DNA from: Pseudokineococcus lusitanus
GTDB taxonomy: Bacteria > Actinomycetota > Actinomycetes > Actinomycetales > Quadrisphaeraceae
DNA length: 64,000 nt
Reading direction: 5' to 3'
Assembly (NCBI RefSeq): GCF_003751265.1
Contig: NZ_RJKN01000006.1
Span: 124,001-188,000, forward strand
Below, piece after piece: positions 1 through 64,000 of this stretch. How positions within the stretch are numbered: position 1 is the first letter of the stretch; each line of letters starts with the position of its first letter. Position numbers and translations under genes: made by a program. The notes beneath the pieces were generated by a model that worked only from the letters and a program-made list of their open reading frames with translations, had not been told where the DNA came from and made no database searches.

Positions 1-1
1 G

Positions 2-517
2 CTGCGGCTCACCGCGGAGGGGCTCGAGGTGGGGACGGCCATCGCGCTCCGGACGCTCGTCATCGGCGTCCTCGCCGTCGCCTTCATCACGACGACGAGC
101 CCCGTGCGGCTCATGACGAGCCTCCAGCAGAACGCCCGGCTGAGCCCGCGCGTGACGTACGCGATCCTCGCCGGCTACCGGATGCTCCAGGAGATGCCGC
201 GGGAGTGGGCGTCGCTGCGGGCCGCGCACGCCGTCCGCGCGCCGCTGCGGCCCGACGGGACGCCCACCCGCTCGCCGCGGGTGCTGCTCGGCGCCGCCTT
301 CGGCCTCCTCGTCGTCTCGGTGCGCAAGGGCGAGCGGCTGTCGCAGTCGCTCGAGTCCCGCGGCCTCGGCCTGACCCCGCGGACGACGTGGCGCCCGTCG
401 CCGTGGACCCGCGCGGACGCGGTGCTCGTCGTCGTCGTGCTCGGGGTGCTGGTCGCCGTCCTCGCGACGAGCGCGGCGCTCGGGGTGCTCGCGGGACCGG
501 CGGTGCTCTTCGGCTGA
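2..517 (+). CDS. ECF transporter T subunit (EcfT/CbiQ family), 5' truncated
   Basis: This is the C-terminal part of the membrane-spanning coupling subunit of an energy-coupling-factor vitamin or metal importer. The frame is open from base 2, so the real start lies outside the window; the GTG at 29 is only an internal codon. The visible protein has hydrophobic segments at its start and end. Between them is a basic cytoplasmic stretch containing SLESRGLGL, typical of EcfT proteins, where the Ala/Arg-Gly coupling helix contacts the ATPase subunits. The partner A and S components must lie upstream of the window, so the substrate cannot be stated. A dispersed inverted repeat follows the stop. Confidence 0.75.
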   Translation: MRLTAEGLEVGTAIALRTLVIGVLAVAFITTTSPVRLMTSLQQNARLSPRVTYAILAGYRMLQEMPREWASLRAAHAVRAPLRPDGTPTRSPRVLLGAAFGLLVVSVRKGERLSQSLESRGLGLTPRTTWRPSPWTRADAVLVVVVLGVLVAVLATSAALGVLAGPAVLFG

Positions 518-535
518 GGGCCGCCGGCCCCGACA

Positions 536-645
536 CCCCGCGACGTGTGCCCATGTGCGCCCTCGGGCGGACTTCGAGGCGGCGTCATGGCCACACGTCG
601 CGGGGTGAGGGGGCGCGGCGGGGCGCTCATGGCCACACGTCGCGA
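536..645. repeat. Dispersed 17-nt repeat, locus 1 (one inverted, two direct copies)
   Basis: Three copies of the core CATGGCCACACGTCGCG sit between two convergent genes. The first (539-555) is inverted and carries one mismatch. The others are direct, at 586-602 and 628-644. Copies one and two form a 20-bp stem (536-555 with 586-605) around a 30-nt loop. Copies two and three start exactly 42 bp apart with unrelated sequence between. The same core recurs at 17662-17725 and 25026-25126. Confidence 0.8.
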
Positions 646-684
646 GGGAGGCGCCGAGCCCTCGGGGGGACGGAGGCGGGCGTC

Positions 685-1428
685 TCAGCCGAGGAGGTCG
701 GAGGCCCCGCGCGCGGCGACGGCCAGGGCGCCCAGCGAGGCGACGACGACGAGGGCCGTCCGGGCGCGGGCGGGGCTCGTGCGGCGGGCGAGCAGGTCGC
801 CCGCCGCGACGCCCACGAGCACCGCGACGACGACGGCGACGAGCGCCGGCCATCCGACGTCCGGGACGGCACCGGGGTCGAGGACGAGCTTCGTCGCCGC
901 GGAGGCGGCGCCGGTCAGCATGAAGAGGGGCTGCAGCGTGGCCGCGAGGGAGCGCTGCGGCCAGCGGCTCGCGACGCCGTAGACGCTGAAGGCGGGGCCG
1001 CCGACGCCCGCGGTCGCGTTCATGACGCCCGCGAGGAGCCCGGCGCCGACGGCGGGACCGCGGCCGGTGACGGCCGGGGCGCGGCCGGCGAGCAGCGTCG
1101 TCGCCAGCGCCACGAGCACGAGCACCCCGACGACGAGCTCGAGCCAGGCGCTCGGGACGCTCAGCGCGAGGACCGCGCCCGGCACGATCCCGACGAGCGC
1201 CGCGCCGCCGAGGAGGGCGAAGCGGCGCCAGTCGACGTCCCGGCGGACCCGCGTCAGCACGAGCCCGGCGGTGAGGACCGCCGTCGCGTTGACGAGGACG
1301 ACGCCCTGCACGGGCCCCAGCAGCAGCGCCATGACGGGCGCCGCGAGCAGCCCGAAGCCGAGGCCCGCCACGCGCTGGACGCAGCACCCCACCGCGAGGA
1401 CGAGGAGGACCAGCGCGGCGACGAGCAC
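685..1428 (-). CDS. TSUP (TauE/SafE) family permease
   Basis: A 247-residue integral membrane protein of the TauE/SafE sulfite/organosulfonate exporter family, made almost wholly of hydrophobic segments (about eight). The family's two-fold repeat shows as related N- and C-terminal halves: GLGFGLLAAPV near residue 25 and a matching Gly-rich segment, NATAGVGGPAFSVYG, near residue 140. Family members move sulfite, sulfoacetate or other small anions; nothing here fixes the substrate. The start is GTG with a weak ribosome site. It follows the GH3 gene on the same strand, but a strong hairpin separates them, so it is probably transcribed on its own. It converges on the EcfT gene across the repeat locus. 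Confidence 0.8.
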   Translation of the reverse strand: MLVAALVLLVLAVGCCVQRVAGLGFGLLAAPVMALLLGPVQGVVLVNATAVLTAGLVLTRVRRDVDWRRFALLGGAALVGIVPGAVLALSVPSAWLELVVGVLVLVALATTLLAGRAPAVTGRGPAVGAGLLAGVMNATAGVGGPAFSVYGVASRWPQRSLAATLQPLFMLTGAASAATKLVLDPGAVPDVGWPALVAVVVAVLVGVAAGDLLARRTSPARARTALVVVASLGALAVAARGASDLLG

Positions 1429-1443
1429 CGGCGGAGCCTGCCA

Positions 1444-1471
1444 CGCGGCGTCCGGTGCCCCGGACGCCGCG
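1444..1471 (-). terminator. Hairpin downstream of the GH3 gene
   Basis: Perfect 12-bp G+C-rich stem (1444-1455 with 1460-1471) and a 4-nt loop, starting nine bases after the GH3 stop codon on the minus strand. There is no U-tract, as is usual in high-G+C actinobacteria. It probably ends the GH3 transcript before the TSUP permease gene. Confidence 0.6.
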
Positions 1472-1479
1472 CGGCCGGG

Positions 1480-3744
1480 TCAGGCGCGGCCGCCGACCTC
1501 CGCGACGAGGGCCGGCAGGTCCGCCTCGCGGACGGGGAAGCCCGGGAAGCGGGCCAGCCGCACGAGCGGGATGGCCCGCATCATCTGGCCGTGCTGGGGG
1601 TCCTCGAGCATCGCCATGGCGTCGCCGAGCAGCTCCCGCAGCCGGGGCCCGGCGACGGGGTGGGCCAGCCAGCGCTCGGCCTCGTCGCCCGCCGCGAGCG
1701 GCGCCGTGAGGTCCTCGCCGTCGAGGCGGACGACGGCGCTGGCCCGGACGTCGCGCGACGAGGCGCCGACGCGCACCTCGTACCGGCCCGGCTCGAGGAC
1801 CCAGCGGCGGTGCTCGGCCGACCAGTGGCCGAGGTCGCGCGCCGTGAGGGTGACCGTGACCGGCGTCGACGCGCCCGGCTCGAGCTCGACGCGGGCGAAG
1901 CCGACGAGCTCCTGCGCGGGCCGGTGCACGCTCGCGTCGAGGGGCGCGGCGTAGACCTGGACGACCTCGGCGCCCGCCCGGTCCCCGGTGTTCGTCACGG
2001 TGAGGGAGACCTCGACCGTCGTCCCGGGGCCCTCGCCGGCGGGGGCGAGCGCGAGGTCGGCGTGCTCGAACGTCGTGTACGACAGGCCGTGCCCGAAGGG
2101 GAAGCCGACGGGCGCGCGGCGCGTGTCGTACCAGCGGTAGCCGACGAGCAGGCCCTCGCCGTAGCGGACGACGCCGCTGTCGCCGGGGAACGCGCCGAAG
2201 GCGGGGGTGTCCTCGAGGCGCAGCGGGACCGTCTCGGCGAGCCGGCCCGAGGGCGAGACGACGCCGTAGAGGAGGTCCGCCGTCGCCGACCCGCCGGCCT
2301 GGCCGAGGAGCCACCCCTCGAGCAGCGCGGCGGCGTGGTGCTGCCAGCTCGCCGTCGCCACGGCCGAGCCGTTGGAGAGGACGACGACGACCCGGTCGGT
2401 CACCGCGCGGACGGCCTCGAGGAGCGCCACCTGCGGCGCGGGGAGGTCGAGGTGCTCGCGGTCGTAGCCCTCGGACTCGAAGGACGCCGGGAGGCCGAGG
2501 AAGAGGACGGTCACCTCGGCCGAGCGCGCGGCCTCGACCGCCTCGACGACGAGGGCGTCGTCCGCCTCGACCGACTCGGTGACGTACCCGGCGGCGAAGA
2601 CGACCTCCCGGTCGGTGCCCTCCTGCAGCGCGGTGAGGGCGTCGTCGAGCCGGGTGGGGACGACCTGCGAGCTGCCGGCGCCCTGGTAGCGCGGGCTGCG
2701 GGCGAGCTCGCCGACGACGGCGATGCGGCCGCCGGAGCGCGGGTCGAGCGGCAGGACGCCGTCGTTGGTGAGGAGGACGGCGCTCTGCCGCGCCGCCTGC
2801 CGGGCGAGGGCGTGGTGCGCGTCGACGTCGAGGGCCTCCCCCGAGCCGAGACCGGGCAGCGCCCTCGCGACGAGCTCGAGGTTGCGCCGCACCGCGACGT
2901 CGAGCTGCGCCTCGGTGAGGTCGCCGGCCGCGAGCGCCGCACGGATGCTCGCCTCGCCGGCGCCGTCGGACGACGGCATCTCGAGGTCGAGACCCGCGGC
3001 CACGCCCTTCCACCGCACGTCGACGGCGCCCCAGTCGGAGACGACGAGGCCCTCGAAGCCCCACTCGTCGCGCAGCACCTGCGTGAGCAGCCACGGGTCC
3101 TGGCTCGCGTACACGCCGTTGACCTTGTTGTAGGCGCACATGACCGTCCACGGCTGCGCCCGCGTGACGACGCGCTCGAAGGCCGGGAGGTAGATCTCGC
3201 GGAGCGTGCGCTCGTCGACCTCGGCGGAGACCGTCATGCGGCCGGTCTCCTGGTTGTTGGCGGCGAAGTGCTTGAGCGAGGTGCCGACGCCACGGCTCTG
3301 CACGCCCAGGACGAGCGCGGTCGCGAGCTCGCCCGCGAGCAGCGGGTCCTCGGAGAAGTACTCGAAGTTGCGGCCGCACAGCGGGCTCCGCTTGATGTTG
3401 ACGCCGGGGCCGAGGAGGACGGCGACGTCCTCGGCGCGGCACTCGTCGCCGAGCGCCTCGCCGACGCGGCGCAGCAGGTCGCGGTCCCACGTGGACGCGA
3501 GGCCGGTCGCGGGCGGGAAGCACGTGGCGGGGACGGACGCGTGGAGGCCGGCGTGGTCGGTCGAGCCCTCCTGCTTGCGGAGGCCGTGCGGGCCGTCGGT
3601 GACCATCACCGCGGGGACGCCGAGCCGCTCGACGCCCTGCGTGTGCCAGAAGTCGGAGCCCGAGGCGAGGGAGATCTTCTCCTCGGTGGTGAGCGCGGCG
3701 AGGACGGCGTCCACGTCGAGGCTGCGGGGGTCGGTGCTGGTCAT
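1480..3744 (-). CDS. Glycoside hydrolase family 3 beta-glucosidase
   Basis: A 754-residue cytoplasmic GH3 enzyme expected to release terminal beta-linked glucose (or xylose) from imported oligosaccharides. The (beta/alpha)8 domain comes first, with the KHF motif near 158-160 and the nucleophile Asp237 in VVSDWGAV. The alpha/beta sandwich domain follows (about 330-560) and then a C-terminal fibronectin type III-like domain (about 590-660). There is no signal peptide. The ATG at 3744 is chosen because AGGAGG lies just upstream; the longer open frame reaches into the promoter region. It is divergent from a TetR-family gene 94 bp away, which probably controls it. Length and domain order are normal for the family. 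Confidence 0.92.
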   Translation of the reverse strand: MTSTDPRSLDVDAVLAALTTEEKISLASGSDFWHTQGVERLGVPAVMVTDGPHGLRKQEGSTDHAGLHASVPATCFPPATGLASTWDRDLLRRVGEALGDECRAEDVAVLLGPGVNIKRSPLCGRNFEYFSEDPLLAGELATALVLGVQSRGVGTSLKHFAANNQETGRMTVSAEVDERTLREIYLPAFERVVTRAQPWTVMCAYNKVNGVYASQDPWLLTQVLRDEWGFEGLVVSDWGAVDVRWKGVAAGLDLEMPSSDGAGEASIRAALAAGDLTEAQLDVAVRRNLELVARALPGLGSGEALDVDAHHALARQAARQSAVLLTNDGVLPLDPRSGGRIAVVGELARSPRYQGAGSSQVVPTRLDDALTALQEGTDREVVFAAGYVTESVEADDALVVEAVEAARSAEVTVLFLGLPASFESEGYDREHLDLPAPQVALLEAVRAVTDRVVVVLSNGSAVATASWQHHAAALLEGWLLGQAGGSATADLLYGVVSPSGRLAETVPLRLEDTPAFGAFPGDSGVVRYGEGLLVGYRWYDTRRAPVGFPFGHGLSYTTFEHADLALAPAGEGPGTTVEVSLTVTNTGDRAGAEVVQVYAAPLDASVHRPAQELVGFARVELEPGASTPVTVTLTARDLGHWSAEHRRWVLEPGRYEVRVGASSRDVRASAVVRLDGEDLTAPLAAGDEAERWLAHPVAGPRLRELLGDAMAMLEDPQHGQMMRAIPLVRLARFPGFPVREADLPALVAEVGGRA

Positions 3745-3796
3745 CGGTGTCCTCCTCGACGTGGCCGGGTGCCGGGCCGACCGTAGCGCCGATCCC

Positions 3797-3819
3797 GACC
3801 GAGCGGTAGGTTTTCGGTC
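3797..3819. promoter_or_regulatory. Putative TetR operator between GH3 and TetR genes
   Basis: Perfect 6-bp inverted arms GACCGA and TCGGTC separated by 11 bp, in the 94-bp gap between the two divergent genes. Size and place suit a TetR dimer repressing both promoters. This is inference from symmetry and position only. Confidence 0.45.
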
Positions 3820-3838
3820 CGGCGACCGAGGGGGACGG

Positions 3839-4444
3839 ATGAGCGGCACGGACGGGGCGCGGCGGGGCGGCTACGCCAAGGGCCGGGCCGCGCGGGAGGC
3901 GGTGCTCGACGCGGCGCTCGCCCTCTTCGGCGAGGCCGGCTACCGCGGGGCGTCGCTGCGCGACGTCGCCGCCCGCGCCGGGCTCAGCCACCCCGGTCTG
4001 CTGCACCACTTCCCGCGCAAGGAGGCGCTCCTCGAGGCGGTGCTGCAGCGGCGCGACGCGGAGGACGCCGAGGCGGTGGGGCTCGCGGGTGCCCGCGGCC
4101 GCGCGGCGCTCGAGGGGCTCGTCGACCTCGTCGAGCGCAACGCGGGGTCGCCCGGCGTCGTCCGGCTCTTCACGGTCCTCGCCGCCGAGGCGACGGACCC
4201 CGGGCACCCGGCACGGCCGTGGTTCCGCGAGCGCTACGCCCGCACGGTCGCCGACCTCACCCGGGCCTGCCGCGAGGCGGCGGAGGACGGCGAGCTGCGG
4301 GACGGCGTCGACCCCGCCGCAGCCGGTCGGGGCCTCGTGGCGCTGCTCGACGGGCTGCAGGTGCAGTGGCTCCTCGACCCGGACGACGTCGACATGGCCG
4401 CCGACGTCCGCGCGCACCTCGCGGGGCTGCTGCGCGCGGGGTGA
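3839..4444 (+). CDS. TetR/AcrR family transcriptional regulator
   Basis: A 201-residue one-domain repressor. Residues 15-62 form the helix-turn-helix: a first helix ending FGEAGYRGASLRDVAARAGLS, then the recognition segment HPGLLHHFPRKEALL. The rest is a helical ligand-binding and dimerisation domain (about 80-195) of the TetR_C type. The ATG at 3839 follows a GGGGGACGG purine stretch. It is divergent from the GH3 beta-glucosidase gene, with an inverted repeat in the shared promoter region, so control of sugar use is likely. The inducer is unknown. The gene converges on the DUF202 pair. Confidence 0.88.
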   Translation: MSGTDGARRGGYAKGRAAREAVLDAALALFGEAGYRGASLRDVAARAGLSHPGLLHHFPRKEALLEAVLQRRDAEDAEAVGLAGARGRAALEGLVDLVERNAGSPGVVRLFTVLAAEATDPGHPARPWFRERYARTVADLTRACREAAEDGELRDGVDPAAAGRGLVALLDGLQVQWLLDPDDVDMAADVRAHLAGLLRAG

Positions 4445-4455
4445 GCGGGCGGACG

Positions 4456-4535
4456 GACCTGCACAGCTCAGGGCGTGCTGGCGTCGTCGCAGGTGGAGGG
4501 CTCGTCGGCCGGGAGGGGACGGGGTTGTGCAGGTC
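4456..4535. repeat. Long-range inverted repeat between convergent genes
   Basis: GACCTGCACA (4456-4465) and its exact complement TGTGCAGGTC (4526-4535) flank 60 bp in the 143-bp gap between the convergent TetR and DUF202 genes. It could be a paired 3'-end structure for both transcripts or the trace of a small element. No reading frame of note lies inside. Confidence 0.4.
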
Positions 4536-4587
4536 GGTGGGACCGACGTGTGCCCGGGCCGAGCGTGCGACTTCTCCTGCGGTCCGG

Positions 4588-4920
4588 TCAGGCGGTGAGG
4601 ACCAGGGCCAGGCCCACGACCCCCACGACGAGCAGCGAAGCCGTCAGCGCGAGGACCGCGGCGCCGGGCGACAGGAGCGCGCCCGTGGCGTCGAGGCCGC
4701 GGGCGACCTGCCGGTAGCGCAGCGAGGCCCCGACGAGCGCTGCGGCGCACAGGGCCACGCCGAGGACGCCGGCGACGACGGCGGGCGCCCCCAGCGTCGG
4801 CGCCCCCAGGCGGACGACCGCGGCGGACGCCACGGCGACGGCGAGGAGGGTGCGGCGCCAGGCCAGCAGCGTGCGCTCGGGCTGCAGGCCGCCGTCGCGC
4901 GGGAGGGGGACGTCGCTCAC
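4588..4920 (-). CDS. DUF202 family small membrane protein (second of pair)
   Basis: A 110-residue membrane protein with the DUF202 signature [20 protein letters not shown] near residues 12-31, followed by two further hydrophobic helices. The molecular role of DUF202 proteins is not established. The GTG start overlaps the stop of the preceding DUF202 gene by four bases, so the two are translationally coupled and probably form a hetero-oligomer. The paralogue pair arrangement is common in actinobacteria. Confidence 0.8.
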
Positions 4921-5282
4921 ACGACGAGACCGACGAGCAGGAGCGCGGCGGCCACGACGACCCCCGCGGCGACCGCCGGCCCGAGGACCGGCGCCGGCAG
5001 GGGACGCCGCAGCCGCAGCGACAGCTCCGCGCGGGCCCAGCCCCACCCCGCCTGGACGGCGGCGAGGAGCCCGAGGACGACGAGGAGGACCGCCGCGGTG
5101 AGGCGCAGCGGCGCGGGCACGGGGACGTCGAGGGCCTCGAGCGCGACGCCGGCCGCCAGCAGCGCGAGCGCCGTGCGCACCCACGCGAGGAAGGTGCGCT
5201 CGTTGGCGAGGCTGAAGCGCACGTCCGGCTCGTCGCCGACCCCGTAGACGCGGCGGGGCACCCGCCGGTCGCCGACCGCCAT
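4917..5282 (-). CDS. DUF202/YidH family small membrane protein (first of pair)
   Basis: A 121-residue membrane protein. The N-terminal cytoplasmic segment [20 protein letters not shown] (about 24-43) matches the YidH/DUF202 signature, and two more hydrophobic helices follow. The ATG at 5282 is preferred because GAGGAGGAG lies directly upstream; the open frame extends 11 codons further without a better site. Its stop codon overlaps the start of the second DUF202 gene. No biochemical function is known for the family. Confidence 0.8.
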
Positions 5283-5410
5283 GCCTCCTCCTCGTCGTCG
5301 TCCGTCCCGACGCACCCTGGCACGGACGGGCGGGGCCGGGTGCGGTCGAGGGTCGGCGTCCGCAGCGCCGACGCGGCGACCGGGGCCGCGACGTCACGCC
5401 CACCTCGGAC

Positions 5411-5517
5411 GGTGAGGTCGGCGTCGACCTCGCGTCCTGAGGGCACCTGGGGGTGAAGCCGGCGTCGACTGCTCGTCTCGGTGGCGCCCGGGGTGACGTC
5501 GGCGTCGACGTCACCCC
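5411..5517. repeat. Three hairpin-forming repeats at 40-41 bp period
   Basis: Three imperfect copies of a core reading GGTGANGYCGGCGTCGAC start at 5411, 5452 and 5492. All share the same centre GGCGTC. In copy one the flanking arms are GAGGTC and GACCTC; in copy three they are GACGTC and GACGTC, so both arms changed together. Copy three extends to a perfect 11-bp stem (5490-5500 with 5507-5517) nine bases past the EamA stop and could end that transcript. The stretch lies between the DUF202 pair start and the EamA stop. Confidence 0.6.
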
Positions 5518-5525
5518 CGGGGTCC

Positions 5526-6515
5526 TCAGGCGGACGGGCGCCGCTCGCCCGCGGCGACCGCGGCGGCGCCGCCGACGACGAGCACCCCGCCGAGGAGCTG
5601 GACCGGCGCGGGGAGCTCGCCGAGGAGCAGCCACGCGACGAGGACGGCGAAGAGCACCTCGGTGAGGCCGACGAAGGACGCCGTCCGCTCGCCGAGGCGG
5701 CGGGCGCCGACGATGCCCGTCGCGTAGGCGAGCGCCCCCGCCACGAGGGCCAGCGCGAGGACCGCGACCCACCACGGGACCTGCGCGCCGGCGAGGGCGA
5801 CGTCACCGCGGGCCGTCTCCAGCGGGAGCACGCCGACCGCCCCCGCGACGGCGAGCGCGAGCGCACCGACGAGGAGCCCGCCCGCGGCGAGCGCCAGCGG
5901 CGGCAGGCCGGCTCCGGGCCGCGCCGAGAGCGCGAAGTAGACCGCGAGCCCGCAGGCCGCGAGCAGCCCCCAGACGACGCCGACGGCGTCGACCCGCACC
6001 GAGCCGGTGAGGTCGAGCACGAGGACGAGGCCCGCCAGCGCGGCCACGGTGCCGGCGAGGACGAGCGGCGCGGGACGCCGTCCGCGCGCCCAGGCGAGGA
6101 GGACCAGCAGCGCGGGCGCCAGGTACTCGAGCAGGAGCGCGACGCCGACCGAGAGCGTCTGCACCGCCGAGAAGTACGCGAGCTGGCAGCCGGCGACCGC
6201 GACGAGCCCGTACGCGACGACGGTCCGGCCGTCGGCGCGCAGGAGGTGCCAGCGGCCGCGGAGCTGCAGGGCGGCGGGCACCGCGAGGACGAGCCCGCCG
6301 ACGAGGACGCGGGCGAGGACGACGGCGCCCGGCGACCAGCCCGCGGTGAGCAGCCCCTTGGCGAGCGTCCCCGACGTCGCGAAGACGAGCGCCGACAGCA
6401 GCGCGACGGCGAGGCCGACGAGGCCGCGCGCCCCCGCGAGGGAGGTCCTCGCGCGACGTCGACGGGACGCCCACCGCTGGGTGGCCCCGAGGGCCACCGG
6501 CTCCGCAGCCGCCAC
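5526..6515 (-). CDS. EamA/DMT family transporter
   Basis: A roughly 329-residue drug/metabolite-superfamily exporter with about ten hydrophobic segments and two EamA repeats (about 30-160 and 175-320). The second repeat ends in the characteristic GLTEVLFAVLVAWLLLGELP segment. The protein resembles RhtA/YedA-type amino acid or metabolite exporters; the substrate is not shown. I chose the GTG at 6515 because AGGAGG sits five bases before it. An in-frame ATG at 6533 lacks a ribosome site and lies close to the palindrome of the divergent promoter. It is transcribed away from the CGNR regulator gene, which may control it. Confidence 0.82.
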   Translation of the reverse strand: MAAAEPVALGATQRWASRRRRARTSLAGARGLVGLAVALLSALVFATSGTLAKGLLTAGWSPGAVVLARVLVGGLVLAVPAALQLRGRWHLLRADGRTVVAYGLVAVAGCQLAYFSAVQTLSVGVALLLEYLAPALLVLLAWARGRRPAPLVLAGTVAALAGLVLVLDLTGSVRVDAVGVVWGLLAACGLAVYFALSARPGAGLPPLALAAGGLLVGALALAVAGAVGVLPLETARGDVALAGAQVPWWVAVLALALVAGALAYATGIVGARRLGERTASFVGLTEVLFAVLVAWLLLGELPAPVQLLGGVLVVGGAAAVAAGERRPSA

Positions 6516-6535
6516 GCCGACCTCCTGTGTCATGA

Positions 6536-6559
6536 GTCATCACGTCGTACGCTGATGAC
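6536..6559. promoter_or_regulatory. Perfect palindrome in EamA/CGNR divergent promoter
   Basis: Arms GTCATCA and TGATGAC, fully complementary, separated by 10 bp, between the divergent EamA and CGNR genes. Half-site spacing of about 17 bp puts both halves on one helix face if a dimer binds. It is the best operator candidate for the CGNR zinc-finger protein or another regulator of both genes. Confidence 0.5.
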
Positions 6560-6588
6560 GCTACGCAGCCCCGATGTCAGGAGTCAAC

Positions 6589-7140
6589 ATGGTCTTCACC
6601 CATGACACGGAGATCTCCCTCCGGGCGGTGGCGGCGCTCGTCAACACCGACCCGGAGCACCGGGCCGACGGCGCGGACCTCCTCGCGACGGAGGAGGAGC
6701 TCGAGGCCTTCGTCGACGAGTGGCAGTACTCCGGCTCCCGCACGCACGACGCCGCCGAGCTCGACGCCGTCCGCGGCCTGCGCGCCGAGCTCCGCGCGCT
6801 GTGGACCGCCGCCGAGGACGAGCAGGTGGCCGGCGTCAACGCGCTGCTGGCACGGGAGCGGGCGCTGCCGCAGCTCGTCCGGCACGACGGGTGGGGCTGG
6901 CACCTGCACGCGACGACGTCGGAGGCGCCGCTCGCGGAGCGGATCGCGGTGGAGACGGCGATGGCGCTCGTCGACGTCGTCCGCTCCGGCGAGCGCTCGC
7001 GGCTGCGGACGTGCGCGGCGGACGACTGCGAGGACGTCCTCGTCGACCTGTCCCGCAACCGCTCCCGGCGCTTCTGCGAGGGCGGCTGCGGCAACCGCGC
7101 CGCCGTCGCCGCCTACCGCGCGCGGACCGCGGCACGGTAG
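6589..7140 (+). CDS. CGNR zinc finger / ABATE domain regulator
   Basis: A 183-residue protein with an N-terminal ABATE-like domain (about 5-120) and a C-terminal CGNR zinc finger (about 137-170). Four cysteines lie in the order CAADDC then FCEGGCGNR, with the family's SRNRSRRFC stretch between them. CGNR proteins are presumed DNA-binding stress-response regulators; the biochemistry is poorly known. The ATG at 6589 is preferred over the one at 6574 because AGGAG precedes it at good distance. It is divergent from the EamA exporter and converges on the IclR gene with only seven bases between stops. Confidence 0.85.
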   Translation: MVFTHDTEISLRAVAALVNTDPEHRADGADLLATEEELEAFVDEWQYSGSRTHDAAELDAVRGLRAELRALWTAAEDEQVAGVNALLARERALPQLVRHDGWGWHLHATTSEAPLAERIAVETAMALVDVVRSGERSRLRTCAADDCEDVLVDLSRNRSRRFCEGGCGNRAAVAAYRARTAAR

Positions 7141-7147
7141 GCAGGGC

Positions 7148-7942
7148 TCAGGCCGGGGGCGACGGCGCCCCGAGGAGGACCGACGCCCGGGCCGCCGCCG
7201 CCGCGACGCGGGGACCCAGCGCACGGGCCGCGTCCTCGTCGACCCGCTGCACGGGGAAGCCGAGCCCCAGGACGCCGGCGAGGGCGCCGACGTGGTCCAG
7301 GACCGGGGCGGCGACCGACCCGACGTCGAGGTGACGCTCCCCGAGGGCCGCGCACCAGCCCTGCGCGCGGGTGGCGGCCGCCTGGGCGTCGAGGTGGGCG
7401 AGGTCGACGGGCGTCCGGGGCGTGAAGGCCTCGAGCCGGCCGTCCACCAACGCCTCGCGCGCGCCGGGGTCGAAGGCCAGGAAGACCTTGCCGGGCGCCC
7501 CGGCGTTGAGGGGCATGACCTGGCCCACGCGGAAGGGACGCATGACGACGTGGCGGGTCTCGGCCACGGCGACGACGGTGCGGAACGCGCCGTCACGGAC
7601 GTACAGGCAGGCCGTCTCCCCCGTCGCGTCCCGCAGCTCCGCGAGGACGGGGGTCACGAGCCGGACGACGTCGAGGCCGAGCGTGCCGGGGGTCGCCCAG
7701 CGGACGAGGCCGATGCCGATGCGGTACCGGTCGCCGACGCGGTCGAGGAAGCCCTCGCGGACGAGGTCCTGCACCAGCCGCTGGCAGGTGCTGCTGGGCA
7801 GGCCGGTCCGGCGGGCGAGCTGGGCGAGCGTCGGCTCGGGGTCCTCGACGGAGAAGGACGCGAGGAGGCGGGCGATCTTGCCGAGGACGAGCGTGGTCGA
7901 CCGCGCCTCGCCGGCCCCCGGCCGCGGGTCGTCGTCGGTCAC
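7148..7942 (-). CDS. IclR family transcriptional regulator
   Basis: A 264-residue regulator with an N-terminal winged helix (about 17-75; recognition part RRTGLPSSTCQRLVQDL) and a C-terminal effector-binding domain of the IclR type (about 80-255). The GTG start follows a GGGAGGGTGGGG purine run. It lies 94 bp downstream of the dicarboxylate carrier gene on the same strand, behind a strong hairpin. IclR proteins commonly sense small organic acids, so control of the maleate isomerase-like/MatC genes is the natural guess. A repeated GCGGG-type half site upstream of that operon is a possible target. Confidence 0.87.
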   Translation of the reverse strand: MTDDDPRPGAGEARSTTLVLGKIARLLASFSVEDPEPTLAQLARRTGLPSSTCQRLVQDLVREGFLDRVGDRYRIGIGLVRWATPGTLGLDVVRLVTPVLAELRDATGETACLYVRDGAFRTVVAVAETRHVVMRPFRVGQVMPLNAGAPGKVFLAFDPGAREALVDGRLEAFTPRTPVDLAHLDAQAAATRAQGWCAALGERHLDVGSVAAPVLDHVGALAGVLGLGFPVQRVDEDAARALGPRVAAAAARASVLLGAPSPPA

Positions 7943-7994
7943 CGCCCCACCCTCCCGCGCCGGAGCTCCCGGCGACGCGGCGTGATGCTAGGCG

Positions 7995-8028
7995 GCGGCC
8001 CTCCCCGCCCGGGGGCGGGGAGGGCCGC
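7995..8028 (-). terminator. Terminator hairpin after the MatC-type carrier gene
   Basis: Perfect 16-bp stem, 7995-8010 with 8013-8028 (in practice a few central pairs open to form the loop), nine bases beyond the carrier stop codon on the minus strand. No U-tract. Confidence 0.65.
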
Positions 8029-8036
8029 GGCCCACG

Positions 8037-9425
8037 TCAGAGCCCGACCTGCACGAAGAGCAGCCAGGCGACGAGCGGCACGACCGCCACCATGGCGATG
8101 GCCCACAGCAGCAGCGCCCGGAAGAAGCGGCGCTCCTCGTCGGGCCGGGCGCTGGCCATGAGCAGCGCCCCCGAGGTCGACATCGGGCTCGTGTCCACCA
8201 CCGACGAGCTGATGGCCACGGCCGTCACCACGCCCACCGGCGTGAGCGCCGGGTCGAGCGCCACGGGCACGACCACCGGGCTGATGACGGTGAGGGTGCC
8301 GGTCGTCGACGCGAAGGCCGAGACGACCGCCACGACGTAGCCGGTCACGAGCGCCGCCACGGACCCGCTGCCCAGGCTCTCGATGCCGCGCTGCAGCTGC
8401 TCGAGCGCCCCCATCTCCTCGAGGACGCCGACGTACGTGACGATGCCGGTGACGAGGAGGACGGCCGACCACGGCACCGCCTCGACGGCGGGCTTCTGCA
8501 GCCGGGGGCTGACGACCACCAGCACCAGCGCGATGGCGAGCGACGCGACGCCCACGTCGACCCCGAGGACGGTGGTCAGGACGAGCAGCGCGACGAGCCC
8601 GAGGAGGGACAGGGCCCTCACGGGGGTGAGCCGGACGGGCTCCTCCGTCGCGGCGGGCCCCGCGGGGGCGACGTCGACGGCGGTCGCCGTCGTCGGGGAC
8701 GCCAGCACCGCCGTCCGGGAGCCTCCGGACGTCGCGGCACCGTCCGGGAGGGCGACGCCCGCCCCGCTCGCCACCGGGGTCGCCCCGTCCGAGGACGCCC
8801 CGTCGTCCCGGCGCGCGGCGCGCCGGCCCAGGAGCACCTGCACGAGGACGTAGGCCACGACGGCGAGCACGGCGTTGAAGAGGAAGCAGGCCACGTAGAG
8901 CCGGAGGGTGCCGTCGGCGGCGCCCGCCTCGCGGAGCATGAGGTTGGCGACGACGCCGAAGGGGTTGACCGGCGAGAAGCCGCCGGCGTTGGCGCCCTGC
9001 ACGACGACGAGGCCCATGGCCAGCGTGCTGACGCCGAAGCGCGAGCCCAGGGCCAGCGCCACCGGCGCGACGATGGCGATGGCGGCGGGCGTGAAGGCCC
9101 CGGCCGAGGTCAGGACCGCGGTGAGCAGGAACATGAGGACGGGCACGAGCAGGCGCCGTCCGCCCGCGAGCCGCTCCGCCCACGCGGCGAGCAGCTCGAC
9201 CGTCCCCGTGAGGCGCACGACGCCGAAGAGCAGCGTCGCGCCGACGAGGATGAGGAAGAGACCGGACGGGAACTGGGCGACGACGTCCTCGACGGCCTGC
9301 CCGGCCAGCAGCGTGCCGACGACGAAGGCCGCGACGAGGGCCACCAGGCCCGCGCTGACCCGCGTGAGCGAGCCCACGACGAAGGCGCCGACGAGCACGG
9401 CGAAGGCGACGACGGAGAGCACCAC
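8037..9425 (-). CDS. MatC-type dicarboxylate carrier (SLC13-like permease)
   Basis: A 462-residue membrane protein with two blocks of transmembrane helices joined by a polar linker (about 210-275) rich in Ala, Ser and Asp. The N-terminal block resembles the dicarboxylate carrier MatC N-terminal domain, with SAGAFTPAAIAIVAPVALAL and NAGGFSPVNPFGVVANLML motifs. The C-terminal block carries the matching ASTTGTLTVISPVVVPVAL and SSSVVDTSPMSTSGAL motifs. The family imports malonate or C4-dicarboxylates. The GTG start (9425 or 9422) lies after GAGG and overlaps the 3' end of the maleate isomerase-like gene, so the two are co-translated and probably handle the same dicarboxylate. Confidence 0.82.
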   Translation of the reverse strand: MVLSVVAFAVLVGAFVVGSLTRVSAGLVALVAAFVVGTLLAGQAVEDVVAQFPSGLFLILVGATLLFGVVRLTGTVELLAAWAERLAGGRRLLVPVLMFLLTAVLTSAGAFTPAAIAIVAPVALALGSRFGVSTLAMGLVVVQGANAGGFSPVNPFGVVANLMLREAGAADGTLRLYVACFLFNAVLAVVAYVLVQVLLGRRAARRDDGASSDGATPVASGAGVALPDGAATSGGSRTAVLASPTTATAVDVAPAGPAATEEPVRLTPVRALSLLGLVALLVLTTVLGVDVGVASLAIALVLVVVSPRLQKPAVEAVPWSAVLLVTGIVTYVGVLEEMGALEQLQRGIESLGSGSVAALVTGYVVAVVSAFASTTGTLTVISPVVVPVALDPALTPVGVVTAVAISSSVVDTSPMSTSGALLMASARPDEERRFFRALLLWAIAMVAVVPLVAWLLFVQVGL

Positions 9426-9435
9426 GGCGACCGCC

Positions 9436-10296
9436 TCAGGAGACGGCCGGCACGAGGCCGCCCGCGAGCAGCCGGCCGGCACCGGTGACGGCGGGCTCGT
9501 GACCCAGCGCCCGGAGGACCTCGTACGCCGTGGCCGTGGCCGCCGTCAAGACGGGCAGCCCGAGCTCGTCCTCGACCACCTGGACCGCGTCCAGCGACGG
9601 CATCTGCACGCAGGCCGACAGCACGAGGGCGTCGGCGCGGGAGAGGTCGAGGCCGCGGGCGATGCCCGGCAGCTGCCCGGCGTCGAGGCAGCCGACGGCG
9701 AGGTTGTCGGACACCTCGAGGCTGACGGCCTCCAGGACCTCCACCCCTCCGCCCTCGACGTACGCGGCGACCATGTCGGTCAGCGGACGCATGTACGGGG
9801 TGACGAGCGCGACCCGGCGTGCGCCCACCTCGCGGAGCACGCGGGTGAGCGCGCCGGCGCTGCTGACGACGGCGGCGGGGTGGCCGTTCTCGGCGGCGGC
9901 GCGGGCCATGACCTCCTCGGAGGAGGTGTGGGCGCCCGGCCCCTGCGCCATGACGGCGACGAGGCACGCGTAGGCGATGACGTCGACGTCGGCGTCCGAG
10001 ACCGCCGTGGCGCACTCGGCGGCCCGGTCGACCATCGCGAGGAGCTCCTCGTGCGTGACGTTCTTCAACGCCGCCCGCGCCGAGTGGAACGTGTAGCTGT
10101 GCCCCGTGGCCTCGGTCTGCCGCCGGAAGAGCTCCGGCAGCTCGGTCTCCATCGTCGTGTTCGAGCTGGGCACCACGAGCCCGATGCGCGACCGGCCGGG
10201 GCGGCGCGGCTCGGGCGCGTGCTCCTCGGCCGCGGCGGCGGCGGCGCCGTCCGCGACGAGGTGGGGGGTGCTGGGTCCGGATGGGGTGCTGCTCAT
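9436..10296 (-). CDS. Maleate cis-trans isomerase / arylmalonate decarboxylase family enzyme
   Basis: A 286-residue cytoplasmic enzyme of the Asp/Glu racemase superfamily, closest to maleate isomerase and arylmalonate decarboxylase. After a variable 35-residue leader it shows VVPSSNTTMETELP (substrate-binding), IAYACLVAVMAQG and VLSACVQMPSLD. The two cysteines in the last two motifs match the catalytic cysteine pair of maleate isomerase, whereas arylmalonate decarboxylase keeps only one. That favours maleate to fumarate isomerisation. The ATG follows GGAGG. The gene overlaps the MatC-type carrier start, giving an uptake-plus-isomerisation operon for a dicarboxylate. Confidence 0.8.
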   Translation of the reverse strand: MSSTPSGPSTPHLVADGAAAAAAEEHAPEPRRPGRSRIGLVVPSSNTTMETELPELFRRQTEATGHSYTFHSARAALKNVTHEELLAMVDRAAECATAVSDADVDVIAYACLVAVMAQGPGAHTSSEEVMARAAAENGHPAAVVSSAGALTRVLREVGARRVALVTPYMRPLTDMVAAYVEGGGVEVLEAVSLEVSDNLAVGCLDAGQLPGIARGLDLSRADALVLSACVQMPSLDAVQVVEDELGLPVLTAATATAYEVLRALGHEPAVTGAGRLLAGGLVPAVS

Positions 10297-10326
10297 GGGT
10301 CCTCCACGTCGATGTGTCGGCATATC

Positions 10327-10360
10327 CCGCGATGCGGGTCGTGTCCCCACCATGCGGGAT
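10327..10360. promoter_or_regulatory. Repeated GCGGG half sites upstream of maleate operon
   Basis: CCCGCGATGCGGG (10327-10339, an inverted pair) and a further ATGCGGGAT half site (10352-10360) lie 31-64 bp before the isomerase-like gene start. The triple half-site layout would suit a tetrameric IclR regulator such as the one encoded at 7148-7942. Inference only. Confidence 0.35.
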
Positions 10361-10479
10361 CCGCGTCCTCGCCGTCAACGCCCTCAGCCGCCGCGCCCTC
10401 CCGCCGTGCGCCCCGGTGGCACGCCGCGGGAGGGTGACCCCGCCGTCGTCCCCGCCGCCCGCCCGCCGAGGAGTCCCGC

Positions 10480-13400
10480 GTGACCTCCCCCCGCCCCGCC
10501 GCCCCCCGGTCCCGCCCGCCGTACCTCGAGGACCCCGCCCCCGGCACCGGCCGCCGGTGGGCCCCCCGCGCACGGGTGCGCAGCGACGCGCCCGAGCTCG
10601 ACCTGTCGGGCACCTGGCGGTTCCGGCTGTGGCCCACCGCCGTCGGCGGCGGCGAGGACGACGACGCCCTCGCGGCGCTGTCGGTGCCCGGCGCCGTCCC
10701 CGCGGACGGCCCGGCCGCGGGCTGGGACGACCTGCCCGTCCCCTCGCACTGGGTGCTCCACGGCGACGGGGCGTACGGCCGCCCCTGGTACACGAACGTC
10801 CGCTACCCCTTCCCCGTCGACCCGCCGCACGTCCCGGACGCCAACCCGACCGCCGACCACCTGCGCGCCTTCACGGTGCCGGACGAGGCCGCGTGGACCG
10901 GCGCCGCGCGCCACCTCCTGCGCCTCGACGGCGTCGAGAGCGCCTGGCGCGCCTGGCTCAACGGCACCGAGGTCGCCACGGGCACCGGCAGCCGGCTCGC
11001 GCAGGAGCTCGACGTCACGGGGCTCGTGCGGCCCGGCGCGAACGTCCTCCTGCTGCGCGTGCACCAGTGGTCGGCGGCGTCCTACCTCGAGGACCAGGAC
11101 CAGTGGTGGCTGCCCGGCGTCTTCCGCGAGGTGCACCTGCTGGCCCGCCCCGCCGGGGCGCTCGACGACGTCGTGCTGAGGGCCGACTACGACCACCGCA
11201 CCGGCGCCGGCCGCCTCGACGTCCGGCCCTCCGCCCCCGCCGACGCCTACCCCGTCGTCCTGCGCGCGCCCGGTCTCGGCGTCGAGGTGACGTGGGCGAC
11301 GCCGGCCGACGTCGCCCCGGTCGACGTCCCCGACGTGGCGCCGTGGAGCGCCGAGGTGCCCGTCCTCCACGACGTCGAGGTCGTCGCGCGGGGCGAGACC
11401 GTCTCCCTCCGCGCCGGTTTCCGGACCGTGGAGATCGACGGGGACCGCTTCCTCGTCAACGGCCGCCGCGTCGTCCTCCGCGGCGTCAACCGCCACGAGG
11501 TCGCCGCCGACCGCGGGCGCGTCTTCGACGAGGCGCACGCCCGCGAGGACCTCGCCCTCATGAAGCGGCACGGCGTCGACGCCGTCCGCACGAGCCACTA
11601 CCCGCCGCATCCCCGCCTGCTGGACCTCCTCGACGAGCTCGGCTTCTGGGTCGTGCTCGAGGACGACCTCGAGACGCACGGCTTCGAGCTGACCGCCGGC
11701 GAGCCCTGGCGCGGCAACCCCAGCGACGACCCGGCGTGGGAGGCGGCGTACCTCGACCGCGTCGCCCGCACCGTCGAGCGCGACAAGAACCACGCGTGCG
11801 TCGTGCTGTGGAGCCTCGGCAACGAGGCCGGCACCGGGCGCAACCTCGCCGCCGCGGCCGCCGAGCTGCGCCGCCGCGACCCGAGCCGCCCCGTGCACTA
11901 CGAGGGCGACCACACGGGCGCGTACACCGACGTCTACAGCCGGATGTACCCGACGCTCGAGGAGGTGGAGGCGATCGGCTCCGGCGTCGGCCCGGTGGCG
12001 TGGACGACGCCGGCGCAGGCGGCCGTCGTCCGCTCGCAGCCCTTCGTCATGTGCGAGTACGTGCACGCCATGGGGAACGGGCCGGGCGCCGTCGCCGAGT
12101 ACGACGCCCTGTCATGGCGGTACCCGCGCGTCCACGGCGGCTTCGTCTGGGAGTGGCGCGACCACGGCCTCGCGCACCGGACCGCCGACGGCACACCGTT
12201 CTTCGCCTACGGCGGCGACTTCGGCGAGCCGCTGCACGACGGCAACTTCGTCACCGACGGGCTCGTGCTCTCCGACGGGACGCCCTCGCCCGGCCTCGCC
12301 GAGTGGGCGGCCGTCGTCGCGGCCGTGCGCCTCGACGTCCTCGCCGACGGCGACGAGCGGGTCCTCGCCGTCACCAACCGCCGGCACTCCGGCGCCACCG
12401 ACGACCTGACCTTCGCCTGGCGGCTCGAGCGCGACGGCGTCGCCGTCGCGGCGGGCGACCTCGCCGTCCCGCCGGTCGCGCCCGGCGACGACGCCGTCGT
12501 CGCGCTGCCGGACGTCGCCGCCGCGGCCGGGCCGACGCCCGCGGGGTCGGAGGACCACCTCACGGTCGAGGCCGCCCTCGCGGCCCCGACGGCCTGGGCC
12601 GGGGCGGGGCACGTGCTGTCCCGCACGCAGGTCGACCTCACGCCGCCCCGGGCGGCCGCCCCGACGACGCCCGCGGCGGCGCCCGTCGTCGTCGCCGGGG
12701 ACGGGCGGACGGCCCGCGTGGGCGACGCCGTCCTCGACCTCGTCACCGGACGGCTCACCGCCGTCGGCGACCTCCGCGTCGACGGCCCCGTCCTCGACCT
12801 GTTCCGCGCGCCGACGGACAACGACCGCGGCCGCGCGCCCCACGGGTACGAGGACGTCGGCCCGGCGGAGAGCCACGGCGAGGGCACCGACCACCCCTCG
12901 TCCGCCGAGCGTTGGGCCGCAGCGGGTCTCGACCGGCTGGAGCACCGCCTCCGCGCGGTCGAGGTGACGGACGACGCCGTCGTCGTGCGGGTGCGGGCGG
13001 CGGTCGCGGCCTCCGACGTCGGCGTCGACGTGACGTACCGCTGGACCGCCGCGGCGGACGGCGCGGCCTCTCTCGCCGTCGGCGTCGTGCCCACCGGCGC
13101 GTGGACGGGCACCTGGCCCCGGGTCGGCGTCCGTCTCGACCTGCCCGGCTCGGTGGGGACGGCCTCGTGGTTCGGCACGGGGCCGGCGGAGTCCTACGCG
13201 GACTCGAGCCACGCGGCGGTCGTCGGGCGCTTCGAGAGCGCCGTCGACGACCTCGTCGTCGCCTACAGCCGGCCGCAGGAGAGCGGCCACCGCCCCGACC
13301 TGCGCGAGCTCCGGCTCACCGGTCCGGACGGCGGCCTCCACGTCACCGCGGACGCCGACCGGCCGGGCGAGCGGCGGGTCGGCTTCACCGCACGGCGCTG

Positions 13401-13584
13401 GACGCCGCAGGAGCTGGCCGCGGCGGCGCACGACCACGAGCTGCCGCCGAGCGACCGCGTCGTGCTCCACCTCGACGCCGCGCAGCACGGCCTCGGCTCG
13501 CGCGCCTGCGGCCCGGACGTGCTGCCGCAGCACGCCCTCCGGCCGTCCGCCCGCACGTTCCGGGTGACGTTCCGCCCCGCCTGA
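10480..13584 (+). CDS. lacZ: Glycoside hydrolase family 2 beta-galactosidase
   Basis: A 1034-residue cytoplasmic LacZ-type enzyme, close to the 1024 residues of the E. coli protein. Sugar-binding and immunoglobulin-like domains occupy about 1-310, the TIM barrel about 315-610, and the C-terminal beta-galactosidase small-chain domain about 740-1030. Glu449 in SLGNEAGTG is the acid/base and Glu526 in MCEYVHAMGNG the nucleophile. VNRHEVAADRGRV near 335 and TDNDRGRAPHGYE in the small chain are also typical. The GTG start follows GAGGAG. It stands alone between two hairpins, divergent from the maleate operon. The natural substrate could be lactose or plant beta-galactosides. Confidence 0.93.
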   Translation: MTSPRPAAPRSRPPYLEDPAPGTGRRWAPRARVRSDAPELDLSGTWRFRLWPTAVGGGEDDDALAALSVPGAVPADGPAAGWDDLPVPSHWVLHGDGAYGRPWYTNVRYPFPVDPPHVPDANPTADHLRAFTVPDEAAWTGAARHLLRLDGVESAWRAWLNGTEVATGTGSRLAQELDVTGLVRPGANVLLLRVHQWSAASYLEDQDQWWLPGVFREVHLLARPAGALDDVVLRADYDHRTGAGRLDVRPSAPADAYPVVLRAPGLGVEVTWATPADVAPVDVPDVAPWSAEVPVLHDVEVVARGETVSLRAGFRTVEIDGDRFLVNGRRVVLRGVNRHEVAADRGRVFDEAHAREDLALMKRHGVDAVRTSHYPPHPRLLDLLDELGFWVVLEDDLETHGFELTAGEPWRGNPSDDPAWEAAYLDRVARTVERDKNHACVVLWSLGNEAGTGRNLAAAAAELRRRDPSRPVHYEGDHTGAYTDVYSRMYPTLEEVEAIGSGVGPVAWTTPAQAAVVRSQPFVMCEYVHAMGNGPGAVAEYDALSWRYPRVHGGFVWEWRDHGLAHRTADGTPFFAYGGDFGEPLHDGNFVTDGLVLSDGTPSPGLAEWAAVVAAVRLDVLADGDERVLAVTNRRHSGATDDLTFAWRLERDGVAVAAGDLAVPPVAPGDDAVVALPDVAAAAGPTPAGSEDHLTVEAALAAPTAWAGAGHVLSRTQVDLTPPRAAAPTTPAAAPVVVAGDGRTARVGDAVLDLVTGRLTAVGDLRVDGPVLDLFRAPTDNDRGRAPHGYEDVGPAESHGEGTDHPSSAERWAAAGLDRLEHRLRAVEVTDDAVVVRVRAAVAASDVGVDVTYRWTAAADGAASLAVGVVPTGAWTGTWPRVGVRLDLPGSVGTASWFGTGPAESYADSSHAAVVGRFESAVDDLVVAYSRPQESGHRPDLRELRLTGPDGGLHVTADADRPGERRVGFTARRWTPQELAAAAHDHELPPSDRVVLHLDAAQHGLGSRACGPDVLPQHALRPSARTFRVTFRPA

Positions 13585-13608
13585 GCCGCCCCTCCGGACG
13601 ACGACCGC

Positions 13609-13642
13609 CGTCGGGCGGGGCCACCACCGGCCCCGCCCGACG
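13609..13642 (+). terminator. Terminator hairpin after the GH2 gene
   Basis: Perfect 14-bp stem (13609-13622 with 13629-13642) with a 6-nt loop ACCACC, 25 bases after the beta-galactosidase stop. No U-tract. Confidence 0.7.
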
Positions 13643-13829
13643 TCGTCCTGCCCCCGTCCGCCGAGGTCCTTCCGCCTTCAACGGGACACAAGAACGTCAC
13701 AGACCTCGCTCATCTCGCGAAACACGTCGCCAACAGGCTCCTCGCCCATCGCCTCCGTGACCGGGTGTCACGCAGCGCGAGACCCCGCTGCGTCCGCGTC
13801 CTGCGCGCGCCCCGAGCCCGAGGAGCCCC

Positions 13830-15431
13830 GTGCCCACCACCCGCCGCCAATTCCTGCAGTCCGTCGGCGTCGCCGGCGGCGCCGGCGTCATGTACTCGAC
13901 GATGGGCGCCCTCGGGCTCGCCCCGACCGCCGCCGCCGCGCCGTACACGCCCCCGCGGTCGGGCGACTTCACGCTGGCCGGCCGCAGCGCCGCCCGCGTC
14001 GTCGTCCTCGGCGCCGGCATCGCCGGGCTCACCACCGCCTACGAGCTGCAGAAGGCGGGGTACCAGGTCACCGTCCTCGAGGCCCGCGACCGGCCGGGCG
14101 GCCGCAACTGGACCGTCCGCGGCGGCACCCGCGAGACCGACCTCAAGGGCGAGACGCAGCACGCGCGCTTCGCCGAGGGGCAGTACCTCAACGCCGGTCC
14201 GGCCCGGATCGCCCAGCACATGGTGACGCTCGACTACTGCCGCGAGCTCGGCGTCCCCGTCGAGGTCTTCACCAACGTCAACGCCGACTCGTACTACTTC
14301 GACGAGGGCACGACGCCGCTGTCCGGCACGCCCGTCCGGCACCGCACGACGAAGGCCGACACCTACGGCTACGTCTCCGAGCTCCTCGCCCGCGCCACGG
14401 ACTCCGGCAGCCTCGACGGCTACCTCACGGGGGCCGACAAGGAGGCGCTGCTGTCCTTCCTCGGCGGCTGGGGCGCCATCGGCCGGCGCGTGGAGGGCGA
14501 CCCCGCCGCGAGCTGGAAGTACACGGGCACGAGCCGGCGCGGGTACGAGGTGCTGCCGGGCGCCGGGACGCAGGCGGGAACGCCGCTCGGCCCGCCCCCG
14601 TCGCTCTCCGACGTCCTCCAGAGCAACCTGGGTCGCAACATCTCCTTCGAGTTCGGCTTCGACCAGGCGATGCTCATGTTCCAGCCGGTCGGCGGCATGG
14701 ACCGCATCCCCTACGCCTTCGAGCGCGCCGTCGACCGCCGCAACATCGTCTACCGGGCCGAGGTCGGCGGGATCACCAACACCCCGACCGGCGTCGACGT
14801 CACGTACACGACGCGCGGCCGACGTCGCACCGTCACCGCCGACTTCTGCGTCTGCACCATCCCCCCGATGGTGCTCAAGAAGATCCCGACGAACTTCGCG
14901 CCCGAGGTGGGCACCGCCCTCGCGTACGCCCAGGCCGCGCCCGCCGGGAAGATCGCCCTCCAGTACGACCGCCGCTGGTGGGAGACCGACGAGAACATCT
15001 ACGGCGGCATCACCAACACCAACATGGACATCGGCACCATCTGGTACCCGTCGTCCGGGTACCACGGCGACCGGGGCACGGTCGTCGGCTACTACAACTT
15101 CGGGAACAACGCCCTGGCCTACGGGCGGCTGTCGCACAAGGAACGCCTGTCGCGGGCCCTCGTCCAGGGTCAGAAGGTCCACGGGCAGAAGTACGCCCGG
15201 GGGATCGAGGCGTCGTTCTCCGTCTCGTGGGAGAACACCCGCTACAGCGAGGGCGGGTGGGTGAGCTGGCCGTCGCGCGAGAGCGCCGAGTACCGCCGCC
15301 TGCTGCAGCCCGAGGGCCGCACGTACTTCGCGGGCGACCACCTCAGCCACTACACGTCCTGGATGTCCGGGGCCATCGAGTCCGCCCGCGCGAGCGTCAC
15401 GGCGCTGCACCAGCGCGCCCTCGCCGGCTGA
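13830..15431 (+). CDS. Tat-exported flavin monoamine oxidase family protein
   Basis: A 533-residue FAD-dependent amine or amino-acid oxidase. A twin-arginine signal (TTRRQFLQS at 3-11, hydrophobic core, cleavage near AAAA at about 30) shows export with bound FAD. The Rossmann FAD motif VVVLGAGIAGLTTAYEL starts near 53, followed by the second-turn VLEARDRPGGRNWTV. The C-terminal FAD motif is near TYFAGDHLSHYTSWMSGAIESA. The arginine in LNAGPARIAQH is the usual substrate-carboxylate contact in L-amino-acid oxidases, so an amino acid substrate is likely. GTG start after GAGGAG. The next gene, 36 bp on, encodes an exported RidA protein that could hydrolyse its imine product. Confidence 0.85.
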   Translation: MPTTRRQFLQSVGVAGGAGVMYSTMGALGLAPTAAAAPYTPPRSGDFTLAGRSAARVVVLGAGIAGLTTAYELQKAGYQVTVLEARDRPGGRNWTVRGGTRETDLKGETQHARFAEGQYLNAGPARIAQHMVTLDYCRELGVPVEVFTNVNADSYYFDEGTTPLSGTPVRHRTTKADTYGYVSELLARATDSGSLDGYLTGADKEALLSFLGGWGAIGRRVEGDPAASWKYTGTSRRGYEVLPGAGTQAGTPLGPPPSLSDVLQSNLGRNISFEFGFDQAMLMFQPVGGMDRIPYAFERAVDRRNIVYRAEVGGITNTPTGVDVTYTTRGRRRTVTADFCVCTIPPMVLKKIPTNFAPEVGTALAYAQAAPAGKIALQYDRRWWETDENIYGGITNTNMDIGTIWYPSSGYHGDRGTVVGYYNFGNNALAYGRLSHKERLSRALVQGQKVHGQKYARGIEASFSVSWENTRYSEGGWVSWPSRESAEYRRLLQPEGRTYFAGDHLSHYTSWMSGAIESARASVTALHQRALAG

Positions 15432-15467
15432 CCACCCCTCTCCCCCATCCCGTCCCGGAGGACACCC

Positions 15468-16178
15468 GTGCCCACGACCAGCCCCAGCCCCCGCCCCGCC
15501 GACCGACGCGCCCGTCGACGTCGCCTGCCCGCCCGTCGGGCGCTCGTCGCCGGCGCGCTCGCGCTGACCCTCACCGGCGGCGCCGCCGTCACCGCCGTCG
15601 CCGGCGGCCGTACCCCGGCGCCGCCGTCGCGCGGCGCCGTCCAGAACCTTCCCGCCGGGTCGGCCAACCCGATGATCGCCAACGGGACGACGATCGGGCC
15701 GCTCGTCACGACGTACAAGAGCAGCGGCACCGGCCCCGGCCGCCTCAACCCCGCGGGGGCGGCGGGCACGCCGGAGTCCTACGTCGACGCGTCCTTCTTC
15801 CCCGGCGGCACGCTGCCGGCCGGCGTGACCATCACCGAGGCGCAGGGCCTCAACGCCCTCGCCCGCATCGAGGCCAACCTCGCGTCCGTCGGGCTCGGGC
15901 TCGACGACGTCATCACCATGCGCGTCTTCGTCGACGCGCCCCCCGGGGCCGCCGTCGCCGACTACGCCGGCTTCAACCGCGCCTACCGGCAGTACTTCGC
16001 CAACGTCGACCTCGTCACCGGCGCGACGTTGCCGCAGCCCGTCGGCTCGGCCGCGCCGACGCCGCCCCTCGTCGTCAACGCGCAGCGGCCGTCCCGCAGC
16101 CTCATGGAGGTCGCGTCGCTGCCCGTCGCGGGCTGGCTCGTCGAGATCGAGGTGGACGCCGTCGTCGGGCGCCGCTGA
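15468..16178 (+). CDS. Exported RidA (YjgF/UK114) family protein
   Basis: A 236-residue protein. The first 46 residues are a signal sequence (Arg-rich n-region, then ALVAGALALTLTGGAAVTAVA). The rest is a RidA domain. Its key features are present: Arg in QRPSRSLMEVASLP, which binds the imine carboxylate, and Glu in the terminal VEIEVDAV. RidA enzymes hydrolyse reactive enamines and imines to ketones, normally in the cytosol; export is unusual. About 25 extra residues (VTGATLPQPVGSAAPTPPLV) precede the active-site Arg. It follows the exported oxidase by 36 bp with an SD-like GGAGG, so the pair looks like one operon. A hairpin follows the stop. Confidence 0.8.
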   Translation: MPTTSPSPRPADRRARRRRLPARRALVAGALALTLTGGAAVTAVAGGRTPAPPSRGAVQNLPAGSANPMIANGTTIGPLVTTYKSSGTGPGRLNPAGAAGTPESYVDASFFPGGTLPAGVTITEAQGLNALARIEANLASVGLGLDDVITMRVFVDAPPGAAVADYAGFNRAYRQYFANVDLVTGATLPQPVGSAAPTPPLVVNAQRPSRSLMEVASLPVAGWLVEIEVDAVVGRR

Positions 16179-16191
16179 GCGCCCCGTCCCC

Positions 16192-16226
16192 GGGCGGGCG
16201 TCCCTGCGTCGCAGGGGCGCCCGCCC
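16192..16226. terminator. Bidirectional terminator between RidA and SGNH genes
   Basis: A 16-bp stem with one mismatch (16192-16207 with 16211-16226) and a 3-nt loop. It lies between the convergent RidA stop (16178) and SGNH hydrolase stop (16234), so it can serve both strands. Confidence 0.7.
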
Positions 16227-16233
16227 GCGCGCG

Positions 16234-17529
16234 TCAGCGGCGGCAGTCGAGCGAGCGCAGGTCCACGGCCGCGGCCATGGCCGCGTACCCGGCGTCGCTG
16301 GGGTGCAGGTCGTCGCCGCTGTCGTAGGCCGGCAGCAGCTTGTCGGGGTTGGACGGGTCGCGCGTGGCCGCGTCGAAGTCGACGACGGCGTCGAACTCGC
16401 CGCTCGTGCGGATCCACTCGTTGACCGCCGTGCGCTCCGCCTCCCGGGCCGGGCCGGCGGACTCGAAGGCGGTCAGCGTGCCGCCCTGGATGCAGACGCC
16501 CGCGGCGTGCGTGCGGGCGATGAGCTGCCGGTACCCCGCGATGACCTCCTCCGCCGTCGCGCCGCCGGAGATGTCGTTGATGCCCTCGAGGAGGACGACG
16601 GTCTCGACGCCGGGCGACGTGAGGACGTCGCGGTCGAGCCGCGCGAGCGCGCTGACGCCGGCGCCGTCGGACAGCACGCGGTTGCCGCTGATGCCCTCGT
16701 TGACGACGCCGGTGCCGTCGTACCGCGGGGTGGCGAGGAGGCGGCGGGCCAGGTGGTCGGGCCAGCGCTGGTCGCCGTCGACGGTCGCGCCGTAGCCGTC
16801 GGTGATGGAGTCGCCGAGCGCGACGACGGTCCCGTCGCCGCGCGCGCCCGTGACGACGAGCCCGTCGACGACGTGCCAGCGCGTGAGCGCCGTCGTGAAG
16901 GCGTCGGCGCCCTCCTCGGCGGCGACGTCGCCCGGCTCGGAGACGTACGACGTCGCGACGGCCAGGTTGTGGCCCGTCGCCACGCCCGGGTCGCCGTCGA
17001 CGTGGACGGACACGGCGAGGTCGAGCTGCTCGGCCCACCGGCCCGTCAGCGGGTCGCTGAGGACCTCGGCGCCGGGCGGGACGAGCACGGAGGTCTCGCC
17101 GCCGCCGAAGGTGAGGCCGCGCAGCGAGCCGGGCTCGACGGCGCCGCCGCCCGCCGAGACGCCGACGGTGCCGGAGTAGGTGACGGCCGCCGTCCCGACG
17201 ACGTTGGACAGCGAGACGCGGAGGTCCCGGCCGCCGACGTTCGTCCGGACGACGTTGCGCACCGTGCGGCCGGCGACGTCGCTGTCGGTGCGGTCGGCGC
17301 TGGCGCCCCACGTGCCGACGAGCGCGGGCAGGCGGCCCGCCGTCGACGCCGCGGGCGCGGCCGGCGCAGCGGGGACGGAGGGGTCGGCGGCCACGGGCCC
17401 GGCCCCGCCGGCGGCCAGCAGGCCGGCGAGCAGCAGGCCGCCCGCGGCGGTGGCGGCCACGGCGCGCAGCCGGCCGGGCGGCGTCCGGCGGTCGGGCGAG
17501 GGGTCGGACGGGGCGGGGCTCGCGGGCAT
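16234..17529 (-). CDS. Secreted SGNH/GDSL hydrolase
   Basis: A 431-residue exported esterase-like protein. A signal peptide (about 20-48) is followed by a beta-rich N-terminal domain (70-215), then the SGNH hydrolase fold. Block I is ALGDSITDGYG with the nucleophile Ser, block III is LLEGINDISGG, and block V is DDLHPSDAGY with Asp and His of the triad. This two-part layout is seen in actinobacterial extracellular lipases and carbohydrate esterases (deacetylases); which of these it is cannot be told. ATG at 17529 follows GGAGGT. It is transcribed alone and converges on the RidA gene. Confidence 0.86.
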   Translation of the reverse strand: MPASPAPSDPSPDRRTPPGRLRAVAATAAGGLLLAGLLAAGGAGPVAADPSVPAAPAAPAASTAGRLPALVGTWGASADRTDSDVAGRTVRNVVRTNVGGRDLRVSLSNVVGTAAVTYSGTVGVSAGGGAVEPGSLRGLTFGGGETSVLVPPGAEVLSDPLTGRWAEQLDLAVSVHVDGDPGVATGHNLAVATSYVSEPGDVAAEEGADAFTTALTRWHVVDGLVVTGARGDGTVVALGDSITDGYGATVDGDQRWPDHLARRLLATPRYDGTGVVNEGISGNRVLSDGAGVSALARLDRDVLTSPGVETVVLLEGINDISGGATAEEVIAGYRQLIARTHAAGVCIQGGTLTAFESAGPAREAERTAVNEWIRTSGEFDAVVDFDAATRDPSNPDKLLPAYDSGDDLHPSDAGYAAMAAAVDLRSLDCRR

Positions 17530-17661
17530 CGGGTGACCTCCGGGGTGCGCCGGCCGGGCCGGGTCCGTCGCCGTCGACGGGCACGACGACGGTACGTCCG
17601 GTTCGTCCGGGTGGCGAGGGTCGGTCGGGCGCCGGTCCCGCCCGTCACCGTGCCTCTCGTC

Positions 17662-17725
17662 CGCGACGTGTGGCCATGACGGGTCCCGCCGGGCGCGCGA
17701 TGCCCCCTCATGGCCACACATCGCG
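17662..17725. repeat. Dispersed 17-nt repeat, locus 2 (inverted pair)
   Basis: CGCGACGTGTGGCCATG (17662-17678) and CATGGCCACACATCGCG (17709-17725) form an inverted pair with one mismatch and a 30-nt loop. This is the same loop length as the inverted pair at locus 1 (536-605). It lies between the SGNH gene start and the stop of the siderophore ATPase gene; both are on the minus strand. Confidence 0.8.
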
Positions 17726-17762
17726 AAGAGGGGAGGCAGCAGGCGGGCGTCGGGGGGCGGGG

Positions 17763-18584
17763 TCAGAGGGCGGCGACGTCCGCCCGGACGTGGTGGCGGC
17801 CGATGGGGAGGACGAGGGGGCGGCCCGAGACGGGGTCGACGACGACCTGGCTCTCGAGGCCGAAGACCGCGCGGATCACCTCGGGGGTGACGACCTCCTC
17901 CGGCGGGCCGGGAGGGGCGGCGAGGCCGCCGCCGGCCATGGCGACGAGGTGGTCGGCGTAGCGCGCGGCGAGGTTGAGGTCGTGGAGCACCATGACGACC
18001 GTCGTCCCGCGGGTGCGGTTGAGGTCGGTCAGGAGGTCGAGGACCTCGACCTGGTGGGCGACGTCGAGGAACGTCGTCGGCTCGTCGAGGAGCAGCAGGT
18101 CGGTGCGCTGCGCGAGCACCATGGCGATCCAGACCCGCTGCCGCTGACCGCCGGAGAGCTCGTCGACGGGGCGGTCGGCGAGGTCGCCCGTGCCGGTGAG
18201 GGTCATGGCGTCGGCGACGGCCTCGTCGTCGGCCGCGCTCCACCGCTGCAGGAGGCGCTGGTGCGGGTGGCGGCCGCGGCCCACGAGGTCGGCGACGGTG
18301 ATGCCGTCCGGCGCCACCGGCTGCTGCGGCAGGAGGCCGAGGGTCCGGGCGAGCTCCTTGGCCGGCACCTTGTGCACGTCGCGGCCGTCGAGGACGACGT
18401 GCCCCCCGGACGGGGCGAGCAGGCGCGACATCGAGCGCAGGAGCGTCGACTTCCCGCAGGCGTTGGCCCCGACGACGGCGGTCACGCGGCCCGGCGGCAC
18501 GACGAGGGAGAGGTCCTCGACGACGGTGCGGCCGCCGTAGCCGAGGGTGAGGCCGGCGGCCTGCAGGCGGTGGGCGTCGGTCAC
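17763..18584 (-). CDS. Ferric siderophore ABC transporter, ATP-binding protein
   Basis: A 273-residue ATPase of the FepC/FhuC type that powers import of ferric siderophores. It shows Walker A GANACGKST (about 39-47), the Q-loop LLPQQ, the signature ELSGGQRQRVWIAMVLAQ, Walker B LLLLDEPTTFLD and the switch-His in VLHDLNLAARYADH. The GTG start overlaps the stop of the upstream permease gene by four bases, so it is the last member of a coupled SBP-permease-permease-ATPase operon. Confidence 0.93.
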   Translation of the reverse strand: MTDAHRLQAAGLTLGYGGRTVVEDLSLVVPPGRVTAVVGANACGKSTLLRSMSRLLAPSGGHVVLDGRDVHKVPAKELARTLGLLPQQPVAPDGITVADLVGRGRHPHQRLLQRWSAADDEAVADAMTLTGTGDLADRPVDELSGGQRQRVWIAMVLAQRTDLLLLDEPTTFLDVAHQVEVLDLLTDLNRTRGTTVVMVLHDLNLAARYADHLVAMAGGGLAAPPGPPEEVVTPEVIRAVFGLESQVVVDPVSGRPLVLPIGRHHVRADVAAL

Positions 18585-19660
18585 AGGGAGCCTCCGGTCC
18601 GGTGCGTGCGGACGACGAGGTGGACGAGGTAGGGGGCGCCGAGGACGCCCGTGACGACGCCGACCGGCAGGCGCGTGCCGAGCAGGTTCTGGCCCACGAG
18701 GTCGGCGGTCAGCACGAGCACGGCGCCGACGAGGGCGGCCGGGACGAGCACGGGCGTGCCCGGCCCGACGAGCCGGGCGGCGATGGGTCCCGACAGGAAG
18801 GCCACGAAGGCGATGGGCCCGGCGGCGGCCGTCCCGAAGGCGACGAGACCGACCGCGGCGACGAGCAGGAGCAGGCGGGTCCGACCCACCCGCACGCCGA
18901 GCGCGGACGCGGTGTCGTCGCCGAGCTGGCCGGCGGCGAGGTCGCGCTGGAGGAGCAGGAGCACCGGCGCGAGCACCGCGAGGGCGAGCGCCAGCGGCCA
19001 CGCCTGCTCCCACGACGCGCCGTTGAGGCTGCCCGTGAGCCACCGCGAGGCGGCCTGCTGGTCCCAGACGGCGGCCTCGGAGAGGAGGTACGTCGTCACG
19101 CTGTCGAGCATCGCGGCGACGCCGATGCCGACGAGGACGAGCCGCGTCGTCGCCGACGTCCGCCCGGCCGCGAGCGCGTAGATGACGAGGGCCACGGCGA
19201 GGCCGCCGGCGATGGCGAAGGTCGACACCCCCGTCGCGCCGAGGCCGAGGGTGACGATGCCGAAGGTCGCCGCCGCGCTCGCCGCCGAGGTGATGCCGAT
19301 GACGTCGGGGCTGGCGAGCGGGTTGCGGAGCATCGTCTGGAACGTCACGCCGCCGAGGCCGAAGGCCAGGCCCGTGAGGACGGCCAGCGCGGCCCGCGGC
19401 AGGCGCAGCGTCCCGACGGTGAACGAGGCGCCGTCGACGTCCTGGCCGAGGACGACGCGGAGGACGTCCGCCGGCGGGTAGACCGTCCGGCCGACGACGA
19501 GGCTGACGCAGAAGAGCACGACGACGAGGACGGCGAGCACCGTGACGACGGTGCGGCGGTGCCGGGTGCGGCGTCGGCGTCCGCGCGCGACGTCCGCGGG
19601 CGTGACCCCGGCGGACGGGCCGGCCGTCGGGGCGTCCGCGTGGACGGGGACGGCGGTCAC
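18581..19660 (-). CDS. Ferric siderophore ABC transporter, permease 2 (FecCD family)
   Basis: A 359-residue FecCD-type permease with about nine to ten helices after a 35-residue basic cytoplasmic N-terminus. Family motifs RLPRAALAVLTGLAFGLGGVTFQTMLRNPLASPD and the coupling-helix region GPIAFVAFLSGPIAARLVG (the Gly that contacts the ATPase) are clear. GTG start and stop both overlap neighbours by four bases, indicating tight translational coupling. It forms the channel with the other FecCD protein of this operon. Confidence 0.92.
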   Translation of the reverse strand: MTAVPVHADAPTAGPSAGVTPADVARGRRRRTRHRRTVVTVLAVLVVVLFCVSLVVGRTVYPPADVLRVVLGQDVDGASFTVGTLRLPRAALAVLTGLAFGLGGVTFQTMLRNPLASPDVIGITSAASAAATFGIVTLGLGATGVSTFAIAGGLAVALVIYALAAGRTSATTRLVLVGIGVAAMLDSVTTYLLSEAAVWDQQAASRWLTGSLNGASWEQAWPLALALAVLAPVLLLLQRDLAAGQLGDDTASALGVRVGRTRLLLLVAAVGLVAFGTAAAGPIAFVAFLSGPIAARLVGPGTPVLVPAALVGAVLVLTADLVGQNLLGTRLPVGVVTGVLGAPYLVHLVVRTHRTGGSL

Positions 19661-20772
19661 AGCTCGCGCACCTTCTGCCGCCGGACGAGGGCGACGAACA
19701 ACGGCGCCCCGACGAGCGCCGTGATGATGCCGACGTCGATCTCCGCGGGGCGGGCGACGACGCGGCCGAGGACGTCCGCGCCCGTCAGCAGCGCGGCGCC
19801 CGCGACGGCGGAGAAGGGCACGAGCCAGCGGTGGTCGACGCCGACGAGCAGGCGGCACGCGTGCGGCACGACGAGGCCGACGAACGCGATGGGTCCGGTG
19901 ACGGCCGTCGTCGCCCCGCAGAGGACGACGGCGCCGAGCGACGCGACGCCACGGGCCACCGCGACGCGCTCGCCGAGGCCCGCGGCCAGCTCGTCGCCGA
20001 GGGCGAGGGAGTCGAGCGAGCGCGCGGTGAGGAGGCAGACGACGAAGCCGGCGACGAGGAAGGGGGCGACCTGCTGCACGGTGGGCCACGTGGCCCCGCC
20101 GACGCCGCCGACGAGCCACGACCGCACGCCGAGCGCGATGTCGTTGCGCGGCAGGACGACCGCCGTCGTGAGGCTCGTCAGCGCCGCGGCCGTCGCGGCC
20201 CCCGCGAGCGCGAGCTTGAGCGGCGTCGCGCCGCCGCGGCCCAGCGAGCCGACGGCGTAGACGAAGGCGGCCGTCACGGCGGCCCCGGCGATGGCGACCC
20301 ACACGTACGAGCCGGGCGCGGTGAGGCCGAAGAAGGCGATGCCGACGACGACCGCCAGCGCCGCCCCGGTGTTGACGCCGAGGATGCTCGGGTCGGCCAG
20401 CGGGTTGCGCGTGACCCCCTGCATGACGGCGCCGGCCACGCCGAGGGCCGCGCCGGCGACGACGGCGAGCAGCGTCCGCGGCAGCCGGACGGCGACGGCC
20501 GCCTGGTCGAAGCCCTCCACCGAGCCGCCGAGGGCGGCGAGGACGTCGCCCGCACCGACGCTCCGCGAGCCGACGACGACCGAGGTGACGACGAGCGCGG
20601 CGAGCACGACCGTGCCGAGGCCGAGCCACAGCGGCCGGGCGCCCGGCCCGGGCCGGGCGCGGACGGGCGGGGGCGTCGCGCGCGACGCCCCCGCCGTCGT
20701 CGGGGCGGCAGGACCGCCGGAGGGGTCCGCCGGGGGACGGACCTCCCCCGGCGCACCTCCTCCGGTGGTCAT
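19657..20772 (-). CDS. Ferric siderophore ABC transporter, permease 1 (FecCD family)
   Basis: A 371-residue FecCD permease. After a 45-residue proline-rich cytoplasmic leader come about nine to ten helices with RLPRTLLAVVAGAALGVAGAVMQG, TRNPLADPSILGVNTGAA and the coupling motif GPIAFVGLVVPHACRLLVG. The ATG follows the substrate-binding protein stop by eight bases without a strong ribosome site, so translation probably depends on coupling. It pairs with the second permease gene that overlaps its 3' end. Confidence 0.92.
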   Translation of the reverse strand: MTTGGGAPGEVRPPADPSGGPAAPTTAGASRATPPPVRARPGPGARPLWLGLGTVVLAALVVTSVVVGSRSVGAGDVLAALGGSVEGFDQAAVAVRLPRTLLAVVAGAALGVAGAVMQGVTRNPLADPSILGVNTGAALAVVVGIAFFGLTAPGSYVWVAIAGAAVTAAFVYAVGSLGRGGATPLKLALAGAATAAALTSLTTAVVLPRNDIALGVRSWLVGGVGGATWPTVQQVAPFLVAGFVVCLLTARSLDSLALGDELAAGLGERVAVARGVASLGAVVLCGATTAVTGPIAFVGLVVPHACRLLVGVDHRWLVPFSAVAGAALLTGADVLGRVVARPAEIDVGIITALVGAPLFVALVRRQKVREL

Positions 20773-20780
20773 CGGGGGCC

Positions 20781-21821
20781 TCAGCGCGCGGTCGGCGCCG
20801 CGGCGTCGGCGAGCAGGCCGACGTACTCGTCGAGGATGTAGGGGATGGCGAGCGTCGTCGGGTTGGACGCCGTGCCGAGGGGGCCGTCGCCGGGCAGGCC
20901 GACGATCGCCCGGTTCTGCACCGCGGGGATCTGCGACAGCAGCGGGTCGCCCTCGAGCGTCGCCACGAGGTCCTCGCCGCCGTAGGTGACGATGACGTCG
21001 ACGTCGGAGAAGACGTCCGCCTGCTCGGCGCTGACGCTGCCGGAGAAGCTCTCGTTGCCCTCGGAGGCGTCCTGGACGCTCTGCGGCGTCGTCATCCCGA
21101 GGTCCTCGAAGAAGGCGACCCGGGTGTCGAGCGGCGTGTAGAAGTTCACGGTCGACAGGTCGGTCGTGTCGACGTGCGTCATGAACATCGCCGAGGCGCC
21201 CTGCACCTCGGGGTGGGCCTCGACGGTGTCGGCGATCTGCTGCTCGAGGTCGGCCACGAGCGCCTCGCCCTCCTCGGCCATGCCCAGGCCCTCGCTGTTG
21301 AGGAGGATCGTGTCGCGCCACGTCGTGCCCCACGCCACGTCGGGGTAGGCGACGACGGGGGCGATCTGCTCGAGGGTGTCGTAGTCCTCCTGCGTGAGGC
21401 CGGAGTACGCGGCGAGGATGACGTCCGGGTCGGTGTCGGCCACGGCCTCGAAGTCGAGCCCGTCGGTCTCGTCGAAGAGGACGGGCGTCTCGGCGCCCAG
21501 CTCGGTGAGCTTGTCCTCGACCCACGGCAGCACCCCGTCGCCGTCGTCGTCGCCGAACGTCGCGGCGGCCATGCCGACCGGGACGACGCCGAGCGCCAGC
21601 GGCACCTCCTGGTTGGCCCACGCCACGGTGGCCACGCGCTCGGGGCGCTCGGGCAGCTCGGTGGTGCCGAAGGCGTGCTCGATCGTCACGGGCGTCCAGC
21701 CGGCGTCGGCGGCGGCACCGCCCTCCGCGGCCGGGGCGGCGGGCTCGTCAGAGCCGCAGGCGGAGACGCCGAGCAGGAGCAGCGCGGCGAAGGCGCCGAC
21801 GACGGGGCGGGCAGCAGGCAT
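20781..21821 (-). CDS. Ferric siderophore-binding lipoprotein
   Basis: A 346-residue surface lipoprotein: lipobox LLLLGVSACG with Cys22, then a FepB/FhuD-type (PF01497) two-lobe binding fold with EHAFGTTELPERPERVATVAWANQE at the start and the DPDVILAAYSGLTQEDYDTLEQIAPVVAY region after it. A disordered Ala/Glu/Gly-rich linker follows the lipid anchor. It delivers ferric siderophore to the FecCD permeases. First gene of the operon; a DtxR/IdeR-like box lies about 105 bp before the start, so iron repression is expected. No siderophore synthesis genes are nearby, so a xenosiderophore or a distally made one is likely. Confidence 0.92.
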   Translation of the reverse strand: MPAARPVVGAFAALLLLGVSACGSDEPAAPAAEGGAAADAGWTPVTIEHAFGTTELPERPERVATVAWANQEVPLALGVVPVGMAAATFGDDDGDGVLPWVEDKLTELGAETPVLFDETDGLDFEAVADTDPDVILAAYSGLTQEDYDTLEQIAPVVAYPDVAWGTTWRDTILLNSEGLGMAEEGEALVADLEQQIADTVEAHPEVQGASAMFMTHVDTTDLSTVNFYTPLDTRVAFFEDLGMTTPQSVQDASEGNESFSGSVSAEQADVFSDVDVIVTYGGEDLVATLEGDPLLSQIPAVQNRAIVGLPGDGPLGTASNPTTLAIPYILDEYVGLLADAAAPTAR

Positions 21822-21926
21822 GGGACCTCAGACGTGGGAGGGACGACGGGCTCGTCAGGTCTCGTCGGGAGGCCGGCGGGGTCGCCACGTCGTGCGGCAG
21901 CCACCGCGGGCGGACCCGGGCTGACG

Positions 21927-21945
21927 TGAGGGGAGCCTAACCACA
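21927..21945 (-). promoter_or_regulatory. DtxR/IdeR-type iron box
   Basis: Read on the minus strand, TGTGGTTAGGCTCCCCTCA matches the 19-bp DtxR/IdeR consensus TTAGGTTAGGCTAACCTAA at 14 of 19 positions, including the central GGTTAGGCT block. It lies upstream of the siderophore importer operon, where iron-dependent repression is expected. Confidence 0.65.
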
Positions 21946-22034
21946 CCTGGTGGACGCGGGGTGACGTCGGTCGGACGTCGGGGCGACGACGAGCCCCTCC
22001 CGCGGGCGGCCGGTCCCTCTGGCACGGTGGCCCC

Positions 22035-22391
22035 GTGACCTCCGTGGAGATCGTCGTCGTCACCCCCGACCTCGAGCGCCTGGCCGCCTTCTACACCGGC
22101 GTCCTCGGCCTCGACCCCGTCGGCCGCACGCCCGCCGAGGGGGAGGCGCTCGCGCTGACCTACGACCTCGACGGCGTGACGCTCAGCCTCATGGCCGAGG
22201 AGGACGCCGAGGCCGGCCCGGGGCGCACCGTCCTCTCGTTCGGCGTCCGCGACGTCGCCGCGTCGGTCGGCCGCGCGCAGGACCTCGGCGGCGTCGTCCT
22301 CGCCCAGCCGCAGGACGTCTCGTGGGGCCAGCGGGTCGCCTCGGTGCAGGACCCGGACGGCGCCGCCGTCACGCTGACGCAGGACCTCTGA
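22035..22391 (+). CDS. VOC (glyoxalase/bleomycin resistance) family protein
   Basis: A 118-residue single VOC module: EIVVVTPDLERLAAFYTGVLGLDPV at the start and VASVQDPDGAAVTLTQDL at the end, the two beta-alpha-beta-beta-beta halves. Members bind a metal and act in isomerisation, dioxygenation or antibiotic sequestration; metal-ligand His is not obvious in the first strand here, so a binding rather than catalytic role is possible. GTG start. It is divergent from the siderophore operon but shares no functional link I can see. Confidence 0.75.
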   Translation: MTSVEIVVVTPDLERLAAFYTGVLGLDPVGRTPAEGEALALTYDLDGVTLSLMAEEDAEAGPGRTVLSFGVRDVAASVGRAQDLGGVVLAQPQDVSWGQRVASVQDPDGAAVTLTQDL

Positions 22392-22402
22392 CCGCCGGCC
22401 CT

Positions 22403-22467
22403 CCGCACCCTGCCGACAGGGTGCGGTCGGGAGGCGCTCCTGCGGGCGGGGTGTCGACAGGGTGCGG
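22403..22467. terminator. Terminator hairpin and 41-bp-spaced repeat after VOC gene
   Basis: A perfect 10-bp stem (22403-22412 with 22417-22426), loop CCGA, lies 11 bases past the VOC stop and also follows the convergent metalloprotease gene. The right arm GACAGGGTGCGG (22415-22426) recurs as a direct repeat at 22456-22467, exactly 41 bp on. Confidence 0.6.
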
Positions 22468-22572
22468 CCGTGGGTGCGGCCCCCCGGACGAGCGACGAGC
22501 CCCCGACCCGTGTCGCCGCAGGTCGGGGGCGCGTCGTCGGACCACCGTCACCGGCGGTCCTGCGGCCCGGCG

Positions 22573-24906
22573 TCAGCCGACCCGGAGCACCTCCACCGCG
22601 GCGAGGAGGTCGGCGCGGGCGGTCTCGTCCGTGACGCGCGAGGCCAGGGCCTCGGCGCGGTCGAGCGACCGCTCGGCCTGCGCGGCGAGACCGCGCTCGG
22701 TCGACCGCGCGGCGGTGGCGAGCGCCGAGGCGAGCCGCGCCTCGACGCCGCCGCCGAGCGCGCCCTCGCCGCCGAGGTCCGCGACGAGCTCCTGCGCGTA
22801 CGCCGCGAGCAGCGGGTGCACCGCGACCTCGGCCGTCGCCGTGGCACCCGGGTCGGACTCGCTCGTCACGGTGACGGTCGCGGTCCCGAGGCCGCCCGGC
22901 TCGCGGACGAGCTGCAGCGGCACCTCGACCGTCTCGCCGGCCGTCGCGCCGAGGAGGTCGTACGGCTGCACCGCCTCCCAGCCGCCGGCGACGGCGGAGG
23001 AGAGCCGGTAGACGTCGCCGTCGGACGCGCCCTCCCCGGCCTCGCCGGTGTTCGTCATCGGCACACGGAGCTCGGCCGCCGCGCCGCCGTCGACGGGGAC
23101 GGCGGTGGCGCCGGCGAGGTCGAGGGCCGCGCCGCGGGCCTGGTCCCCGGAGCCCTCGAGCGAGCGGACGGCGACGTCGTAGGACAGGACGCCGTCGGCG
23201 TCGCGCTGCCGGTCGAGGACGTAGACGTGGAGGCCGTTGGCCTCGTCGACGTGCTCGTCCTGGCTGCCCGAGCGCGTCCCCGCGCGGAACATCGCGTCGT
23301 TGAGCTGGCGCTGGTCGCCGACCGTCACGGGGACGGGCGTGCCGTCGGGGCGGACGAAGTCCGTGAGCCCGATGTCCTGCGGGTTCGCGTCGACCGTCCA
23401 GACGAAGGGCGCGCGGTCGACGGGCTTCGTCTTGGCCACGTGGACGCCGGACGACGGCGTGAAGGAGTCGGTGCCCATGCGGTCGACGACCTCGACCGAG
23501 TACCCCTCGTAGCCGCCGCGGTCGCAGCGCCAGGCCTCGGTGCCGACGTACCCCTCGGCCTGGCAGGACGAGCGGTCGCCCGCGCCGAGGCCGTCGTCGT
23601 CGAGCGCGACGGTGAGGCCGGCGAGGTCGCCCTCGCGGTTGACCGACCGCGCCTGGACCGTCGCGCGGGCGACGCCGTCGGCCGCCAGCCCGGCCCGGGA
23701 CAGCCCGAGCACCTGCTCGGGCGAGACGAGCTCGAGCCGCTGCTTGTTGCGGAGGGTGAAGTGCGAGCCCATCGACGCACCGCCCGCGTTGGGCACCTGC
23801 CACCGCAGGTGCGTGCCGCCCGGGCCGTTGAAGGAGCCGCGGCTCAGCATGTCCCACGGGCCCGTGTACGAGCGGACCGGCGGGTCGCCGAAGGGGTTGT
23901 TGTAGTTGTCGCCGATGCCCAGCAGGTGGCTCATCTCGTGCTGGAAGACCGCCTGCCCGCTGGACTCGGCCTGCGTCGAGTTGGGGATGACGCCGCGGCT
24001 CGTGGCGTTCGGCCAGTGCGTCGCGGCCGACCGCCACGACGTCCACGGCACGTACCGGGTCGGCGCCCAGCTCGGGATCTCGTTGCCCGCGTCGTTGTAG
24101 ACCGGCCCCTCGGTCGCCCCGGGCGGGCCGAGCTCGGCGGGGACGTCCTCCGGCGCGGCGAACTGCATGTCGCCGAACTCCTGCCAGGTGCCGGACTCGT
24201 CGTGGCCGGCGGTGACCCAGAAGAGGACGTCGTAGTCCTCGTGGACGTCGTCGCCCTGGTCGGCGTACCAGGCGGCGAAGCCGTCGGTGCGGATGTCCTT
24301 CGTGCAGTCGTCGCCCGCCGGGCAGACCGAGTCCGGCCCCGTCACGGGCGCGTGGCCGGCCAGCCCGTACTCGTGGAGCTTGCCGGGCAGCGTGTACGTG
24401 CCGAAGGCGTCGACGTCGACCGAGTACCGGCCGTTGCTGTTCTCCATCCAGTACTCGGTGATGGTGTGGCCGTGGTTGGCCTCGGTCGGGGTGTTGAGGT
24501 AGTCCTCCCACCACTGCGGCGCGTCCTCCGGGGCCACCGGCTCGAAGTCCTCGGCAGGGCTGCCGAAGGGGTGCGAGCCGGGCGGCTGGGTGACGAGCAG
24601 CGGCTGGTCGGTGAAGTCGAGGAGCACGACGGCGGCGCGGAACTCGCGCACGGAGCCCGTCGCCGTCCCGTCGGCCCAGCCCGCGGGCGCCCCGGGGACG
24701 GCCGTGTAGTCGTCCCAGGTCATGTCGTCCTGGTTGACCCAGTCGGCCGGGTCGACGGGCGCGAGCGCGGAGCCCGGCCCGCCGGGCTCCGCGGCCGCCG
24801 TGGCCGGCGCGACCGCCGTCCCGACGCCGGCGGCGAGCAGGGCCGCGAGGCCGGCCGCCAGCCCGCCGCGCCCCACCGCCCTCGGGGTGAGCAGGTGTGG
24901 TGCCAC
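22573..24906 (-). CDS. Secreted M6 (immune inhibitor A-like) metalloprotease
   Basis: A 777-residue exported zinc protease. The signal peptide covers about 1-32. The catalytic domain holds QHEMSHLLGIGDNYN with His323, Glu324, His327 and the likely third-ligand region ending at Asp333. The upstream NHGHTITEYWMENSNGRYSVDV and VLFWVTAGHDESGTW segments are typical of the M6 family. The C-terminal third (about 560-777) is a beta-sandwich-like region plus a helical tail with many Ala, Glu and Arg. GTG at 24906 is chosen because GGAGG precedes it; the longer open frame adds a non-signal-like leader. It is probably transcribed alone. Confidence 0.85.
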   Translation of the reverse strand: MAPHLLTPRAVGRGGLAAGLAALLAAGVGTAVAPATAAAEPGGPGSALAPVDPADWVNQDDMTWDDYTAVPGAPAGWADGTATGSVREFRAAVVLLDFTDQPLLVTQPPGSHPFGSPAEDFEPVAPEDAPQWWEDYLNTPTEANHGHTITEYWMENSNGRYSVDVDAFGTYTLPGKLHEYGLAGHAPVTGPDSVCPAGDDCTKDIRTDGFAAWYADQGDDVHEDYDVLFWVTAGHDESGTWQEFGDMQFAAPEDVPAELGPPGATEGPVYNDAGNEIPSWAPTRYVPWTSWRSAATHWPNATSRGVIPNSTQAESSGQAVFQHEMSHLLGIGDNYNNPFGDPPVRSYTGPWDMLSRGSFNGPGGTHLRWQVPNAGGASMGSHFTLRNKQRLELVSPEQVLGLSRAGLAADGVARATVQARSVNREGDLAGLTVALDDDGLGAGDRSSCQAEGYVGTEAWRCDRGGYEGYSVEVVDRMGTDSFTPSSGVHVAKTKPVDRAPFVWTVDANPQDIGLTDFVRPDGTPVPVTVGDQRQLNDAMFRAGTRSGSQDEHVDEANGLHVYVLDRQRDADGVLSYDVAVRSLEGSGDQARGAALDLAGATAVPVDGGAAAELRVPMTNTGEAGEGASDGDVYRLSSAVAGGWEAVQPYDLLGATAGETVEVPLQLVREPGGLGTATVTVTSESDPGATATAEVAVHPLLAAYAQELVADLGGEGALGGGVEARLASALATAARSTERGLAAQAERSLDRAEALASRVTDETARADLLAAVEVLRVG

Positions 24907-25025
24907 GGGGAGGCCTCCGACGGGTCGCCAAACGGACAAGTCGGACGGACGCTAGACCGTTGGGCCACCTCGCGGGGCGCTGCGTCGGACGTCGGGGCGG
25001 GCGGACGCGCCGTCGTGGGCCGCGA

Positions 25026-25126
25026 CATGGCCACACGTCGCGGCTCGGCGGTGCGCGCGACGAGCCACATGGCCACACATCGCGAGGAGGAGGCGGCCGG
25101 GCGGGGCGACGTGGCCACACATCGCG
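25026..25126. repeat. Dispersed 17-nt repeat, locus 3 (three direct copies)
   Basis: Cores start at 25026, 25068 and 25110, an exact 42-bp period. The first two read CATGGCCACACGTCGCG and CATGGCCACACATCGCG; the third begins CGTGG. The 25-bp segments between cores are unrelated to one another. The array lies in the gap between the metalloprotease promoter and the dihydroxyacetone kinase stop, which otherwise shows nothing. Confidence 0.8.
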
Positions 25127-25169
25127 GGATGGAGGCTCCCGGGACGGGGCGACGCCGGGCGGTGGCCCG

Positions 25170-26927
25170 TCAGCGGCCGGCGGCCAGGAGCCCCGCGACG
25201 GCGTCGCCCGGGCCGGCGTCGCCCGCCGCCGCCCGCAGGAGCATCGCCATGGCGACGGCGCCCGGGTCCGGCGTCCCGACGACGCGGTCGCCGAGGTAGG
25301 CGGCGCGGCCGCGGCGGGCGCGCACCCGCGCGGTGGCGTCGGCCCCCGCGGCCGCGGCCGCGGCGGCGTCCGCGAGCGACCCGCCGTCGGCGAGCGCGCG
25401 GACGGCGGGGTCGAGGGCGTCGACGAGGGTGCGGTCGCCCGGCTCGGCGCCGCCGACCCGCCGGACGGCGGCGAGCCCGGCACGGAGGCCGTCGCGCCAG
25501 GCGGCGTCGTCGGCGGCGGTCTCGCCCCCGGCCCGCTCGGCCGCGGCGGCCAGCTCGGCGAGCATCAGGCCGACCATCGGTCCGCTCGTGCCGCCGACCT
25601 CGTCGAGGAACACCTCGCCCGCGGCGGCGAGCGCGTCCGCGCCGCTGCGGCGGGACGCGGGGCCGTCGGCGTCGAGGCGGGCGACGACACGCCGCAACCC
25701 ACCGCGCACGTTGTCGCCGAAGTCGCCGTCGCCGGCGAGCCGGTCGAGGCGGGTGAGGTCGCCGTGGGCGGTCTCGACGTCACCGGCCCACCGGCGCAGG
25801 GTGCGCTCGGGGGCCGACGCCCCCTCGGGCACGGAGCCGTCGGCGGCCGGGGCGCCGTCCGTCCCGCCCGCGGCGGCCGGGGCCGTGGCCCCGCCGCCCA
25901 CCCACGGCGCGTCGACGACCGGCGCGCTCCCCCGCGTCAGCGCGGCCGACGACGACGGCGCGCGCCACAGGTCGAGCCAGCCCGGCTCGAGCGCCGTGAG
26001 GGTCACCGAGAAGCCGTGCATGTCGAGGGCCGCGACGTAGGTGCCGACGAGCGCGTCGGCGACGGCGGCGCCCCGGCGGCCCAGCGCCTCCGCCACCTCC
26101 TCGAGGACGGCGTAGAGCTCGAGCTGCGTCGTCGCGCCGAGGCCGTTGACGACGACGAGGAGCCCGTCGCCGCCCCCGGCGGGCAGCGCGTCGAGGACCT
26201 GGCCGACGAGGTCGTCGACGAGGTCCGGCAGCGGCGGGCGGGCCACCGTCCGCTCGGCGCGCTCGCCGTGGATGCCGACGCCGAGCTCCAGCTCGTCCGG
26301 GCCGAGGGCGAACGCCGGCTCGCCCGTGGTCGGGTCGGTCTGCGCGCGCGAGGCGACGGCGAGGCTGCGGCTGGCCGCGGCCACGCGGGCGCCGAGGTCC
26401 GCGAGGTCGTCGACCCCGCGCCCCTCGTCCGCCGCCGCGCCGAGGAGCTTCTCGACGACGACCGTCGCCGCGGTCCCGCGCCGCCCGGCGGCGTTGTCCG
26501 CGGAGTCGGTGGCGAGGTCGTCGTCGACGAGCACCTCGCCGACGCGGACGCCCTCGAGACGCAGCCGCTCGGCGGCGATGCGGAAGTTGACGACGTCGCC
26601 CGTGTAGTTCTTCACGACGAGCACGACGCCCTCGGGCCCGGCGGCGGACCGGCCGGCCTCGAGCACCTGCCGGTTGTGCGGGGACGTGAAGACGAGACCC
26701 GGTGCGGCGCCGTCGAGCAGGCCGGGGCCGAGGAGGCCGACGTGCAGCGGCTCGTGACCGGCGCCGCCGCCGGAGACCAGCCCCGTGCGCCGGCCCTCGT
26801 GGCGGGTGCGCGCCAGCAGGTGCAGCGGCTCGGGGCGCAGCGCGACGAGGTCGGCGTGCGCGCGGGCGAAGCCGGCGGCCGCGCGGGCCACCGGCTCGTG
26901 GGCGGGGTGGACGAACGGGGCGCTCAC
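25170..26927 (-). CDS. Dihydroxyacetone kinase, fused DhaK-DhaL
   Basis: A 585-residue ATP-dependent kinase that phosphorylates dihydroxyacetone (or glyceraldehyde). The DhaK domain (about 1-330) carries GLVSGGGAGHEPLHVG and the His220 in GIHGERAE, which forms the hemiaminal bond to the substrate carbonyl. An Ala/Gly/Pro linker (about 345-375) leads to the DhaL nucleotide domain (about 380-585) with GDGDFGDNVRGG, the Mg-binding Asp motif. Fusion of both domains means it uses ATP, not the PTS. GTG start after GGAGG. It lies 82 bp downstream of the GH13 gene on the same strand and may be co-transcribed. Confidence 0.9.
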   Translation of the reverse strand: MSAPFVHPAHEPVARAAAGFARAHADLVALRPEPLHLLARTRHEGRRTGLVSGGGAGHEPLHVGLLGPGLLDGAAPGLVFTSPHNRQVLEAGRSAAGPEGVVLVVKNYTGDVVNFRIAAERLRLEGVRVGEVLVDDDLATDSADNAAGRRGTAATVVVEKLLGAAADEGRGVDDLADLGARVAAASRSLAVASRAQTDPTTGEPAFALGPDELELGVGIHGERAERTVARPPLPDLVDDLVGQVLDALPAGGGDGLLVVVNGLGATTQLELYAVLEEVAEALGRRGAAVADALVGTYVAALDMHGFSVTLTALEPGWLDLWRAPSSSAALTRGSAPVVDAPWVGGGATAPAAAGGTDGAPAADGSVPEGASAPERTLRRWAGDVETAHGDLTRLDRLAGDGDFGDNVRGGLRRVVARLDADGPASRRSGADALAAAGEVFLDEVGGTSGPMVGLMLAELAAAAERAGGETAADDAAWRDGLRAGLAAVRRVGGAEPGDRTLVDALDPAVRALADGGSLADAAAAAAAGADATARVRARRGRAAYLGDRVVGTPDPGAVAMAMLLRAAAGDAGPGDAVAGLLAAGR

Positions 26928-27009
26928 GGGTCCTCCTCCGCGCGCGGCGTCGGCACCGCGCGGCAGGGCGATCCTGCGGGCCCCGGCTCACCCCGGCAAG
27001 GGCACGGCC

Positions 27010-28743
27010 TCAGCCCTGGCGCACCCACACGGCCGTGCTGGCGGGCAGGTGCACCCAGCCGTCGCCGTGGTCGACGGACGGCTCGGAGACGAGGAGGACC
27101 TCGGCGCCCGCGGGCACGGCGGTGTCCTCGTGGCCCATGTTGACGAAGCACGTCACGGCCCCGGGGCCGCCCTCGCCGACGTGGACGGCGAGGAGGTCGC
27201 CGCGCCGCTCGAGCCGGGCGCCGGCGCGGCCGAGCACGCGGGACTCGCGCCGCACGAGCAGCGCCTCGCGGTAGAGGCGCAGGGTCGACGTCGGGTCGAC
27301 CGCCTGGCGCTCGACGGAGAGGTCCTCCCAGCCGGCGGGCTGCGGCAGCCACGAGGCGCCCGTCCCGGCGGGCGAGAAGCCCCACGCCGAGCCGTCCTCC
27401 GTCGTCGTCGTCCACGGCAGCGGGATCCGGCAGCCGTCACGGCCGCTGCGCAGCCCCCCGGACCGGAAGAAGATCGGGTCCTTCTTCACGGCGTCGGGGA
27501 CGACGACCTGCGGCAGGCCCAGCTCCTCGCCGGCGTAGAGGTACGGGGAGCCCGGCAGCGCGAGCAGGAGCATCGCCGCGGAGCGGGCGCGCGAGAGGCC
27601 GTGCGCGCCGCCGCCGAAGCGGGTGACCTGGCGGTCCTTGTCGTGGTTCCCGAGGACCCACGAGACCGGCGCGCCGACCTTGTCGAAGGCCTCGAGCGCC
27701 GTGCCGACGCCGTCGGCGAAGGCCTTGGCGTCCCACGGCGACTTGAGCAGCCGGAAGGCGAAGGACTGGTGCATCTCGTCGGGCCGCACGTAGGCGGCGA
27801 CCCGGTCGAGGTCGGAGAGGCAGACCTCGCCGACGAGCATGCGGGGCGCGCCGTCGGCCGCCTCGTACGAGTCGACGAGCGCGCGCCAGCGGCGCCACAC
27901 GTCGTGCACCTCGGGCTGGTCCCACGTGTGCCGCTGCTCGTCGCCGTGGCCGAAGAGGGTCGGCGAGTAGGTGCCGGGGTTGTCGCGGAGCTCGCGGTCC
28001 TTGAAGAGGCCGTAGGCGACGTCGACCCGGAAGCCGTCGACGCCGAGGTCGAGCCAGAAGCGCAGCGACTCCTCGAAGTCGTCGGCGACGGTCGGCTCGC
28101 GCCAGTCGAGGTCGGGCTGCTCCGGCGAGAAGAGGTGGAGGTACCAGCGGCCGTCGGGCGTGCGCGACCACGCCGGCCCGCCGAAGAGGCTGACCCAGTT
28201 GTTGGGCGGCTCCGGCGACGGCGGGGCGAAGACGTACTTGCGGGCGTGCTCGGAGGTCGGGTCGGCGACGGCCTCGCGGAACCACGGGTGGGCGTCGGAG
28301 GTGTGGTTGGGGACGACGTCGAGCAGGACGCGCAGGCCGAGGGCGTGGGCGTCCTCGACGAGACGGGCGACGTCGTCGACGGAGCCGAGCTCGGCGTCGA
28401 CGGCGCGGTAGTCGGTGACGTCGTAGCCGCCGTCCGCGCCGCCCGACGGGTAGTGCGGGGTGAGCCAGAGGGCGTCGACGCCGAGCCACGCGAGGTACGG
28501 CAGGCGGGAGCGGAGGCCCTCGACGTCGCCGACGCCGTCGCCGTCCGCGTCGGCGAAGGAGCGCAGGTACACCTGGTAGACGACCGCGTCGCGCCACCAC
28601 GCCTCGTCGACGGCGCGGCGCCCCTCGGCGGGGCGCGCCGCGGGGGCGGCTGCGGTGCAGGCGGAGCGCTGCCGCACGAGCGCGGACGTCGCCCGGCGGG
28701 TGCCGGCGGAGCCCGTGGAGCAGGAGCCGTCAGAGGTGGCCAT
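27010..28743 (-). CDS. Glycoside hydrolase family 13 alpha-glucosidase
   Basis: A 577-residue alpha-amylase-superfamily enzyme of the oligo-1,6-/alpha-glucosidase type. The barrel begins at AWWRDAVVYQVYLRSFADADGDGVGD (about 47). Conserved regions: DVVPNHTSDAHPWF, the nucleophile Asp in GFRVDVAYGLFKD, the acid/base Glu in LVGEVCLSD, and the transition-state Asp in VLGNHDKDR. The first 45 residues (Ser/Thr/Ala/Arg-rich) match no domain, and no clear ribosome site precedes the ATG, so the true start may lie further in. No signal peptide, hence it acts on imported malto- or isomalto-oligosaccharides. The kinase gene follows on the same strand. Confidence 0.88.
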   Translation of the reverse strand: MATSDGSCSTGSAGTRRATSALVRQRSACTAAAPAARPAEGRRAVDEAWWRDAVVYQVYLRSFADADGDGVGDVEGLRSRLPYLAWLGVDALWLTPHYPSGGADGGYDVTDYRAVDAELGSVDDVARLVEDAHALGLRVLLDVVPNHTSDAHPWFREAVADPTSEHARKYVFAPPSPEPPNNWVSLFGGPAWSRTPDGRWYLHLFSPEQPDLDWREPTVADDFEESLRFWLDLGVDGFRVDVAYGLFKDRELRDNPGTYSPTLFGHGDEQRHTWDQPEVHDVWRRWRALVDSYEAADGAPRMLVGEVCLSDLDRVAAYVRPDEMHQSFAFRLLKSPWDAKAFADGVGTALEAFDKVGAPVSWVLGNHDKDRQVTRFGGGAHGLSRARSAAMLLLALPGSPYLYAGEELGLPQVVVPDAVKKDPIFFRSGGLRSGRDGCRIPLPWTTTTEDGSAWGFSPAGTGASWLPQPAGWEDLSVERQAVDPTSTLRLYREALLVRRESRVLGRAGARLERRGDLLAVHVGEGGPGAVTCFVNMGHEDTAVPAGAEVLLVSEPSVDHGDGWVHLPASTAVWVRQG

Positions 28744-28850
28744 GCCGCACTATCGGCCGCTTCCGCCCCCGGCTTCAGCACGTCCGCGCCTCGGGACGGT
28801 CGGGACGGACCGACCATCTCGGACCGGGAGGAGCCGGACGTCCCGACGAC

Positions 28851-28887
28851 CGCACCCCGCTCCCGCGCAGGGCGGGAGCAGGGTGCG
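28851..28887 (-). terminator. Hairpin downstream of the PIG-L gene
   Basis: A 16-bp stem with one C-A mismatch (28851-28866 with 28872-28887) in the 200-bp gap between the GH13 start and the PIG-L stop. It belongs to the same GGGTGCGG-type sequence family as the hairpin at 22403. Confidence 0.55.
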
Positions 28888-28943
28888 GGGCGTCGGGGGA
28901 CGACGCCCGGTCGCGCGGCTGAAGGGGGACGCCGCGCGACCCG

Positions 28944-29570
28944 TCACACGTCGAGCTGCACCCGGTGGGGCACGAAGCCCTCGGCGTGCTCGACGCGTGC
29001 CTGGAAGCCCCGGTAGCCCGCCTGCGTCGTCACCAGGGACGTCGACGCCATGGCGGAGTGCGCCACCTGGGAGGCGTGGCACCGCAGGGCGGTGACCTTC
29101 TTGTCGAAGGCGTCGGTGATGTCGACGAAGACGGACGGGGCGAAGTGGTAGCTCGACGGCGAGTCGTAGCAGAGCACGCGCTTGCAGTGGCGAGCCGCAC
29201 CCAGCGTGGCGAGCGCGACGGCACGGTGGTCCTGGTGCGTGTCCTGCAGCCCGTGGGTGTAGACGACGTCGACGCCCTCCTGGCGGATGAGGCTCTCGAT
29301 GGTGTGCACCAGCTGCAGCTCGTGGGCCGACACCGACCCGTCCGGCAGCCCGCCCCACCGCAGCTCGGCGCCCAGGACGGCGGCGGCCTCCTCCTGCTCG
29401 CGGGTACGGGCGGTGACGTCGCCGGGACCCGCCTGGCCCGTCGTGATGACGAGCATGATCACCCGGTCCCCCCGGGCGACGTGCTTGGCGAGGGCTCCCC
29501 CGCAGCCGAGCTCGATGTCGTCCGGGTGCGAGCCGACGGCCAGGACGGTCGTGGTGGTGCACGTGCACAT
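28944..29570 (-). CDS. PIG-L (LmbE-like) family deacetylase
   Basis: A 208-residue zinc-dependent N-deacetylase of the GlcNAc-PI de-N-acetylase family. The signature AVGSHPDDIELGCGG (about 11-25) supplies two metal ligands and the catalytic Asp, and THGLQDTHQDHRAVA (about 104-118) supplies the distal His ligand. Actinobacterial members deacetylate GlcNAc-inositol (MshB), mycothiol conjugates (Mca) or various sugars; this one is shorter than MshB and lacks its extra loops. ATG follows GGGGGGAACC. It is downstream of the GH6 gene in the same direction but two hairpins intervene, so it may be transcribed separately. Confidence 0.83.
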   Translation of the reverse strand: MCTCTTTTVLAVGSHPDDIELGCGGALAKHVARGDRVIMLVITTGQAGPGDVTARTREQEEAAAVLGAELRWGGLPDGSVSAHELQLVHTIESLIRQEGVDVVYTHGLQDTHQDHRAVALATLGAARHCKRVLCYDSPSSYHFAPSVFVDITDAFDKKVTALRCHASQVAHSAMASTSLVTTQAGYRGFQARVEHAEGFVPHRVQLDV

Positions 29571-29649
29571 GAGGTTCCCCCCTCGTCGTGGTGCCCTCCG
29601 GGTGGCGCCCGTCCGTCGGGCCGCCCCCGCCCGGGCGTGGTGGTGCCGG

Positions 29650-29677
29650 GCCCGGGGCGCCGTCGGGCGCCCCGGGC
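29650..29677 (-). terminator. Hairpin downstream of the cslA-glxA-GH6 operon
   Basis: Perfect 12-bp stem (29650-29661 with 29666-29677), loop GTCG, followed upstream on the plus strand by a second bulged stem around 29684-29712. Both lie just past the GH6 stop (29727, minus strand) and probably end the operon before the PIG-L gene. Confidence 0.55.
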
Positions 29678-29726
29678 GGTGGGTCGCGGTCGGCGTCGCC
29701 GACGGCCGCGACCGGACGACGGCTGC

Positions 29727-30755
29727 TCAGCCGTCCCCGGGCGGCAGGAGCTGCGCGCCGCCGCGGTCCCGGACCAGGGCGCGCGCCTGCTCCGGCCACC
29801 AGGCGCCGGCCTCGGGCTCGCCGTCCCGGCACGCCCCGTCGGAGTTGCCCGGCTGCTTCACCCAGAGGAAGGCGACGGCGAGCGGTGACCCGGTGGCGAA
29901 CGTGGGTGAGTCCCCCAGCGCCCGCCCGGGCGGGTTGCACCACGCGTCGACGTCACCGGCCGCGGCCTCCGGCGGCCCGTTGCCGTTCCGCGAGGTGTCG
30001 ACGACGAAGGACGTCCCGTCGAGCAGGTCGGAGAGCTCCTCGCCGTAGCGCAGGGAGTCGGCCGTGGTCTGGAAGTTGGACGTGTTCAAGGCGAAGCCGT
30101 CGGCCCGCGAGACGCCCGACTCCCGCAGGGCCGCGGCCAGCGCCTCCGCGTCCTCGACCCAGCCCGCGTGCCCCGCGTCCACGTAGACCTGCGTGGCCTC
30201 GCGCTGGCCGAGGATGTCCACGGCCGTGGTCAGCAGGGCATAGGTGTCCTCGGGCGCCTCGCCGGCGCCGCAGCCCTGGAGGGCGTGCGTCACCGCGTCC
30301 GGCTCGAGCACGACGAGGGCCGGCCGGTCCCCGATGCCCGCGGACAGGGCGCCGAGCCAGTCGTAGTACGTCTGCGCGTCGGCGGCCCCCCCGGCGGAGT
30401 ACTGCCCGCAGTCCCGGTGGGGCATGTTGTAGACCACGAGGACGGGGACCTGCCCGGCCCGGGCCGCCGCCGTGGTGAGGCGTTCGGCCGCGGCGAAGGT
30501 GTCCTCCTGCTGACCGGAGAACCAGGTGGCCACGGGCTGCTCGGCGATCACCGCGTAGGCGTCGGCGTCCGCGTAGCGCCCTGCGGCCTCGGCGGTCGCC
30601 GCCTCGACCGCCGCGGGGCTCGCCGGGTCGACGTACAGCGGCATCCCGCCGAAGAGGGCCTGCGGCGCCTGCGGCTCCTCGGGGGGTGACGGGACCGTCC
30701 CGCAGCCCGCCAGGGCGAGGACGCCGAGCAGCGCGACCGCCGCGGTGACCCTCAC
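29727..30755 (-). CDS. GH6 family lipoprotein, CslZ-like (cslA-glxA operon)
   Basis: A 342-residue lipoprotein: lipobox LALAGC with Cys18, short Pro/Glu linker, then a compact GH6 endoglucanase domain. The two acidic motifs of the family are present, YNMPHRDCGQYSAGG (Asp115) and VVLEPDAVTH (Asp153, the general acid), as is WVKQPGNSDGAC with the base-region Asp. GH6 enzymes cut beta-1,4-glucan with inversion. The GTG start overlaps the glxA stop by four bases. In Streptomyces a GH6 protein (CslZ) sits in the cslA-glxA cluster; by position this is its counterpart and may trim the polymer made by CslA. Confidence 0.85.
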   Translation of the reverse strand: MRVTAAVALLGVLALAGCGTVPSPPEEPQAPQALFGGMPLYVDPASPAAVEAATAEAAGRYADADAYAVIAEQPVATWFSGQQEDTFAAAERLTTAAARAGQVPVLVVYNMPHRDCGQYSAGGAADAQTYYDWLGALSAGIGDRPALVVLEPDAVTHALQGCGAGEAPEDTYALLTTAVDILGQREATQVYVDAGHAGWVEDAEALAAALRESGVSRADGFALNTSNFQTTADSLRYGEELSDLLDGTSFVVDTSRNGNGPPEAAAGDVDAWCNPPGRALGDSPTFATGSPLAVAFLWVKQPGNSDGACRDGEPEAGAWWPEQARALVRDRGGAQLLPPGDG

Positions 30756-32689
30756 GGGACGTGCACCCACTGCGCGACCGACGGCTTCCCGTTCTCGTCG
30801 ACGAGGAAGAGCATGTAGTGACCTGCCGGCGTGAGGTTCTCGTTGGCGTCCAGCGTCAGCGCCAGGGCACCGGAACCGGTCCGCTCGACGTCCAGGGCGA
30901 CCGACCGCTGCTCGGTGTCGGTGACGTGGGTGACGGCGGACGGACGCACCAGGCGGGCGGAGGCGATGTTCCCCGACGCGCGGACCTCGAAGGTCGTGCC
31001 CCGCTCCACCGACTCGGGCGCCTTGAGGACCATGGGTCGGGCACCCTCGGTGAAGAAGTACGGCGGCTGGTAGATCTCGAAGCGCTTCTCGAAGGTCCCG
31101 GCGGTCTCGTTCTCGGCGTCGCCGTACAGGGGGTCCGACCCCAGGGTGAGGACCGAGCCGTCGGGCAGCAGCAACGCCTCGGAGTGGTAGTTGCGCCCGA
31201 CGTGGTTCGGCGCGACCTCCTCCATCGTGTTGGTGGCCGGCGTGTACAGCTGCGCGGCGAAGTTGTCGGACCTGTTCGAGCCGCGGTACCCGCGGGACCC
31301 GCCGGTCAGCAGTACGTCGTCCGTCGGCAGGTTGACCGCCGAGACGTACCGCCCGGGCTGCACCAGGTCGGGCGCCGGCGTGACCCGGGCGTCGTCGAAG
31401 CTGATGACGTCGACACGGGCGGTCGAGCCGGGGGTGTCGCCCACGGGGCCGCCGCCGGCGACGAGCACGTCCTGCTCCTGCGCCGGGGCGAGGAGGATCG
31501 AGCTCGACGTCTCGTTCATCTCCGGCTCACGCAGGCCCCCGGGGATCTCGGCGAACTCGTTGGTGGTCAGGTCCCAGGTGCCGGGCGCCCGCAGCCGCTC
31601 GGCGGGGCCGTAGCCGGTGGAGGAGCCCGAGTAGAGGATCTTCCCGTCCGCACCGCGGAAGAGCGCCGGGTACGTCGGGAAAGGCATGTCGAGGTCGGGG
31701 CGCGGCGTCCACGTCTTGGCGTGGACGTCGTACTCCTCCGTGGTGCCCTGGTTCTCGTCGATGAACTGGCCGTACTCGTCGAGACCCGACACGGCGAAGA
31801 TCGAGTCGTCGTCCGGGTTCGACCCGGCGGCGGAGAAGAGCGAGGGGTACCAGCGCGCCCGGTTGAGGTCGCCGACCTCGACGTACTGCTCCTTGTAGAT
31901 GTCGAACTCGTAGGACGCGTCGAGGCCCCAGTAGTCCTGCTTGGCGGAGTCGATGGTGTCGGCCTGGCCGTAGAGGCCGGGGCGGTCGTCGCCCTTCCAG
32001 GTGAGCTGGTGGCCCTCGCCGGTGAAGTCGTCGCCGGTGCCGGGCTCGACCGCCTCGACCCACACCCGTACGGAGGTGGGCTCCTTGCCGCCCCCGGCGA
32101 GCTTGCGCACCATCGGCAGGACGGTGTCCTCGGTGGTGCGGTACTCCACGCCGGTGGCGTCGTCGACGAAGACGGTGCCGACCGGGACCGGGGTGTCGAC
32201 CTCGTAGATGGCGTCGTTGTGGATCGTCAGGACACCGGCGGCTCGCTCGACGTCGGACTCGAGCACCTCGTACTTCTTCGTGCCGCCGGCGATGAGGACG
32301 TTGCCGTTGGGCAGGAAGGCGTGGCCGCCGCAGAAGAGGTCCTCCGGCGTGTCGATGGTGCGCATCTGGTCGGTGGCGGGGTCCCACAGCAGGGTGCGGA
32401 ACGTCCCGGCCTCGAAGTGGTGCTCGTTGTTGCCGGACCCGGCGACGACGAGCACCTTGCCGGTGGCCAGCAGCACGGAGTGGACCCCGTTGAGCTGGTA
32501 CTCCGGGGGGAGCTCGACCGTCGTCCACGAGCCGTTGGCGGCCATGTAGTCGGGCCGCGACTCCTGCCAGAAGGTCGACGCACGGTCCGTGCCGATCGCG
32601 ACCTGAGGGCCGTTGACGGCGACCAGCAGGACGGCGACGCCGCCGACGACCGCGCGGTTGCGGAGCTTGAGGGCGGTGCTGCGCTTCAC
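30752..32689 (-). CDS. glxA: GlxA-like copper radical oxidase (galactose oxidase family)
   Basis: A 645-residue membrane-anchored or exported oxidase: N-terminal hydrophobic helix (about 13-27), kelch beta-propeller and C-terminal DUF1929 domain (about 545-645). Likely copper-site residues, aligned from memory with galactose oxidase and Streptomyces GlxA, are Cys120 (LFCGGH) cross-linked to Tyr320 (TEEYDV), Tyr501-His502 (GRNYHSE) and His588 (VTHVTDTEQR). The enzyme oxidises a primary alcohol of a glycan to the aldehyde and makes peroxide. GTG start overlaps the cslA stop; its own stop overlaps the GH6 start. The three-gene coupling matches the Streptomyces cslA-glxA-cslZ cluster. Confidence 0.88.
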   Translation of the reverse strand: MKRSTALKLRNRAVVGGVAVLLVAVNGPQVAIGTDRASTFWQESRPDYMAANGSWTTVELPPEYQLNGVHSVLLATGKVLVVAGSGNNEHHFEAGTFRTLLWDPATDQMRTIDTPEDLFCGGHAFLPNGNVLIAGGTKKYEVLESDVERAAGVLTIHNDAIYEVDTPVPVGTVFVDDATGVEYRTTEDTVLPMVRKLAGGGKEPTSVRVWVEAVEPGTGDDFTGEGHQLTWKGDDRPGLYGQADTIDSAKQDYWGLDASYEFDIYKEQYVEVGDLNRARWYPSLFSAAGSNPDDDSIFAVSGLDEYGQFIDENQGTTEEYDVHAKTWTPRPDLDMPFPTYPALFRGADGKILYSGSSTGYGPAERLRAPGTWDLTTNEFAEIPGGLREPEMNETSSSILLAPAQEQDVLVAGGGPVGDTPGSTARVDVISFDDARVTPAPDLVQPGRYVSAVNLPTDDVLLTGGSRGYRGSNRSDNFAAQLYTPATNTMEEVAPNHVGRNYHSEALLLPDGSVLTLGSDPLYGDAENETAGTFEKRFEIYQPPYFFTEGARPMVLKAPESVERGTTFEVRASGNIASARLVRPSAVTHVTDTEQRSVALDVERTGSGALALTLDANENLTPAGHYMLFLVDENGKPSVAQWVHVP

Positions 32690-34506
32690 GGGCGGGCCTC
32701 CAGGACGGCGGGCGTGTCGGGCTGGTGGTCGGTGTCGAGCGGCACGACGAGGTCGCGGGGGGCGGCCGTGCGCACCCGCTGGTGGGGGATGCGCCGGCCG
32801 GCACGGCGGGTGACCGAGGCGCCGTGCAGCTCGGTGCCCTTCCAGATCAGCACCGGCGTGAAGCAGATGGCCAGGGCGAGGAAGGCCCAGAACAGCATCG
32901 TGGGGTGGTGGTGGCCGAGGACGGCCGACGCCACGAGCGAGATGCCGATGAGCACGCCCCAGGCGATGTTCTTGCGGAAGACCGCGAGGCTGTCGCCGAC
33001 CGATCCGGAGCCCTTCGGGGTGACCGCGAAGGGGACGTTCTTGCCGCGGACCGCGTCGATCAGCGCGACCACGTACATGGGCGCCGAGAGGATCGACACG
33101 AACATCCCGAGGATGCCGGAGGACCCCTCCTCCTCGTGGGGAGAGACGTTGTACCGACGGTTCCAGAAGTAGATGCCCACCTGCATCACCGCGGCGTTCA
33201 GGTACAGCATCAACCAGATGTTGGCCGCCACCCGGACGCCGCCGGCCCCCGTCCACAGGTAGATGGCGACGTTGATGTTGCCGAGGATCCAGCTCATCGC
33301 CGCCGACGGGTAGTACGACATGAGGAACAGGTAGTGCAGGCGCCGGCCCCAGGAGAGCTTGGCGGCGAACCTGTGGAAGGAGCGGACCATCACCTCGTTG
33401 GTGCCGCGCGCCCATCGGTTCTGCTGGGTGAAGAAGTCCGACCAGTTCCCCGGGCCCTCGCCGACGGCGAGCACGTCGGGCGTGTAGACCGACTTCCACG
33501 TGCGACCGGTCAGGCTGTTCTTCCGGGTGTGCCACACGAGCGACGTGGCTGCGTCCTCGGTGATCGAGTCGGCGAGCCCGTCGATCTCCCGCAGCGCCTG
33601 CAGCCGGACGGCGTTGTTGGTGCCCACGAACATCGGCGTGGTCCAGCGGTTCCCGGCGCGCTGCAGCACCGAGTGGAACAGGTACTGCTGGGACTCGCTC
33701 GCCTTGGTGACGAAGTTGTCGTGGTTCTGCCCGTACACCTGGGGGCCGACGACGAAGGCGACGTCCGGGTCGCGGAAGTACCCCATCAGCCGGCGCGCGA
33801 GGTCCGGGTGCGGGACGTGGTCGGTGTCGACCGACACCCAGAAGTCGTAGGCGTGGCCGTGCTCGACGAACCAGGCGTTGTAGTTGCCGTGCTTGGTCCT
33901 GCGCTTGTGCTTGCCGGACTCCTGGTTCCACTTCTCGACCCCGTGGCGGGTGAAGTGGCGGACACCGATCCGCTCGCACATCGCCCGCACGTCGGGGTCG
34001 TCCCCCTCGTCGAGCAACCAGATGTCCAGGACGCCGTCGTGGCGGATGGCCTTGGCGGCCACGAGCGTCTTCTCCGCCATCTCCACCGGCTCCTTGCCGG
34101 GGACGATGGTGGTGAGGAACGCCAGACGATGACCGGCCTCGGGCAGCACGGGGACCGGGTCGGCCGCGTTGAGAGTCGCCCGCACGAGGGTGGTGACGTT
34201 GATGAGCCGCAGCACCTCGATGAGGCCGACGGCGGCGATGAGCCCGAAGCTCACGTAGTGCGCCCACCCGACGAGGTCGGTGGGGTGGTGCGCCGGCTGC
34301 AGCAGCCAGACGAGGAAGGTCACCTCGAAGACCACGGCGGCGGCCAGCAGCGGGTAGGCGTGCCGGCGGCGGCCGTCCCGGGCGATGAGGTTGCGGAAGC
34401 GGACCGTGTAGGGCCCGGGGCCCGGGTCGGTGAGCGGCCCGGCCAGACGCGTGTAGGCGTCGTACGTGTGGATGTTGTCCCGGTGGATGCCCTCCGTGAC
34501 GCTCAC
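32686..34506 (-). CDS. cslA: Cellulose synthase-like glycosyltransferase 2 (CslA)
   Basis: A 606-residue processive GT2 membrane enzyme. Two N-terminal helices (about 50-105) precede the catalytic domain with Asp166 (LLDEGDD), DTD at 227-229, TED at 317-319 and QQNRW at 361-365, the D,D,D,QxxRW set of cellulose/chitin/hyaluronan synthases. About five helices follow (380-575). The c-di-GMP PilZ domain of BcsA is absent. The start is uncertain: GTG at 34506 overlaps the stop of a 16-codon leader ORF, while the frame stays open to an ATG at 34635. It should polymerise a beta-glucan at the membrane that GlxA then oxidises. Confidence 0.87.
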   Translation of the reverse strand: MSVTEGIHRDNIHTYDAYTRLAGPLTDPGPGPYTVRFRNLIARDGRRRHAYPLLAAAVVFEVTFLVWLLQPAHHPTDLVGWAHYVSFGLIAAVGLIEVLRLINVTTLVRATLNAADPVPVLPEAGHRLAFLTTIVPGKEPVEMAEKTLVAAKAIRHDGVLDIWLLDEGDDPDVRAMCERIGVRHFTRHGVEKWNQESGKHKRRTKHGNYNAWFVEHGHAYDFWVSVDTDHVPHPDLARRLMGYFRDPDVAFVVGPQVYGQNHDNFVTKASESQQYLFHSVLQRAGNRWTTPMFVGTNNAVRLQALREIDGLADSITEDAATSLVWHTRKNSLTGRTWKSVYTPDVLAVGEGPGNWSDFFTQQNRWARGTNEVMVRSFHRFAAKLSWGRRLHYLFLMSYYPSAAMSWILGNINVAIYLWTGAGGVRVAANIWLMLYLNAAVMQVGIYFWNRRYNVSPHEEEGSSGILGMFVSILSAPMYVVALIDAVRGKNVPFAVTPKGSGSVGDSLAVFRKNIAWGVLIGISLVASAVLGHHHPTMLFWAFLALAICFTPVLIWKGTELHGASVTRRAGRRIPHQRVRTAAPRDLVVPLDTDHQPDTPAVLEARP

Positions 34507-34553
34507 GCGAGCGTCACCGACCGCATCCGGGCAGGCTGAAGCAGACCGTTCAT
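34503..34553 (-). CDS. Possible 16-residue leader peptide of cslA
   Basis: ATG at 34553 after AAGGGGGACTCC gives MNGLLQPARMRSVTLA and a TGA that overlaps the GTG of cslA by four bases, the same coupling used between cslA, glxA and GH6. If cslA really starts at the GTG, this short frame would load ribosomes for it. If cslA starts at the upstream ATG (34635), the frame is meaningless. No homology is expected at this size. Confidence 0.35.
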   Translation of the reverse strand: MNGLLQPARMRSVTLA

Positions 34554-35015
34554 CGGAGTCCCCCTTGGACGAAGAGTCATCGCGCAGTCCCCCCGCGCGG
34601 CTCGTCCTCAGGACCATATCCACGCTGCGTGACAACGAAGTTCACGGCAGGTGACTTCTCTCCGTCGGCAGTCACAAGGCGTGATCGCCCCTGACGCGGA
34701 GAAGGCGGCCGGTGCCCGATGTGACCCGGACTGCAACAGATCGGCACATCCGCCAGATCACGGCCGGGTTAAACTGTGATCCGTGTCACATGTGATCCGG
34801 GGCGCAGTCACTTGACCTCCACGCCTTCGCGTTTTCTGGCCGAAGGCGCTGTGGCAGAGCGTTTGTCACAGGGCCCGGCAGGGGGTTGGCCGCCCGCCGA
34901 CCACGGCGCCGGTCACGGACGCCTCCGGTGACGAGCGCTGCGCCGTCAAGTCCCCCCCGCCCCGCGACGAGGGCACCGGGGAACGCCCCACCTCGTCGCG
35001 CAGCCAGGAGACCCG
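34554..35015. other. Divergent promoter region of cslA and GH6-CBM genes
   Basis: About 460 bp without a convincing gene. It is visibly richer in A+T than its surroundings (for example GGGTTAAACTGTGATC at 34767-34782) and rich in GTGA/TCAC words. It holds a perfect CRP-type palindrome at 34775-34790, a second TGTGATCC half site from 34791 and TTGACC at 34812-34817. Promoters for both divergent transcripts must lie here. I see no riboswitch-like structure. Confidence 0.6.
34775..34790. promoter_or_regulatory. CRP-type operator, perfect TGTGA-N6-TCACA
   Basis: TGTGATCCGTGTCACA matches the actinobacterial and E. coli CRP/FNR-family consensus TGTGA-N6-TCACA at every fixed base. It is followed at once by another TGTGATCC half site. 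Placed between the divergent cslA and GH6-CBM genes, it suggests cAMP-CRP control of the polymer locus. Confidence 0.65.
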
Positions 35016-36425
35016 ATGCCCGTCCGCCACGCCACCTCTCGCCGCCATCGCCTCCTGGCCCAGGTGGGGACCGCCGTCGTCACCGCCGCCCTGCTCACGG
35101 GGACCGGGGCGCCGGCCGTCGGGGCCGAGCCGGTCGCCAGCCGGTCGTGGACCCTCTCCGCCGGGGCGGGGGCGGTCCGCGCGGCGACCGGGACGCCCGG
35201 CGGGACCGAGGCGCTGCTCCGCTCGCCGGGGTCGGCGACGACGACGCTGACCGGCGCGGGACGGGTGGTGCTGCGGGCGCGCGGCGACCAGTGCGCGGGG
35301 GCGCCCCGGGCGCAGGTGGCCGTCGACGGGCGGACCCTCGGGACCGTGCAGGTGGTCAACGCCTCGGGCTGGTGGGAGTACCCGGTGGGCGATCCCGTGA
35401 GCGCAGGCCGCCACCAGGTCGTCGTCACCTTCCTCAACGACCACCGCACCGCGACGTGCGACCGCAACCTCTTCGCCGGCTGGATCGCCCTCGTACCCGG
35501 CCCCACGACGCCGGTCGTCCGCCCCACGCCGACGCCGCCCCCGCCCACGACGCCTGCCCCGACCACGGGCAACCCCTTCGCCGCCGCAGCGCCTTTCGCG
35601 GACCCGGCGTCCACCGCGCTGCGGGACGCGCGCCGGCAGGCAGACCCCGCGCTGCGCGAGCTGGAGCTGCGGACCGCGTCCCCGGCGACGTCGCTGTGGG
35701 TCGGCGACTGGCTCAGCGCGAGCGCGGTCCGCTCCGAGGTCGGGCGGTACGCGACGGCCGCACGGGCGGCCGGCCGCACGGGTGTCCTCACCGTCTACGC
35801 GATCCCCGGGCGGGACTGCGGCAGCTACTCGGCGGGCGGGCTGGCGCCCGACGCCTACCGCACCTGGGTGCGCGCCGTCGCCGACGGCCTGCGCGGGACC
35901 GGGACGGCCGTCGTGCTCGAGCCGGACGCCCTCGCGCAGCTGGGCGCCTGCCCGCAGGGCGACCGCGTCGGCCTGCTGCGCGACGCCGTCACCGTCCTGG
36001 CGGACGCGGGCGCCGTCGTCTACCTCGACGCCGGCCACTCCGGCTGGACGACCCCCGAGGTCATGGCCACGCGCCTGCGCCAGGCCGGCGTCGACCGCGC
36101 CCGCGGCTTCGCCACGAACGTCAGCAACTTCCGGACGACCGCCGACGAGCGGGCCTACGGCCAGCGGCTGTCGGCGCTGCTCGGCGGCAAGCGCTTCGTC
36201 GTGGACACCTCGCGCAACGGGCAGGGCCCGGGGTCGACGTGGTGCAACCCCACCGGTCGCGGCCTCGGGACCACGCCGCGGGCCGTCCAGGACGGCACCG
36301 CCCTGGACGCGCTGCTGTGGATCAAGCGGCCCGGGCAGTCGGACGGGACGTGCGGCGGCGGCCCCGCCGCCGGTACCTGGTGGCCGCGCCAGGCCCAGGA
36401 GCTCGCCCGCAACGCCGTCCGGTGA
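35016..36425 (+). CDS. Secreted GH6 glycosidase with CBM60-like module
   Basis: A 469-residue exported enzyme. Signal peptide about 1-37 (core TAVVTAALLTGTGAPAVGA). Next a Ca-dependent xylan/cellulose-binding module of the CBM60/CBM36 type (about 45-160) with VDGRTLGTVQVV, DDHR-like loop and CDRNLFAGWI. Then a Pro/Thr linker (162-185) and the GH6 domain (190-469) with YAIPGRDCGSYSAGG, VVLEPDALAQ and WIKRPGQSDGTC holding the catalytic and base-region acids. ATG follows AGGAG. It is divergent from cslA and paralogous to the operon's GH6 lipoprotein, so it may process the same polymer or degrade plant cellulose. A hairpin follows. Confidence 0.88.
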   Translation: MPVRHATSRRHRLLAQVGTAVVTAALLTGTGAPAVGAEPVASRSWTLSAGAGAVRAATGTPGGTEALLRSPGSATTTLTGAGRVVLRARGDQCAGAPRAQVAVDGRTLGTVQVVNASGWWEYPVGDPVSAGRHQVVVTFLNDHRTATCDRNLFAGWIALVPGPTTPVVRPTPTPPPPTTPAPTTGNPFAAAAPFADPASTALRDARRQADPALRELELRTASPATSLWVGDWLSASAVRSEVGRYATAARAAGRTGVLTVYAIPGRDCGSYSAGGLAPDAYRTWVRAVADGLRGTGTAVVLEPDALAQLGACPQGDRVGLLRDAVTVLADAGAVVYLDAGHSGWTTPEVMATRLRQAGVDRARGFATNVSNFRTTADERAYGQRLSALLGGKRFVVDTSRNGQGPGSTWCNPTGRGLGTTPRAVQDGTALDALLWIKRPGQSDGTCGGGPAAGTWWPRQAQELARNAVR

Positions 36426-36461
36426 CGCCCACGGCAACCCTCGGGACGCCTTAGAGTTGTC

Positions 36462-36491
36462 TGCGGGCCCGGTCGCGCGACCGGGCCCGCA
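36462..36491 (+). terminator. Terminator hairpin after the GH6-CBM gene
   Basis: Perfect palindrome of two 14-base arms (36462-36475 with 36478-36491) 37 bases past the GH6 stop and before the SulP gene. Confidence 0.65.
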
Positions 36492-36551
36492 GGGCGCGCT
36501 GCTGCGCCGCCGACACCCCGGTGCGGCCGCGCGCGCGACGTCCTCGGGCTC

Positions 36552-38123
36552 GTGACCGCCCGACGTCCCTCCGGAGAGCCGTTGTCCCAGCACGTCCCCG
36601 ATGCCGCACCCATCGTCCGGCGCGCCGTCGACCCGCCCGCGCGCCCGCACGGCGGCGTCACCGTCCGCGAGGCGCTGCGCGACCCGCGCCGCCTGCGCGT
36701 CGAGGTCCTCGCCGGCCTCGTCGTGGCCGTCGCCCTCATCCCCGAGGCCATCGCCTTCTCGATCATCGCGGGGGTCGACCCGCGGGTCGGCCTCTTCGCG
36801 TCCTTCACGATGGCCGTGAGCATCGCGTTCCTCGGCGGCCGCCCGGCGATGATCTCGGCGGCCACGGGCGCCGTCGCGCTCGTCATCGCCCCGCTCGTCC
36901 GCTCGCACGGGCTCGACCACCTCGTCGTGGCGGTGGTCCTCGGCGGGGTGCTGCAGGTCGTCCTCGGCCTGCTCGGCGTCGCGCGGCTCATGCGCTTCCT
37001 GCCGCGCAGCGTCATGGTCGGCTTCGTCAACGCCCTGGCGATCCTCATCTTCACGAGCCAGCTGCAGTACCTCGTCGACGTCCCGTGGGTCGTCTACCCG
37101 ATGGTCGCCGTCGGCATCGCCGTCATCGTGCTGCTGCCCCGGCTCACCTCGGCCGTCCCCTCGCCGCTCGTCGCCATCGCCGCGCTGACGGGCTTCGTCG
37201 TCGCCGCCGGGATAGCGGTGCCCGACGTCGGCGACGAGGGCGCGCTGCCCGACACCCTGCCGACCCTCTTCCTCCCCGACGTGCCGTGGACCCTCGAGAC
37301 GCTGCAGGTCGTGGCGCCCTACGCGCTGGCGATCGCCGTCGTCGGGCTCCTGGAGTCGCTCATGACGGCCAAGCTCGTCGACGACGTCACCGACTCCGGC
37401 TCGTCGAAGACCCGCGAGGCGTGGGGCCAGGGCGGCGCCAACATCGTCACGGGGCTCTTCGGCGGCATGGGCGGCTGCGCGATGATCGGCCAGACGATGA
37501 TCAACGTGAAGGTCTCGGGAGCCCGCACGCGGATCTCGACCTTCCTCGCCGGCGTCTTCGTCCTGCTGCTCGTCGTCGTCCTCGGCGACGTCGTCGCGAT
37601 CATCCCCATGGCCGCGCTCGTCGCCGTCATGGTCATGGTGGCCGTCGGCACCTTCGACTGGCACAGCGTCCGGCCCGCGACGCTCCGGCGGATGCCCCGC
37701 TCGGAGACGCTCGTCATGGTCGCGACCGTCGCCGTCACGGTGGCCACCCACAACCTCGCCTACGGCGTCGGCGTCGGCGTGCTCGTGGCCATGACGCTCT
37801 TCGCCCGCCGGGTCGCCCACCTCGCCGAGGTGGACCGGTTGCCGTCGGACGACGACGGCGTCGCGCGCTACGCGGTGAGGGGCCAGCTGTTCTTCGCGTC
37901 GAGCAACGACCTCGTCCACCAGTTCGACTACGCGGGCGACCCGGCGCGGGTCGTCGTCGACCTGTCGGGGGCGCAGGTGTGGGACGCCTCGACGGTCGCC
38001 ACCATGGACGCCGTGGAGAGCCGGTACGCCGCCCGCGGCACGCACGTGACGTTCGAGGGGCTGGACGCGCAGAGCGCCGCCCGCCACCGCCGGCTCGCCG
38101 GCCACCTGGGCGGGGGGCACTGA
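36552..38123 (+). CDS. SulP family anion transporter with STAS domain
   Basis: A 523-residue membrane transporter of the SulP (SLC26) family, which carries sulfate, bicarbonate or other anions. About eleven to fourteen helices span 50-425, with the family segments VALIPEAIAFSIIAGVDPRVGLFASF and GGMGGCAMIGQTMINVKVSGARTRISTF. The C-terminal STAS domain (about 435-515) includes VVVDLSGAQVWDASTVATMDAV. The GTG at 36552 has a weak ribosome site; a TTG at 36582 preceded by GGAG is a good alternative start. One base after its stop begins a MerR regulator gene, so the two are coupled. Confidence 0.88.
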   Translation: MTARRPSGEPLSQHVPDAAPIVRRAVDPPARPHGGVTVREALRDPRRLRVEVLAGLVVAVALIPEAIAFSIIAGVDPRVGLFASFTMAVSIAFLGGRPAMISAATGAVALVIAPLVRSHGLDHLVVAVVLGGVLQVVLGLLGVARLMRFLPRSVMVGFVNALAILIFTSQLQYLVDVPWVVYPMVAVGIAVIVLLPRLTSAVPSPLVAIAALTGFVVAAGIAVPDVGDEGALPDTLPTLFLPDVPWTLETLQVVAPYALAIAVVGLLESLMTAKLVDDVTDSGSSKTREAWGQGGANIVTGLFGGMGGCAMIGQTMINVKVSGARTRISTFLAGVFVLLLVVVLGDVVAIIPMAALVAVMVMVAVGTFDWHSVRPATLRRMPRSETLVMVATVAVTVATHNLAYGVGVGVLVAMTLFARRVAHLAEVDRLPSDDDGVARYAVRGQLFFASSNDLVHQFDYAGDPARVVVDLSGAQVWDASTVATMDAVESRYAARGTHVTFEGLDAQSAARHRRLAGHLGGGH

Positions 38124-38124
38124 G

Positions 38125-38502
38125 GTGCCCCCCGGCCTGCTGCAGATCGGGGCGGTCGCCGAGCGCACCGGCCTGTCCCTGCACACGCTGCGGCACTGGG
38201 ACGAGGTGGGCCTCGTCCCCCCGTCGGTCCGCAGCGACGGCGGCTTCCGCCTCTACACCGAGGGCGACGTCGAGCGGATCCTCCTCGTCCGTCGGATGAA
38301 GCCGCTGGGCTTCTCGCTCGAGCAGATGGCCGGCCTCCTCGAGGTCGCCGACGCGCTGCCCGGCGCCGACGGCGAGGAGGCCGCCGCCCTGCGCGAGCGC
38401 CTCGAGGAGTACCGCCGTCTCGCGGAGGAGAGCCGCGAGCGCATGGTCCGCCGCGTGGCGATGGCCGAGGAGCTCGTGGAACGGCTGGGCGCGCTCGGCT
38501 GA
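38125..38502 (+). CDS. MerR family transcriptional regulator
   Basis: A 125-residue regulator. The winged helix occupies about 6-75 (LLQIGAVAERTGLSLHTLRHWDEVGL, then SDGGFRLYTEGDVERILLVRRM), and a single long dimerisation helix rich in Glu and Arg (about 85-120) follows. There is no metal-binding Cys cluster and no separate ligand domain, so the signal is unknown. GTG start one base after the SulP stop, which implies co-expression and probably control of that transporter. A 41-bp tandem array follows its stop. Confidence 0.85.
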   Translation: MPPGLLQIGAVAERTGLSLHTLRHWDEVGLVPPSVRSDGGFRLYTEGDVERILLVRRMKPLGFSLEQMAGLLEVADALPGADGEEAAALRERLEEYRRLAEESRERMVRRVAMAEELVERLGALG

Positions 38503-38533
38503 CCCCGCGGCCCCGCCGACCGACACCGCGGAA

Positions 38534-38800
38534 GGGCGCCGACGTGCGGCACGAGGCGGCCCCGGGCGGCAGAAGGGCGCCGAAGTGCCAGTACGAGGTG
38601 GCCCCGGCGGCAGAAGGGCGCCGAAGCGCCGGGACGAGCTGGCCCAAGCGGCAAGAGGGCGCCGAAGTGCCGGGACGAGCTGGCCCGGGCGGCAGAAGGG
38701 CGCCGAAGCGCCGGGACGAGCTGGCCCAAGCGGCAAGAGGGCGCCGAAGTGCCGGAACGAGCTGGCCCGGGCGGCAGAAGGGCGCCGAAGTGCCGGGAGG
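38534..38800. repeat. 41-bp tandem repeat array, seven units
   Basis: The word GGGCGCCGA starts at 38534, 38575, 38616, 38657, 38698, 38739 and 38780, an exact 41-bp period. Whole units are similar, not just the core. Units 4-5 and 6-7 are near-identical, giving an 82-bp higher-order repeat. On the minus strand units 3 and 5 read GGCGCTTCGGCGCC, a hairpin with a UUCG tetraloop; the others carry one mismatch in the stem. 41 is not a multiple of three, so the array is non-coding. It fills most of the 369-bp gap between two convergent genes, which otherwise shows nothing. Confidence 0.88.
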
Positions 38801-38871
38801 GCGTGCGGTCGGCGACGCGCCCCTCGAACCGGTGCGGGGCGAGGGGCACGTCGGTGCTGTGCGCGCGGGCG

Positions 38872-40983
38872 TCAGCCGGCGACGACCACGACCGTCCCGT
38901 CCGCCGGCACGACGACGTCCCCGCCGCCCGCGGGGACGTCGGTCGTCCCCACGAGGCGGCCGACGGCGTCGTAGCGGGTGGCGACGGCGCCGCCGGGGCC
39001 GGCCTCGACCGCCGCCGTGCGGGGCGCGGCGACGGCGCTGGCCAGCAGCGTCGTGCCCGGCCCGCCGTCGTCGGCGGCGAGGACGAGCCGCGAGACCTCC
39101 GGGCGCAGCAGCACGGCGTCGAGGTCGACGGGGCCGGTGAGCGCGCGGGCCCGCAGGCCCGTGGCGCCGGCGGGCAGCGGACGACGCAGCTGCTCGGGCA
39201 GGAGCGCGCCCGGCGCCCCGGTCACGCCCTGGGCGCCGACCGCGCGGCCCGGCGTCGTGCCGAGCACCGCGGCGGTGCCGCCGTCCCCGGTGGCCGCCCA
39301 CCGCGCCGGCCGGGCCGCCCCCGTGGCGCCGCGCCACGTGACCGGCTCGACGCTGCGCGGCTGGTCGGCCGCGGGCAGCTCCCACGTCGCGGTGCGGCCG
39401 CGGTCGAGGCGCAGGGACGCCGACCCGCTCCACGACGACTCCCCCGTCCACGCGGGGTCGCGGGCGACGACGCGCCCGCCGCCCGCGGCGGCCTCGCCCT
39501 CGACGGACGTGAGCCCGTCGCGCTCGAGCACCTGCCCGGCGTCGCCGCCGGCGGTCGCGATCGCCCGGACGTCGGGCGCCGCGTCGAGCGCGAGCATCGT
39601 CAGCAGCCCGTGGATCGTCGACTCGGCGCCGGAGTTGACGTTGACCCGGCCGTCGGCCTCCACGCCGTCGTTCGTCACGCCCGTCGCCGGGTCGTACACC
39701 GGCTCGCCCGAGGTGTTCGCCCCGAAGTACCAGGCGGCGGTGACGCCGGCGACGGCGCGAGGGCCCGGCCGCCCGGTCGCCTCGGCGACGGCGAGCAGCG
39801 ACTGCACGCGCGAGTCCGTCCCGTAGGCGATCTGGACGACCTCGGTCGGCGCCGGCGCCCAGGCGTTGACGACGCCGGTGCCGGTGAGGAGCGTCGGGGT
39901 GAAGGACGTCGCGTCCGCGACGGCGGGGCGCACGAGCGCCGGGTCGTCGAGGAGGTCGCCGGCGTCGGCGAGCGCCGCGGGCGTGAAGGAGGCCCACGCG
40001 TGCCACTGGGAGGTCGAGCGGGCCCACGGCAGGACGGCGCCGTACGGCCAGCTGCGCCGGTCGCCCGCGACCGCCGGGTCCCCCATCGCGGCGACGCCCA
40101 CGGCGAGCTGCCCGAGCGCCTCGCGGGCCTCGGCGTCGTCCGGCGCGGCCTCCGCGTAGGCGGTGAGGCCGACGACGGCCTCGGCCGTCGCGTCGGCCGC
40201 GTCCGTGATGAGCCACGCCGGCACCCGCTCCCCGTCGGCGACGAGCGTCTCGCCGTACCGGGACAGGTCCTCGCGCTGGACGGCGTCGAGCGACAGGTGC
40301 AGCCGCTCGCGGAGGAAGGCCGCGAAGGCGCGGTCCTCGGCGTCGCCCGCGGCGAAGGCGGCGTAGCCCTCGCCGAGCGCCCACAGCGTCCGGGCCACCC
40401 AGTAGGAGGTCTCCGAGTCGCTCGGGTCCGGCAGCTCGACGGGCTCGGCGCTCGGGTTGAGGTCGCCGTCCGGCTGCATCCAGAGGACGACGTTGCCGGC
40501 GTCGGGGCCGGTCGTCGTCTGGAGGTAGGTCGCGAGCCGCAGCAGCTCGTAGGCCGAGTCGCGGCTGGACCGCTCCCCCGTCTGCTGCCAGTGGCGGACG
40601 TAGACGACGGCGGCGCGGGTGATGTCGTCGGCGTTGTACGCGCCCTGCGTCCAGTCGCCCGTGGCCGGGTCGAGGGTCCCGCCCCCGACGCGCCGGAACG
40701 GCTCGCCGGGCGCCACGGGGGCGTCGGCGTAGGTCCACGGCGACAGCAGCACCGGCTCCTCGGCCAGGCGGTACGTCGTGTGGTCGGCGAGGACGGGCGG
40801 CGAGACCTCGTCGAGGAGGAAGTCGAGGTGGTCGAGGTTGGTCAGCGGGGCCTCGTCGGCCGCCGCGGAGGGGACGGCCCCGACCGATCGGGCGGACGGG
40901 GCCGCCGTCGCGGGCACCGCACCGCCGAGCGCGAGCCCGGCGACGGCGAGGACGGCGACGGCGGTGGCGCGCCGGCGGGTCAC
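38872..40983 (-). CDS. Secreted protein of unknown function linked to GH130
   Basis: A 703-residue exported protein I do not recognise. Signal peptide about 1-28. Residues 45-480 look all-helical and Trp/Tyr-rich, with WTQGAYNADDITRAAVVYVRHW, DSETSYWVARTLWALGEGYAAF, TAAWYFGANTSGEPVYDPATG and VNVNSGAESTIHGLLTML. That pattern resembles (alpha/alpha)6-barrel glycosidases (GH9/GH88-like), but no catalytic motif can be named. The last 200 residues look beta-rich, like an accessory sugar-binding domain. Its GTG start overlaps the GH130 stop by four bases, so it belongs to the mannoside-type operon with an ABC importer. A glycosidase or polysaccharide-binding role is inference. Confidence 0.6.
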   Translation of the reverse strand: MTRRRATAVAVLAVAGLALGGAVPATAAPSARSVGAVPSAAADEAPLTNLDHLDFLLDEVSPPVLADHTTYRLAEEPVLLSPWTYADAPVAPGEPFRRVGGGTLDPATGDWTQGAYNADDITRAAVVYVRHWQQTGERSSRDSAYELLRLATYLQTTTGPDAGNVVLWMQPDGDLNPSAEPVELPDPSDSETSYWVARTLWALGEGYAAFAAGDAEDRAFAAFLRERLHLSLDAVQREDLSRYGETLVADGERVPAWLITDAADATAEAVVGLTAYAEAAPDDAEAREALGQLAVGVAAMGDPAVAGDRRSWPYGAVLPWARSTSQWHAWASFTPAALADAGDLLDDPALVRPAVADATSFTPTLLTGTGVVNAWAPAPTEVVQIAYGTDSRVQSLLAVAEATGRPGPRAVAGVTAAWYFGANTSGEPVYDPATGVTNDGVEADGRVNVNSGAESTIHGLLTMLALDAAPDVRAIATAGGDAGQVLERDGLTSVEGEAAAGGGRVVARDPAWTGESSWSGSASLRLDRGRTATWELPAADQPRSVEPVTWRGATGAARPARWAATGDGGTAAVLGTTPGRAVGAQGVTGAPGALLPEQLRRPLPAGATGLRARALTGPVDLDAVLLRPEVSRLVLAADDGGPGTTLLASAVAAPRTAAVEAGPGGAVATRYDAVGRLVGTTDVPAGGGDVVVPADGTVVVVAG

Positions 40984-42104
40984 GCCGCACCCCCGTCGGC
41001 ACCGTCGGTCCGGTCGAGCCGGGCGACGCCGATCTTCGAGTCGGCCATGCCGTAGAAGACGTAGCGGACGCCGTCGACCTCCTCCACCGCGGTGGGGAAG
41101 ACGACGTTGGGCACGATCCCCGAGCGCTCGTCCTCGGTCTCCGGCTCGAGGACCGGCTCCGACGTGCGCGCGAGCACCCGCGCCGGGTCGGCCGGGTCGA
41201 GGATCATCGCGCCGGCGGCGTAGCTGACGCGCTGCTGCTGGTCGACGCCCTGCTCGAGCTCGCCCGTCACGCCGTGGTGCAGGAGCAGCCAGCCCTCGGG
41301 GACGCGGAACGGCGCGGGGCCGGCGCCGATCTTCAGCGCCTCGAAGGGGTGCTCGCTCATCGCGACGAGGCGGTGGTCGCGCAGGCGGGTCAGCGCGGCG
41401 AGCCCGTCGCGCTCCACCTCGGCCACGGGCACCGACGAGATCCAGATGCCCGGGCGGTCGTCGGTGATGCCGGCGGGCAGGTGGACGCCCTCGCCGTCGC
41501 GGACCCACCCGAGGTCCCACATCGGCCGGTGCAGCGCCGCCCACACCATCTCCCCGCCTCGACCCGGCACCGGCTCGGGGAACCACACGACGTCCTTGTT
41601 GGGGAAGAGGTTGAGGTCGGTGTCGAGGTCGTGCTGGTAGCGGAAGTGCAGCGGGCCGTGCCGCTCCCACGTGCGGAGGTCGGTCGACGTCGCGAGCGCG
41701 GGGTGCGGGCCGAGGGGGCCGTAGGCGACGTACGTCATGAGGTGGACGCCGAGGTCGGGCGCCCACGTCGTCCGCGGGTCCTCGACGCCGGCGTTGGCCA
41801 GGCCGCGCTCCCAGCCCCGGTCCGGGGCGAGGACGACGCGGTCGGCCTCGTCGCGCACCGTGCCGACGGGGACGCCGTCGGCCAGCTCCATCCGGGCGAG
41901 GCCGACGGAGGAGACGTTGCCCTCCGCGACGAGGCGGGGCAGGAGGTGCAGGACGCCGTCGGGCGTGCGGCCGGAGGCGGGGTTGAGGACGCCCTCGGCC
42001 TCCTGCGGGTCGCCGGCCAGGGGCTCCATGACGACGCCGAGGCGCGTGAGCGTGTAGGGCACGGTCGTGGCGGTGGGGCGGTCGGTCACGTCGGTGCTGC
42101 TCAT
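40980..42104 (-). CDS. GH130 family beta-mannoside phosphorylase-like protein
   Basis: A 374-residue five-bladed propeller enzyme of family GH130, which phosphorolyses (or in some members hydrolyses) beta-mannosides. Family features are LNPASGRTPDGVLHLLPRL near 40, GVEDPRTTW near 106 with the catalytic-region Asp, DLNLFPNKDVVWFPEP and LLLHHGVTGE. No signal peptide, so it acts in the cytoplasm on imported oligosaccharides. The gene lies ten bases after the ABC permease stop and overlaps the secreted unknown gene. The exact linkage preference cannot be read from sequence. Confidence 0.83.
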   Translation of the reverse strand: MSSTDVTDRPTATTVPYTLTRLGVVMEPLAGDPQEAEGVLNPASGRTPDGVLHLLPRLVAEGNVSSVGLARMELADGVPVGTVRDEADRVVLAPDRGWERGLANAGVEDPRTTWAPDLGVHLMTYVAYGPLGPHPALATSTDLRTWERHGPLHFRYQHDLDTDLNLFPNKDVVWFPEPVPGRGGEMVWAALHRPMWDLGWVRDGEGVHLPAGITDDRPGIWISSVPVAEVERDGLAALTRLRDHRLVAMSEHPFEALKIGAGPAPFRVPEGWLLLHHGVTGELEQGVDQQQRVSYAAGAMILDPADPARVLARTSEPVLEPETEDERSGIVPNVVFPTAVEEVDGVRYVFYGMADSKIGVARLDRTDGADGGAA

Positions 42105-42114
42105 GGTCTGCGGG

Positions 42115-43047
42115 TCAACCCTTCACGGAGGAGCCGATGTCGGTGGAGGTGAAGCGGCGCTGGAACACGAGGAACAGCGCGACGGCCGGCGCGGCGAGCA
42201 CGCAGGCCCCGGCCAGGACGGCCCCGGTGGGGTTGGCGACCTGGCCGGAGAGGGTGGTGATGAAGTTCGCGAGCGAGACCGCGAGCGGCTGCTGGTCGGC
42301 CTCCTTCGTCACGAGGAAGGGCCAGAGGAACTCGTTCCACGGGCCGATGAAGGTGACGAGGACGACGGTGAGCAGGGCGGGCCGCACCATCGGCAGCGCC
42401 ACCGAGCGCAGCACCCGCAGCTCCGAGGCGCCGTCCATCCGGGCCGCCTCGAAGACGTCCTGCGGCAGCTGGAGGAAGTACTGGCGGAAGATGATCACCG
42501 CGGTCGAGTTGATGAGGAACGGCAGCATCACGCCGAGGTGGGTGTCCGCCAGGCCGTAGTCGCGGGCCACGAGGATGTAGAGCGGCACGAGCAGCAGCTG
42601 GAACGGCACGACCTGCACGAGGAGGGCGAGGGCGAAGACGGCCCCGCGGCCGCGGAACTCCAGCTGCGCCAGGGCGTACCCGGCCAGGGAGCCGAAGACG
42701 ATCGTCGCGAGGATGACGCCGCCCGCGAAGATCCCGCTGTTGAGCAGGCCGCTGCCGAGGCTGATCGCCTCGTCGATGGCGCGGTAGTTGTCCAGCGTCG
42801 TCTCCCCCGCGCCGGGCAGCAGGCCCGCGGGCGAGGGGTCGGCGGCCACCTGGAGCGAGCCGCTGACCATCGAGAGGAACGGCACGAGGAAGAGGAGCGC
42901 GCCGAGCGCCAGGACGACGACGCGGACCACCGCGGCGCTCGGGCGGACCCGGCCGCGGGGCGGACGGGTGCGGCCGGCGGCCTCCCGGGCCGCCGCCGTC
43001 GGGACCGGCGTCGCCGGCCGCTCACCCGGGAACGGGACGGTGCTCAT
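42115..43047 (-). CDS. Sugar ABC transporter permease, MalG type
   Basis: A 310-residue inner-membrane permease with six helices after a 40-residue Pro/Arg-rich N-terminus. The EAA coupling loop reads DVFEAARMDGASELRVLRSVALPMVRPAL. The ATG overlaps the stop of the MalF-type gene (ATGA) and follows GGAGGAG. It forms the channel with that partner for oligosaccharide import. No ATP-binding gene is in the operon; a shared MsiK-type ATPase encoded elsewhere is expected in actinobacteria. Confidence 0.92.
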   Translation of the reverse strand: MSTVPFPGERPATPVPTAAAREAAGRTRPPRGRVRPSAAVVRVVVLALGALLFLVPFLSMVSGSLQVAADPSPAGLLPGAGETTLDNYRAIDEAISLGSGLLNSGIFAGGVILATIVFGSLAGYALAQLEFRGRGAVFALALLVQVVPFQLLLVPLYILVARDYGLADTHLGVMLPFLINSTAVIIFRQYFLQLPQDVFEAARMDGASELRVLRSVALPMVRPALLTVVLVTFIGPWNEFLWPFLVTKEADQQPLAVSLANFITTLSGQVANPTGAVLAGACVLAAPAVALFLVFQRRFTSTDIGSSVKG

Positions 43048-44021
43048 CGGTCTCCTCCGACGACGCGGCGGTTGATCAAGGACACGGCGAGGACGAGGAC
43101 GACGAGGACGAGGCCGATGGCGGCCGCCTCGCCGGGCTCGTTCTGCTCGATGCCGCGCTGGTAGAGCAGGAGCACGGGGGTGCTCGACGCGCCGTCGGGC
43201 CCGCCGCCGCCCGTCAGCAGGTAGGGCTCGGTGAAGAGGTTGGCGCCGACGACCGTCGAGAGCAGGACGACGAGGAAGGTCGCCGGGCGGACGCCGGGGA
43301 CGGTCACCGACCAGAAGCGGCGGAGCCGGCCCGCGCCGTCGACCGAGGCGGACTCGTGCAGCTCCTTCGGGACCGCCTGCAGCGCCGCGAGGTAGAGGAG
43401 GATGTAGAAGCCGAGCTGCTTCCACGTGACGAAGACGGCGATCATCGGCATCGCCCAGGAGCTGTTGACGAGCCACGACGGGTCCGGCACGAGCCCCAGG
43501 GGGCCGAGGACGCGGTTGACGAGGCCGTCGCCGCCGAAGAGGAAGAGCCAGACGCCGACGACGGCGACCGAGCTCGTGATGTACGGGACGTAGTAGGCGG
43601 CGCGGAAGAAGGACAGGCCGCGCATCGGCGCGTCGAGCGCCACCGCGAGGACGAGCGCCAGCACCACGGTCAGCGGGACGTTGATGACGAGGAAGATCGC
43701 CACGTTGAGGAACGACCGCTGGACGGCCGGGTCGGTGAGCACCGCGGCGAAGTTGTCGAGGCCGACGAAGGGCCGGTCGACGTCGGCGCCCGGCGCGGCG
43801 AAGAAGTAGTCGTGGAACGCCATGTACACGGCGAAGACGAGCGGCACCGCGAAGACCGCGAGGACGAAGAGCAGGTAGGGCGCGGCGAAGAGCCCGCCCA
43901 GGGGCTGCCGGCCGAGGACGCGGCGCAGGCCCGACGCCGGGCGCTCCCCGCCGTCGCCCGCCGCGTGCCGCGGCGGCGCGGCGGCCGGGCGCGGGGTCGC
44001 CTGGCTCGTGCGGGCGCTCAC
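43044..44021 (-). CDS. Sugar ABC transporter permease, MalF type
   Basis: A 325-residue permease with six helices. The EAA motif region is ELHESASVDGAGRLRRFWSVTVPGVRPA, and PYITSSVAVVGVWLFLFGGDGLVN is typical of the MalF/UgpA group. GTG start overlaps the binding-protein stop by four bases, and its stop overlaps the MalG-type start, so three genes are translationally chained. The leader before helix one is a 45-residue Pro/Ala/Arg-rich stretch. Confidence 0.92.
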   Translation of the reverse strand: MSARTSQATPRPAAAPPRHAAGDGGERPASGLRRVLGRQPLGGLFAAPYLLFVLAVFAVPLVFAVYMAFHDYFFAAPGADVDRPFVGLDNFAAVLTDPAVQRSFLNVAIFLVINVPLTVVLALVLAVALDAPMRGLSFFRAAYYVPYITSSVAVVGVWLFLFGGDGLVNRVLGPLGLVPDPSWLVNSSWAMPMIAVFVTWKQLGFYILLYLAALQAVPKELHESASVDGAGRLRRFWSVTVPGVRPATFLVVLLSTVVGANLFTEPYLLTGGGGPDGASSTPVLLLYQRGIEQNEPGEAAAIGLVLVVLVLAVSLINRRVVGGDR

Positions 44022-45361
44022 GACCGCTCCCCGCGCGCGGCGTCGGCGGAGACGAGGTCGGCGACGTCGGACGACGCCTCGTCGAGCGCCTGCCCGACCG
44101 GCTCGGAGCGGAAGATCACCCCGGCCGACCAGGCGTTGCGGAAGGCCTGCCAGACCTTGGTGGACGACGTCACGTTGGGCACCTCCACGGTGCGGGCCGC
44201 CTGCTCGGCGAAGGGGACGTACGCGGGGTTCTCGGCGAACCAGTCGGGGTAGGTGCCGAGGAGGTCCGAGCGCAGCGGCATCTGCCCGGTCATCTCGAGG
44301 AGGAGGCGGTCCTGCTCCTCGCTCGTCGCGAAGCGGGCGAGGTCCCAGGCCGTCGCGCGGTTCTCGCACGCCGAGTAGAGGGCGATGTTCTTGGCGTCGG
44401 AGAAGCTCCACGTCTCGTCCGCCGGGGTCCCCTCCGCGGTGGGGACGGGGACGACGCCCCAGTCGACGGTGTCGGTGTAGGCGGCGACGGCCCACGGGCC
44501 GGCCATCGACATGGCCGCGGCGCCGTCGGCGAAGGCGTCGCCGTTGTAGATCTCCGGGCTCGACAGGCCCTCGGCGTACATCGTCCGCCAGAGGTCGAAG
44601 ACGGCTTCCCCGTCCGCGTCGTCGAAGGTCGGGCGCCCGTCCTCGACGAGCTGGGTGCCGCCCGTCTGCGCCGCGTAGAAGGGGTAGAAGTCGAACCAGG
44701 GCTGGAAGAACTGGCTCGACGGCGACGGGTAGAGGCCGTTGGGCGCGGCACCGGACCCGACGATCGTCCGCGCCGTCTCGAGCAGCTCGTCGTAGGTGCC
44801 GAGCGGCGGGTCCTCCGGGTCGAGGCCGGCCGCGGCGAAGGCCTCCTTGTCGTAGAGGACCATGACGGGGTTGGACTTCCACGGCAGCTGCCGGAAGTGG
44901 CCGTCCTCGGACGCGTACTGCTCGGCGAGGTCGCCGCTGCGGGCCGTGACGTAGTCCGTCGCCGTCTGCCCGTCCTCGCCCGGCGGGAGGGTGTCGAGGT
45001 CGACGAGGCCGCCCTGGCGCTCGAACTCCGGCACGGCGGCCGGCGAGGTGTTGAAGACGAGGCACGGCGCGTTGCCGGCCGTGATCGACGCCGACAGCAC
45101 GGCCTCCGACGACGTCCCCGCGGGGATCTCCTGCGCGCGGACCGGCTCGTCGGGGTGGGCGGCGTTCCAGGCGGCGACCATCTGCTCGCCCCAGGCGACC
45201 TCCTGGGGGTTGTTCGAGTACCAGATCGTGATGGGGCCGCGGGCCGTCGCCGCGGTCTCGGCGTCCACCGCCTGCGGGGCGCCGCAGGCGCCCAGCGGGA
45301 GCGCCAGGGCCAGGGCGGCCGCCGTCGCCACGGCGGCGCGGTGGGGGGCTCGGGTGCGCAT
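44018..45361 (-). CDS. Sugar ABC transporter substrate-binding lipoprotein
   Basis: A 447-residue family 1 extracellular solute-binding protein anchored by a lipobox (ALPLGACG, Cys26). The binding fold follows with ITIWYSNNPQEVAWGEQMVAAWNAAHP, LPWKSNPVMVLYDKEAFAAAGLDP and MSMAGPWAVAAYTD. Ligand is expected to be an oligosaccharide, probably a manno- or related beta-linked one given the GH130 gene in the operon. First gene of the five-gene operon; ATG follows GAGAGG. A LacI regulator gene lies upstream on the same strand. Confidence 0.9.
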   Translation of the reverse strand: MRTRAPHRAAVATAAALALALPLGACGAPQAVDAETAATARGPITIWYSNNPQEVAWGEQMVAAWNAAHPDEPVRAQEIPAGTSSEAVLSASITAGNAPCLVFNTSPAAVPEFERQGGLVDLDTLPPGEDGQTATDYVTARSGDLAEQYASEDGHFRQLPWKSNPVMVLYDKEAFAAAGLDPEDPPLGTYDELLETARTIVGSGAAPNGLYPSPSSQFFQPWFDFYPFYAAQTGGTQLVEDGRPTFDDADGEAVFDLWRTMYAEGLSSPEIYNGDAFADGAAAMSMAGPWAVAAYTDTVDWGVVPVPTAEGTPADETWSFSDAKNIALYSACENRATAWDLARFATSEEQDRLLLEMTGQMPLRSDLLGTYPDWFAENPAYVPFAEQAARTVEVPNVTSSTKVWQAFRNAWSAGVIFRSEPVGQALDEASSDVADLVSADAARGERS

Positions 45362-45374
45362 CGTCGCGCCTCTC

Positions 45375-45402
45375 TCGTGCTCGTCGGCTCGTGCTCGTCG
45401 GC
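45375..45402. repeat. 14-bp tandem repeat, two and a half copies
   Basis: TCGTGCTCGTCGGC occurs twice in tandem (45375-45388, 45389-45402) and begins a third time, just upstream of the binding-protein start. It may be simple slippage. No second copy of the LacI palindrome is seen in this 152-bp gap. Confidence 0.5.
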
Positions 45403-45513
45403 TCGTGCGGAGCGGGCAGGTGCTCGGACCTGCGGGGCCGCGGACGACGTCGTCCGGGGCCGGTCGCCGGGGTGCGGCGGGGCTCGCGGGGAGGGCTGCT
45501 GCGGGGACGGGCG

Positions 45514-46668
45514 TCAGGCGCGCGGCGCGGCGGTCGACCCGCGGACGACGAGCTCGACCGGCGGGAGGAGCACGTCGTACGCCTCCGGCGGCTCGTCGGC
45601 CACCCGAGGGCCCTCGTCGGACGGCGGCGCGTGCTCGCGCGCCAGGAGGGCCACGAGCGCCGTCGCTGCCGCCGCGCCCCACGCGCGGCTGTCGGTGCGG
45701 ACGGTCGTCAGCGGCGGGTACACGTGGCCGGCGAGCTCGACGTCGTCGAAGCCGGTGGTCGAGAGCTGCTCCGGCAGGCGCAGGCCCCGGTCGTGGGCGA
45801 CCCCGAGGCCGGCGACGGCCAGCGGGTCGGAGGCGTGGACGACGGCGGTGGGCGGCTCGGCGAGGTCGAGGAGCCGCGCCGTCGCCCGGGCCCCGGCCGC
45901 CGCGGTGAAGTCGGTCTCCACGACCGCGACGGGCGTGAGGCCCGCGACGGCGAGCTCGTGCTCCACCGCGCGGCGGCGCCGGGCGGCGTGCTCGAGGTCC
46001 GACGGGCCGGCGACGTGCGCGACGCGGCGGTGCCCGAGGTCGAGCAGGTGCCGGACGGCGAGCCGGGTCCCGGCGGCGTCGTCGACGACGACGGCGGGCA
46101 GCGGCGACGGCCGCCCCTCCCGCTCCGGCCGGTTGAGCGTCACGGCGGGCAGGCCGAGCGCGCCGACGAGGTCGACCCGGGGGTCGTCGCGGCGGAGGTC
46201 GGTGACGAGGACGCCGTCGACCCGGCGGCCGCGGGCCAGCCGCTCGTACGCGGCGCGCTCCTCGGCGTCGTCCGCGACGACGTCGAGGACGAGCGACCAC
46301 TGCTCGAGGGAGACGACCTGCTCGACGCCCGCGATGAGGGCGGCGAAGAAGGGGTCGTCGGCGATGGTGTCCGGCGAGCGCCGGAGCACGAGGCCGACCG
46401 CGCCGACCCGCCGGGTGCGCATCGCGCGCGCCCGCTGGTCGGGCTGCCAGTCCATCTCCTCGGCGACGCGGAGGATCCGGCGCCGCGTCCCCTCGCTGAC
46501 GCCGGGCCGCCCGTTGAGCGCGAAGGAGACGGCCCCGGCGCTGACGCCGGCCGCACGGGCGACGTCGGCGATGGTCGGCCGGGTCGCCCGGCCGTCGGGG
46601 CGGCGGGCGCGCCCGGGGCGCTGCTCGGGGCGCTGGTCGGTGCGCTCGGGTCGGTCGGCGGGTGCCAC
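45514..46668 (-). CDS. LacI family transcriptional regulator
   Basis: A 384-residue sugar-responsive repressor. After a 30-residue charged leader comes the helix-turn-helix and hinge helix (about 31-85: TIADVARAAGVSAGAVSFALNGRPGVSEGTRRRIL), then the periplasmic-binding-like effector domain (about 90-375) with VAGLGVAHDRGLRLPEQLSTTGFDDVEL. GTG start after GAGGAGG. It precedes the ABC/GH130 operon on the same strand and has a perfect 12-bp palindrome 60 bp before its start, so autoregulation and control of that operon are likely. The inducer would be a sugar taken up by the system. Confidence 0.9.
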   Translation of the reverse strand: MAPADRPERTDQRPEQRPGRARRPDGRATRPTIADVARAAGVSAGAVSFALNGRPGVSEGTRRRILRVAEEMDWQPDQRARAMRTRRVGAVGLVLRRSPDTIADDPFFAALIAGVEQVVSLEQWSLVLDVVADDAEERAAYERLARGRRVDGVLVTDLRRDDPRVDLVGALGLPAVTLNRPEREGRPSPLPAVVVDDAAGTRLAVRHLLDLGHRRVAHVAGPSDLEHAARRRRAVEHELAVAGLTPVAVVETDFTAAAGARATARLLDLAEPPTAVVHASDPLAVAGLGVAHDRGLRLPEQLSTTGFDDVELAGHVYPPLTTVRTDSRAWGAAAATALVALLAREHAPPSDEGPRVADEPPEAYDVLLPPVELVVRGSTAAPRA

Positions 46669-46727
46669 GGCGCACCTCCTCGTCGGCTCGGCGGCAGCCT
46701 CGGTGCTGCCGGACGACGAGGACTAAA

Positions 46728-46739
46728 TCGCTATAGCGA
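46728..46739. promoter_or_regulatory. Palindromic operator upstream of LacI gene
   Basis: TCGCTATAGCGA is a perfect 12-bp palindrome inside an unusually A+T-rich patch (GACTAAATCGCTATAGCGAC), 60 bp before the lacI-type start. Its size and symmetry suit a LacI-family dimer. The -10 region of the promoter may overlap it. Confidence 0.6.
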
Positions 46740-46948
46740 CGAGCCGTCAAGTGCTCGGCGGGCCAGGACCACCCGGGGGCGGCGGCACGACCGCAGGAGC
46801 GGCGGGCGTGGAGCCGGGCATCACCGCGGGTCAGCGGCCTACCGCCGTCCTGCCGCGGCGGTCGGCCCTGCGGTCCCGCCCCGGACGCACGACGACGCCG
46901 CCGGCACCGCCCCGGAGGGCGGCGCCGACGGCGTCGGGGTCCTGCGGG

Positions 46949-48169
<1,221 letters not shown>

Positions 48170-48309
48170 GGGACCTCTTCGGGGCAGGCCCGCGGCGGAC
48201 CGCGGGCGGACGGGGGGCGCGCCCGAGGTACCCGACGGCTCCGCTGCCGCAGGGCACCCGTCGTCACGGCCGGCAACCAGCCGTGGCTCCTGGTGAGCGC
48301 GAAAGGGAC

Positions 48310-48337
48310 GTTATGGACGATCTCGTCCAGGCGTCAA
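48310..48337 (-). promoter_or_regulatory. Vegetative-type promoter of the S8 protease
   Basis: On the minus strand TTGACG (48332-48337) and CATAAC (48310-48315) are spaced by 16 bp. This is a good fit to the housekeeping sigma consensus in otherwise very G+C-rich DNA. It would give a leader of about 130 nt before the GTG at 48169. Confidence 0.5.
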
Positions 48338-48421
48338 CGACCCGACGCCCACCTGACGGGAGACGAACGTCACGTCGCGCGCGACCCATCGCCCGGGCGC
48401 ACGCCTCCGAAGGGCGGGGTT

Positions 48422-49168
48422 TCAGCCGCGCAGCAGGACGGCCGTCACCGCGGGGTCGTCGAGACGCTCGAGCAGCTCGCGCGGCGAGGTGAGGACGAGC
48501 GCGGCGCCCGCCTGCTCGAGCTCCTCGCGGGAGATGCCGCCGCAGGTCAGGGCGATGCAGGGCAGCCCGGCGGCCTTCGCGGACTCGACGTCCCAGACGG
48601 TGTCGCCGACCGCCGTCGTGCGGTCCGGGTCGAGGCCGTGCTGCTCCACGGCCGTGGACAGGAGGTCCGGCGCCGGCTTCGCGTCCTCGACGTCGCCGGA
48701 CGTCGTGGCACCCGCGACGGCGTCCTCGGCGCCGATGGCGGGCTGCATCCAGTCGAGGTCCTCGGCCGCCCCGCTCGTCGCGAGCACGACGGCGAGCCCC
48801 TTCCCGGCGAGCGCGTGGAGGAGGTCGGCCACCCCGGGGAAGGCCGTGACGTGCTCCCGCAGCTCCTCGTAGTGCGCGGAGTGGCCGTCGGACGCCCGCT
48901 CGACGAGGTCGTCGTCGACGTCGCCGCCGCCCCCGCCGGGCGGCTGGTCGAGCCCGCCGCTGCCGACGACGCGCTCGACGAGGCCCTCGCTGGCGATGCC
49001 GATGGCCCGGTGGACGGTCGCCATGTCGACGCCCTCGACCCCGGCGTCGCGCAGGGCCCGCCACCACGCGAGCACGTGGAGGTAGTTGGTGTCGAGCAAC
49101 GTGCCGTCGACGTCGAGGAGGACACCGGGGCGCAGGTCGGCGGGAGCGCGGTCGGCAGGGTCAGCCAC
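48422..49168 (-). CDS. HAD superfamily phosphatase-like hydrolase
   Basis: A 248-residue HAD subfamily I hydrolase. Motif I is LLDVDGTLLDTNY (nucleophile Asp near 19), followed by an alpha-helical cap domain (about 30-100). Motif II is VVLATSGA, the conserved Lys is in DAKPAPDLL, and motif IV is VGDTVWDVESAKAAG. The group includes phosphoglycolate and sugar-phosphate phosphatases; the substrate is not fixed. An acidic Gly/Asp-rich loop (GGGGGDVDDD) interrupts the cap. GTG start with weak ribosome site. It is divergent from the exported acetamidase/formamidase. Confidence 0.85.
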   Translation of the reverse strand: MADPADRAPADLRPGVLLDVDGTLLDTNYLHVLAWWRALRDAGVEGVDMATVHRAIGIASEGLVERVVGSGGLDQPPGGGGGDVDDDLVERASDGHSAHYEELREHVTAFPGVADLLHALAGKGLAVVLATSGAAEDLDWMQPAIGAEDAVAGATTSGDVEDAKPAPDLLSTAVEQHGLDPDRTTAVGDTVWDVESAKAAGLPCIALTCGGISREELEQAGAALVLTSPRELLERLDDPAVTAVLLRG

Positions 49169-49303
49169 CGACCGACCGTAGGCGCGGCCCCGGGCCCCCG
49201 CCACGCCGCGCAACCTTCCCGACACACCGGGTCACCGGCACGACACACCGGAACGGGAGCGTGCCGCGACGGCCCCGCCCGGGGGCCGGCCGAGGAGGAC
49301 GAC

Positions 49304-50629
49304 GTGAGCCCGCACGCCGGCACGAGCCCCGCCACCACCCACCCCGCCTCCCCGGCGCCCTCGCCGTCCGACGCGGCCGAGGTGCTGGCCCGCGGCATCG
49401 GGCGGCGCGGCCTGCTGCGCGCCGCGGCCGGCGTCGGCGGGCTCGCCGCCGCGGGCGCCGGCGGCATCGCCGCGTCCGCCCCGGCGTGGGGCGCGACGAC
49501 CGCGCTGCCGCCCGTCCTCCAGCCGCTGCGGCGCGCCCCGGCGCGCGAGACCTACGTCCGCTGCGACCCGGCGACGGCGCTGTGGGGGCGCCTGCCCAAC
49601 CGGCGCACCGACCCCGTCGCGCGAGTCACCTCCGGGGCCGTGCTGACGATGGACGCCGTCTCCCACGAGGGCCTGCTCGAGGACCAGGGCAAGGACCCGC
49701 TCGCGTACTTCACCTCCTTCGGCGTCCGGCCGCAGGACGTGCTCGAGGACGCCGTCGGTGTCGCGGCACGCACCGCGCACGACGGGCCGGGCCCGCACGT
49801 CGTCACGGGCCCCGTCGCGGTCCGCGGGGCGCAGCCGGGCGACGTCCTCAAGGTCGAGGTGCTCGGCCTCGCGCCGCGCGTGCCCTACGGCGTCATCTCC
49901 AACCGGCACGGCCGGGGCGCGCTCCCGGGCGAGTACCCGGAGGCCTGGACCGGCGACCCGGCCCTGGCGCCCTACCTCAACGTCGGCGGCAACGTCAGCG
50001 TCTTCACGCCCGTCGAGACGAGCGACCGCGGGCTCGTCGGGGCGATGCCCGGCCCGGTGACGGCGCGGTTCCCGCTGCAGCCCTTCCTCGGGACCATGGG
50101 CGTCGCCCGCGACACCGGCGTGACCGTCGACTCCGTCCCCCCGACCGACGCCGGCGGCAACCTCGACGTCCGGGACGTCGGCGTCGGCGCCACCCTGTAC
50201 CTGCCGGTCCGGGTGCCCGGCGCGCTCTTCTACGTCGGCGACCCGCACATGGCGCAGGGCGACGGCGAGGTCGCCCTGACGGCGATGGAGGGCTCGCTGC
50301 GGGCCCGGCTGCGGCTGTCCGTCGTCCGGCCCGGCGACGGCGCCCCGCTGCAGACCGCGACGCGACCCTTCGCCGAGACGCCCGAGCACTGGTTGCCGAT
50401 CGGCCTCTCGGACCCCGACGGCCCCGTGGGGGGCCAGGTCACCGACGTCGGCGTCGCCGTCAAGGACGCCGTGCGCGCCGCGCTGGCCTTCCTCACCGAC
50501 GACCTCGGCATGGAGGGCCCGGTGGCCTACGCGTACCTGTCCGCGGCGACCGACTTCACGCTCTCGCAGGTCGTCGACCGCACGACGGGCGTCCACGCAC
50601 GCATCCGGAAGGCGGACTTCGCCGGCTGA
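49304..50629 (+). CDS. Tat-exported acetamidase/formamidase family protein
   Basis: A 441-residue amide hydrolase of the FmdA_AmdA family (acetamide or formamide to acid and ammonia). The N-terminus carries a twin-arginine signal (GIGRRGLLRAAAG at about 30-42, hydrophobic stretch, AxA-like cleavage near ASAPAWGA at 60-67), which the cytosolic family members lack. The core shows VTSGAVLTMDAVSHEG, VTGPVAVRGAQPGDVLKVEVL and the metal-region GDPHMAQGDGEVALTAMEG motif, all typical. GTG start after GAGGAGG. Export implies scavenging ammonia or acting on an extracellular amide. No transporter or regulator is adjacent. Confidence 0.83.
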   Translation: MSPHAGTSPATTHPASPAPSPSDAAEVLARGIGRRGLLRAAAGVGGLAAAGAGGIAASAPAWGATTALPPVLQPLRRAPARETYVRCDPATALWGRLPNRRTDPVARVTSGAVLTMDAVSHEGLLEDQGKDPLAYFTSFGVRPQDVLEDAVGVAARTAHDGPGPHVVTGPVAVRGAQPGDVLKVEVLGLAPRVPYGVISNRHGRGALPGEYPEAWTGDPALAPYLNVGGNVSVFTPVETSDRGLVGAMPGPVTARFPLQPFLGTMGVARDTGVTVDSVPPTDAGGNLDVRDVGVGATLYLPVRVPGALFYVGDPHMAQGDGEVALTAMEGSLRARLRLSVVRPGDGAPLQTATRPFAETPEHWLPIGLSDPDGPVGGQVTDVGVAVKDAVRAALAFLTDDLGMEGPVAYAYLSAATDFTLSQVVDRTTGVHARIRKADFAG

Positions 50630-50721
50630 GCCGGACGGCGTCGTCCACAGGCGGCGCACAGCGGGAGCCACCAGGCTGGTGACGGCGCAGCCCGCGCCGT
50701 CACCAGTCCCGGAGGACCGCC

Positions 50722-51132
50722 ATGACCACGACGTCGTCCGCACCCGCCACCACCGCCACCGCGCCGCTGCGGGCGCTGCAGGTGACGGCCGCGCTCGCCC
50801 TGCTCGTCCTCGGCTGGCAGTTCGTCTCCGCCGGCGAGCTCGTGGCGTCGGGGCTGCGCGACGGCCTCGACGGTCACGCGGCGGGCGCCGTCGTGCTCCA
50901 CGTCGTCAGCGGCCTGGCCGCGGCCGCGGCGGTCTGGCTCCGCCTGCGCGGCGGCTCGACGGCGCTCGCCGCCCTCGCCGTCGGGGTCTTCCTCGTCGGC
51001 TTCCTCCAGGCGTGGAGCGGCGACCACGCCCCGCTGACAGTGCACGTGCCGCTCGCGATCATCACCGTGGCGACCGCCGTGTGGCTCGTCGTCGCGTCCT
51101 TCACGGCCGGTCGGCGGCGGGCGGTCCGCTGA
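50722..51132 (+). CDS. Small four-helix membrane protein, unknown function
   Basis: A 136-residue protein with four predicted transmembrane helices (about 18-36, 52-74, 80-98, 105-128) and short polar ends. ATG follows GGAGG with proper spacing, so expression is likely. I see no family motif beyond general resemblance to uncharacterised actinobacterial membrane proteins. It lies between the exported formamidase and the universal stress protein, converging on the latter with 27 bases between stops. Confidence 0.7.
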   Translation: MTTTSSAPATTATAPLRALQVTAALALLVLGWQFVSAGELVASGLRDGLDGHAAGAVVLHVVSGLAAAAAVWLRLRGGSTALAALAVGVFLVGFLQAWSGDHAPLTVHVPLAIITVATAVWLVVASFTAGRRRAVR

Positions 51133-51159
51133 CGCCGGCCGGCCGTGCGGCGGGGGCGG

Positions 51160-51546
51160 TCAGCCCTCCCGCGCCGGCTTGACGACGAGCACGGGGACCT
51201 CGGCGCCGAGGATGACGCGCTGCGCCGTGCTGCCGAGGAGGAACTTGCCGACGGGCGAGCGCCGCCGCGTGCCGACGACGACGAGCTCGGCCTGCTCGGC
51301 GACCGCCGCGTCGAGCAGCGCGTCCACGGGGTCCTGCTTCTCCGGCCGCTCGACCGCCCGGACCGTCAGGCCGCCGTGGCGCCCCGCCACCTCGCCGACG
51401 ACGCGTCGGGCGGCCTGGCCGCGGTCGTCGGCCGCCGTGAGGTCGAGCACCGCCAGCGACCCGCCGCGCAGCGTCGCCTCGGCGACGGCGCTCTCGAGCG
51501 CCGCGGCGCCCTCCTCGCTGCTGGACCAGCCCACCAGGACCGTCAC
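51160..51546 (-). CDS. Universal stress protein (UspA) family
   Basis: A 128-residue single Usp domain of the ATP-binding type. The C-terminal motif GTRRRSPVGKFLLGSTAQRVIL fits the G-2x-G-9x-G(S/T) ATP signature, and VLVGWSSSEEGAAALESAVAEA opens the fold. Such proteins accumulate under stress or stationary phase. GTG at 51546 begins the fold directly; the longer open frame upstream is unlikely to be translated. It is divergent from the TctCBA operon across a 280-bp G+C-rich gap. Confidence 0.87.
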   Translation of the reverse strand: MTVLVGWSSSEEGAAALESAVAEATLRGGSLAVLDLTAADDRGQAARRVVGEVAGRHGGLTVRAVERPEKQDPVDALLDAAVAEQAELVVVGTRRRSPVGKFLLGSTAQRVILGAEVPVLVVKPAREG

Positions 51547-51826
51547 GCGGCACCCCCTGCGTCGTGCGGCGCGGTGCGCGCCGTCGGGCGTCCTGCCTAC
51601 CACGCACGGGTGACGCCGGGCCTCCCCCGACGACGTCCCCGCGGCCCGGCGTGAGCCTCGTCACGCCGGGGGCCCGGCGACGCCCGGGAGCCGGTCGGCG
51701 GCGCGGGGCGGGTGCCCGGGGCAGGTAGCGTCGCCCGCCGGACGAGGGCGTCGGCAGGGGACGCCCGCCCGGCGGACGGCCCTCGCGGCCCGTCCGCCCG
51801 TCCGACGAGACGGACGGGAGCAGGCC
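51547..51826. other. Divergent intergenic region, USP and TctC
   Basis: Almost 280 bp with no gene. CCTGCCTACC (51590-51599) and GGGCAGGTAGCG (51719-51730) form loosely inverted halves that could hold the two promoters. The rest is G+C-rich with several short self-complementary stretches such as GGCCCGGCG and CGCCGGGGGCCC. No clear operator. Confidence 0.4.
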
Positions 51827-52819
51827 GTGGTGAGCCGGGTGCGAGGACGCGCGGGCAAGGTGGTGGCGGTCGCGCTGCTGGTGCCGCTGGTGGCGGCGGC
51901 GGCGTGGGACGCCCGCCGGACGGGGACGCTCTCGGGCGCCCGGACGGGGCTGACGATCATCGCCCCGGCGTCGCCGGGCGGCGGCTGGGACACCAACGCG
52001 CGCCAGCTGCAGGCGGCGATGCGCGAGGCCGGGGTGGTGACGAACCCGCAGGTCGTCAACGTGCCCGGCGCCGCGGGCACCATCGCGCTGTCGCAGCTGG
52101 CCGAGATGGAGAGCCAGGGCGACGTCCTCATGGTCACCGGCACCGTCATGGTCGGCGGCGTCGAGATCAACGACAGCGAGAACGGCTTCGAGGACGTCAC
52201 GCCCATCGCCCGGACGACCGACGACTACGAGGTCATCGTCGTGCCGGCGGACTCCCCGCTGGAGTCGGTGGACGACCTCGTCGCCGCCTGGCAGTCCGAC
52301 CCGCGCGGCGTCGCCGTCGGCGGCGGCTCCCTCGGCGGCACCGACCAGCTGCTGGCCATCCAGCTCGCGCTCGCCGTCGGCGTCGAGGCGACGGACGTCA
52401 ACTACATCGCCTACTCCGGCGGCGGCGAGGCCGTCCAGGCCCTGCTGTCGGGGGCCAGCGACATCGGCATCAGCGGCTACAACGAGTTCGCCGACCAGAT
52501 CGAGGCGGGCACCATGCGCGCCCTCGCCGTCTCGGCGCCGGAGCCCCAGCCCGAGATCGGCATCCCGACGCTCTACGAGCTCGGCTACGACGTCCACCAG
52601 CCCAACTGGCGCGGCCTGCTGGCCCCGCCCGGGCTCAGCGAGGAGCAGGTGGCCGAGCTCGACGCCATCGTCGCGGAGACCCTCGCGACGCCGGAGTGGC
52701 AGGCGACCCTCGAGCGGAACCGCTGGATCGACGCCGAGCTCTTCGACGCCGAGTTCGCCGCCTTCGTCGACGAGGAGGTCGCCCGCGTGCGGCAGATCTT
52801 CGACGAGGCCGGCCTGTGA
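51827..52819 (+). CDS. tctC: Tripartite tricarboxylate transporter binding protein (TctC)
   Basis: A 330-residue periplasmic-type solute receptor. An N-terminal hydrophobic segment (about 10-28) without a lipobox Cys acts as signal or anchor. The TctC/Bug fold shows IIAPASPGGGWDTNARQL, VNVPGAAGTIALSQLAEM, GGGSLGGTDQLLAIQLA and RALAVSAPEPQPEIGIPTLYELGYDV. It captures tricarboxylates or other carboxylates for the TctAB permease. GTG start (51827 or 51830) after GGAGCAGG; its stop overlaps the tctB start by four bases. Confidence 0.9.
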   Translation: MVSRVRGRAGKVVAVALLVPLVAAAAWDARRTGTLSGARTGLTIIAPASPGGGWDTNARQLQAAMREAGVVTNPQVVNVPGAAGTIALSQLAEMESQGDVLMVTGTVMVGGVEINDSENGFEDVTPIARTTDDYEVIVVPADSPLESVDDLVAAWQSDPRGVAVGGGSLGGTDQLLAIQLALAVGVEATDVNYIAYSGGGEAVQALLSGASDIGISGYNEFADQIEAGTMRALAVSAPEPQPEIGIPTLYELGYDVHQPNWRGLLAPPGLSEEQVAELDAIVAETLATPEWQATLERNRWIDAELFDAEFAAFVDEEVARVRQIFDEAGL

Positions 52820-53442
52820 GCGCCCCCGCGGGCGGGCCCGGCGGGCAGCCGACCCCCGTCGACGCGCCGGCGCCCGACACCGCGCTCGTCTCGCCGTCGG
52901 ACGTGCCGCCCGCGACGACGACCGACGGCCCGCCGCCCCGGCCCGCCCCGGCCCCGGCGCCCGGCTCCTTCGCCGTCGTGGCCGTCGTCGTCGCCGTGGC
53001 GGCCTACCTCACCTACGGCTACCTCACGATGCCCGTGAGCGAGGGGAGCGAGGGTCCTGGCCCGCGGTTCTTCCCCGGGATCGTGCTGGTCGTCGCGTGG
53101 GGCGTCGCCGTCGGTCTCGCGGTCGACGCCGTCCGCGCCCGTCGTCGCGCCCGCTCCGGGGCGGACCGGGGCGAGGACGAGCACCCCGACGGACCCGCAC
53201 CGACGGACTGGCGCGCCGTCGGCACCGTCACGGCCGTCTTCGCCGTCTTCGTCGTCGCGCTCGTGCCGCTCGGCTGGCTGCTGTCCGGCGCCTTCCTCTT
53301 CTGGGGCGTCGCCCAGGCGCTCGGCAGCCGGCGCCGGCTCTTCGACGCCGGCGTCGGGCTCGCCATCTCGTCCGTCGTCCAGCTCGTCTTCGGCGCCGTG
53401 CTGGGCCTCGGCCTGCCGGCCGGTCTCCTCGGGGTGGGCTGA
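52816..53442 (+). CDS. tctB: Tripartite tricarboxylate transporter small subunit (TctB)
   Basis: A 208-residue protein: 50 residues of Pro/Ala-rich cytoplasmic leader, then four hydrophobic helices with GPGPRFFPGIVLVVAWGVAVGLAVD, the TctB signature. It stabilises the large permease TctA. GTG start overlaps tctC and its stop lies one base before tctA. The long disordered N-terminus is unusual compared with the roughly 150-residue typical subunit. Confidence 0.87.
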   Translation: MSAPAGGPGGQPTPVDAPAPDTALVSPSDVPPATTTDGPPPRPAPAPAPGSFAVVAVVVAVAAYLTYGYLTMPVSEGSEGPGPRFFPGIVLVVAWGVAVGLAVDAVRARRRARSGADRGEDEHPDGPAPTDWRAVGTVTAVFAVFVVALVPLGWLLSGAFLFWGVAQALGSRRRLFDAGVGLAISSVVQLVFGAVLGLGLPAGLLGVG

Positions 53443-53443
53443 C

Positions 53444-54949
53444 GTGGAGGCGCTCGCAGACCTCGCCGGTGGGTTCTCCACCGCGCTCTCGCCCATCAAC
53501 CTCGTCTGGGTCGTCGTCGGCGCCCTGCTCGGCACCGCGGTCGGCGTCCTGCCGGGCCTCGGCTCGGCCATGGCCGTCGCCCTGCTCCTGCCGGTGACGT
53601 TCGCGCTCGACCCCACGGGCGCGCTCATCATGTTCGCCGGCATCTACTACGGCGGGCTGTTCGGCGACTCGACGACCGGCATCCTCCTCAACACGCCGGG
53701 CAACTCCTCGGCCATCGCCTCGACGTTCGAGGGGCACCGCATGGCGCTGGCGGGACGGGCGCCGCAGGCGCTCGCGACGTCGGCCATCGGCGCCTTCACC
53801 GGTGGGCTCGTCGCCACCTCCGTCGTCGCGCTCGGTGCCCCGCTCTTCGCCAGCCTCGCGTCGGCCTTCGGGCCGGAGGAGTTCTTCGCGCTCACGGCCT
53901 TCGCCTTCGTCGCGACCTCCTTCGTCGTCGCCGACTCGGCCCTCAAGGGCCTCGCCGCCCTCGTCATCGGGTTCGCGGTCGGCGTCGTCGGCATCGACTC
54001 CCAGACCGGCACGGTGCGCTACACGCTCGGCCTGCCGCAGCTCTTCGACGGCATCGGCATCGTCGTCATCACCGTCGGCCTGCTGGCCCTCGGCGAGGTG
54101 CTCTACATCGCCTCGCGCGGACGCTGGCAGAGCGGCGACAAGCTCGTGCGGGTGACCGGTCGGCCCTACCTCTCGCGGGCGGAGGTCAAGGAGGCGGCCC
54201 CGGCGTGGCTGCGCGGCACCGCCTTCGGCGTCCCCTTCGGCGTCATCCCCGTCGGCGGGTCCGAGGTGCCGACCTTCCTCGCCTACGGCACCGAGCGGCG
54301 CCTCGACGCCCGCCGGGCCGACCCGCAGTTCGGCAAGGGCGCCATCCGCGGCCTCGCCGCGCCGGAAGCGGCGGGCAACGCCACCGCCGGCACGGCGATG
54401 GGCGCCCTGCTCGCCATCGGGCTGCCGACGTCGGCCACCGCCGCCGTCATGCTCACCGCACTGCAGCAGTTCGGCTTCCAGACCGGACCGCTGCTCTTCA
54501 GCCGCTCCGGCGACCTGGTGTGGGCCCTCATCGCGAGCCTGTTCATCGGGCTCTTCGTCCTGCTCATCATCAACCTGCCCTTCGCGCCCGTATGGGCCAA
54601 GCTGCTGCTCATCCCGCGGCCGTACCTCTACGCCGGCATCAGCGTCTTTGCCGGCCTCGGCATCTACGCCGCCTCCGGGTCCGTCTTCGACCTCGGGCTG
54701 CTCCTCGGGCTCGGGCTGCTCGGCTTCCTCATGCGGCGCCACGACATCCCGTTGGCGCCCGTCCTCATCGCCGTGATCCTCGGCCCGTTGGCCGAGGTGA
54801 ACCTCCGCAACAGCCTCGCCATCAGCCAGGGCGACCTGACGGTGCTCTTCTCGAGCGGGACGACACGTGTCATCTACGGGCTGCTGCTCGTGGCGGTCGT
54901 CGTGGCTGTCGTGAACAAGGTGCGCGCGCGGGGCAGCGCGGACGTCTGA
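53444..54949 (+). CDS. tctA: Tripartite tricarboxylate transporter large permease (TctA)
   Basis: A 501-residue, about 12-helix secondary transporter. Family motifs: GVLPGLGSAMAVALLLPVTFAL, GIYYGGLFGDSTTGILLNTPG, GVIPVGGSEVPTFLAYGTE and AAPEAAGNATAGTAMGALLAIGLPTSATAAVML. It moves the carboxylate delivered by TctC using an ion gradient. GTG start two bases after tctB. The operon has no linked regulator (no two-component tctDE), unlike the Salmonella system. A strong hairpin follows. Confidence 0.92.
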   Translation: MEALADLAGGFSTALSPINLVWVVVGALLGTAVGVLPGLGSAMAVALLLPVTFALDPTGALIMFAGIYYGGLFGDSTTGILLNTPGNSSAIASTFEGHRMALAGRAPQALATSAIGAFTGGLVATSVVALGAPLFASLASAFGPEEFFALTAFAFVATSFVVADSALKGLAALVIGFAVGVVGIDSQTGTVRYTLGLPQLFDGIGIVVITVGLLALGEVLYIASRGRWQSGDKLVRVTGRPYLSRAEVKEAAPAWLRGTAFGVPFGVIPVGGSEVPTFLAYGTERRLDARRADPQFGKGAIRGLAAPEAAGNATAGTAMGALLAIGLPTSATAAVMLTALQQFGFQTGPLLFSRSGDLVWALIASLFIGLFVLLIINLPFAPVWAKLLLIPRPYLYAGISVFAGLGIYAASGSVFDLGLLLGLGLLGFLMRRHDIPLAPVLIAVILGPLAEVNLRNSLAISQGDLTVLFSSGTTRVIYGLLLVAVVVAVVNKVRARGSADV

Positions 54950-54959
54950 GCCGTCCGAC

Positions 54960-54996
54960 GGCGGACCGGTCACCCGGACGGGGTGACCGGTCCGCC
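54960..54996 (+). terminator. Terminator hairpin after tctCBA
   Basis: Perfect 16-bp stem (54960-54975 with 54981-54996), loop GGACG, ten bases past the tctA stop. Confidence 0.75.
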
Positions 54997-55031
54997 GGAC
55001 ACGGGCCCCGACCGCACGCCAGGGTGGCGGG

Positions 55032-55526
55032 GTGACGACGGACGACGCCGTGGCGGACGAGACGACCTCACGGGAGGGACGACGTCGCGCGACCGTCGGC
55101 GTCGTCCTCCTCGCCGCCGCGTTGGCGGGAGCGGCCCTCACGGGCGCGGGCGTCTCGTGGGCGCAGCAGGCCGACCTCCGCGACCTGCCGTCCCTCGAGC
55201 GGGTCGACGCCGTCGTCGTCGGCGAGGACTACCGCCGCCGCATGGCCGACCTCGTCGAGGTCCGATACCCCGTCGACGGTTCCGACGTCACGGCGTCCAT
55301 CCCGACCGGGGAGGACTTCGACGAGGGCGACTCGGTCGAGGTCGCCTTCGTCGCCGACGACCCGAGCCGCGCCCGACTCGTCGACGGGTGGGCCCCGCCC
55401 TGGCACCAGTGGCTGTTCTACGCCGCCCTGTCGCCGGCCGTGCTGCTCCTCGTCCTCGTCCGCCGGTCCGTCATGGGAGGCGCGCGCCGCGCCGGCCAGT
55501 CGCTCCGCCGCCGCCGACGCGCCTGA
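55032..55526 (+). CDS. DUF3592-like membrane protein
   Basis: A 164-residue protein with a cytoplasmic Arg-rich start, a first helix (about 21-40), an exported beta-rich loop (45-120, containing VVVGEDYRRRMADLVEVRYPVDGSDV and EDFDEGDSVEVAFVADDP), and a second helix (about 127-145) ending in an Arg-rich tail. The loop resembles the DUF3592 fold. Function unknown. GTG start. It follows the tct terminator and precedes two small unknown genes. Confidence 0.65.
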   Translation: MTTDDAVADETTSREGRRRATVGVVLLAAALAGAALTGAGVSWAQQADLRDLPSLERVDAVVVGEDYRRRMADLVEVRYPVDGSDVTASIPTGEDFDEGDSVEVAFVADDPSRARLVDGWAPPWHQWLFYAALSPAVLLLVLVRRSVMGGARRAGQSLRRRRRA

Positions 55527-55559
55527 CCCGTCGCGCCGGCCCCGGACTACCGTGCCGAC

Positions 55560-55895
55560 GTGAGCCCCACCGTCGAGCACGCCCCCGCCGACACCCCTCC
55601 CGACACCGGCCCCGGCACCGGCCCTGGCACCGGCCCTGGCACCGCCGCCCCCGCGAGCACCCCGGACCCCCGCACCGACGCCGGCCGCACCCTCGCCGGC
55701 GTGGCCGCCGAGCGGGACGCCCGCCGCGCGGCCCTCGACGTCGCCGAGAACGACTACGCCGCCGCCCACGCCGCCGCGCTGGAGGCCGGCTGGACCGCCG
55801 CCGAGCTGACGAAGGTCGGCCTCGGGCAGCCGGACGCCCGCGCCGTCCGCCGCCTCCGCCGCCGGGCCGACGCCGCCGCGGGGGGTGCCGCGTGA
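55560..55895 (+). CDS. Small unknown protein with GTGP repeats
   Basis: A 111-residue protein I do not recognise. Residues 15-28 are GTGP-type repeats encoded by a 12-bp tandem repeat (about 55606-55641). The rest is a helix-rich domain with AAERDARRAALDVAENDYAAAHAAALEAGWTAAELTKVGLGQ, probably coiled-coil then a helix-turn-helix-like turn (WTAAELTKVGL). GTG start; the stop overlaps the next gene by four bases, so they are expressed together. A DNA-binding or scaffolding role is only a guess. Confidence 0.55.
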   Translation: MSPTVEHAPADTPPDTGPGTGPGTGPGTAAPASTPDPRTDAGRTLAGVAAERDARRAALDVAENDYAAAHAAALEAGWTAAELTKVGLGQPDARAVRRLRRRADAAAGGAA

Positions 55896-56503
55896 GCGTC
55901 GACGCCCCCGCGCCCGGCACGTACCGGGTCGCCGACCGCTCCGCCGTCGCCTTCCCCGACGCCCTCGACGCGTGGACGTCCGCCGCCGTCGCCGTCCTCA
56001 CGGCCCGTGCCCGCGTCTACGGGACGACGGTCCCCTACGGCGAGCTGGCGCGGGCGCTCTTCGCCCGCTCGGGCATCGCGACGCGCACGCTGCTGCACCA
56101 GTGGATCGGGGACGTCCTCGGGCGCGTGGCCGACGTCTGCGCCGACCCCGCGAACGACCACCCGCCGCTCACCGCGCTCGTCGTCCGCGAGGCCGACGGC
56201 GCCGTCGGGGCGGGCTACGCCGACGCCGTCGAGCGGCACACCGGCACCCGCCCGGCGGACGTCGAGCAGCACGCCGCCGAGGCCCGCCTGGCGTGCTACC
56301 GCGCGCTGGCCCGCGACCTGCCGGCCGACGGCGGCACCGCCGTCCGCACCGGCCGGGTGGCGGGCGCGGCGACGACGCGGCAGCGCGCCCCCCGCGCCAC
56401 GGCGGCCCCCAAGGCCGCGGCGCCCGTGCCGCCGCCCCCGCCCCGCTGCCCGACGTGCCACATGGAGCTGCCCCGCAGCGGCCAGTGCGACATGTGCGAC
56501 TGA
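55892..56503 (+). CDS. Unknown protein with C-terminal zinc ribbon
   Basis: A 203-residue protein of unknown function. The N-terminal domain (about 12-135) includes ARVYGTTVPYGELARALFARSG, LLHQWIGDVLGRVADVCADP and PLTALVVREADGAVGAGYADAV; it looks globular, alpha/beta. A basic Ala/Pro linker (about 148-178) leads to CPTCHMELPRSGQCDMC, a four-Cys zinc ribbon at the very end. GTG start overlaps the stop of the GTGP-repeat gene, so the two form a unit. Zinc ribbons often bind nucleic acid or proteins; nothing more can be said. Confidence 0.6.
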   Translation: MSVDAPAPGTYRVADRSAVAFPDALDAWTSAAVAVLTARARVYGTTVPYGELARALFARSGIATRTLLHQWIGDVLGRVADVCADPANDHPPLTALVVREADGAVGAGYADAVERHTGTRPADVEQHAAEARLACYRALARDLPADGGTAVRTGRVAGAATTRQRAPRATAAPKAAAPVPPPPPRCPTCHMELPRSGQCDMCD

Positions 56504-56627
56504 CCCACCCCGCCGACGAGGCCGCTCCCGCCGGCCCGGTCGCCGCCCGGGTTCCCCGGCGCGGCGGCCCGGCAGGTGCGACGCTGCCGACGTGCGGACG
56601 ACGGCGTCCGCGCGGAGGGGAGCCACC

Positions 56628-56912
56628 GTGCACGTGCTGGCCGAGGTCCGGATCGGTGACCTGGAGCAGTTCCTCGACGTCTTCGCGGACGAGGGCCTGG
56701 GGGTCCGCAAGGGCCACGGGTGCCGCGGCACCCAGGTCTTCACGCCCGCCGACGAGGACGGTCGGGTTGTCGTCCTCCTCGACTTCCCCGACCACGCCGC
56801 CTTCGAGGCCTTCCGGACCGACCCGGACGCCCCGCCGGTGATGCGCCGGGGCGGCGCCCAGGGGCCGCCGACCTTCACGGTGCTCGAGCGGGTCGGCGTC
56901 TTCCCGCACTGA
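56628..56912 (+). CDS. Small dimeric alpha/beta-barrel (ABM-like) protein
   Basis: A 94-residue protein of the ferredoxin-like dimeric alpha/beta barrel type, similar to antibiotic biosynthesis monooxygenase (ABM) or Dabb-fold proteins: VHVLAEVRIGDLEQFLDVF, then TQVFTPADEDGRVVVLLDFPDHAAFEAFRTDPD. Catalytic residues of true monooxygenases are not evident. GTG at 56628 follows GAGGGGAG. It is probably monocistronic or co-transcribed with the next small membrane protein. Confidence 0.65.
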   Translation: MHVLAEVRIGDLEQFLDVFADEGLGVRKGHGCRGTQVFTPADEDGRVVVLLDFPDHAAFEAFRTDPDAPPVMRRGGAQGPPTFTVLERVGVFPH

Positions 56913-57013
56913 GGGGTCGCCGGGCGGTCCCGCGGGCGTCCGGGGCGGCGCCGCTACGGTGGCGCGCTCCCCGGCCGTCCGCGCCGGGGGCGCCGAGCCC
57001 GCGAGGAGACCCC

Positions 57014-57388
57014 GTGACCACGCTGACCCCCGTCGTCGGCGCCGCCCTGGTGGTGCTCGGCGTGCTCGGCTACGTCCTCACGGGGGCGGACAGCCTGACC
57101 GCGCTGATCCCTGCCGTCGTCGGGGTGCTGATGCTCGCCGCAGCCGCCGTCGCGCGGTCGCCCCGGCTGCACCGCCACGGCATCCACGCCGCCCTGCTCG
57201 TCGCGCTCCTGGGGCTCCTCGGCTCGTCGATGAACGTCGTGCGGCTGCCCGCCGTCCTCACCGGGACGGCGGAGCGGCCCGCGGCCGTCGTCGTCAGCAC
57301 CGTCATGGCGGTGCTGCTGCTCGTCTACCTCGTGGCCGGCGTCCGCTCCTTCGCGGCGGCGCGGCGCCGGCGGCGCGTCACCCCTTGA
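57014..57388 (+). CDS. Small four-helix membrane protein
   Basis: A 124-residue protein of four hydrophobic helices (about 5-22, 28-46, 58-76, 88-110) and an Arg-rich cytoplasmic tail. GTG follows GAGGAG. No recognised family. Its stop lies 11 bases inside the convergent permease gene, so the two coding regions overlap tail to tail and the transcripts must be antisense at their ends. Confidence 0.68.
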   Translation: MTTLTPVVGAALVVLGVLGYVLTGADSLTALIPAVVGVLMLAAAAVARSPRLHRHGIHAALLVALLGLLGSSMNVVRLPAVLTGTAERPAAVVVSTVMAVLLLVYLVAGVRSFAAARRRRRVTP

Positions 57389-58280
57389 CGCCGCCCCCGA
57401 GGGTGAAGGCGCCGCCGAGCCAGCGGGACACGACGAGGTAGAGCACGACGACGGGCAGCGTGTAGAGCAGCGAGTAGGCCGCCAGCTGCCCGTAGGCCGC
57501 GGCGCCGTACTGCCCGAAGAACTGGTAGATCGTCACGGCCGCCGGGAGCTTGTCCTCGCTGAGCAGGAGGACGAACGGCACGAAGAAGTTCCCCCACGCC
57601 GTGATGAAGGTGAAGATCCCCACGACGAGCATGCCGGGCAGCATGAGCGGCGCGACGACGGAGCGCAGCGACTGCATCGCCGAGGCCCCGTCCGTCCACG
57701 CCGCCTCCTCGAGCTCGACGGGCACGCCGTCCATGAAGGACTTCAGCAGCCACACGGCGATGGGCAGCGACGTCGCCGCGAGGAACAGCACCGTGCCGTA
57801 GCGGGTGTCGACGAGGTCGAGCCGCGCGAAGAGGCTGTAGACGGGGACCATGACCGCGGTGAGCGGCAGGCCCGTCGCGAAGAGCACGGTGTAGAGGAAC
57901 GGCCGCCCGTACCGGAGCTGGTAGCGCGAGAGCGGGTAGGCGGCGAGCGTCGCGACGACGACGGTGATCGCCGCCGCCGACAGGCACAGGACCAGCGAGT
58001 TGAGCAGCGGCCGGAGCGTCGTCTCCGGCGTGAGGACGGCCGCGAAGTTGTCGAGGCCCGGCTCGTCGGGCACGCGCAGCTGCAGCGTCGCGCCGGGGTC
58101 CACGGCCGCGAGGAGCAGCCAGAGCAGCGGGACGGCGAAGCAGACCGCCACGACGACGAGCACCGCCGTCACGAGGACGTCGGACGCGCGGCGGCGGGGC
58201 GAGGCGACGCTGGGGACGGGACGGCCGGCACGGCCGGCACCGCCGCCGGCCCTCGTGCGCGGGGCGGTGGGGGCGGCCAT
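57378..58280 (-). CDS. Sugar ABC transporter permease, MalG type (mannosidase operon)
   Basis: A 300-residue permease with six helices, EAA loop ELEEAAWTDGASAMQSLRSVVAPLMLPGM. The 35-residue leader is Arg/Gly/Pro-rich. The ATG overlaps the TGA of the MalF-type gene by one base. It is the last gene of the GH38 operon and its 3' end overlaps the convergent small membrane protein gene. No ATPase gene is present. Confidence 0.92.
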   Translation of the reverse strand: MAAPTAPRTRAGGGAGRAGRPVPSVASPRRRASDVLVTAVLVVVAVCFAVPLLWLLLAAVDPGATLQLRVPDEPGLDNFAAVLTPETTLRPLLNSLVLCLSAAAITVVVATLAAYPLSRYQLRYGRPFLYTVLFATGLPLTAVMVPVYSLFARLDLVDTRYGTVLFLAATSLPIAVWLLKSFMDGVPVELEEAAWTDGASAMQSLRSVVAPLMLPGMLVVGIFTFITAWGNFFVPFVLLLSEDKLPAAVTIYQFFGQYGAAAYGQLAAYSLLYTLPVVVLYLVVSRWLGGAFTLGGGVKG

Positions 58281-59224
58281 CAGATCTCCTCCTTGCCGAT
58301 GGCGCGGATGTAGCCGAGCGAGAAGACGGCGCCGATGGCCAGCAGCACGAGCGCGATGGCCGTGCCGTAGCCCAGGGCGGCGTACTGGAAGGCCTGCTCG
58401 TACATGAGGAGCGGGAGCGTCTCGCTCTTGTCGCCGGGCCCGCCGGCCGTCATGACGAAGATCAGCGTGAAGACCTGCAGCGTCTGCAGGGTGACGAGCA
58501 CGAGGTTCGTCCCGATGGCGCGGCGGATCATGGGGATCGTCACGTACCGCAGCCGTGTCCAGCCCGAGGCGCCGTCCACCTGCGCCTGCTCGTCGACGTC
58601 GGCCGGCACCTGGCTCAGCGCGGCGAGGTAGATGAGCATCGAGAAGGCCGTGCCGCGCCAGATGTTGGCGAGGACGACGGCGAGCACGGGCACCGTGAAG
58701 AGCCAGGACTGGCCGGGGAGCCCGAGGCCGCCGAGGGCCGTGTTGAGCGTGCCCTCGGGGTTGAGGAAGGCGTACCAGACGAAGGCCGCGACGATCTCCG
58801 GGACGACGTAGGCGGCCATGACCGGCAGCGTGACGAGGGAGCGCACGGCCGTCCCGCGGCCGCGGAGCATGAGGGCGAGCGCGAGCCCGAGCCCGTTCTG
58901 CCCGATGACCGCCGACCCGACGACGAAGACCACGGTGATGACGACGGCGTTCCACACCGCCGGGTCCTGCACGAGCGTCACGACGTTGTCGAGGCCGACG
59001 AAGGACGTGCCGCGGGCGGCCGAGCCCGTCAGCGAGGCGTCCGTGAAGGACAGCAGCACGCTCCACACGACCGGCCCGGCGAAGAAGACGCCCAGCAGGA
59101 CCACGGCGGGGGCCAGCGGCACGAGCCACCGGCTCGCCGGTCGCCTCCGGGGCGGCCGCGGGGCCGGGGCGTGGCCGGCGGTGGGGGCGGGGGGCGGGCC
59201 CCCGGCCCGCTCGACGACGCTCAC
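58280..59224 (-). CDS. Sugar ABC transporter permease, MalF type (mannosidase operon)
   Basis: A 314-residue permease with six helices and the EAA loop DVDEQAQVDGASGWTRLRYVTIPMIRRAI. A Pro/Arg-rich leader of about 32 residues precedes helix one. GTG start overlaps the binding-protein stop by four bases. It pairs with the MalG-type partner to import the ligand of this operon, probably an alpha-mannose-containing oligosaccharide. Confidence 0.92.
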   Translation of the reverse strand: MSVVERAGGPPPAPTAGHAPAPRPPRRRPASRWLVPLAPAVVLLGVFFAGPVVWSVLLSFTDASLTGSAARGTSFVGLDNVVTLVQDPAVWNAVVITVVFVVGSAVIGQNGLGLALALMLRGRGTAVRSLVTLPVMAAYVVPEIVAAFVWYAFLNPEGTLNTALGGLGLPGQSWLFTVPVLAVVLANIWRGTAFSMLIYLAALSQVPADVDEQAQVDGASGWTRLRYVTIPMIRRAIGTNLVLVTLQTLQVFTLIFVMTAGGPGDKSETLPLLMYEQAFQYAALGYGTAIALVLLAIGAVFSLGYIRAIGKEEI

Positions 59225-60639
59225 CGCGCCCGCTCCGCGGCGTCCTCGGTGGCGTCGGCCCCGACGATGTCGGTGACCGCCGCGTCGTAGTCGGCCGTGG
59301 CCTCCGCGGGCGTCCGCTCGCCCGTGATGACCGACTCGGCGACCGTGCTGATCTCGTTCGAGATGCGCGGGTACTCCTGGTAGGCGGGCCGGAAGCGGGT
59401 GACCTCGACGAGCTCCGTGAGCGCCGCCGTCCGCGGGTTCTGCTCGGCGTACCGGGGGTCGGCCGTGACGTCCGCCCGCACCGAGATCTGCTGCGCCGCG
59501 AGGTAGTACGCGAGCGAGCTCTCGCGGCCCGCCGCCTCCGCGACGAGCTCGAAGGCGAGGTCCGGGTCGGGTGCCGTCGCGCTGACGCCGAAGGCGAAGC
59601 CGCCGGACATGCTCACGGCCCCGGGGTCCTGGCCCTCCTGCGTCGGCATGGGCGCGACGTCGAGCACCTCCGTCCACTCCGGCCACTCCCCGGCGCCGCC
59701 CTCCTGCCAGTTCGTCACCTGCCACGAGCCGTCGAGGGCGATGGCCACGCGCTGCGCCGGGATGAGCTGCCCGGCCATCGCGTACTGCAGCTGCGGGTCC
59801 AGCGCGAGGTCGAGCGACGGGCCGAGCCCCTCGGCGTAGACGGTCGAGAGGAAGCCCATCGAGTCCTCGAAGCCCCTGCTGCCGGTGACCCAGCGGTCGG
59901 TCTCCTCGTCGTAGAGGACGTCGCCCGTCCCGGCGAGGAGCATCTGCACGCCCTGCATGGAGGTCACCTCGCCGACGGACGAGCCGCCGTAGACGTTGAG
60001 GGGGATGACGTCCCGCCCGTCGGGGGCGGTGAGGCCGGCGTCGCGGACGGCGCGCGCGGCGTCGAGGACCTCCTCCCACGTGGAGGGGCGCCACGGCGTC
60101 TCGACGCCCGCCTCCTCGAGGAGGTCGGTGTTGTGCCAGAGGCCGCGCGTGTCGGTGCCCATGGAGACGCCGTAGACGCGGCCGTCGCGCCCGGTCGTCG
60201 CCGCCTCGGAGCCCGCGAACTGGGGCCAGTCCTCCCACTGCGCGAGCCGGTCGTCGAGCGGGAGGAGAAAGCCGGCCTCGATGTCGGAGTTGATCTGGAA
60301 GGTGTCCTGGAGGACCACGTCCGGCGCGGTCCGCGGCGAGCCGCGCATGAGGTTGAGCTTGGTGAAGTAGTCGTTGCCGCCCGCGACGACGGGCGTCACC
60401 TGGAGGTCGACGCCCGGGTGGGACGCCTCGAAGCGCTCCTCGAGGTCGTCGAACCACAGCGGGACGTTCTCGCTGCCGCCGAACTGCTGGTAGGCCACGC
60501 GCAGCACCTGCGCGCGCTCGGCGTCCGACGGCCCGCCGCAGCCGGCGGCGACGAGCGTCACCGCCGCCCCGGCCCCGAGGAGGGCGGCCCGCCGCCGGCG
60601 ACCCCGTGGTCGGCGTCCCCCTGCTCCGCTGGTGCCCAT
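59221..60639 (-). CDS. Sugar ABC transporter substrate-binding lipoprotein (mannosidase operon)
   Basis: A 472-residue family 1 solute-binding lipoprotein: an Arg-rich n-region, lipobox ending VAAGC (Cys near 34), then the binding fold with VLRVAYQQFGGSENVPLWFDDLEERFEASHPGV, VVLQDTFQINSDIEAGFLLPLDDRL and MSMGTDTRGLWHNTDLLEEAGVE-like segments. The lid shows MSGGFAFGVSATAPDPD. ATG follows GGAGGAGG. It lies 92 bp after the alpha-mannosidase gene, so its ligand is probably a mannose-containing glycan. Confidence 0.9.
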   Translation of the reverse strand: MGTSGAGGRRPRGRRRRAALLGAGAAVTLVAAGCGGPSDAERAQVLRVAYQQFGGSENVPLWFDDLEERFEASHPGVDLQVTPVVAGGNDYFTKLNLMRGSPRTAPDVVLQDTFQINSDIEAGFLLPLDDRLAQWEDWPQFAGSEAATTGRDGRVYGVSMGTDTRGLWHNTDLLEEAGVETPWRPSTWEEVLDAARAVRDAGLTAPDGRDVIPLNVYGGSSVGEVTSMQGVQMLLAGTGDVLYDEETDRWVTGSRGFEDSMGFLSTVYAEGLGPSLDLALDPQLQYAMAGQLIPAQRVAIALDGSWQVTNWQEGGAGEWPEWTEVLDVAPMPTQEGQDPGAVSMSGGFAFGVSATAPDPDLAFELVAEAAGRESSLAYYLAAQQISVRADVTADPRYAEQNPRTAALTELVEVTRFRPAYQEYPRISNEISTVAESVITGERTPAEATADYDAAVTDIVGADATEDAAERAR

Positions 60640-60681
60640 CGGTGCCTCCTCCCGGTGGCGCCGTCGCCACCCGTCGGCCCT

Positions 60682-60697
60682 GCCCCGGCGCCGGGGC
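60682..60697. promoter_or_regulatory. 16-bp palindrome between mannosidase and binding-protein genes
   Basis: GCCCCGGCGCCGGGGC is a perfect palindrome in the 92-bp gap after the GH38 stop. It may be a partial terminator or processing hairpin that adjusts binding-protein expression relative to the mannosidase, or a chance G+C palindrome. Confidence 0.35.
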
Positions 60698-60731
60698 GGT
60701 CCCGGCGCCGTCGTGCGTCCGTGCCGCCGCG

Positions 60732-63700
60732 TCAGCCGCCGGCGCCCCGCCGCAGGCGCAGCGTCACGACCTGGAACGGGCGGAGGGCGAGGGACGCCCC
60801 GCCCTCGTCGGTGCCGACGAGCGCGCCGCGCAGGTCGTCGGCGAGCGGCCGCTCGAGGAGGTCGACCTCCTCGGTGCCGGTCGTCGCGACGTCCGCCACG
60901 AGCCGGCCCCGTGCGCGGCCGCCGAGCGCCTCGTAGAGCCGCACGACGACGTCGCCGGAGCGGTCGTCGGCGAGCTTGACGGCCTCGACGACGACGGCGC
61001 CGGGCGCGCTCTCGTCCTCGACCCGGACCACCGGGCGCACGTGGGCCGCGGCGCCCGCGGGGACACGACGCCCGGGGAGGTTGAGCGCGTAGCCCTCCCG
61101 CACCGCGTCGCCCACGCCGGCGCCGACGACGAGGGCGGCCCGCAGCTCGTGCACGCCCTGGTCGGTGTCCGGGTCGGGGAAGCGCGGGGCGCGCAGGAGC
61201 GAGAGCCGGACGGTCGACGTCGTGCCGCCGCCCTCGCGGGGGTGGCGGGCGACGTCGTGCCCGTACGTCGAGTCGTTGACGACCGCGGCGCCGTAGCCGG
61301 GCTCGGCGACGTGCACGAAGCGGTGCGCGCAGACCTCGAAGCGGGCGGCGTCCCACGTCGTGTTCTCGTGCGTGGGGCGCACGAGGTGGCCGAACTGCGT
61401 CTCGAAGGCCGCGGCGCCGGTGTGGACGTCGAGGGGGAAGGCGAGCTTGAGCACCTTCTCGCGCTCCTGCCAGTCCACCTCGACGCGGACGTCGACCCGG
61501 GCCGCACCGGGGGCGAGGGTGAGGTCGGTGGTGAGCCGGCTCGCGCCGACGGTCCGGGTGACCCGTACGCCCGCGACGCCGTCGCCGCCCGCCGCCGCGC
61601 CGACGAGGGGCTCGACCGCGTCGACGTCCGTGAGGTCGGTGACGCGGTTCCGGTAGAAGGCGTCGAGGTCCCAGGCGTCCCAGGCGTTGGGCGTGTCCGG
61701 GTGCAGCTGGAGCAGCGCGCCGGCCTGCCCGGGCGCGAGGACCTCGCGGTCGGCGGCGAGGTCGCGGACGGACGCCAGCGTCCCGTCGGCCGCGACGACG
61801 ACGCGGACCCGGCCGTTGTCGAGGACGTGGGTGTCGCCCTCCCTGGCCGCCGTCACGGTCGACGACGGCGGGCCGGTGACGGCGCCGCCGAGGGCGGGGA
61901 CGCCGTCGCGGGCGTGCGGGGCGGCGTTGAGGACGAGCTCGGCGCCGTCGTCGCCGGCGGGCACGGGGCCGGCGAGGGCGGTCAGGGCCGCGGCGACGAG
62001 GGCCTCGAGCTCCTCGGCCACGCGGGCGTAGGTGGCCCGCGCCTCGCGGTGCACCCAGGCGATCGACGAGCCGGGGAGGATGTCGTGGAACTGGTGCAGC
62101 AGCACCGTCCTCCAGATCCGGTCGAGGTCCTCGTACGGGTAGGCGAAGGACGGGTTGGCGAGCGCCGCGGCGGTCGACCACAGCTCGGCCTCGCGCAGGA
62201 GGTGCTCGCTGCGGCGGTTGCCCTGCTTGGCGCCGAGCTGCGAGGTGTAGGTGCCGCGGTGCATCTCGAGGTAGAGCTCGCCCACCCACACGGGCCCGCC
62301 GCCGCCGCGCGGGCCGCCGGGGCCGTACTCGGCCTCGGCGGCGGTGAAGAAGGCCGAGGGCGGCTCGACGGCCACGCGCGGCGAGCCCTCGAGGTCCGCC
62401 GTCCGCCGGGCGCGCTGGAGCATCTCGCGGGTGGGGCCGCCGCCGCCGTCGCCCCAGCCGAAGGGCACGAGCGAGCGGTTGGAGCCGGCCTTGTCGCGGT
62501 GGTTGCGGGAGGCGTGGGCCAGCTCGGCCGCGGACAGCTCGGAGTTGTAGGTGTCGACGGGCGGGAAGTGCGTGAGGACGCGGGTGCCGTCGATCCCCTC
62601 CCACCAGAACGTGTGGTGGGGGAAGACGTTGGTCGTGTTCCAGCTGATCTTCTGCGTGAGGAACCAGCGCGAGCCGGAGAGACGGACCAGCTGGGGCAGC
62701 GCGGCGGAGTAGCCGAAGGAGTCGGGCAGCCACAGCTCCTGCGTGTCGACGCCGAAGCGGTCGAGGAAGTACCGCTTGCCGTGGACGAGCTGGCGGGCCA
62801 TCGCCTCGGCGCCGGGCATGTTCGTGTCGGACTCGACCCACATCCCGCCGACGGGCACGAAGCGGCCCTCGCGGACCTTCTCGGCGACGCGCTCGTAGAC
62901 CTCGGGGCGGTGCTCCTCGAGGAAGGCGTACTGCTGGGCCGAGCTCATGGCGTAGACGAGGTGCTCGCCCTCGGGGCTGTCCATGAGGTCGACGACGTTC
63001 GACGTCGTGCGCGCGACCTTGCGGACCGTCTCGCGCAGCGGCCAGAGCCACGCCGAGTCGATGTGCGCGTGGCCGACGGCGCTGACGCGGTGGGCGCTCG
63101 CGGCGGCGGGGGACGCGAGGACGTCGGCCAGCTCGGCGCGGGCCGCCCCGGCGCTCCCCTCGACGTCCTGGAGGTCGAGGACGTCGAGGCTGCGGTCGAG
63201 GGCCCGGGCGAGCTGCCACGTGCGCGGGTCGCCCTCGCCGAGCTCGCGCAGCAGGCCGTCGGCGACCTCGAGGTCGGCGACGAGCTCCCACACCTCGGTC
63301 TCGAGGACGGCCACGTCGGCGCGGGCGAGCCGGTAGAGCGGGGCGTCGGAGGACGTGAGGCGGTCGCCCAGCGTCGTCGGGCGGAACGGGTCGACGTCGA
63401 GGACGAGCGGGTTGGCGGCGGCCTCGACGTAGAGGTCGACGCGCTCGCCGCCGCGGGCGTCCCGGACGAGCGGCACCCAGCCGTTGCGCGGGTTGAGGCC
63501 CTTCACGGGCCGTCCGTCCGGCGTGTAGACGAGCCCCTCGGCCTGGAAGCCCGGCGAGTGGTCGGCCCAGCCGAGGTCGAGGGCGAGCTCGACGTGTCGC
63601 CCCGCGGCCTCCGCCGGCACCTCGCCCGTGACGTGCAGCCACGTCGTGCCCCACGCGGGGCCCCACGCGTCGCCGACGGCCATCGGCCCGTAGGTCGCGT

Positions 63701-63890
63701 CGGGGTCCTGGGGGCCGCCGCCGGCGTCGCCGGGCAGCGCGGCGGACGGCGGCACGGGCTCTCCGCGCCCGCCTCCGACGTGCCACGCCTCCACGACCAG
63801 CGGCGCGACCGTCCGGTGGACGAGGGGGCGCAGCCGGTGCGCGAGCGTGCGCTCGACGCGCTTGCGGAGGAGCTCTCGGTCGTCGTGCAC
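60732..63890 (-). CDS. Glycoside hydrolase family 38 alpha-mannosidase
   Basis: A 1052-residue cytoplasmic alpha-mannosidase. An N-terminal domain (about 1-250) precedes the zinc-dependent GH38 barrel with GHAHIDSAWLWPLRE (His274, His276, Asp278), the nucleophile Asp390 in LWLPDSFGYSAALPQ and LLHQFHDILPGSSIAWVH (zinc His region). The central three-helix domain and C-terminal beta domains complete the standard layout. No signal peptide. GTG start after GGGGGCC. It leads an operon with an ABC importer, so imported alpha-mannosides (mannan or N-glycan fragments) are its likely substrate. Confidence 0.93.
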   Translation of the reverse strand: MHDDRELLRKRVERTLAHRLRPLVHRTVAPLVVEAWHVGGGRGEPVPPSAALPGDAGGGPQDPDATYGPMAVGDAWGPAWGTTWLHVTGEVPAEAAGRHVELALDLGWADHSPGFQAEGLVYTPDGRPVKGLNPRNGWVPLVRDARGGERVDLYVEAAANPLVLDVDPFRPTTLGDRLTSSDAPLYRLARADVAVLETEVWELVADLEVADGLLRELGEGDPRTWQLARALDRSLDVLDLQDVEGSAGAARAELADVLASPAAASAHRVSAVGHAHIDSAWLWPLRETVRKVARTTSNVVDLMDSPEGEHLVYAMSSAQQYAFLEEHRPEVYERVAEKVREGRFVPVGGMWVESDTNMPGAEAMARQLVHGKRYFLDRFGVDTQELWLPDSFGYSAALPQLVRLSGSRWFLTQKISWNTTNVFPHHTFWWEGIDGTRVLTHFPPVDTYNSELSAAELAHASRNHRDKAGSNRSLVPFGWGDGGGGPTREMLQRARRTADLEGSPRVAVEPPSAFFTAAEAEYGPGGPRGGGGPVWVGELYLEMHRGTYTSQLGAKQGNRRSEHLLREAELWSTAAALANPSFAYPYEDLDRIWRTVLLHQFHDILPGSSIAWVHREARATYARVAEELEALVAAALTALAGPVPAGDDGAELVLNAAPHARDGVPALGGAVTGPPSSTVTAAREGDTHVLDNGRVRVVVAADGTLASVRDLAADREVLAPGQAGALLQLHPDTPNAWDAWDLDAFYRNRVTDLTDVDAVEPLVGAAAGGDGVAGVRVTRTVGASRLTTDLTLAPGAARVDVRVEVDWQEREKVLKLAFPLDVHTGAAAFETQFGHLVRPTHENTTWDAARFEVCAHRFVHVAEPGYGAAVVNDSTYGHDVARHPREGGGTTSTVRLSLLRAPRFPDPDTDQGVHELRAALVVGAGVGDAVREGYALNLPGRRVPAGAAAHVRPVVRVEDESAPGAVVVEAVKLADDRSGDVVVRLYEALGGRARGRLVADVATTGTEEVDLLERPLADDLRGALVGTDEGGASLALRPFQVVTLRLRRGAGG

Positions 63891-63928
63891 GGGCGGTGGC
63901 CCCCTGGAGGTCGCGGGTCGTCGTCGGT

Positions 63929-63954
63929 CGACCGGCGACGTGGGTCGCCGGTCG
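63929..63954. promoter_or_regulatory. Hairpin/palindrome upstream of the alpha-mannosidase
   Basis: Perfect 11-bp inverted arms (63929-63939 with 63944-63954), loop GTGG, 39 bp before the GH38 start. It could be an operator for an unseen regulator or the terminator of a gene beyond the window. The remaining bases to 64000 show nothing definite. Confidence 0.4.
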
Positions 63955-64000
63955 TCGTCCGTCGGGCACGTGCACCGGACCGGGTGCCGGTGCGTCGGCG

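Follow-up and report, generated by a model that had tools for sequence, protein, structure and literature searches.

The window, by which we mean the whole 64-kb stretch of DNA that was analysed, contains a minus-strand operon made up of cslA, glxA and a GH6 lipoprotein gene, together with a second GH6 gene transcribed divergently from it (Table 1). The first-pass annotation had described the three operon genes as chained by four-base overlaps, and both the cslA/glxA and the glxA/GH6 junctions are indeed GTGA overlaps; an alternative upstream GTG start is possible for the lipoprotein gene at 30770. Beyond the divergent gene, which encodes a secreted GH6 protein with a CBM60 module, lies a SulP transporter gene (126 bases away) and then a MerR gene. 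The Pseudokineococcus genome as a whole (3.84 Mb, 19 contigs) contains a single GlxA match and two GH6 matches, both of the latter at this locus. Rfam and tRNA scans of the 64-kb window found nothing.

Table 1. Features at and beside the cslA-glxA locus (window coordinates)
Feature	Coordinates	Strand	Evidence and remarks
PIG-L deacetylase-like gene	28944..29570	-	PF02585 E 7e-25; neighbour, judged to lie outside the system
GH6 lipoprotein gene (CslZ-like)	29727..30755	-	PF01341 E 8.3e-63; GTG start overlapping the glxA stop
glxA, membrane-anchored copper radical oxidase homologue	30752..32689	-	NF052501 717.8 bits; 4unm E 2.6e-147
cslA, cellulose-synthase-like GT2	32686..34506	-	End at ~34506 is the inferred start; frame open to 34635
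Perfect CRP-type palindrome, TGTGATCCGTGTCACA	34775..34790	.	Shared upstream region; predicted function
Secreted CBM60-GH6 gene	35016..36425	+	Divergent from cslA; PF01341 E 1.4e-56 (193 bits); PF16841 E 1.4e-12

Domain and structure matches back the earlier reading of the operon as a CslA-GlxA-GH6 glycan locus, and its core corresponds to the CslA-GlxA-CslZ set published for Streptomyces. The closest solved relative of the window CslA is the A subunit of a bacterial cellulose synthase (E 8.9e-21), and the synthase motifs given in PMC11022532 (DxD, TED, QxxRW and the FxVTxK gating loop) can be read from the protein as DTD, TED, QQNRW and FAVTPK. The gene that follows, glxA, is translationally coupled to cslA by its GTGA overlap, and its product has an N-terminal membrane helix (residues 3–43 in the model). 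The third protein combines a GH6 domain with a lipobox (LALAGC) and a catalytic Asp in the catalytic-acid motif RDCG, and has no CBM, as is expected of CslZ. The second secreted GH6 with a binding module, also proposed from the first reading, is genuine: its closest solved relative is 1uoz (E 2.1e-70), its CBM60 scores 48.3 bits (cut-off 28.2), and the gene recurs with the locus in the group.

The residues of a GlxA-type, AA5-like copper site (cross-link Cys and Tyr, second Tyr and two His), whose roles in GlxA we take to be those known from galactose oxidase, are all present in the window GlxA as C120, Y281, Y501, H502 and H588 (numbered from the GTG), together with Trp280. To place these residues we used PDB 5lqi, a W288A mutant that pinpoints the Trp next to the cross-link Tyr; moreover, the published primer for a C121G variant encodes a motif that aligns with window C120 (PMC4736821). 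An AlphaFold2 model of the window protein (pLDDT 84.6) matches 4unm_A with Z 54.6 and rmsd 4.9 over 585 residues. The Cys-Tyr site on which the first-pass annotation had staked its reading of GlxA is therefore predicted to be in place, by alignment and by fit of the model. Against the NF052501 GlxA equivalog model the protein scores 717.8 bits over residues 5–647 (E 1e-215); because this falls short of the curated cut-off of 800 bits, we call it a GlxA homologue rather than a member of the equivalog. Among 57 distinct GlxA-like sequences (from a set of 79; the 57 include distant copper oxidases without an adjoining cslA, and matches shorter than 900 bases were omitted, including that of Modestobacter, which was read separately), 56 keep all copper-site residues. 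The sole exception comes from a sister genome, 4-144, to which we return below.

The inferred start of cslA and the CBM60-GH6 gene are separated by 509 bases, and within this shared region lies a perfect match to TGTGA-N6-TCACA, the pattern of CRP-type operators. The palindrome is the only match in the window at up to one mismatch and itself has none; at the same tolerance, shuffled sequences gave a mean of 0.28 matches, with at least one match in 21 of 100 shuffles. Perfect palindromes of this type occur at 5 places in the genome, and a reversed-pattern control gave 0. We rejected the idea of a conserved CRP-type site, since none of 13 other loci has a perfect match (the best are 9 of 10 bases at L089 and 8 of 10 at L072 and L077). 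A scan of the shared region for sigma-70 promoters and terminators likewise found nothing. Judging from the palindrome, cAMP/CRP may govern expression of the locus.

Relatives were drawn from two families, from which 25 genomes were seen and 20 were searched for GH6, CBM60, AA10 and SCO1-SenC (G005, G008, G491, G503 and G539 were left out of these searches). Full-length GlxA is found in seven of the 25: the window genome, 4-144, Quadrisphaera sp. INWT6, K. siccus, K. xinjiangensis, K. rubinsiae (two loci) and G480. There is no GlxA match in G008 (76% complete), G491, G503 or G539; G005, in which two C-terminal pieces of GlxA sit at the ends of contigs, could be an eighth carrier, and G004 and G527, with partial copper-oxidase matches only, were counted as being without full-length GlxA. 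More widely, matches to the GlxA model occur in 99 of 394 genomes of the class (30 over the cut-off) and in 23 of 396 genomes drawn from the order (5 over the cut-off); many of the class-wide matches are shorter GlxA-like proteins (in family f36 genomes) that align with the model only at about 5–147 and 257–645 and, from this pattern, seem to be without the inserted beta-barrel domain. A scan of named genomes yielded 13 loci with an alignment query, and with a one-protein query no relative was confirmed. K. siccus, in which cslA is absent from the contig, was omitted from the trees. Across these relatives the core gene set stays together, in keeping with the first reading of the locus.

GH6 is not confined to GlxA carriers: all seven of these have it (six of them in at least two copies), and so do 7 of the 13 genomes without full-length GlxA. 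At or beside six of the eight loci in the Kineococcus/Quadrisphaera/Pseudokineococcus group there are at least two GH6 genes, the exceptions being K. rubinsiae locus B, with one, and 4-144, with one and a remnant. Outside the group, nine loci (four in Actinoplanes, two in named Streptomyces, and those of G223, G150 and G402) have one GH6 each within the stretch examined, that of A. liguriensis being in two pieces. Two further genomes differ from these. G410 has two cslA-glxA pairs (L085 and L086), with no GH6 in the stretches examined, and in Modestobacter sp. DSM 44400 a cslA-glxA-GH6 operon (L082:8933-12901) is broken by frameshifts, reflecting either decay or sequencing error, and keeps its copper-site motifs.

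The divergent CBM60-GH6 could be a secreted cellulase of the ordinary kind, serving to digest plant or algal polysaccharide and lying beside the operon by chance, and the CRP-type site, which suggests carbon control, would suit such an enzyme. We nevertheless regard this as unlikely. CBM60 occurs in only 5 of the 20 group genomes (the window genome, K. siccus, K. xinjiangensis, K. rubinsiae and G480), all with a full-length and intact GlxA; put differently, 5 of the 7 carriers of full-length GlxA have it, versus 0 of the 13 other genomes, although these counts are not independent events because the genomes are related. In four of the five genomes with CBM60 there is no match away from the locus or its immediate surroundings. 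The fifth is K. siccus, whose match sits on a small contig of its own and whose copy at the locus is truncated where the contig ends. (The second GH6 of Quadrisphaera has no CBM60.) Finally, the gene stays with the locus despite shifting position: the second GH6 is divergent in the window and in K. xinjiangensis (two copies), convergent and downstream at K. rubinsiae locus A and in K. siccus, in tandem with an opposed GH6 lipoprotein gene in Quadrisphaera, and inside the operon in G480, where it is the lipoprotein gene that is divergent. The divergent second GH6 reported in the first pass thus holds for the window, but as a fixed arrangement it was rejected, since the two GH6 genes swap places between species.

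A second feature of the group concerns lytic polysaccharide monooxygenases. AA10 LPMO (PF03067) was found in 0 of the 20 group genomes, that of the window included, versus 17 of 19 GlxA-bearing comparison genomes (G410 and Modestobacter are the two negatives), and the Streptomyces export module, comprising CslZ and LpmP with AA10 in the genome, is not found in the window genome. In S. coelicolor, the hyphal-tip glucan disappears in a mutant that has neither CslZ nor the LPMO LpmP (PMC9040799). From the gene content, LpmP could plausibly be replaced by a GH6 that carries a binding module of its own, and the CBM60-GH6 would probably fill the substrate-gripping role that LpmP has in Streptomyces.

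The one other Pseudokineococcus genome found to carry glxA, that of the uncultured isolate 4-144 (NZ_CANMAA01, G003), has its locus (L022) in the same place as L080. CslA is 74% and GlxA 51% identical between 4-144 and the window, and the SulP, MerR and GH13 neighbours are common to both. The 4-144 GlxA is without all five ligand and cross-link residues (C to G, Y to R, Y to H, H to R and H to Q); the Trp is the one residue kept among the six that were compared. At 152 columns that are invariant in 12 other GlxAs, 39 are changed in 4-144 and 19 in the window, and all five copper-site residues are among the 39 (p 9e-4, although columns are not independent). A second GlxA match is absent from the 4-144 genome, which is 96% complete. 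The operon keeps both GTGA overlaps, the GlxA membrane helix and the same CslA motifs as the window, and a model of the 4-144 GlxA matches 4unm_A with Z 54.3 and rmsd 5.5 over 578 residues, although this fold is not independent proof, because intact homologues were part of the alignment behind the model.

Tentatively, and with somewhat less than even confidence, we propose that in 4-144 the copper-radical chemistry has been removed while GlxA has been kept as a metal-free subunit of cellulose synthase, and that a CBM60-GH6 acting on oxidised glucan was lost along with that chemistry. If so, 4-144 would hold a naturally occurring separation-of-function mutant of a cellulose synthase that is coupled to an oxidase. 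Weighing against this proposal, maturation of GlxA follows development in S. lividans (PMC4736821), an argument for the radical being important there. Loss of copper supply as the cause was rejected: SCO1-SenC reaches the cut-off in 0 of 20 genomes (one below-cut-off match was found, in G098), and because it is missing from genomes with an intact GlxA as well, copper supply explains nothing.

The same changes might instead mean that the 4-144 glxA is on its way out, its oxidation product unneeded and decay of the operon starting at the second GH6 and at the active site of GlxA, with CslA next. The second GH6, which adjoins the operon, has already been reduced to a frameshifted remnant, of which 78 residues are 63% identical to residues 201–278 of the CBM60-GH6 and the homology goes on in another frame. 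The 4-144 GlxA tip is longer than that of the window (0.66 vs 0.45), and in relative-rate comparisons the 4-144 GlxA is faster against K. rubinsiae (99 vs 58, p 0.001) and Actinoplanes (80 vs 51, p 0.011), with no significant difference against K. xinjiangensis (84 vs 64, p 0.10). Moreover, NG86 dN/dS between 4-144 and the window is highest for GlxA (0.41/0.51) among the five genes compared (CslA 0.24/0.50, GH6 0.32/0.69, SulP 0.15/0.44 and GH13 0.13/0.43), with dS being rough because third-position GC is 97–99%. By these sequence measures the 4-144 GlxA is under weaker constraint than its neighbour genes, and since its dN/dS exceeds that of CslA and the three other genes, partial relaxation or slow decay is possible.

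Against decay, homology of the 4-144 GlxA continues in a single frame across residues 3–647 of the window GlxA, and the protein alignment has only whole-residue gaps. (Note that the open frame itself is weak evidence at 77% GC, as 2 of the 5 other frames are open as well.) Neither CslA nor the GH6 lipoprotein shows degradation, with changes at 3 of 146 and 3 of 69 invariant columns, respectively, compared with 3 and 4 in the window. The 4-144 CslA tip is shorter than that of the window (0.23 vs 0.29), and in relative-rate comparisons it is the window CslA that is faster (51 vs 31, p 0.03; 40 vs 20, p 0.01; 36 vs 28, p 0.32). The Modestobacter operon, for which sequencing error is possible, shows the reverse of what is seen in 4-144. 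Taken together, these comparisons lead us to consider decay of glxA rather improbable.

Two further observations concern this genus. Between the 4-144 GH6 remnant and SulP, near the cslA operon, is a GGDEF-EAL gene (L022:4507-6909, plus strand), which is of interest because c-di-GMP is required for full in vitro activity of S. lividans CslA-GlxA (PMC11022532). In addition, G001, of the same genus, has neither a GlxA nor a GH6 match; it has a CslA-like synthase gene (product 42% identical) followed by a GH26-like gene (L102:3762-6543), perhaps a different beta-glycan system.

The PIG-L gene, which shares a strand with the GH6 lipoprotein gene and follows it 156 bases downstream, with GH13 beyond it, had been taken in the first pass as part of an expanded system. 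Its best NCBIfam match, to the thiol-biosynthesis deacetylase BshB1, scores 103.5 bits, below the cut-off of 182.5. No PIG-L match was obtained with tblastn at the sister locus or the other loci examined, and in 4-144 the next window gene after GH6 is GH13, a pattern that marks PIG-L, by gene content, as a gain or loss within the genus. With PIG-L outside the system, a deacetylated or mixed polymer is unsupported, and for all the gene's proximity and shared strand we rejected, as highly improbable, the view that it is an editing enzyme for such a polymer.

We consider it likely that the window carries a CslA-GlxA cellulose synthase locus in which the partner and oxidase roles of GlxA are separable and the CBM60-GH6 acts on glucan in the wall. 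In particular, we infer that CslA would polymerise UDP-glucose and thread beta-1,4-glucan outward through the membrane; that GlxA, anchored by one N-terminal helix and encoded in the same operon, would be the extracellular partner of CslA, as BcsB is of BcsA; and that GlxA with a copper site would oxidise the chain. The lipid-anchored GH6 would trim or free the chain close to the membrane, whereas the secreted CBM60-GH6 may grip beta-1,4-glycan and cut it in the wall. GlxA would then be a structural partner of CslA first, with a radical chemistry that can be lost, as the single uncultured genome of 4-144 suggests. In S. lividans, a complex of CslA and GlxA makes cellulose, and UDP is released only with both in the complex; in the same account, GlxA is needed for synthesis and its redox role is undecided (PMC11022532). 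Why a cellulose synthase needs a copper radical oxidase as partner is the question that the sister pair addresses: with an intact and a copper-free GlxA each beside an intact CslA, the partner role becomes testable apart from the oxidase role. The locus also raises the questions of how glucan crosses a thick wall without LpmP, given two GH6 proteins, no LPMO and coccoid members of the group, and of what use the polymer is in organisms without hyphal tips. Our literature search, whose scope left out most subscription journals, returned nothing on copper radical oxidase pseudoenzymes, on GlxA Tyr289, on GlxA in Kineococcus or on a tie between Kineococcus cellulose synthase and the locus.

The core of this locus was already known. 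The Streptomyces apical glucan locus cslA-glxA-cslZ(-lpmP) (SCO2836-2838 and SCO2833) has the same CslA, GlxA and GH6 lipoprotein, coupled cslA and glxA, and a GlxA with the same fold and copper-site residues as that of the window. However, the lipoprotein gene is inside the operon in the window and opposed in Streptomyces, and the window has a second GH6 with CBM60 and no AA10 LPMO match in the genome; this paired GH6 set without an LPMO is a variant of the known locus. A hyphal tip would not be expected in the window's group. K. rubinsiae, a single relative, is described as coccoid (PMC7472656), and the model of a glycan made at hyphal tips may not apply here. The group lies beyond the Actinobacteria orthologues listed in 2013, which are from Streptomyces and Frankia (PMC3543389). 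BcsA-BcsB-BcsZ likewise joins a GT2 synthase to an anchored extracytoplasmic partner and a glucanase, an analogy taken from PMC11022532, in which BcsB is unrelated to GlxA in sequence; the window has GH6 in place of BcsZ. The copper-free sister GlxA, which lies outside the window and in one genome, is the most interesting point. It has Gly at the position aligned with that of the S. lividans GlxA C121G laboratory variant (PMC4736821), but in 4-144 the change is natural and four more copper-site residues are lost.
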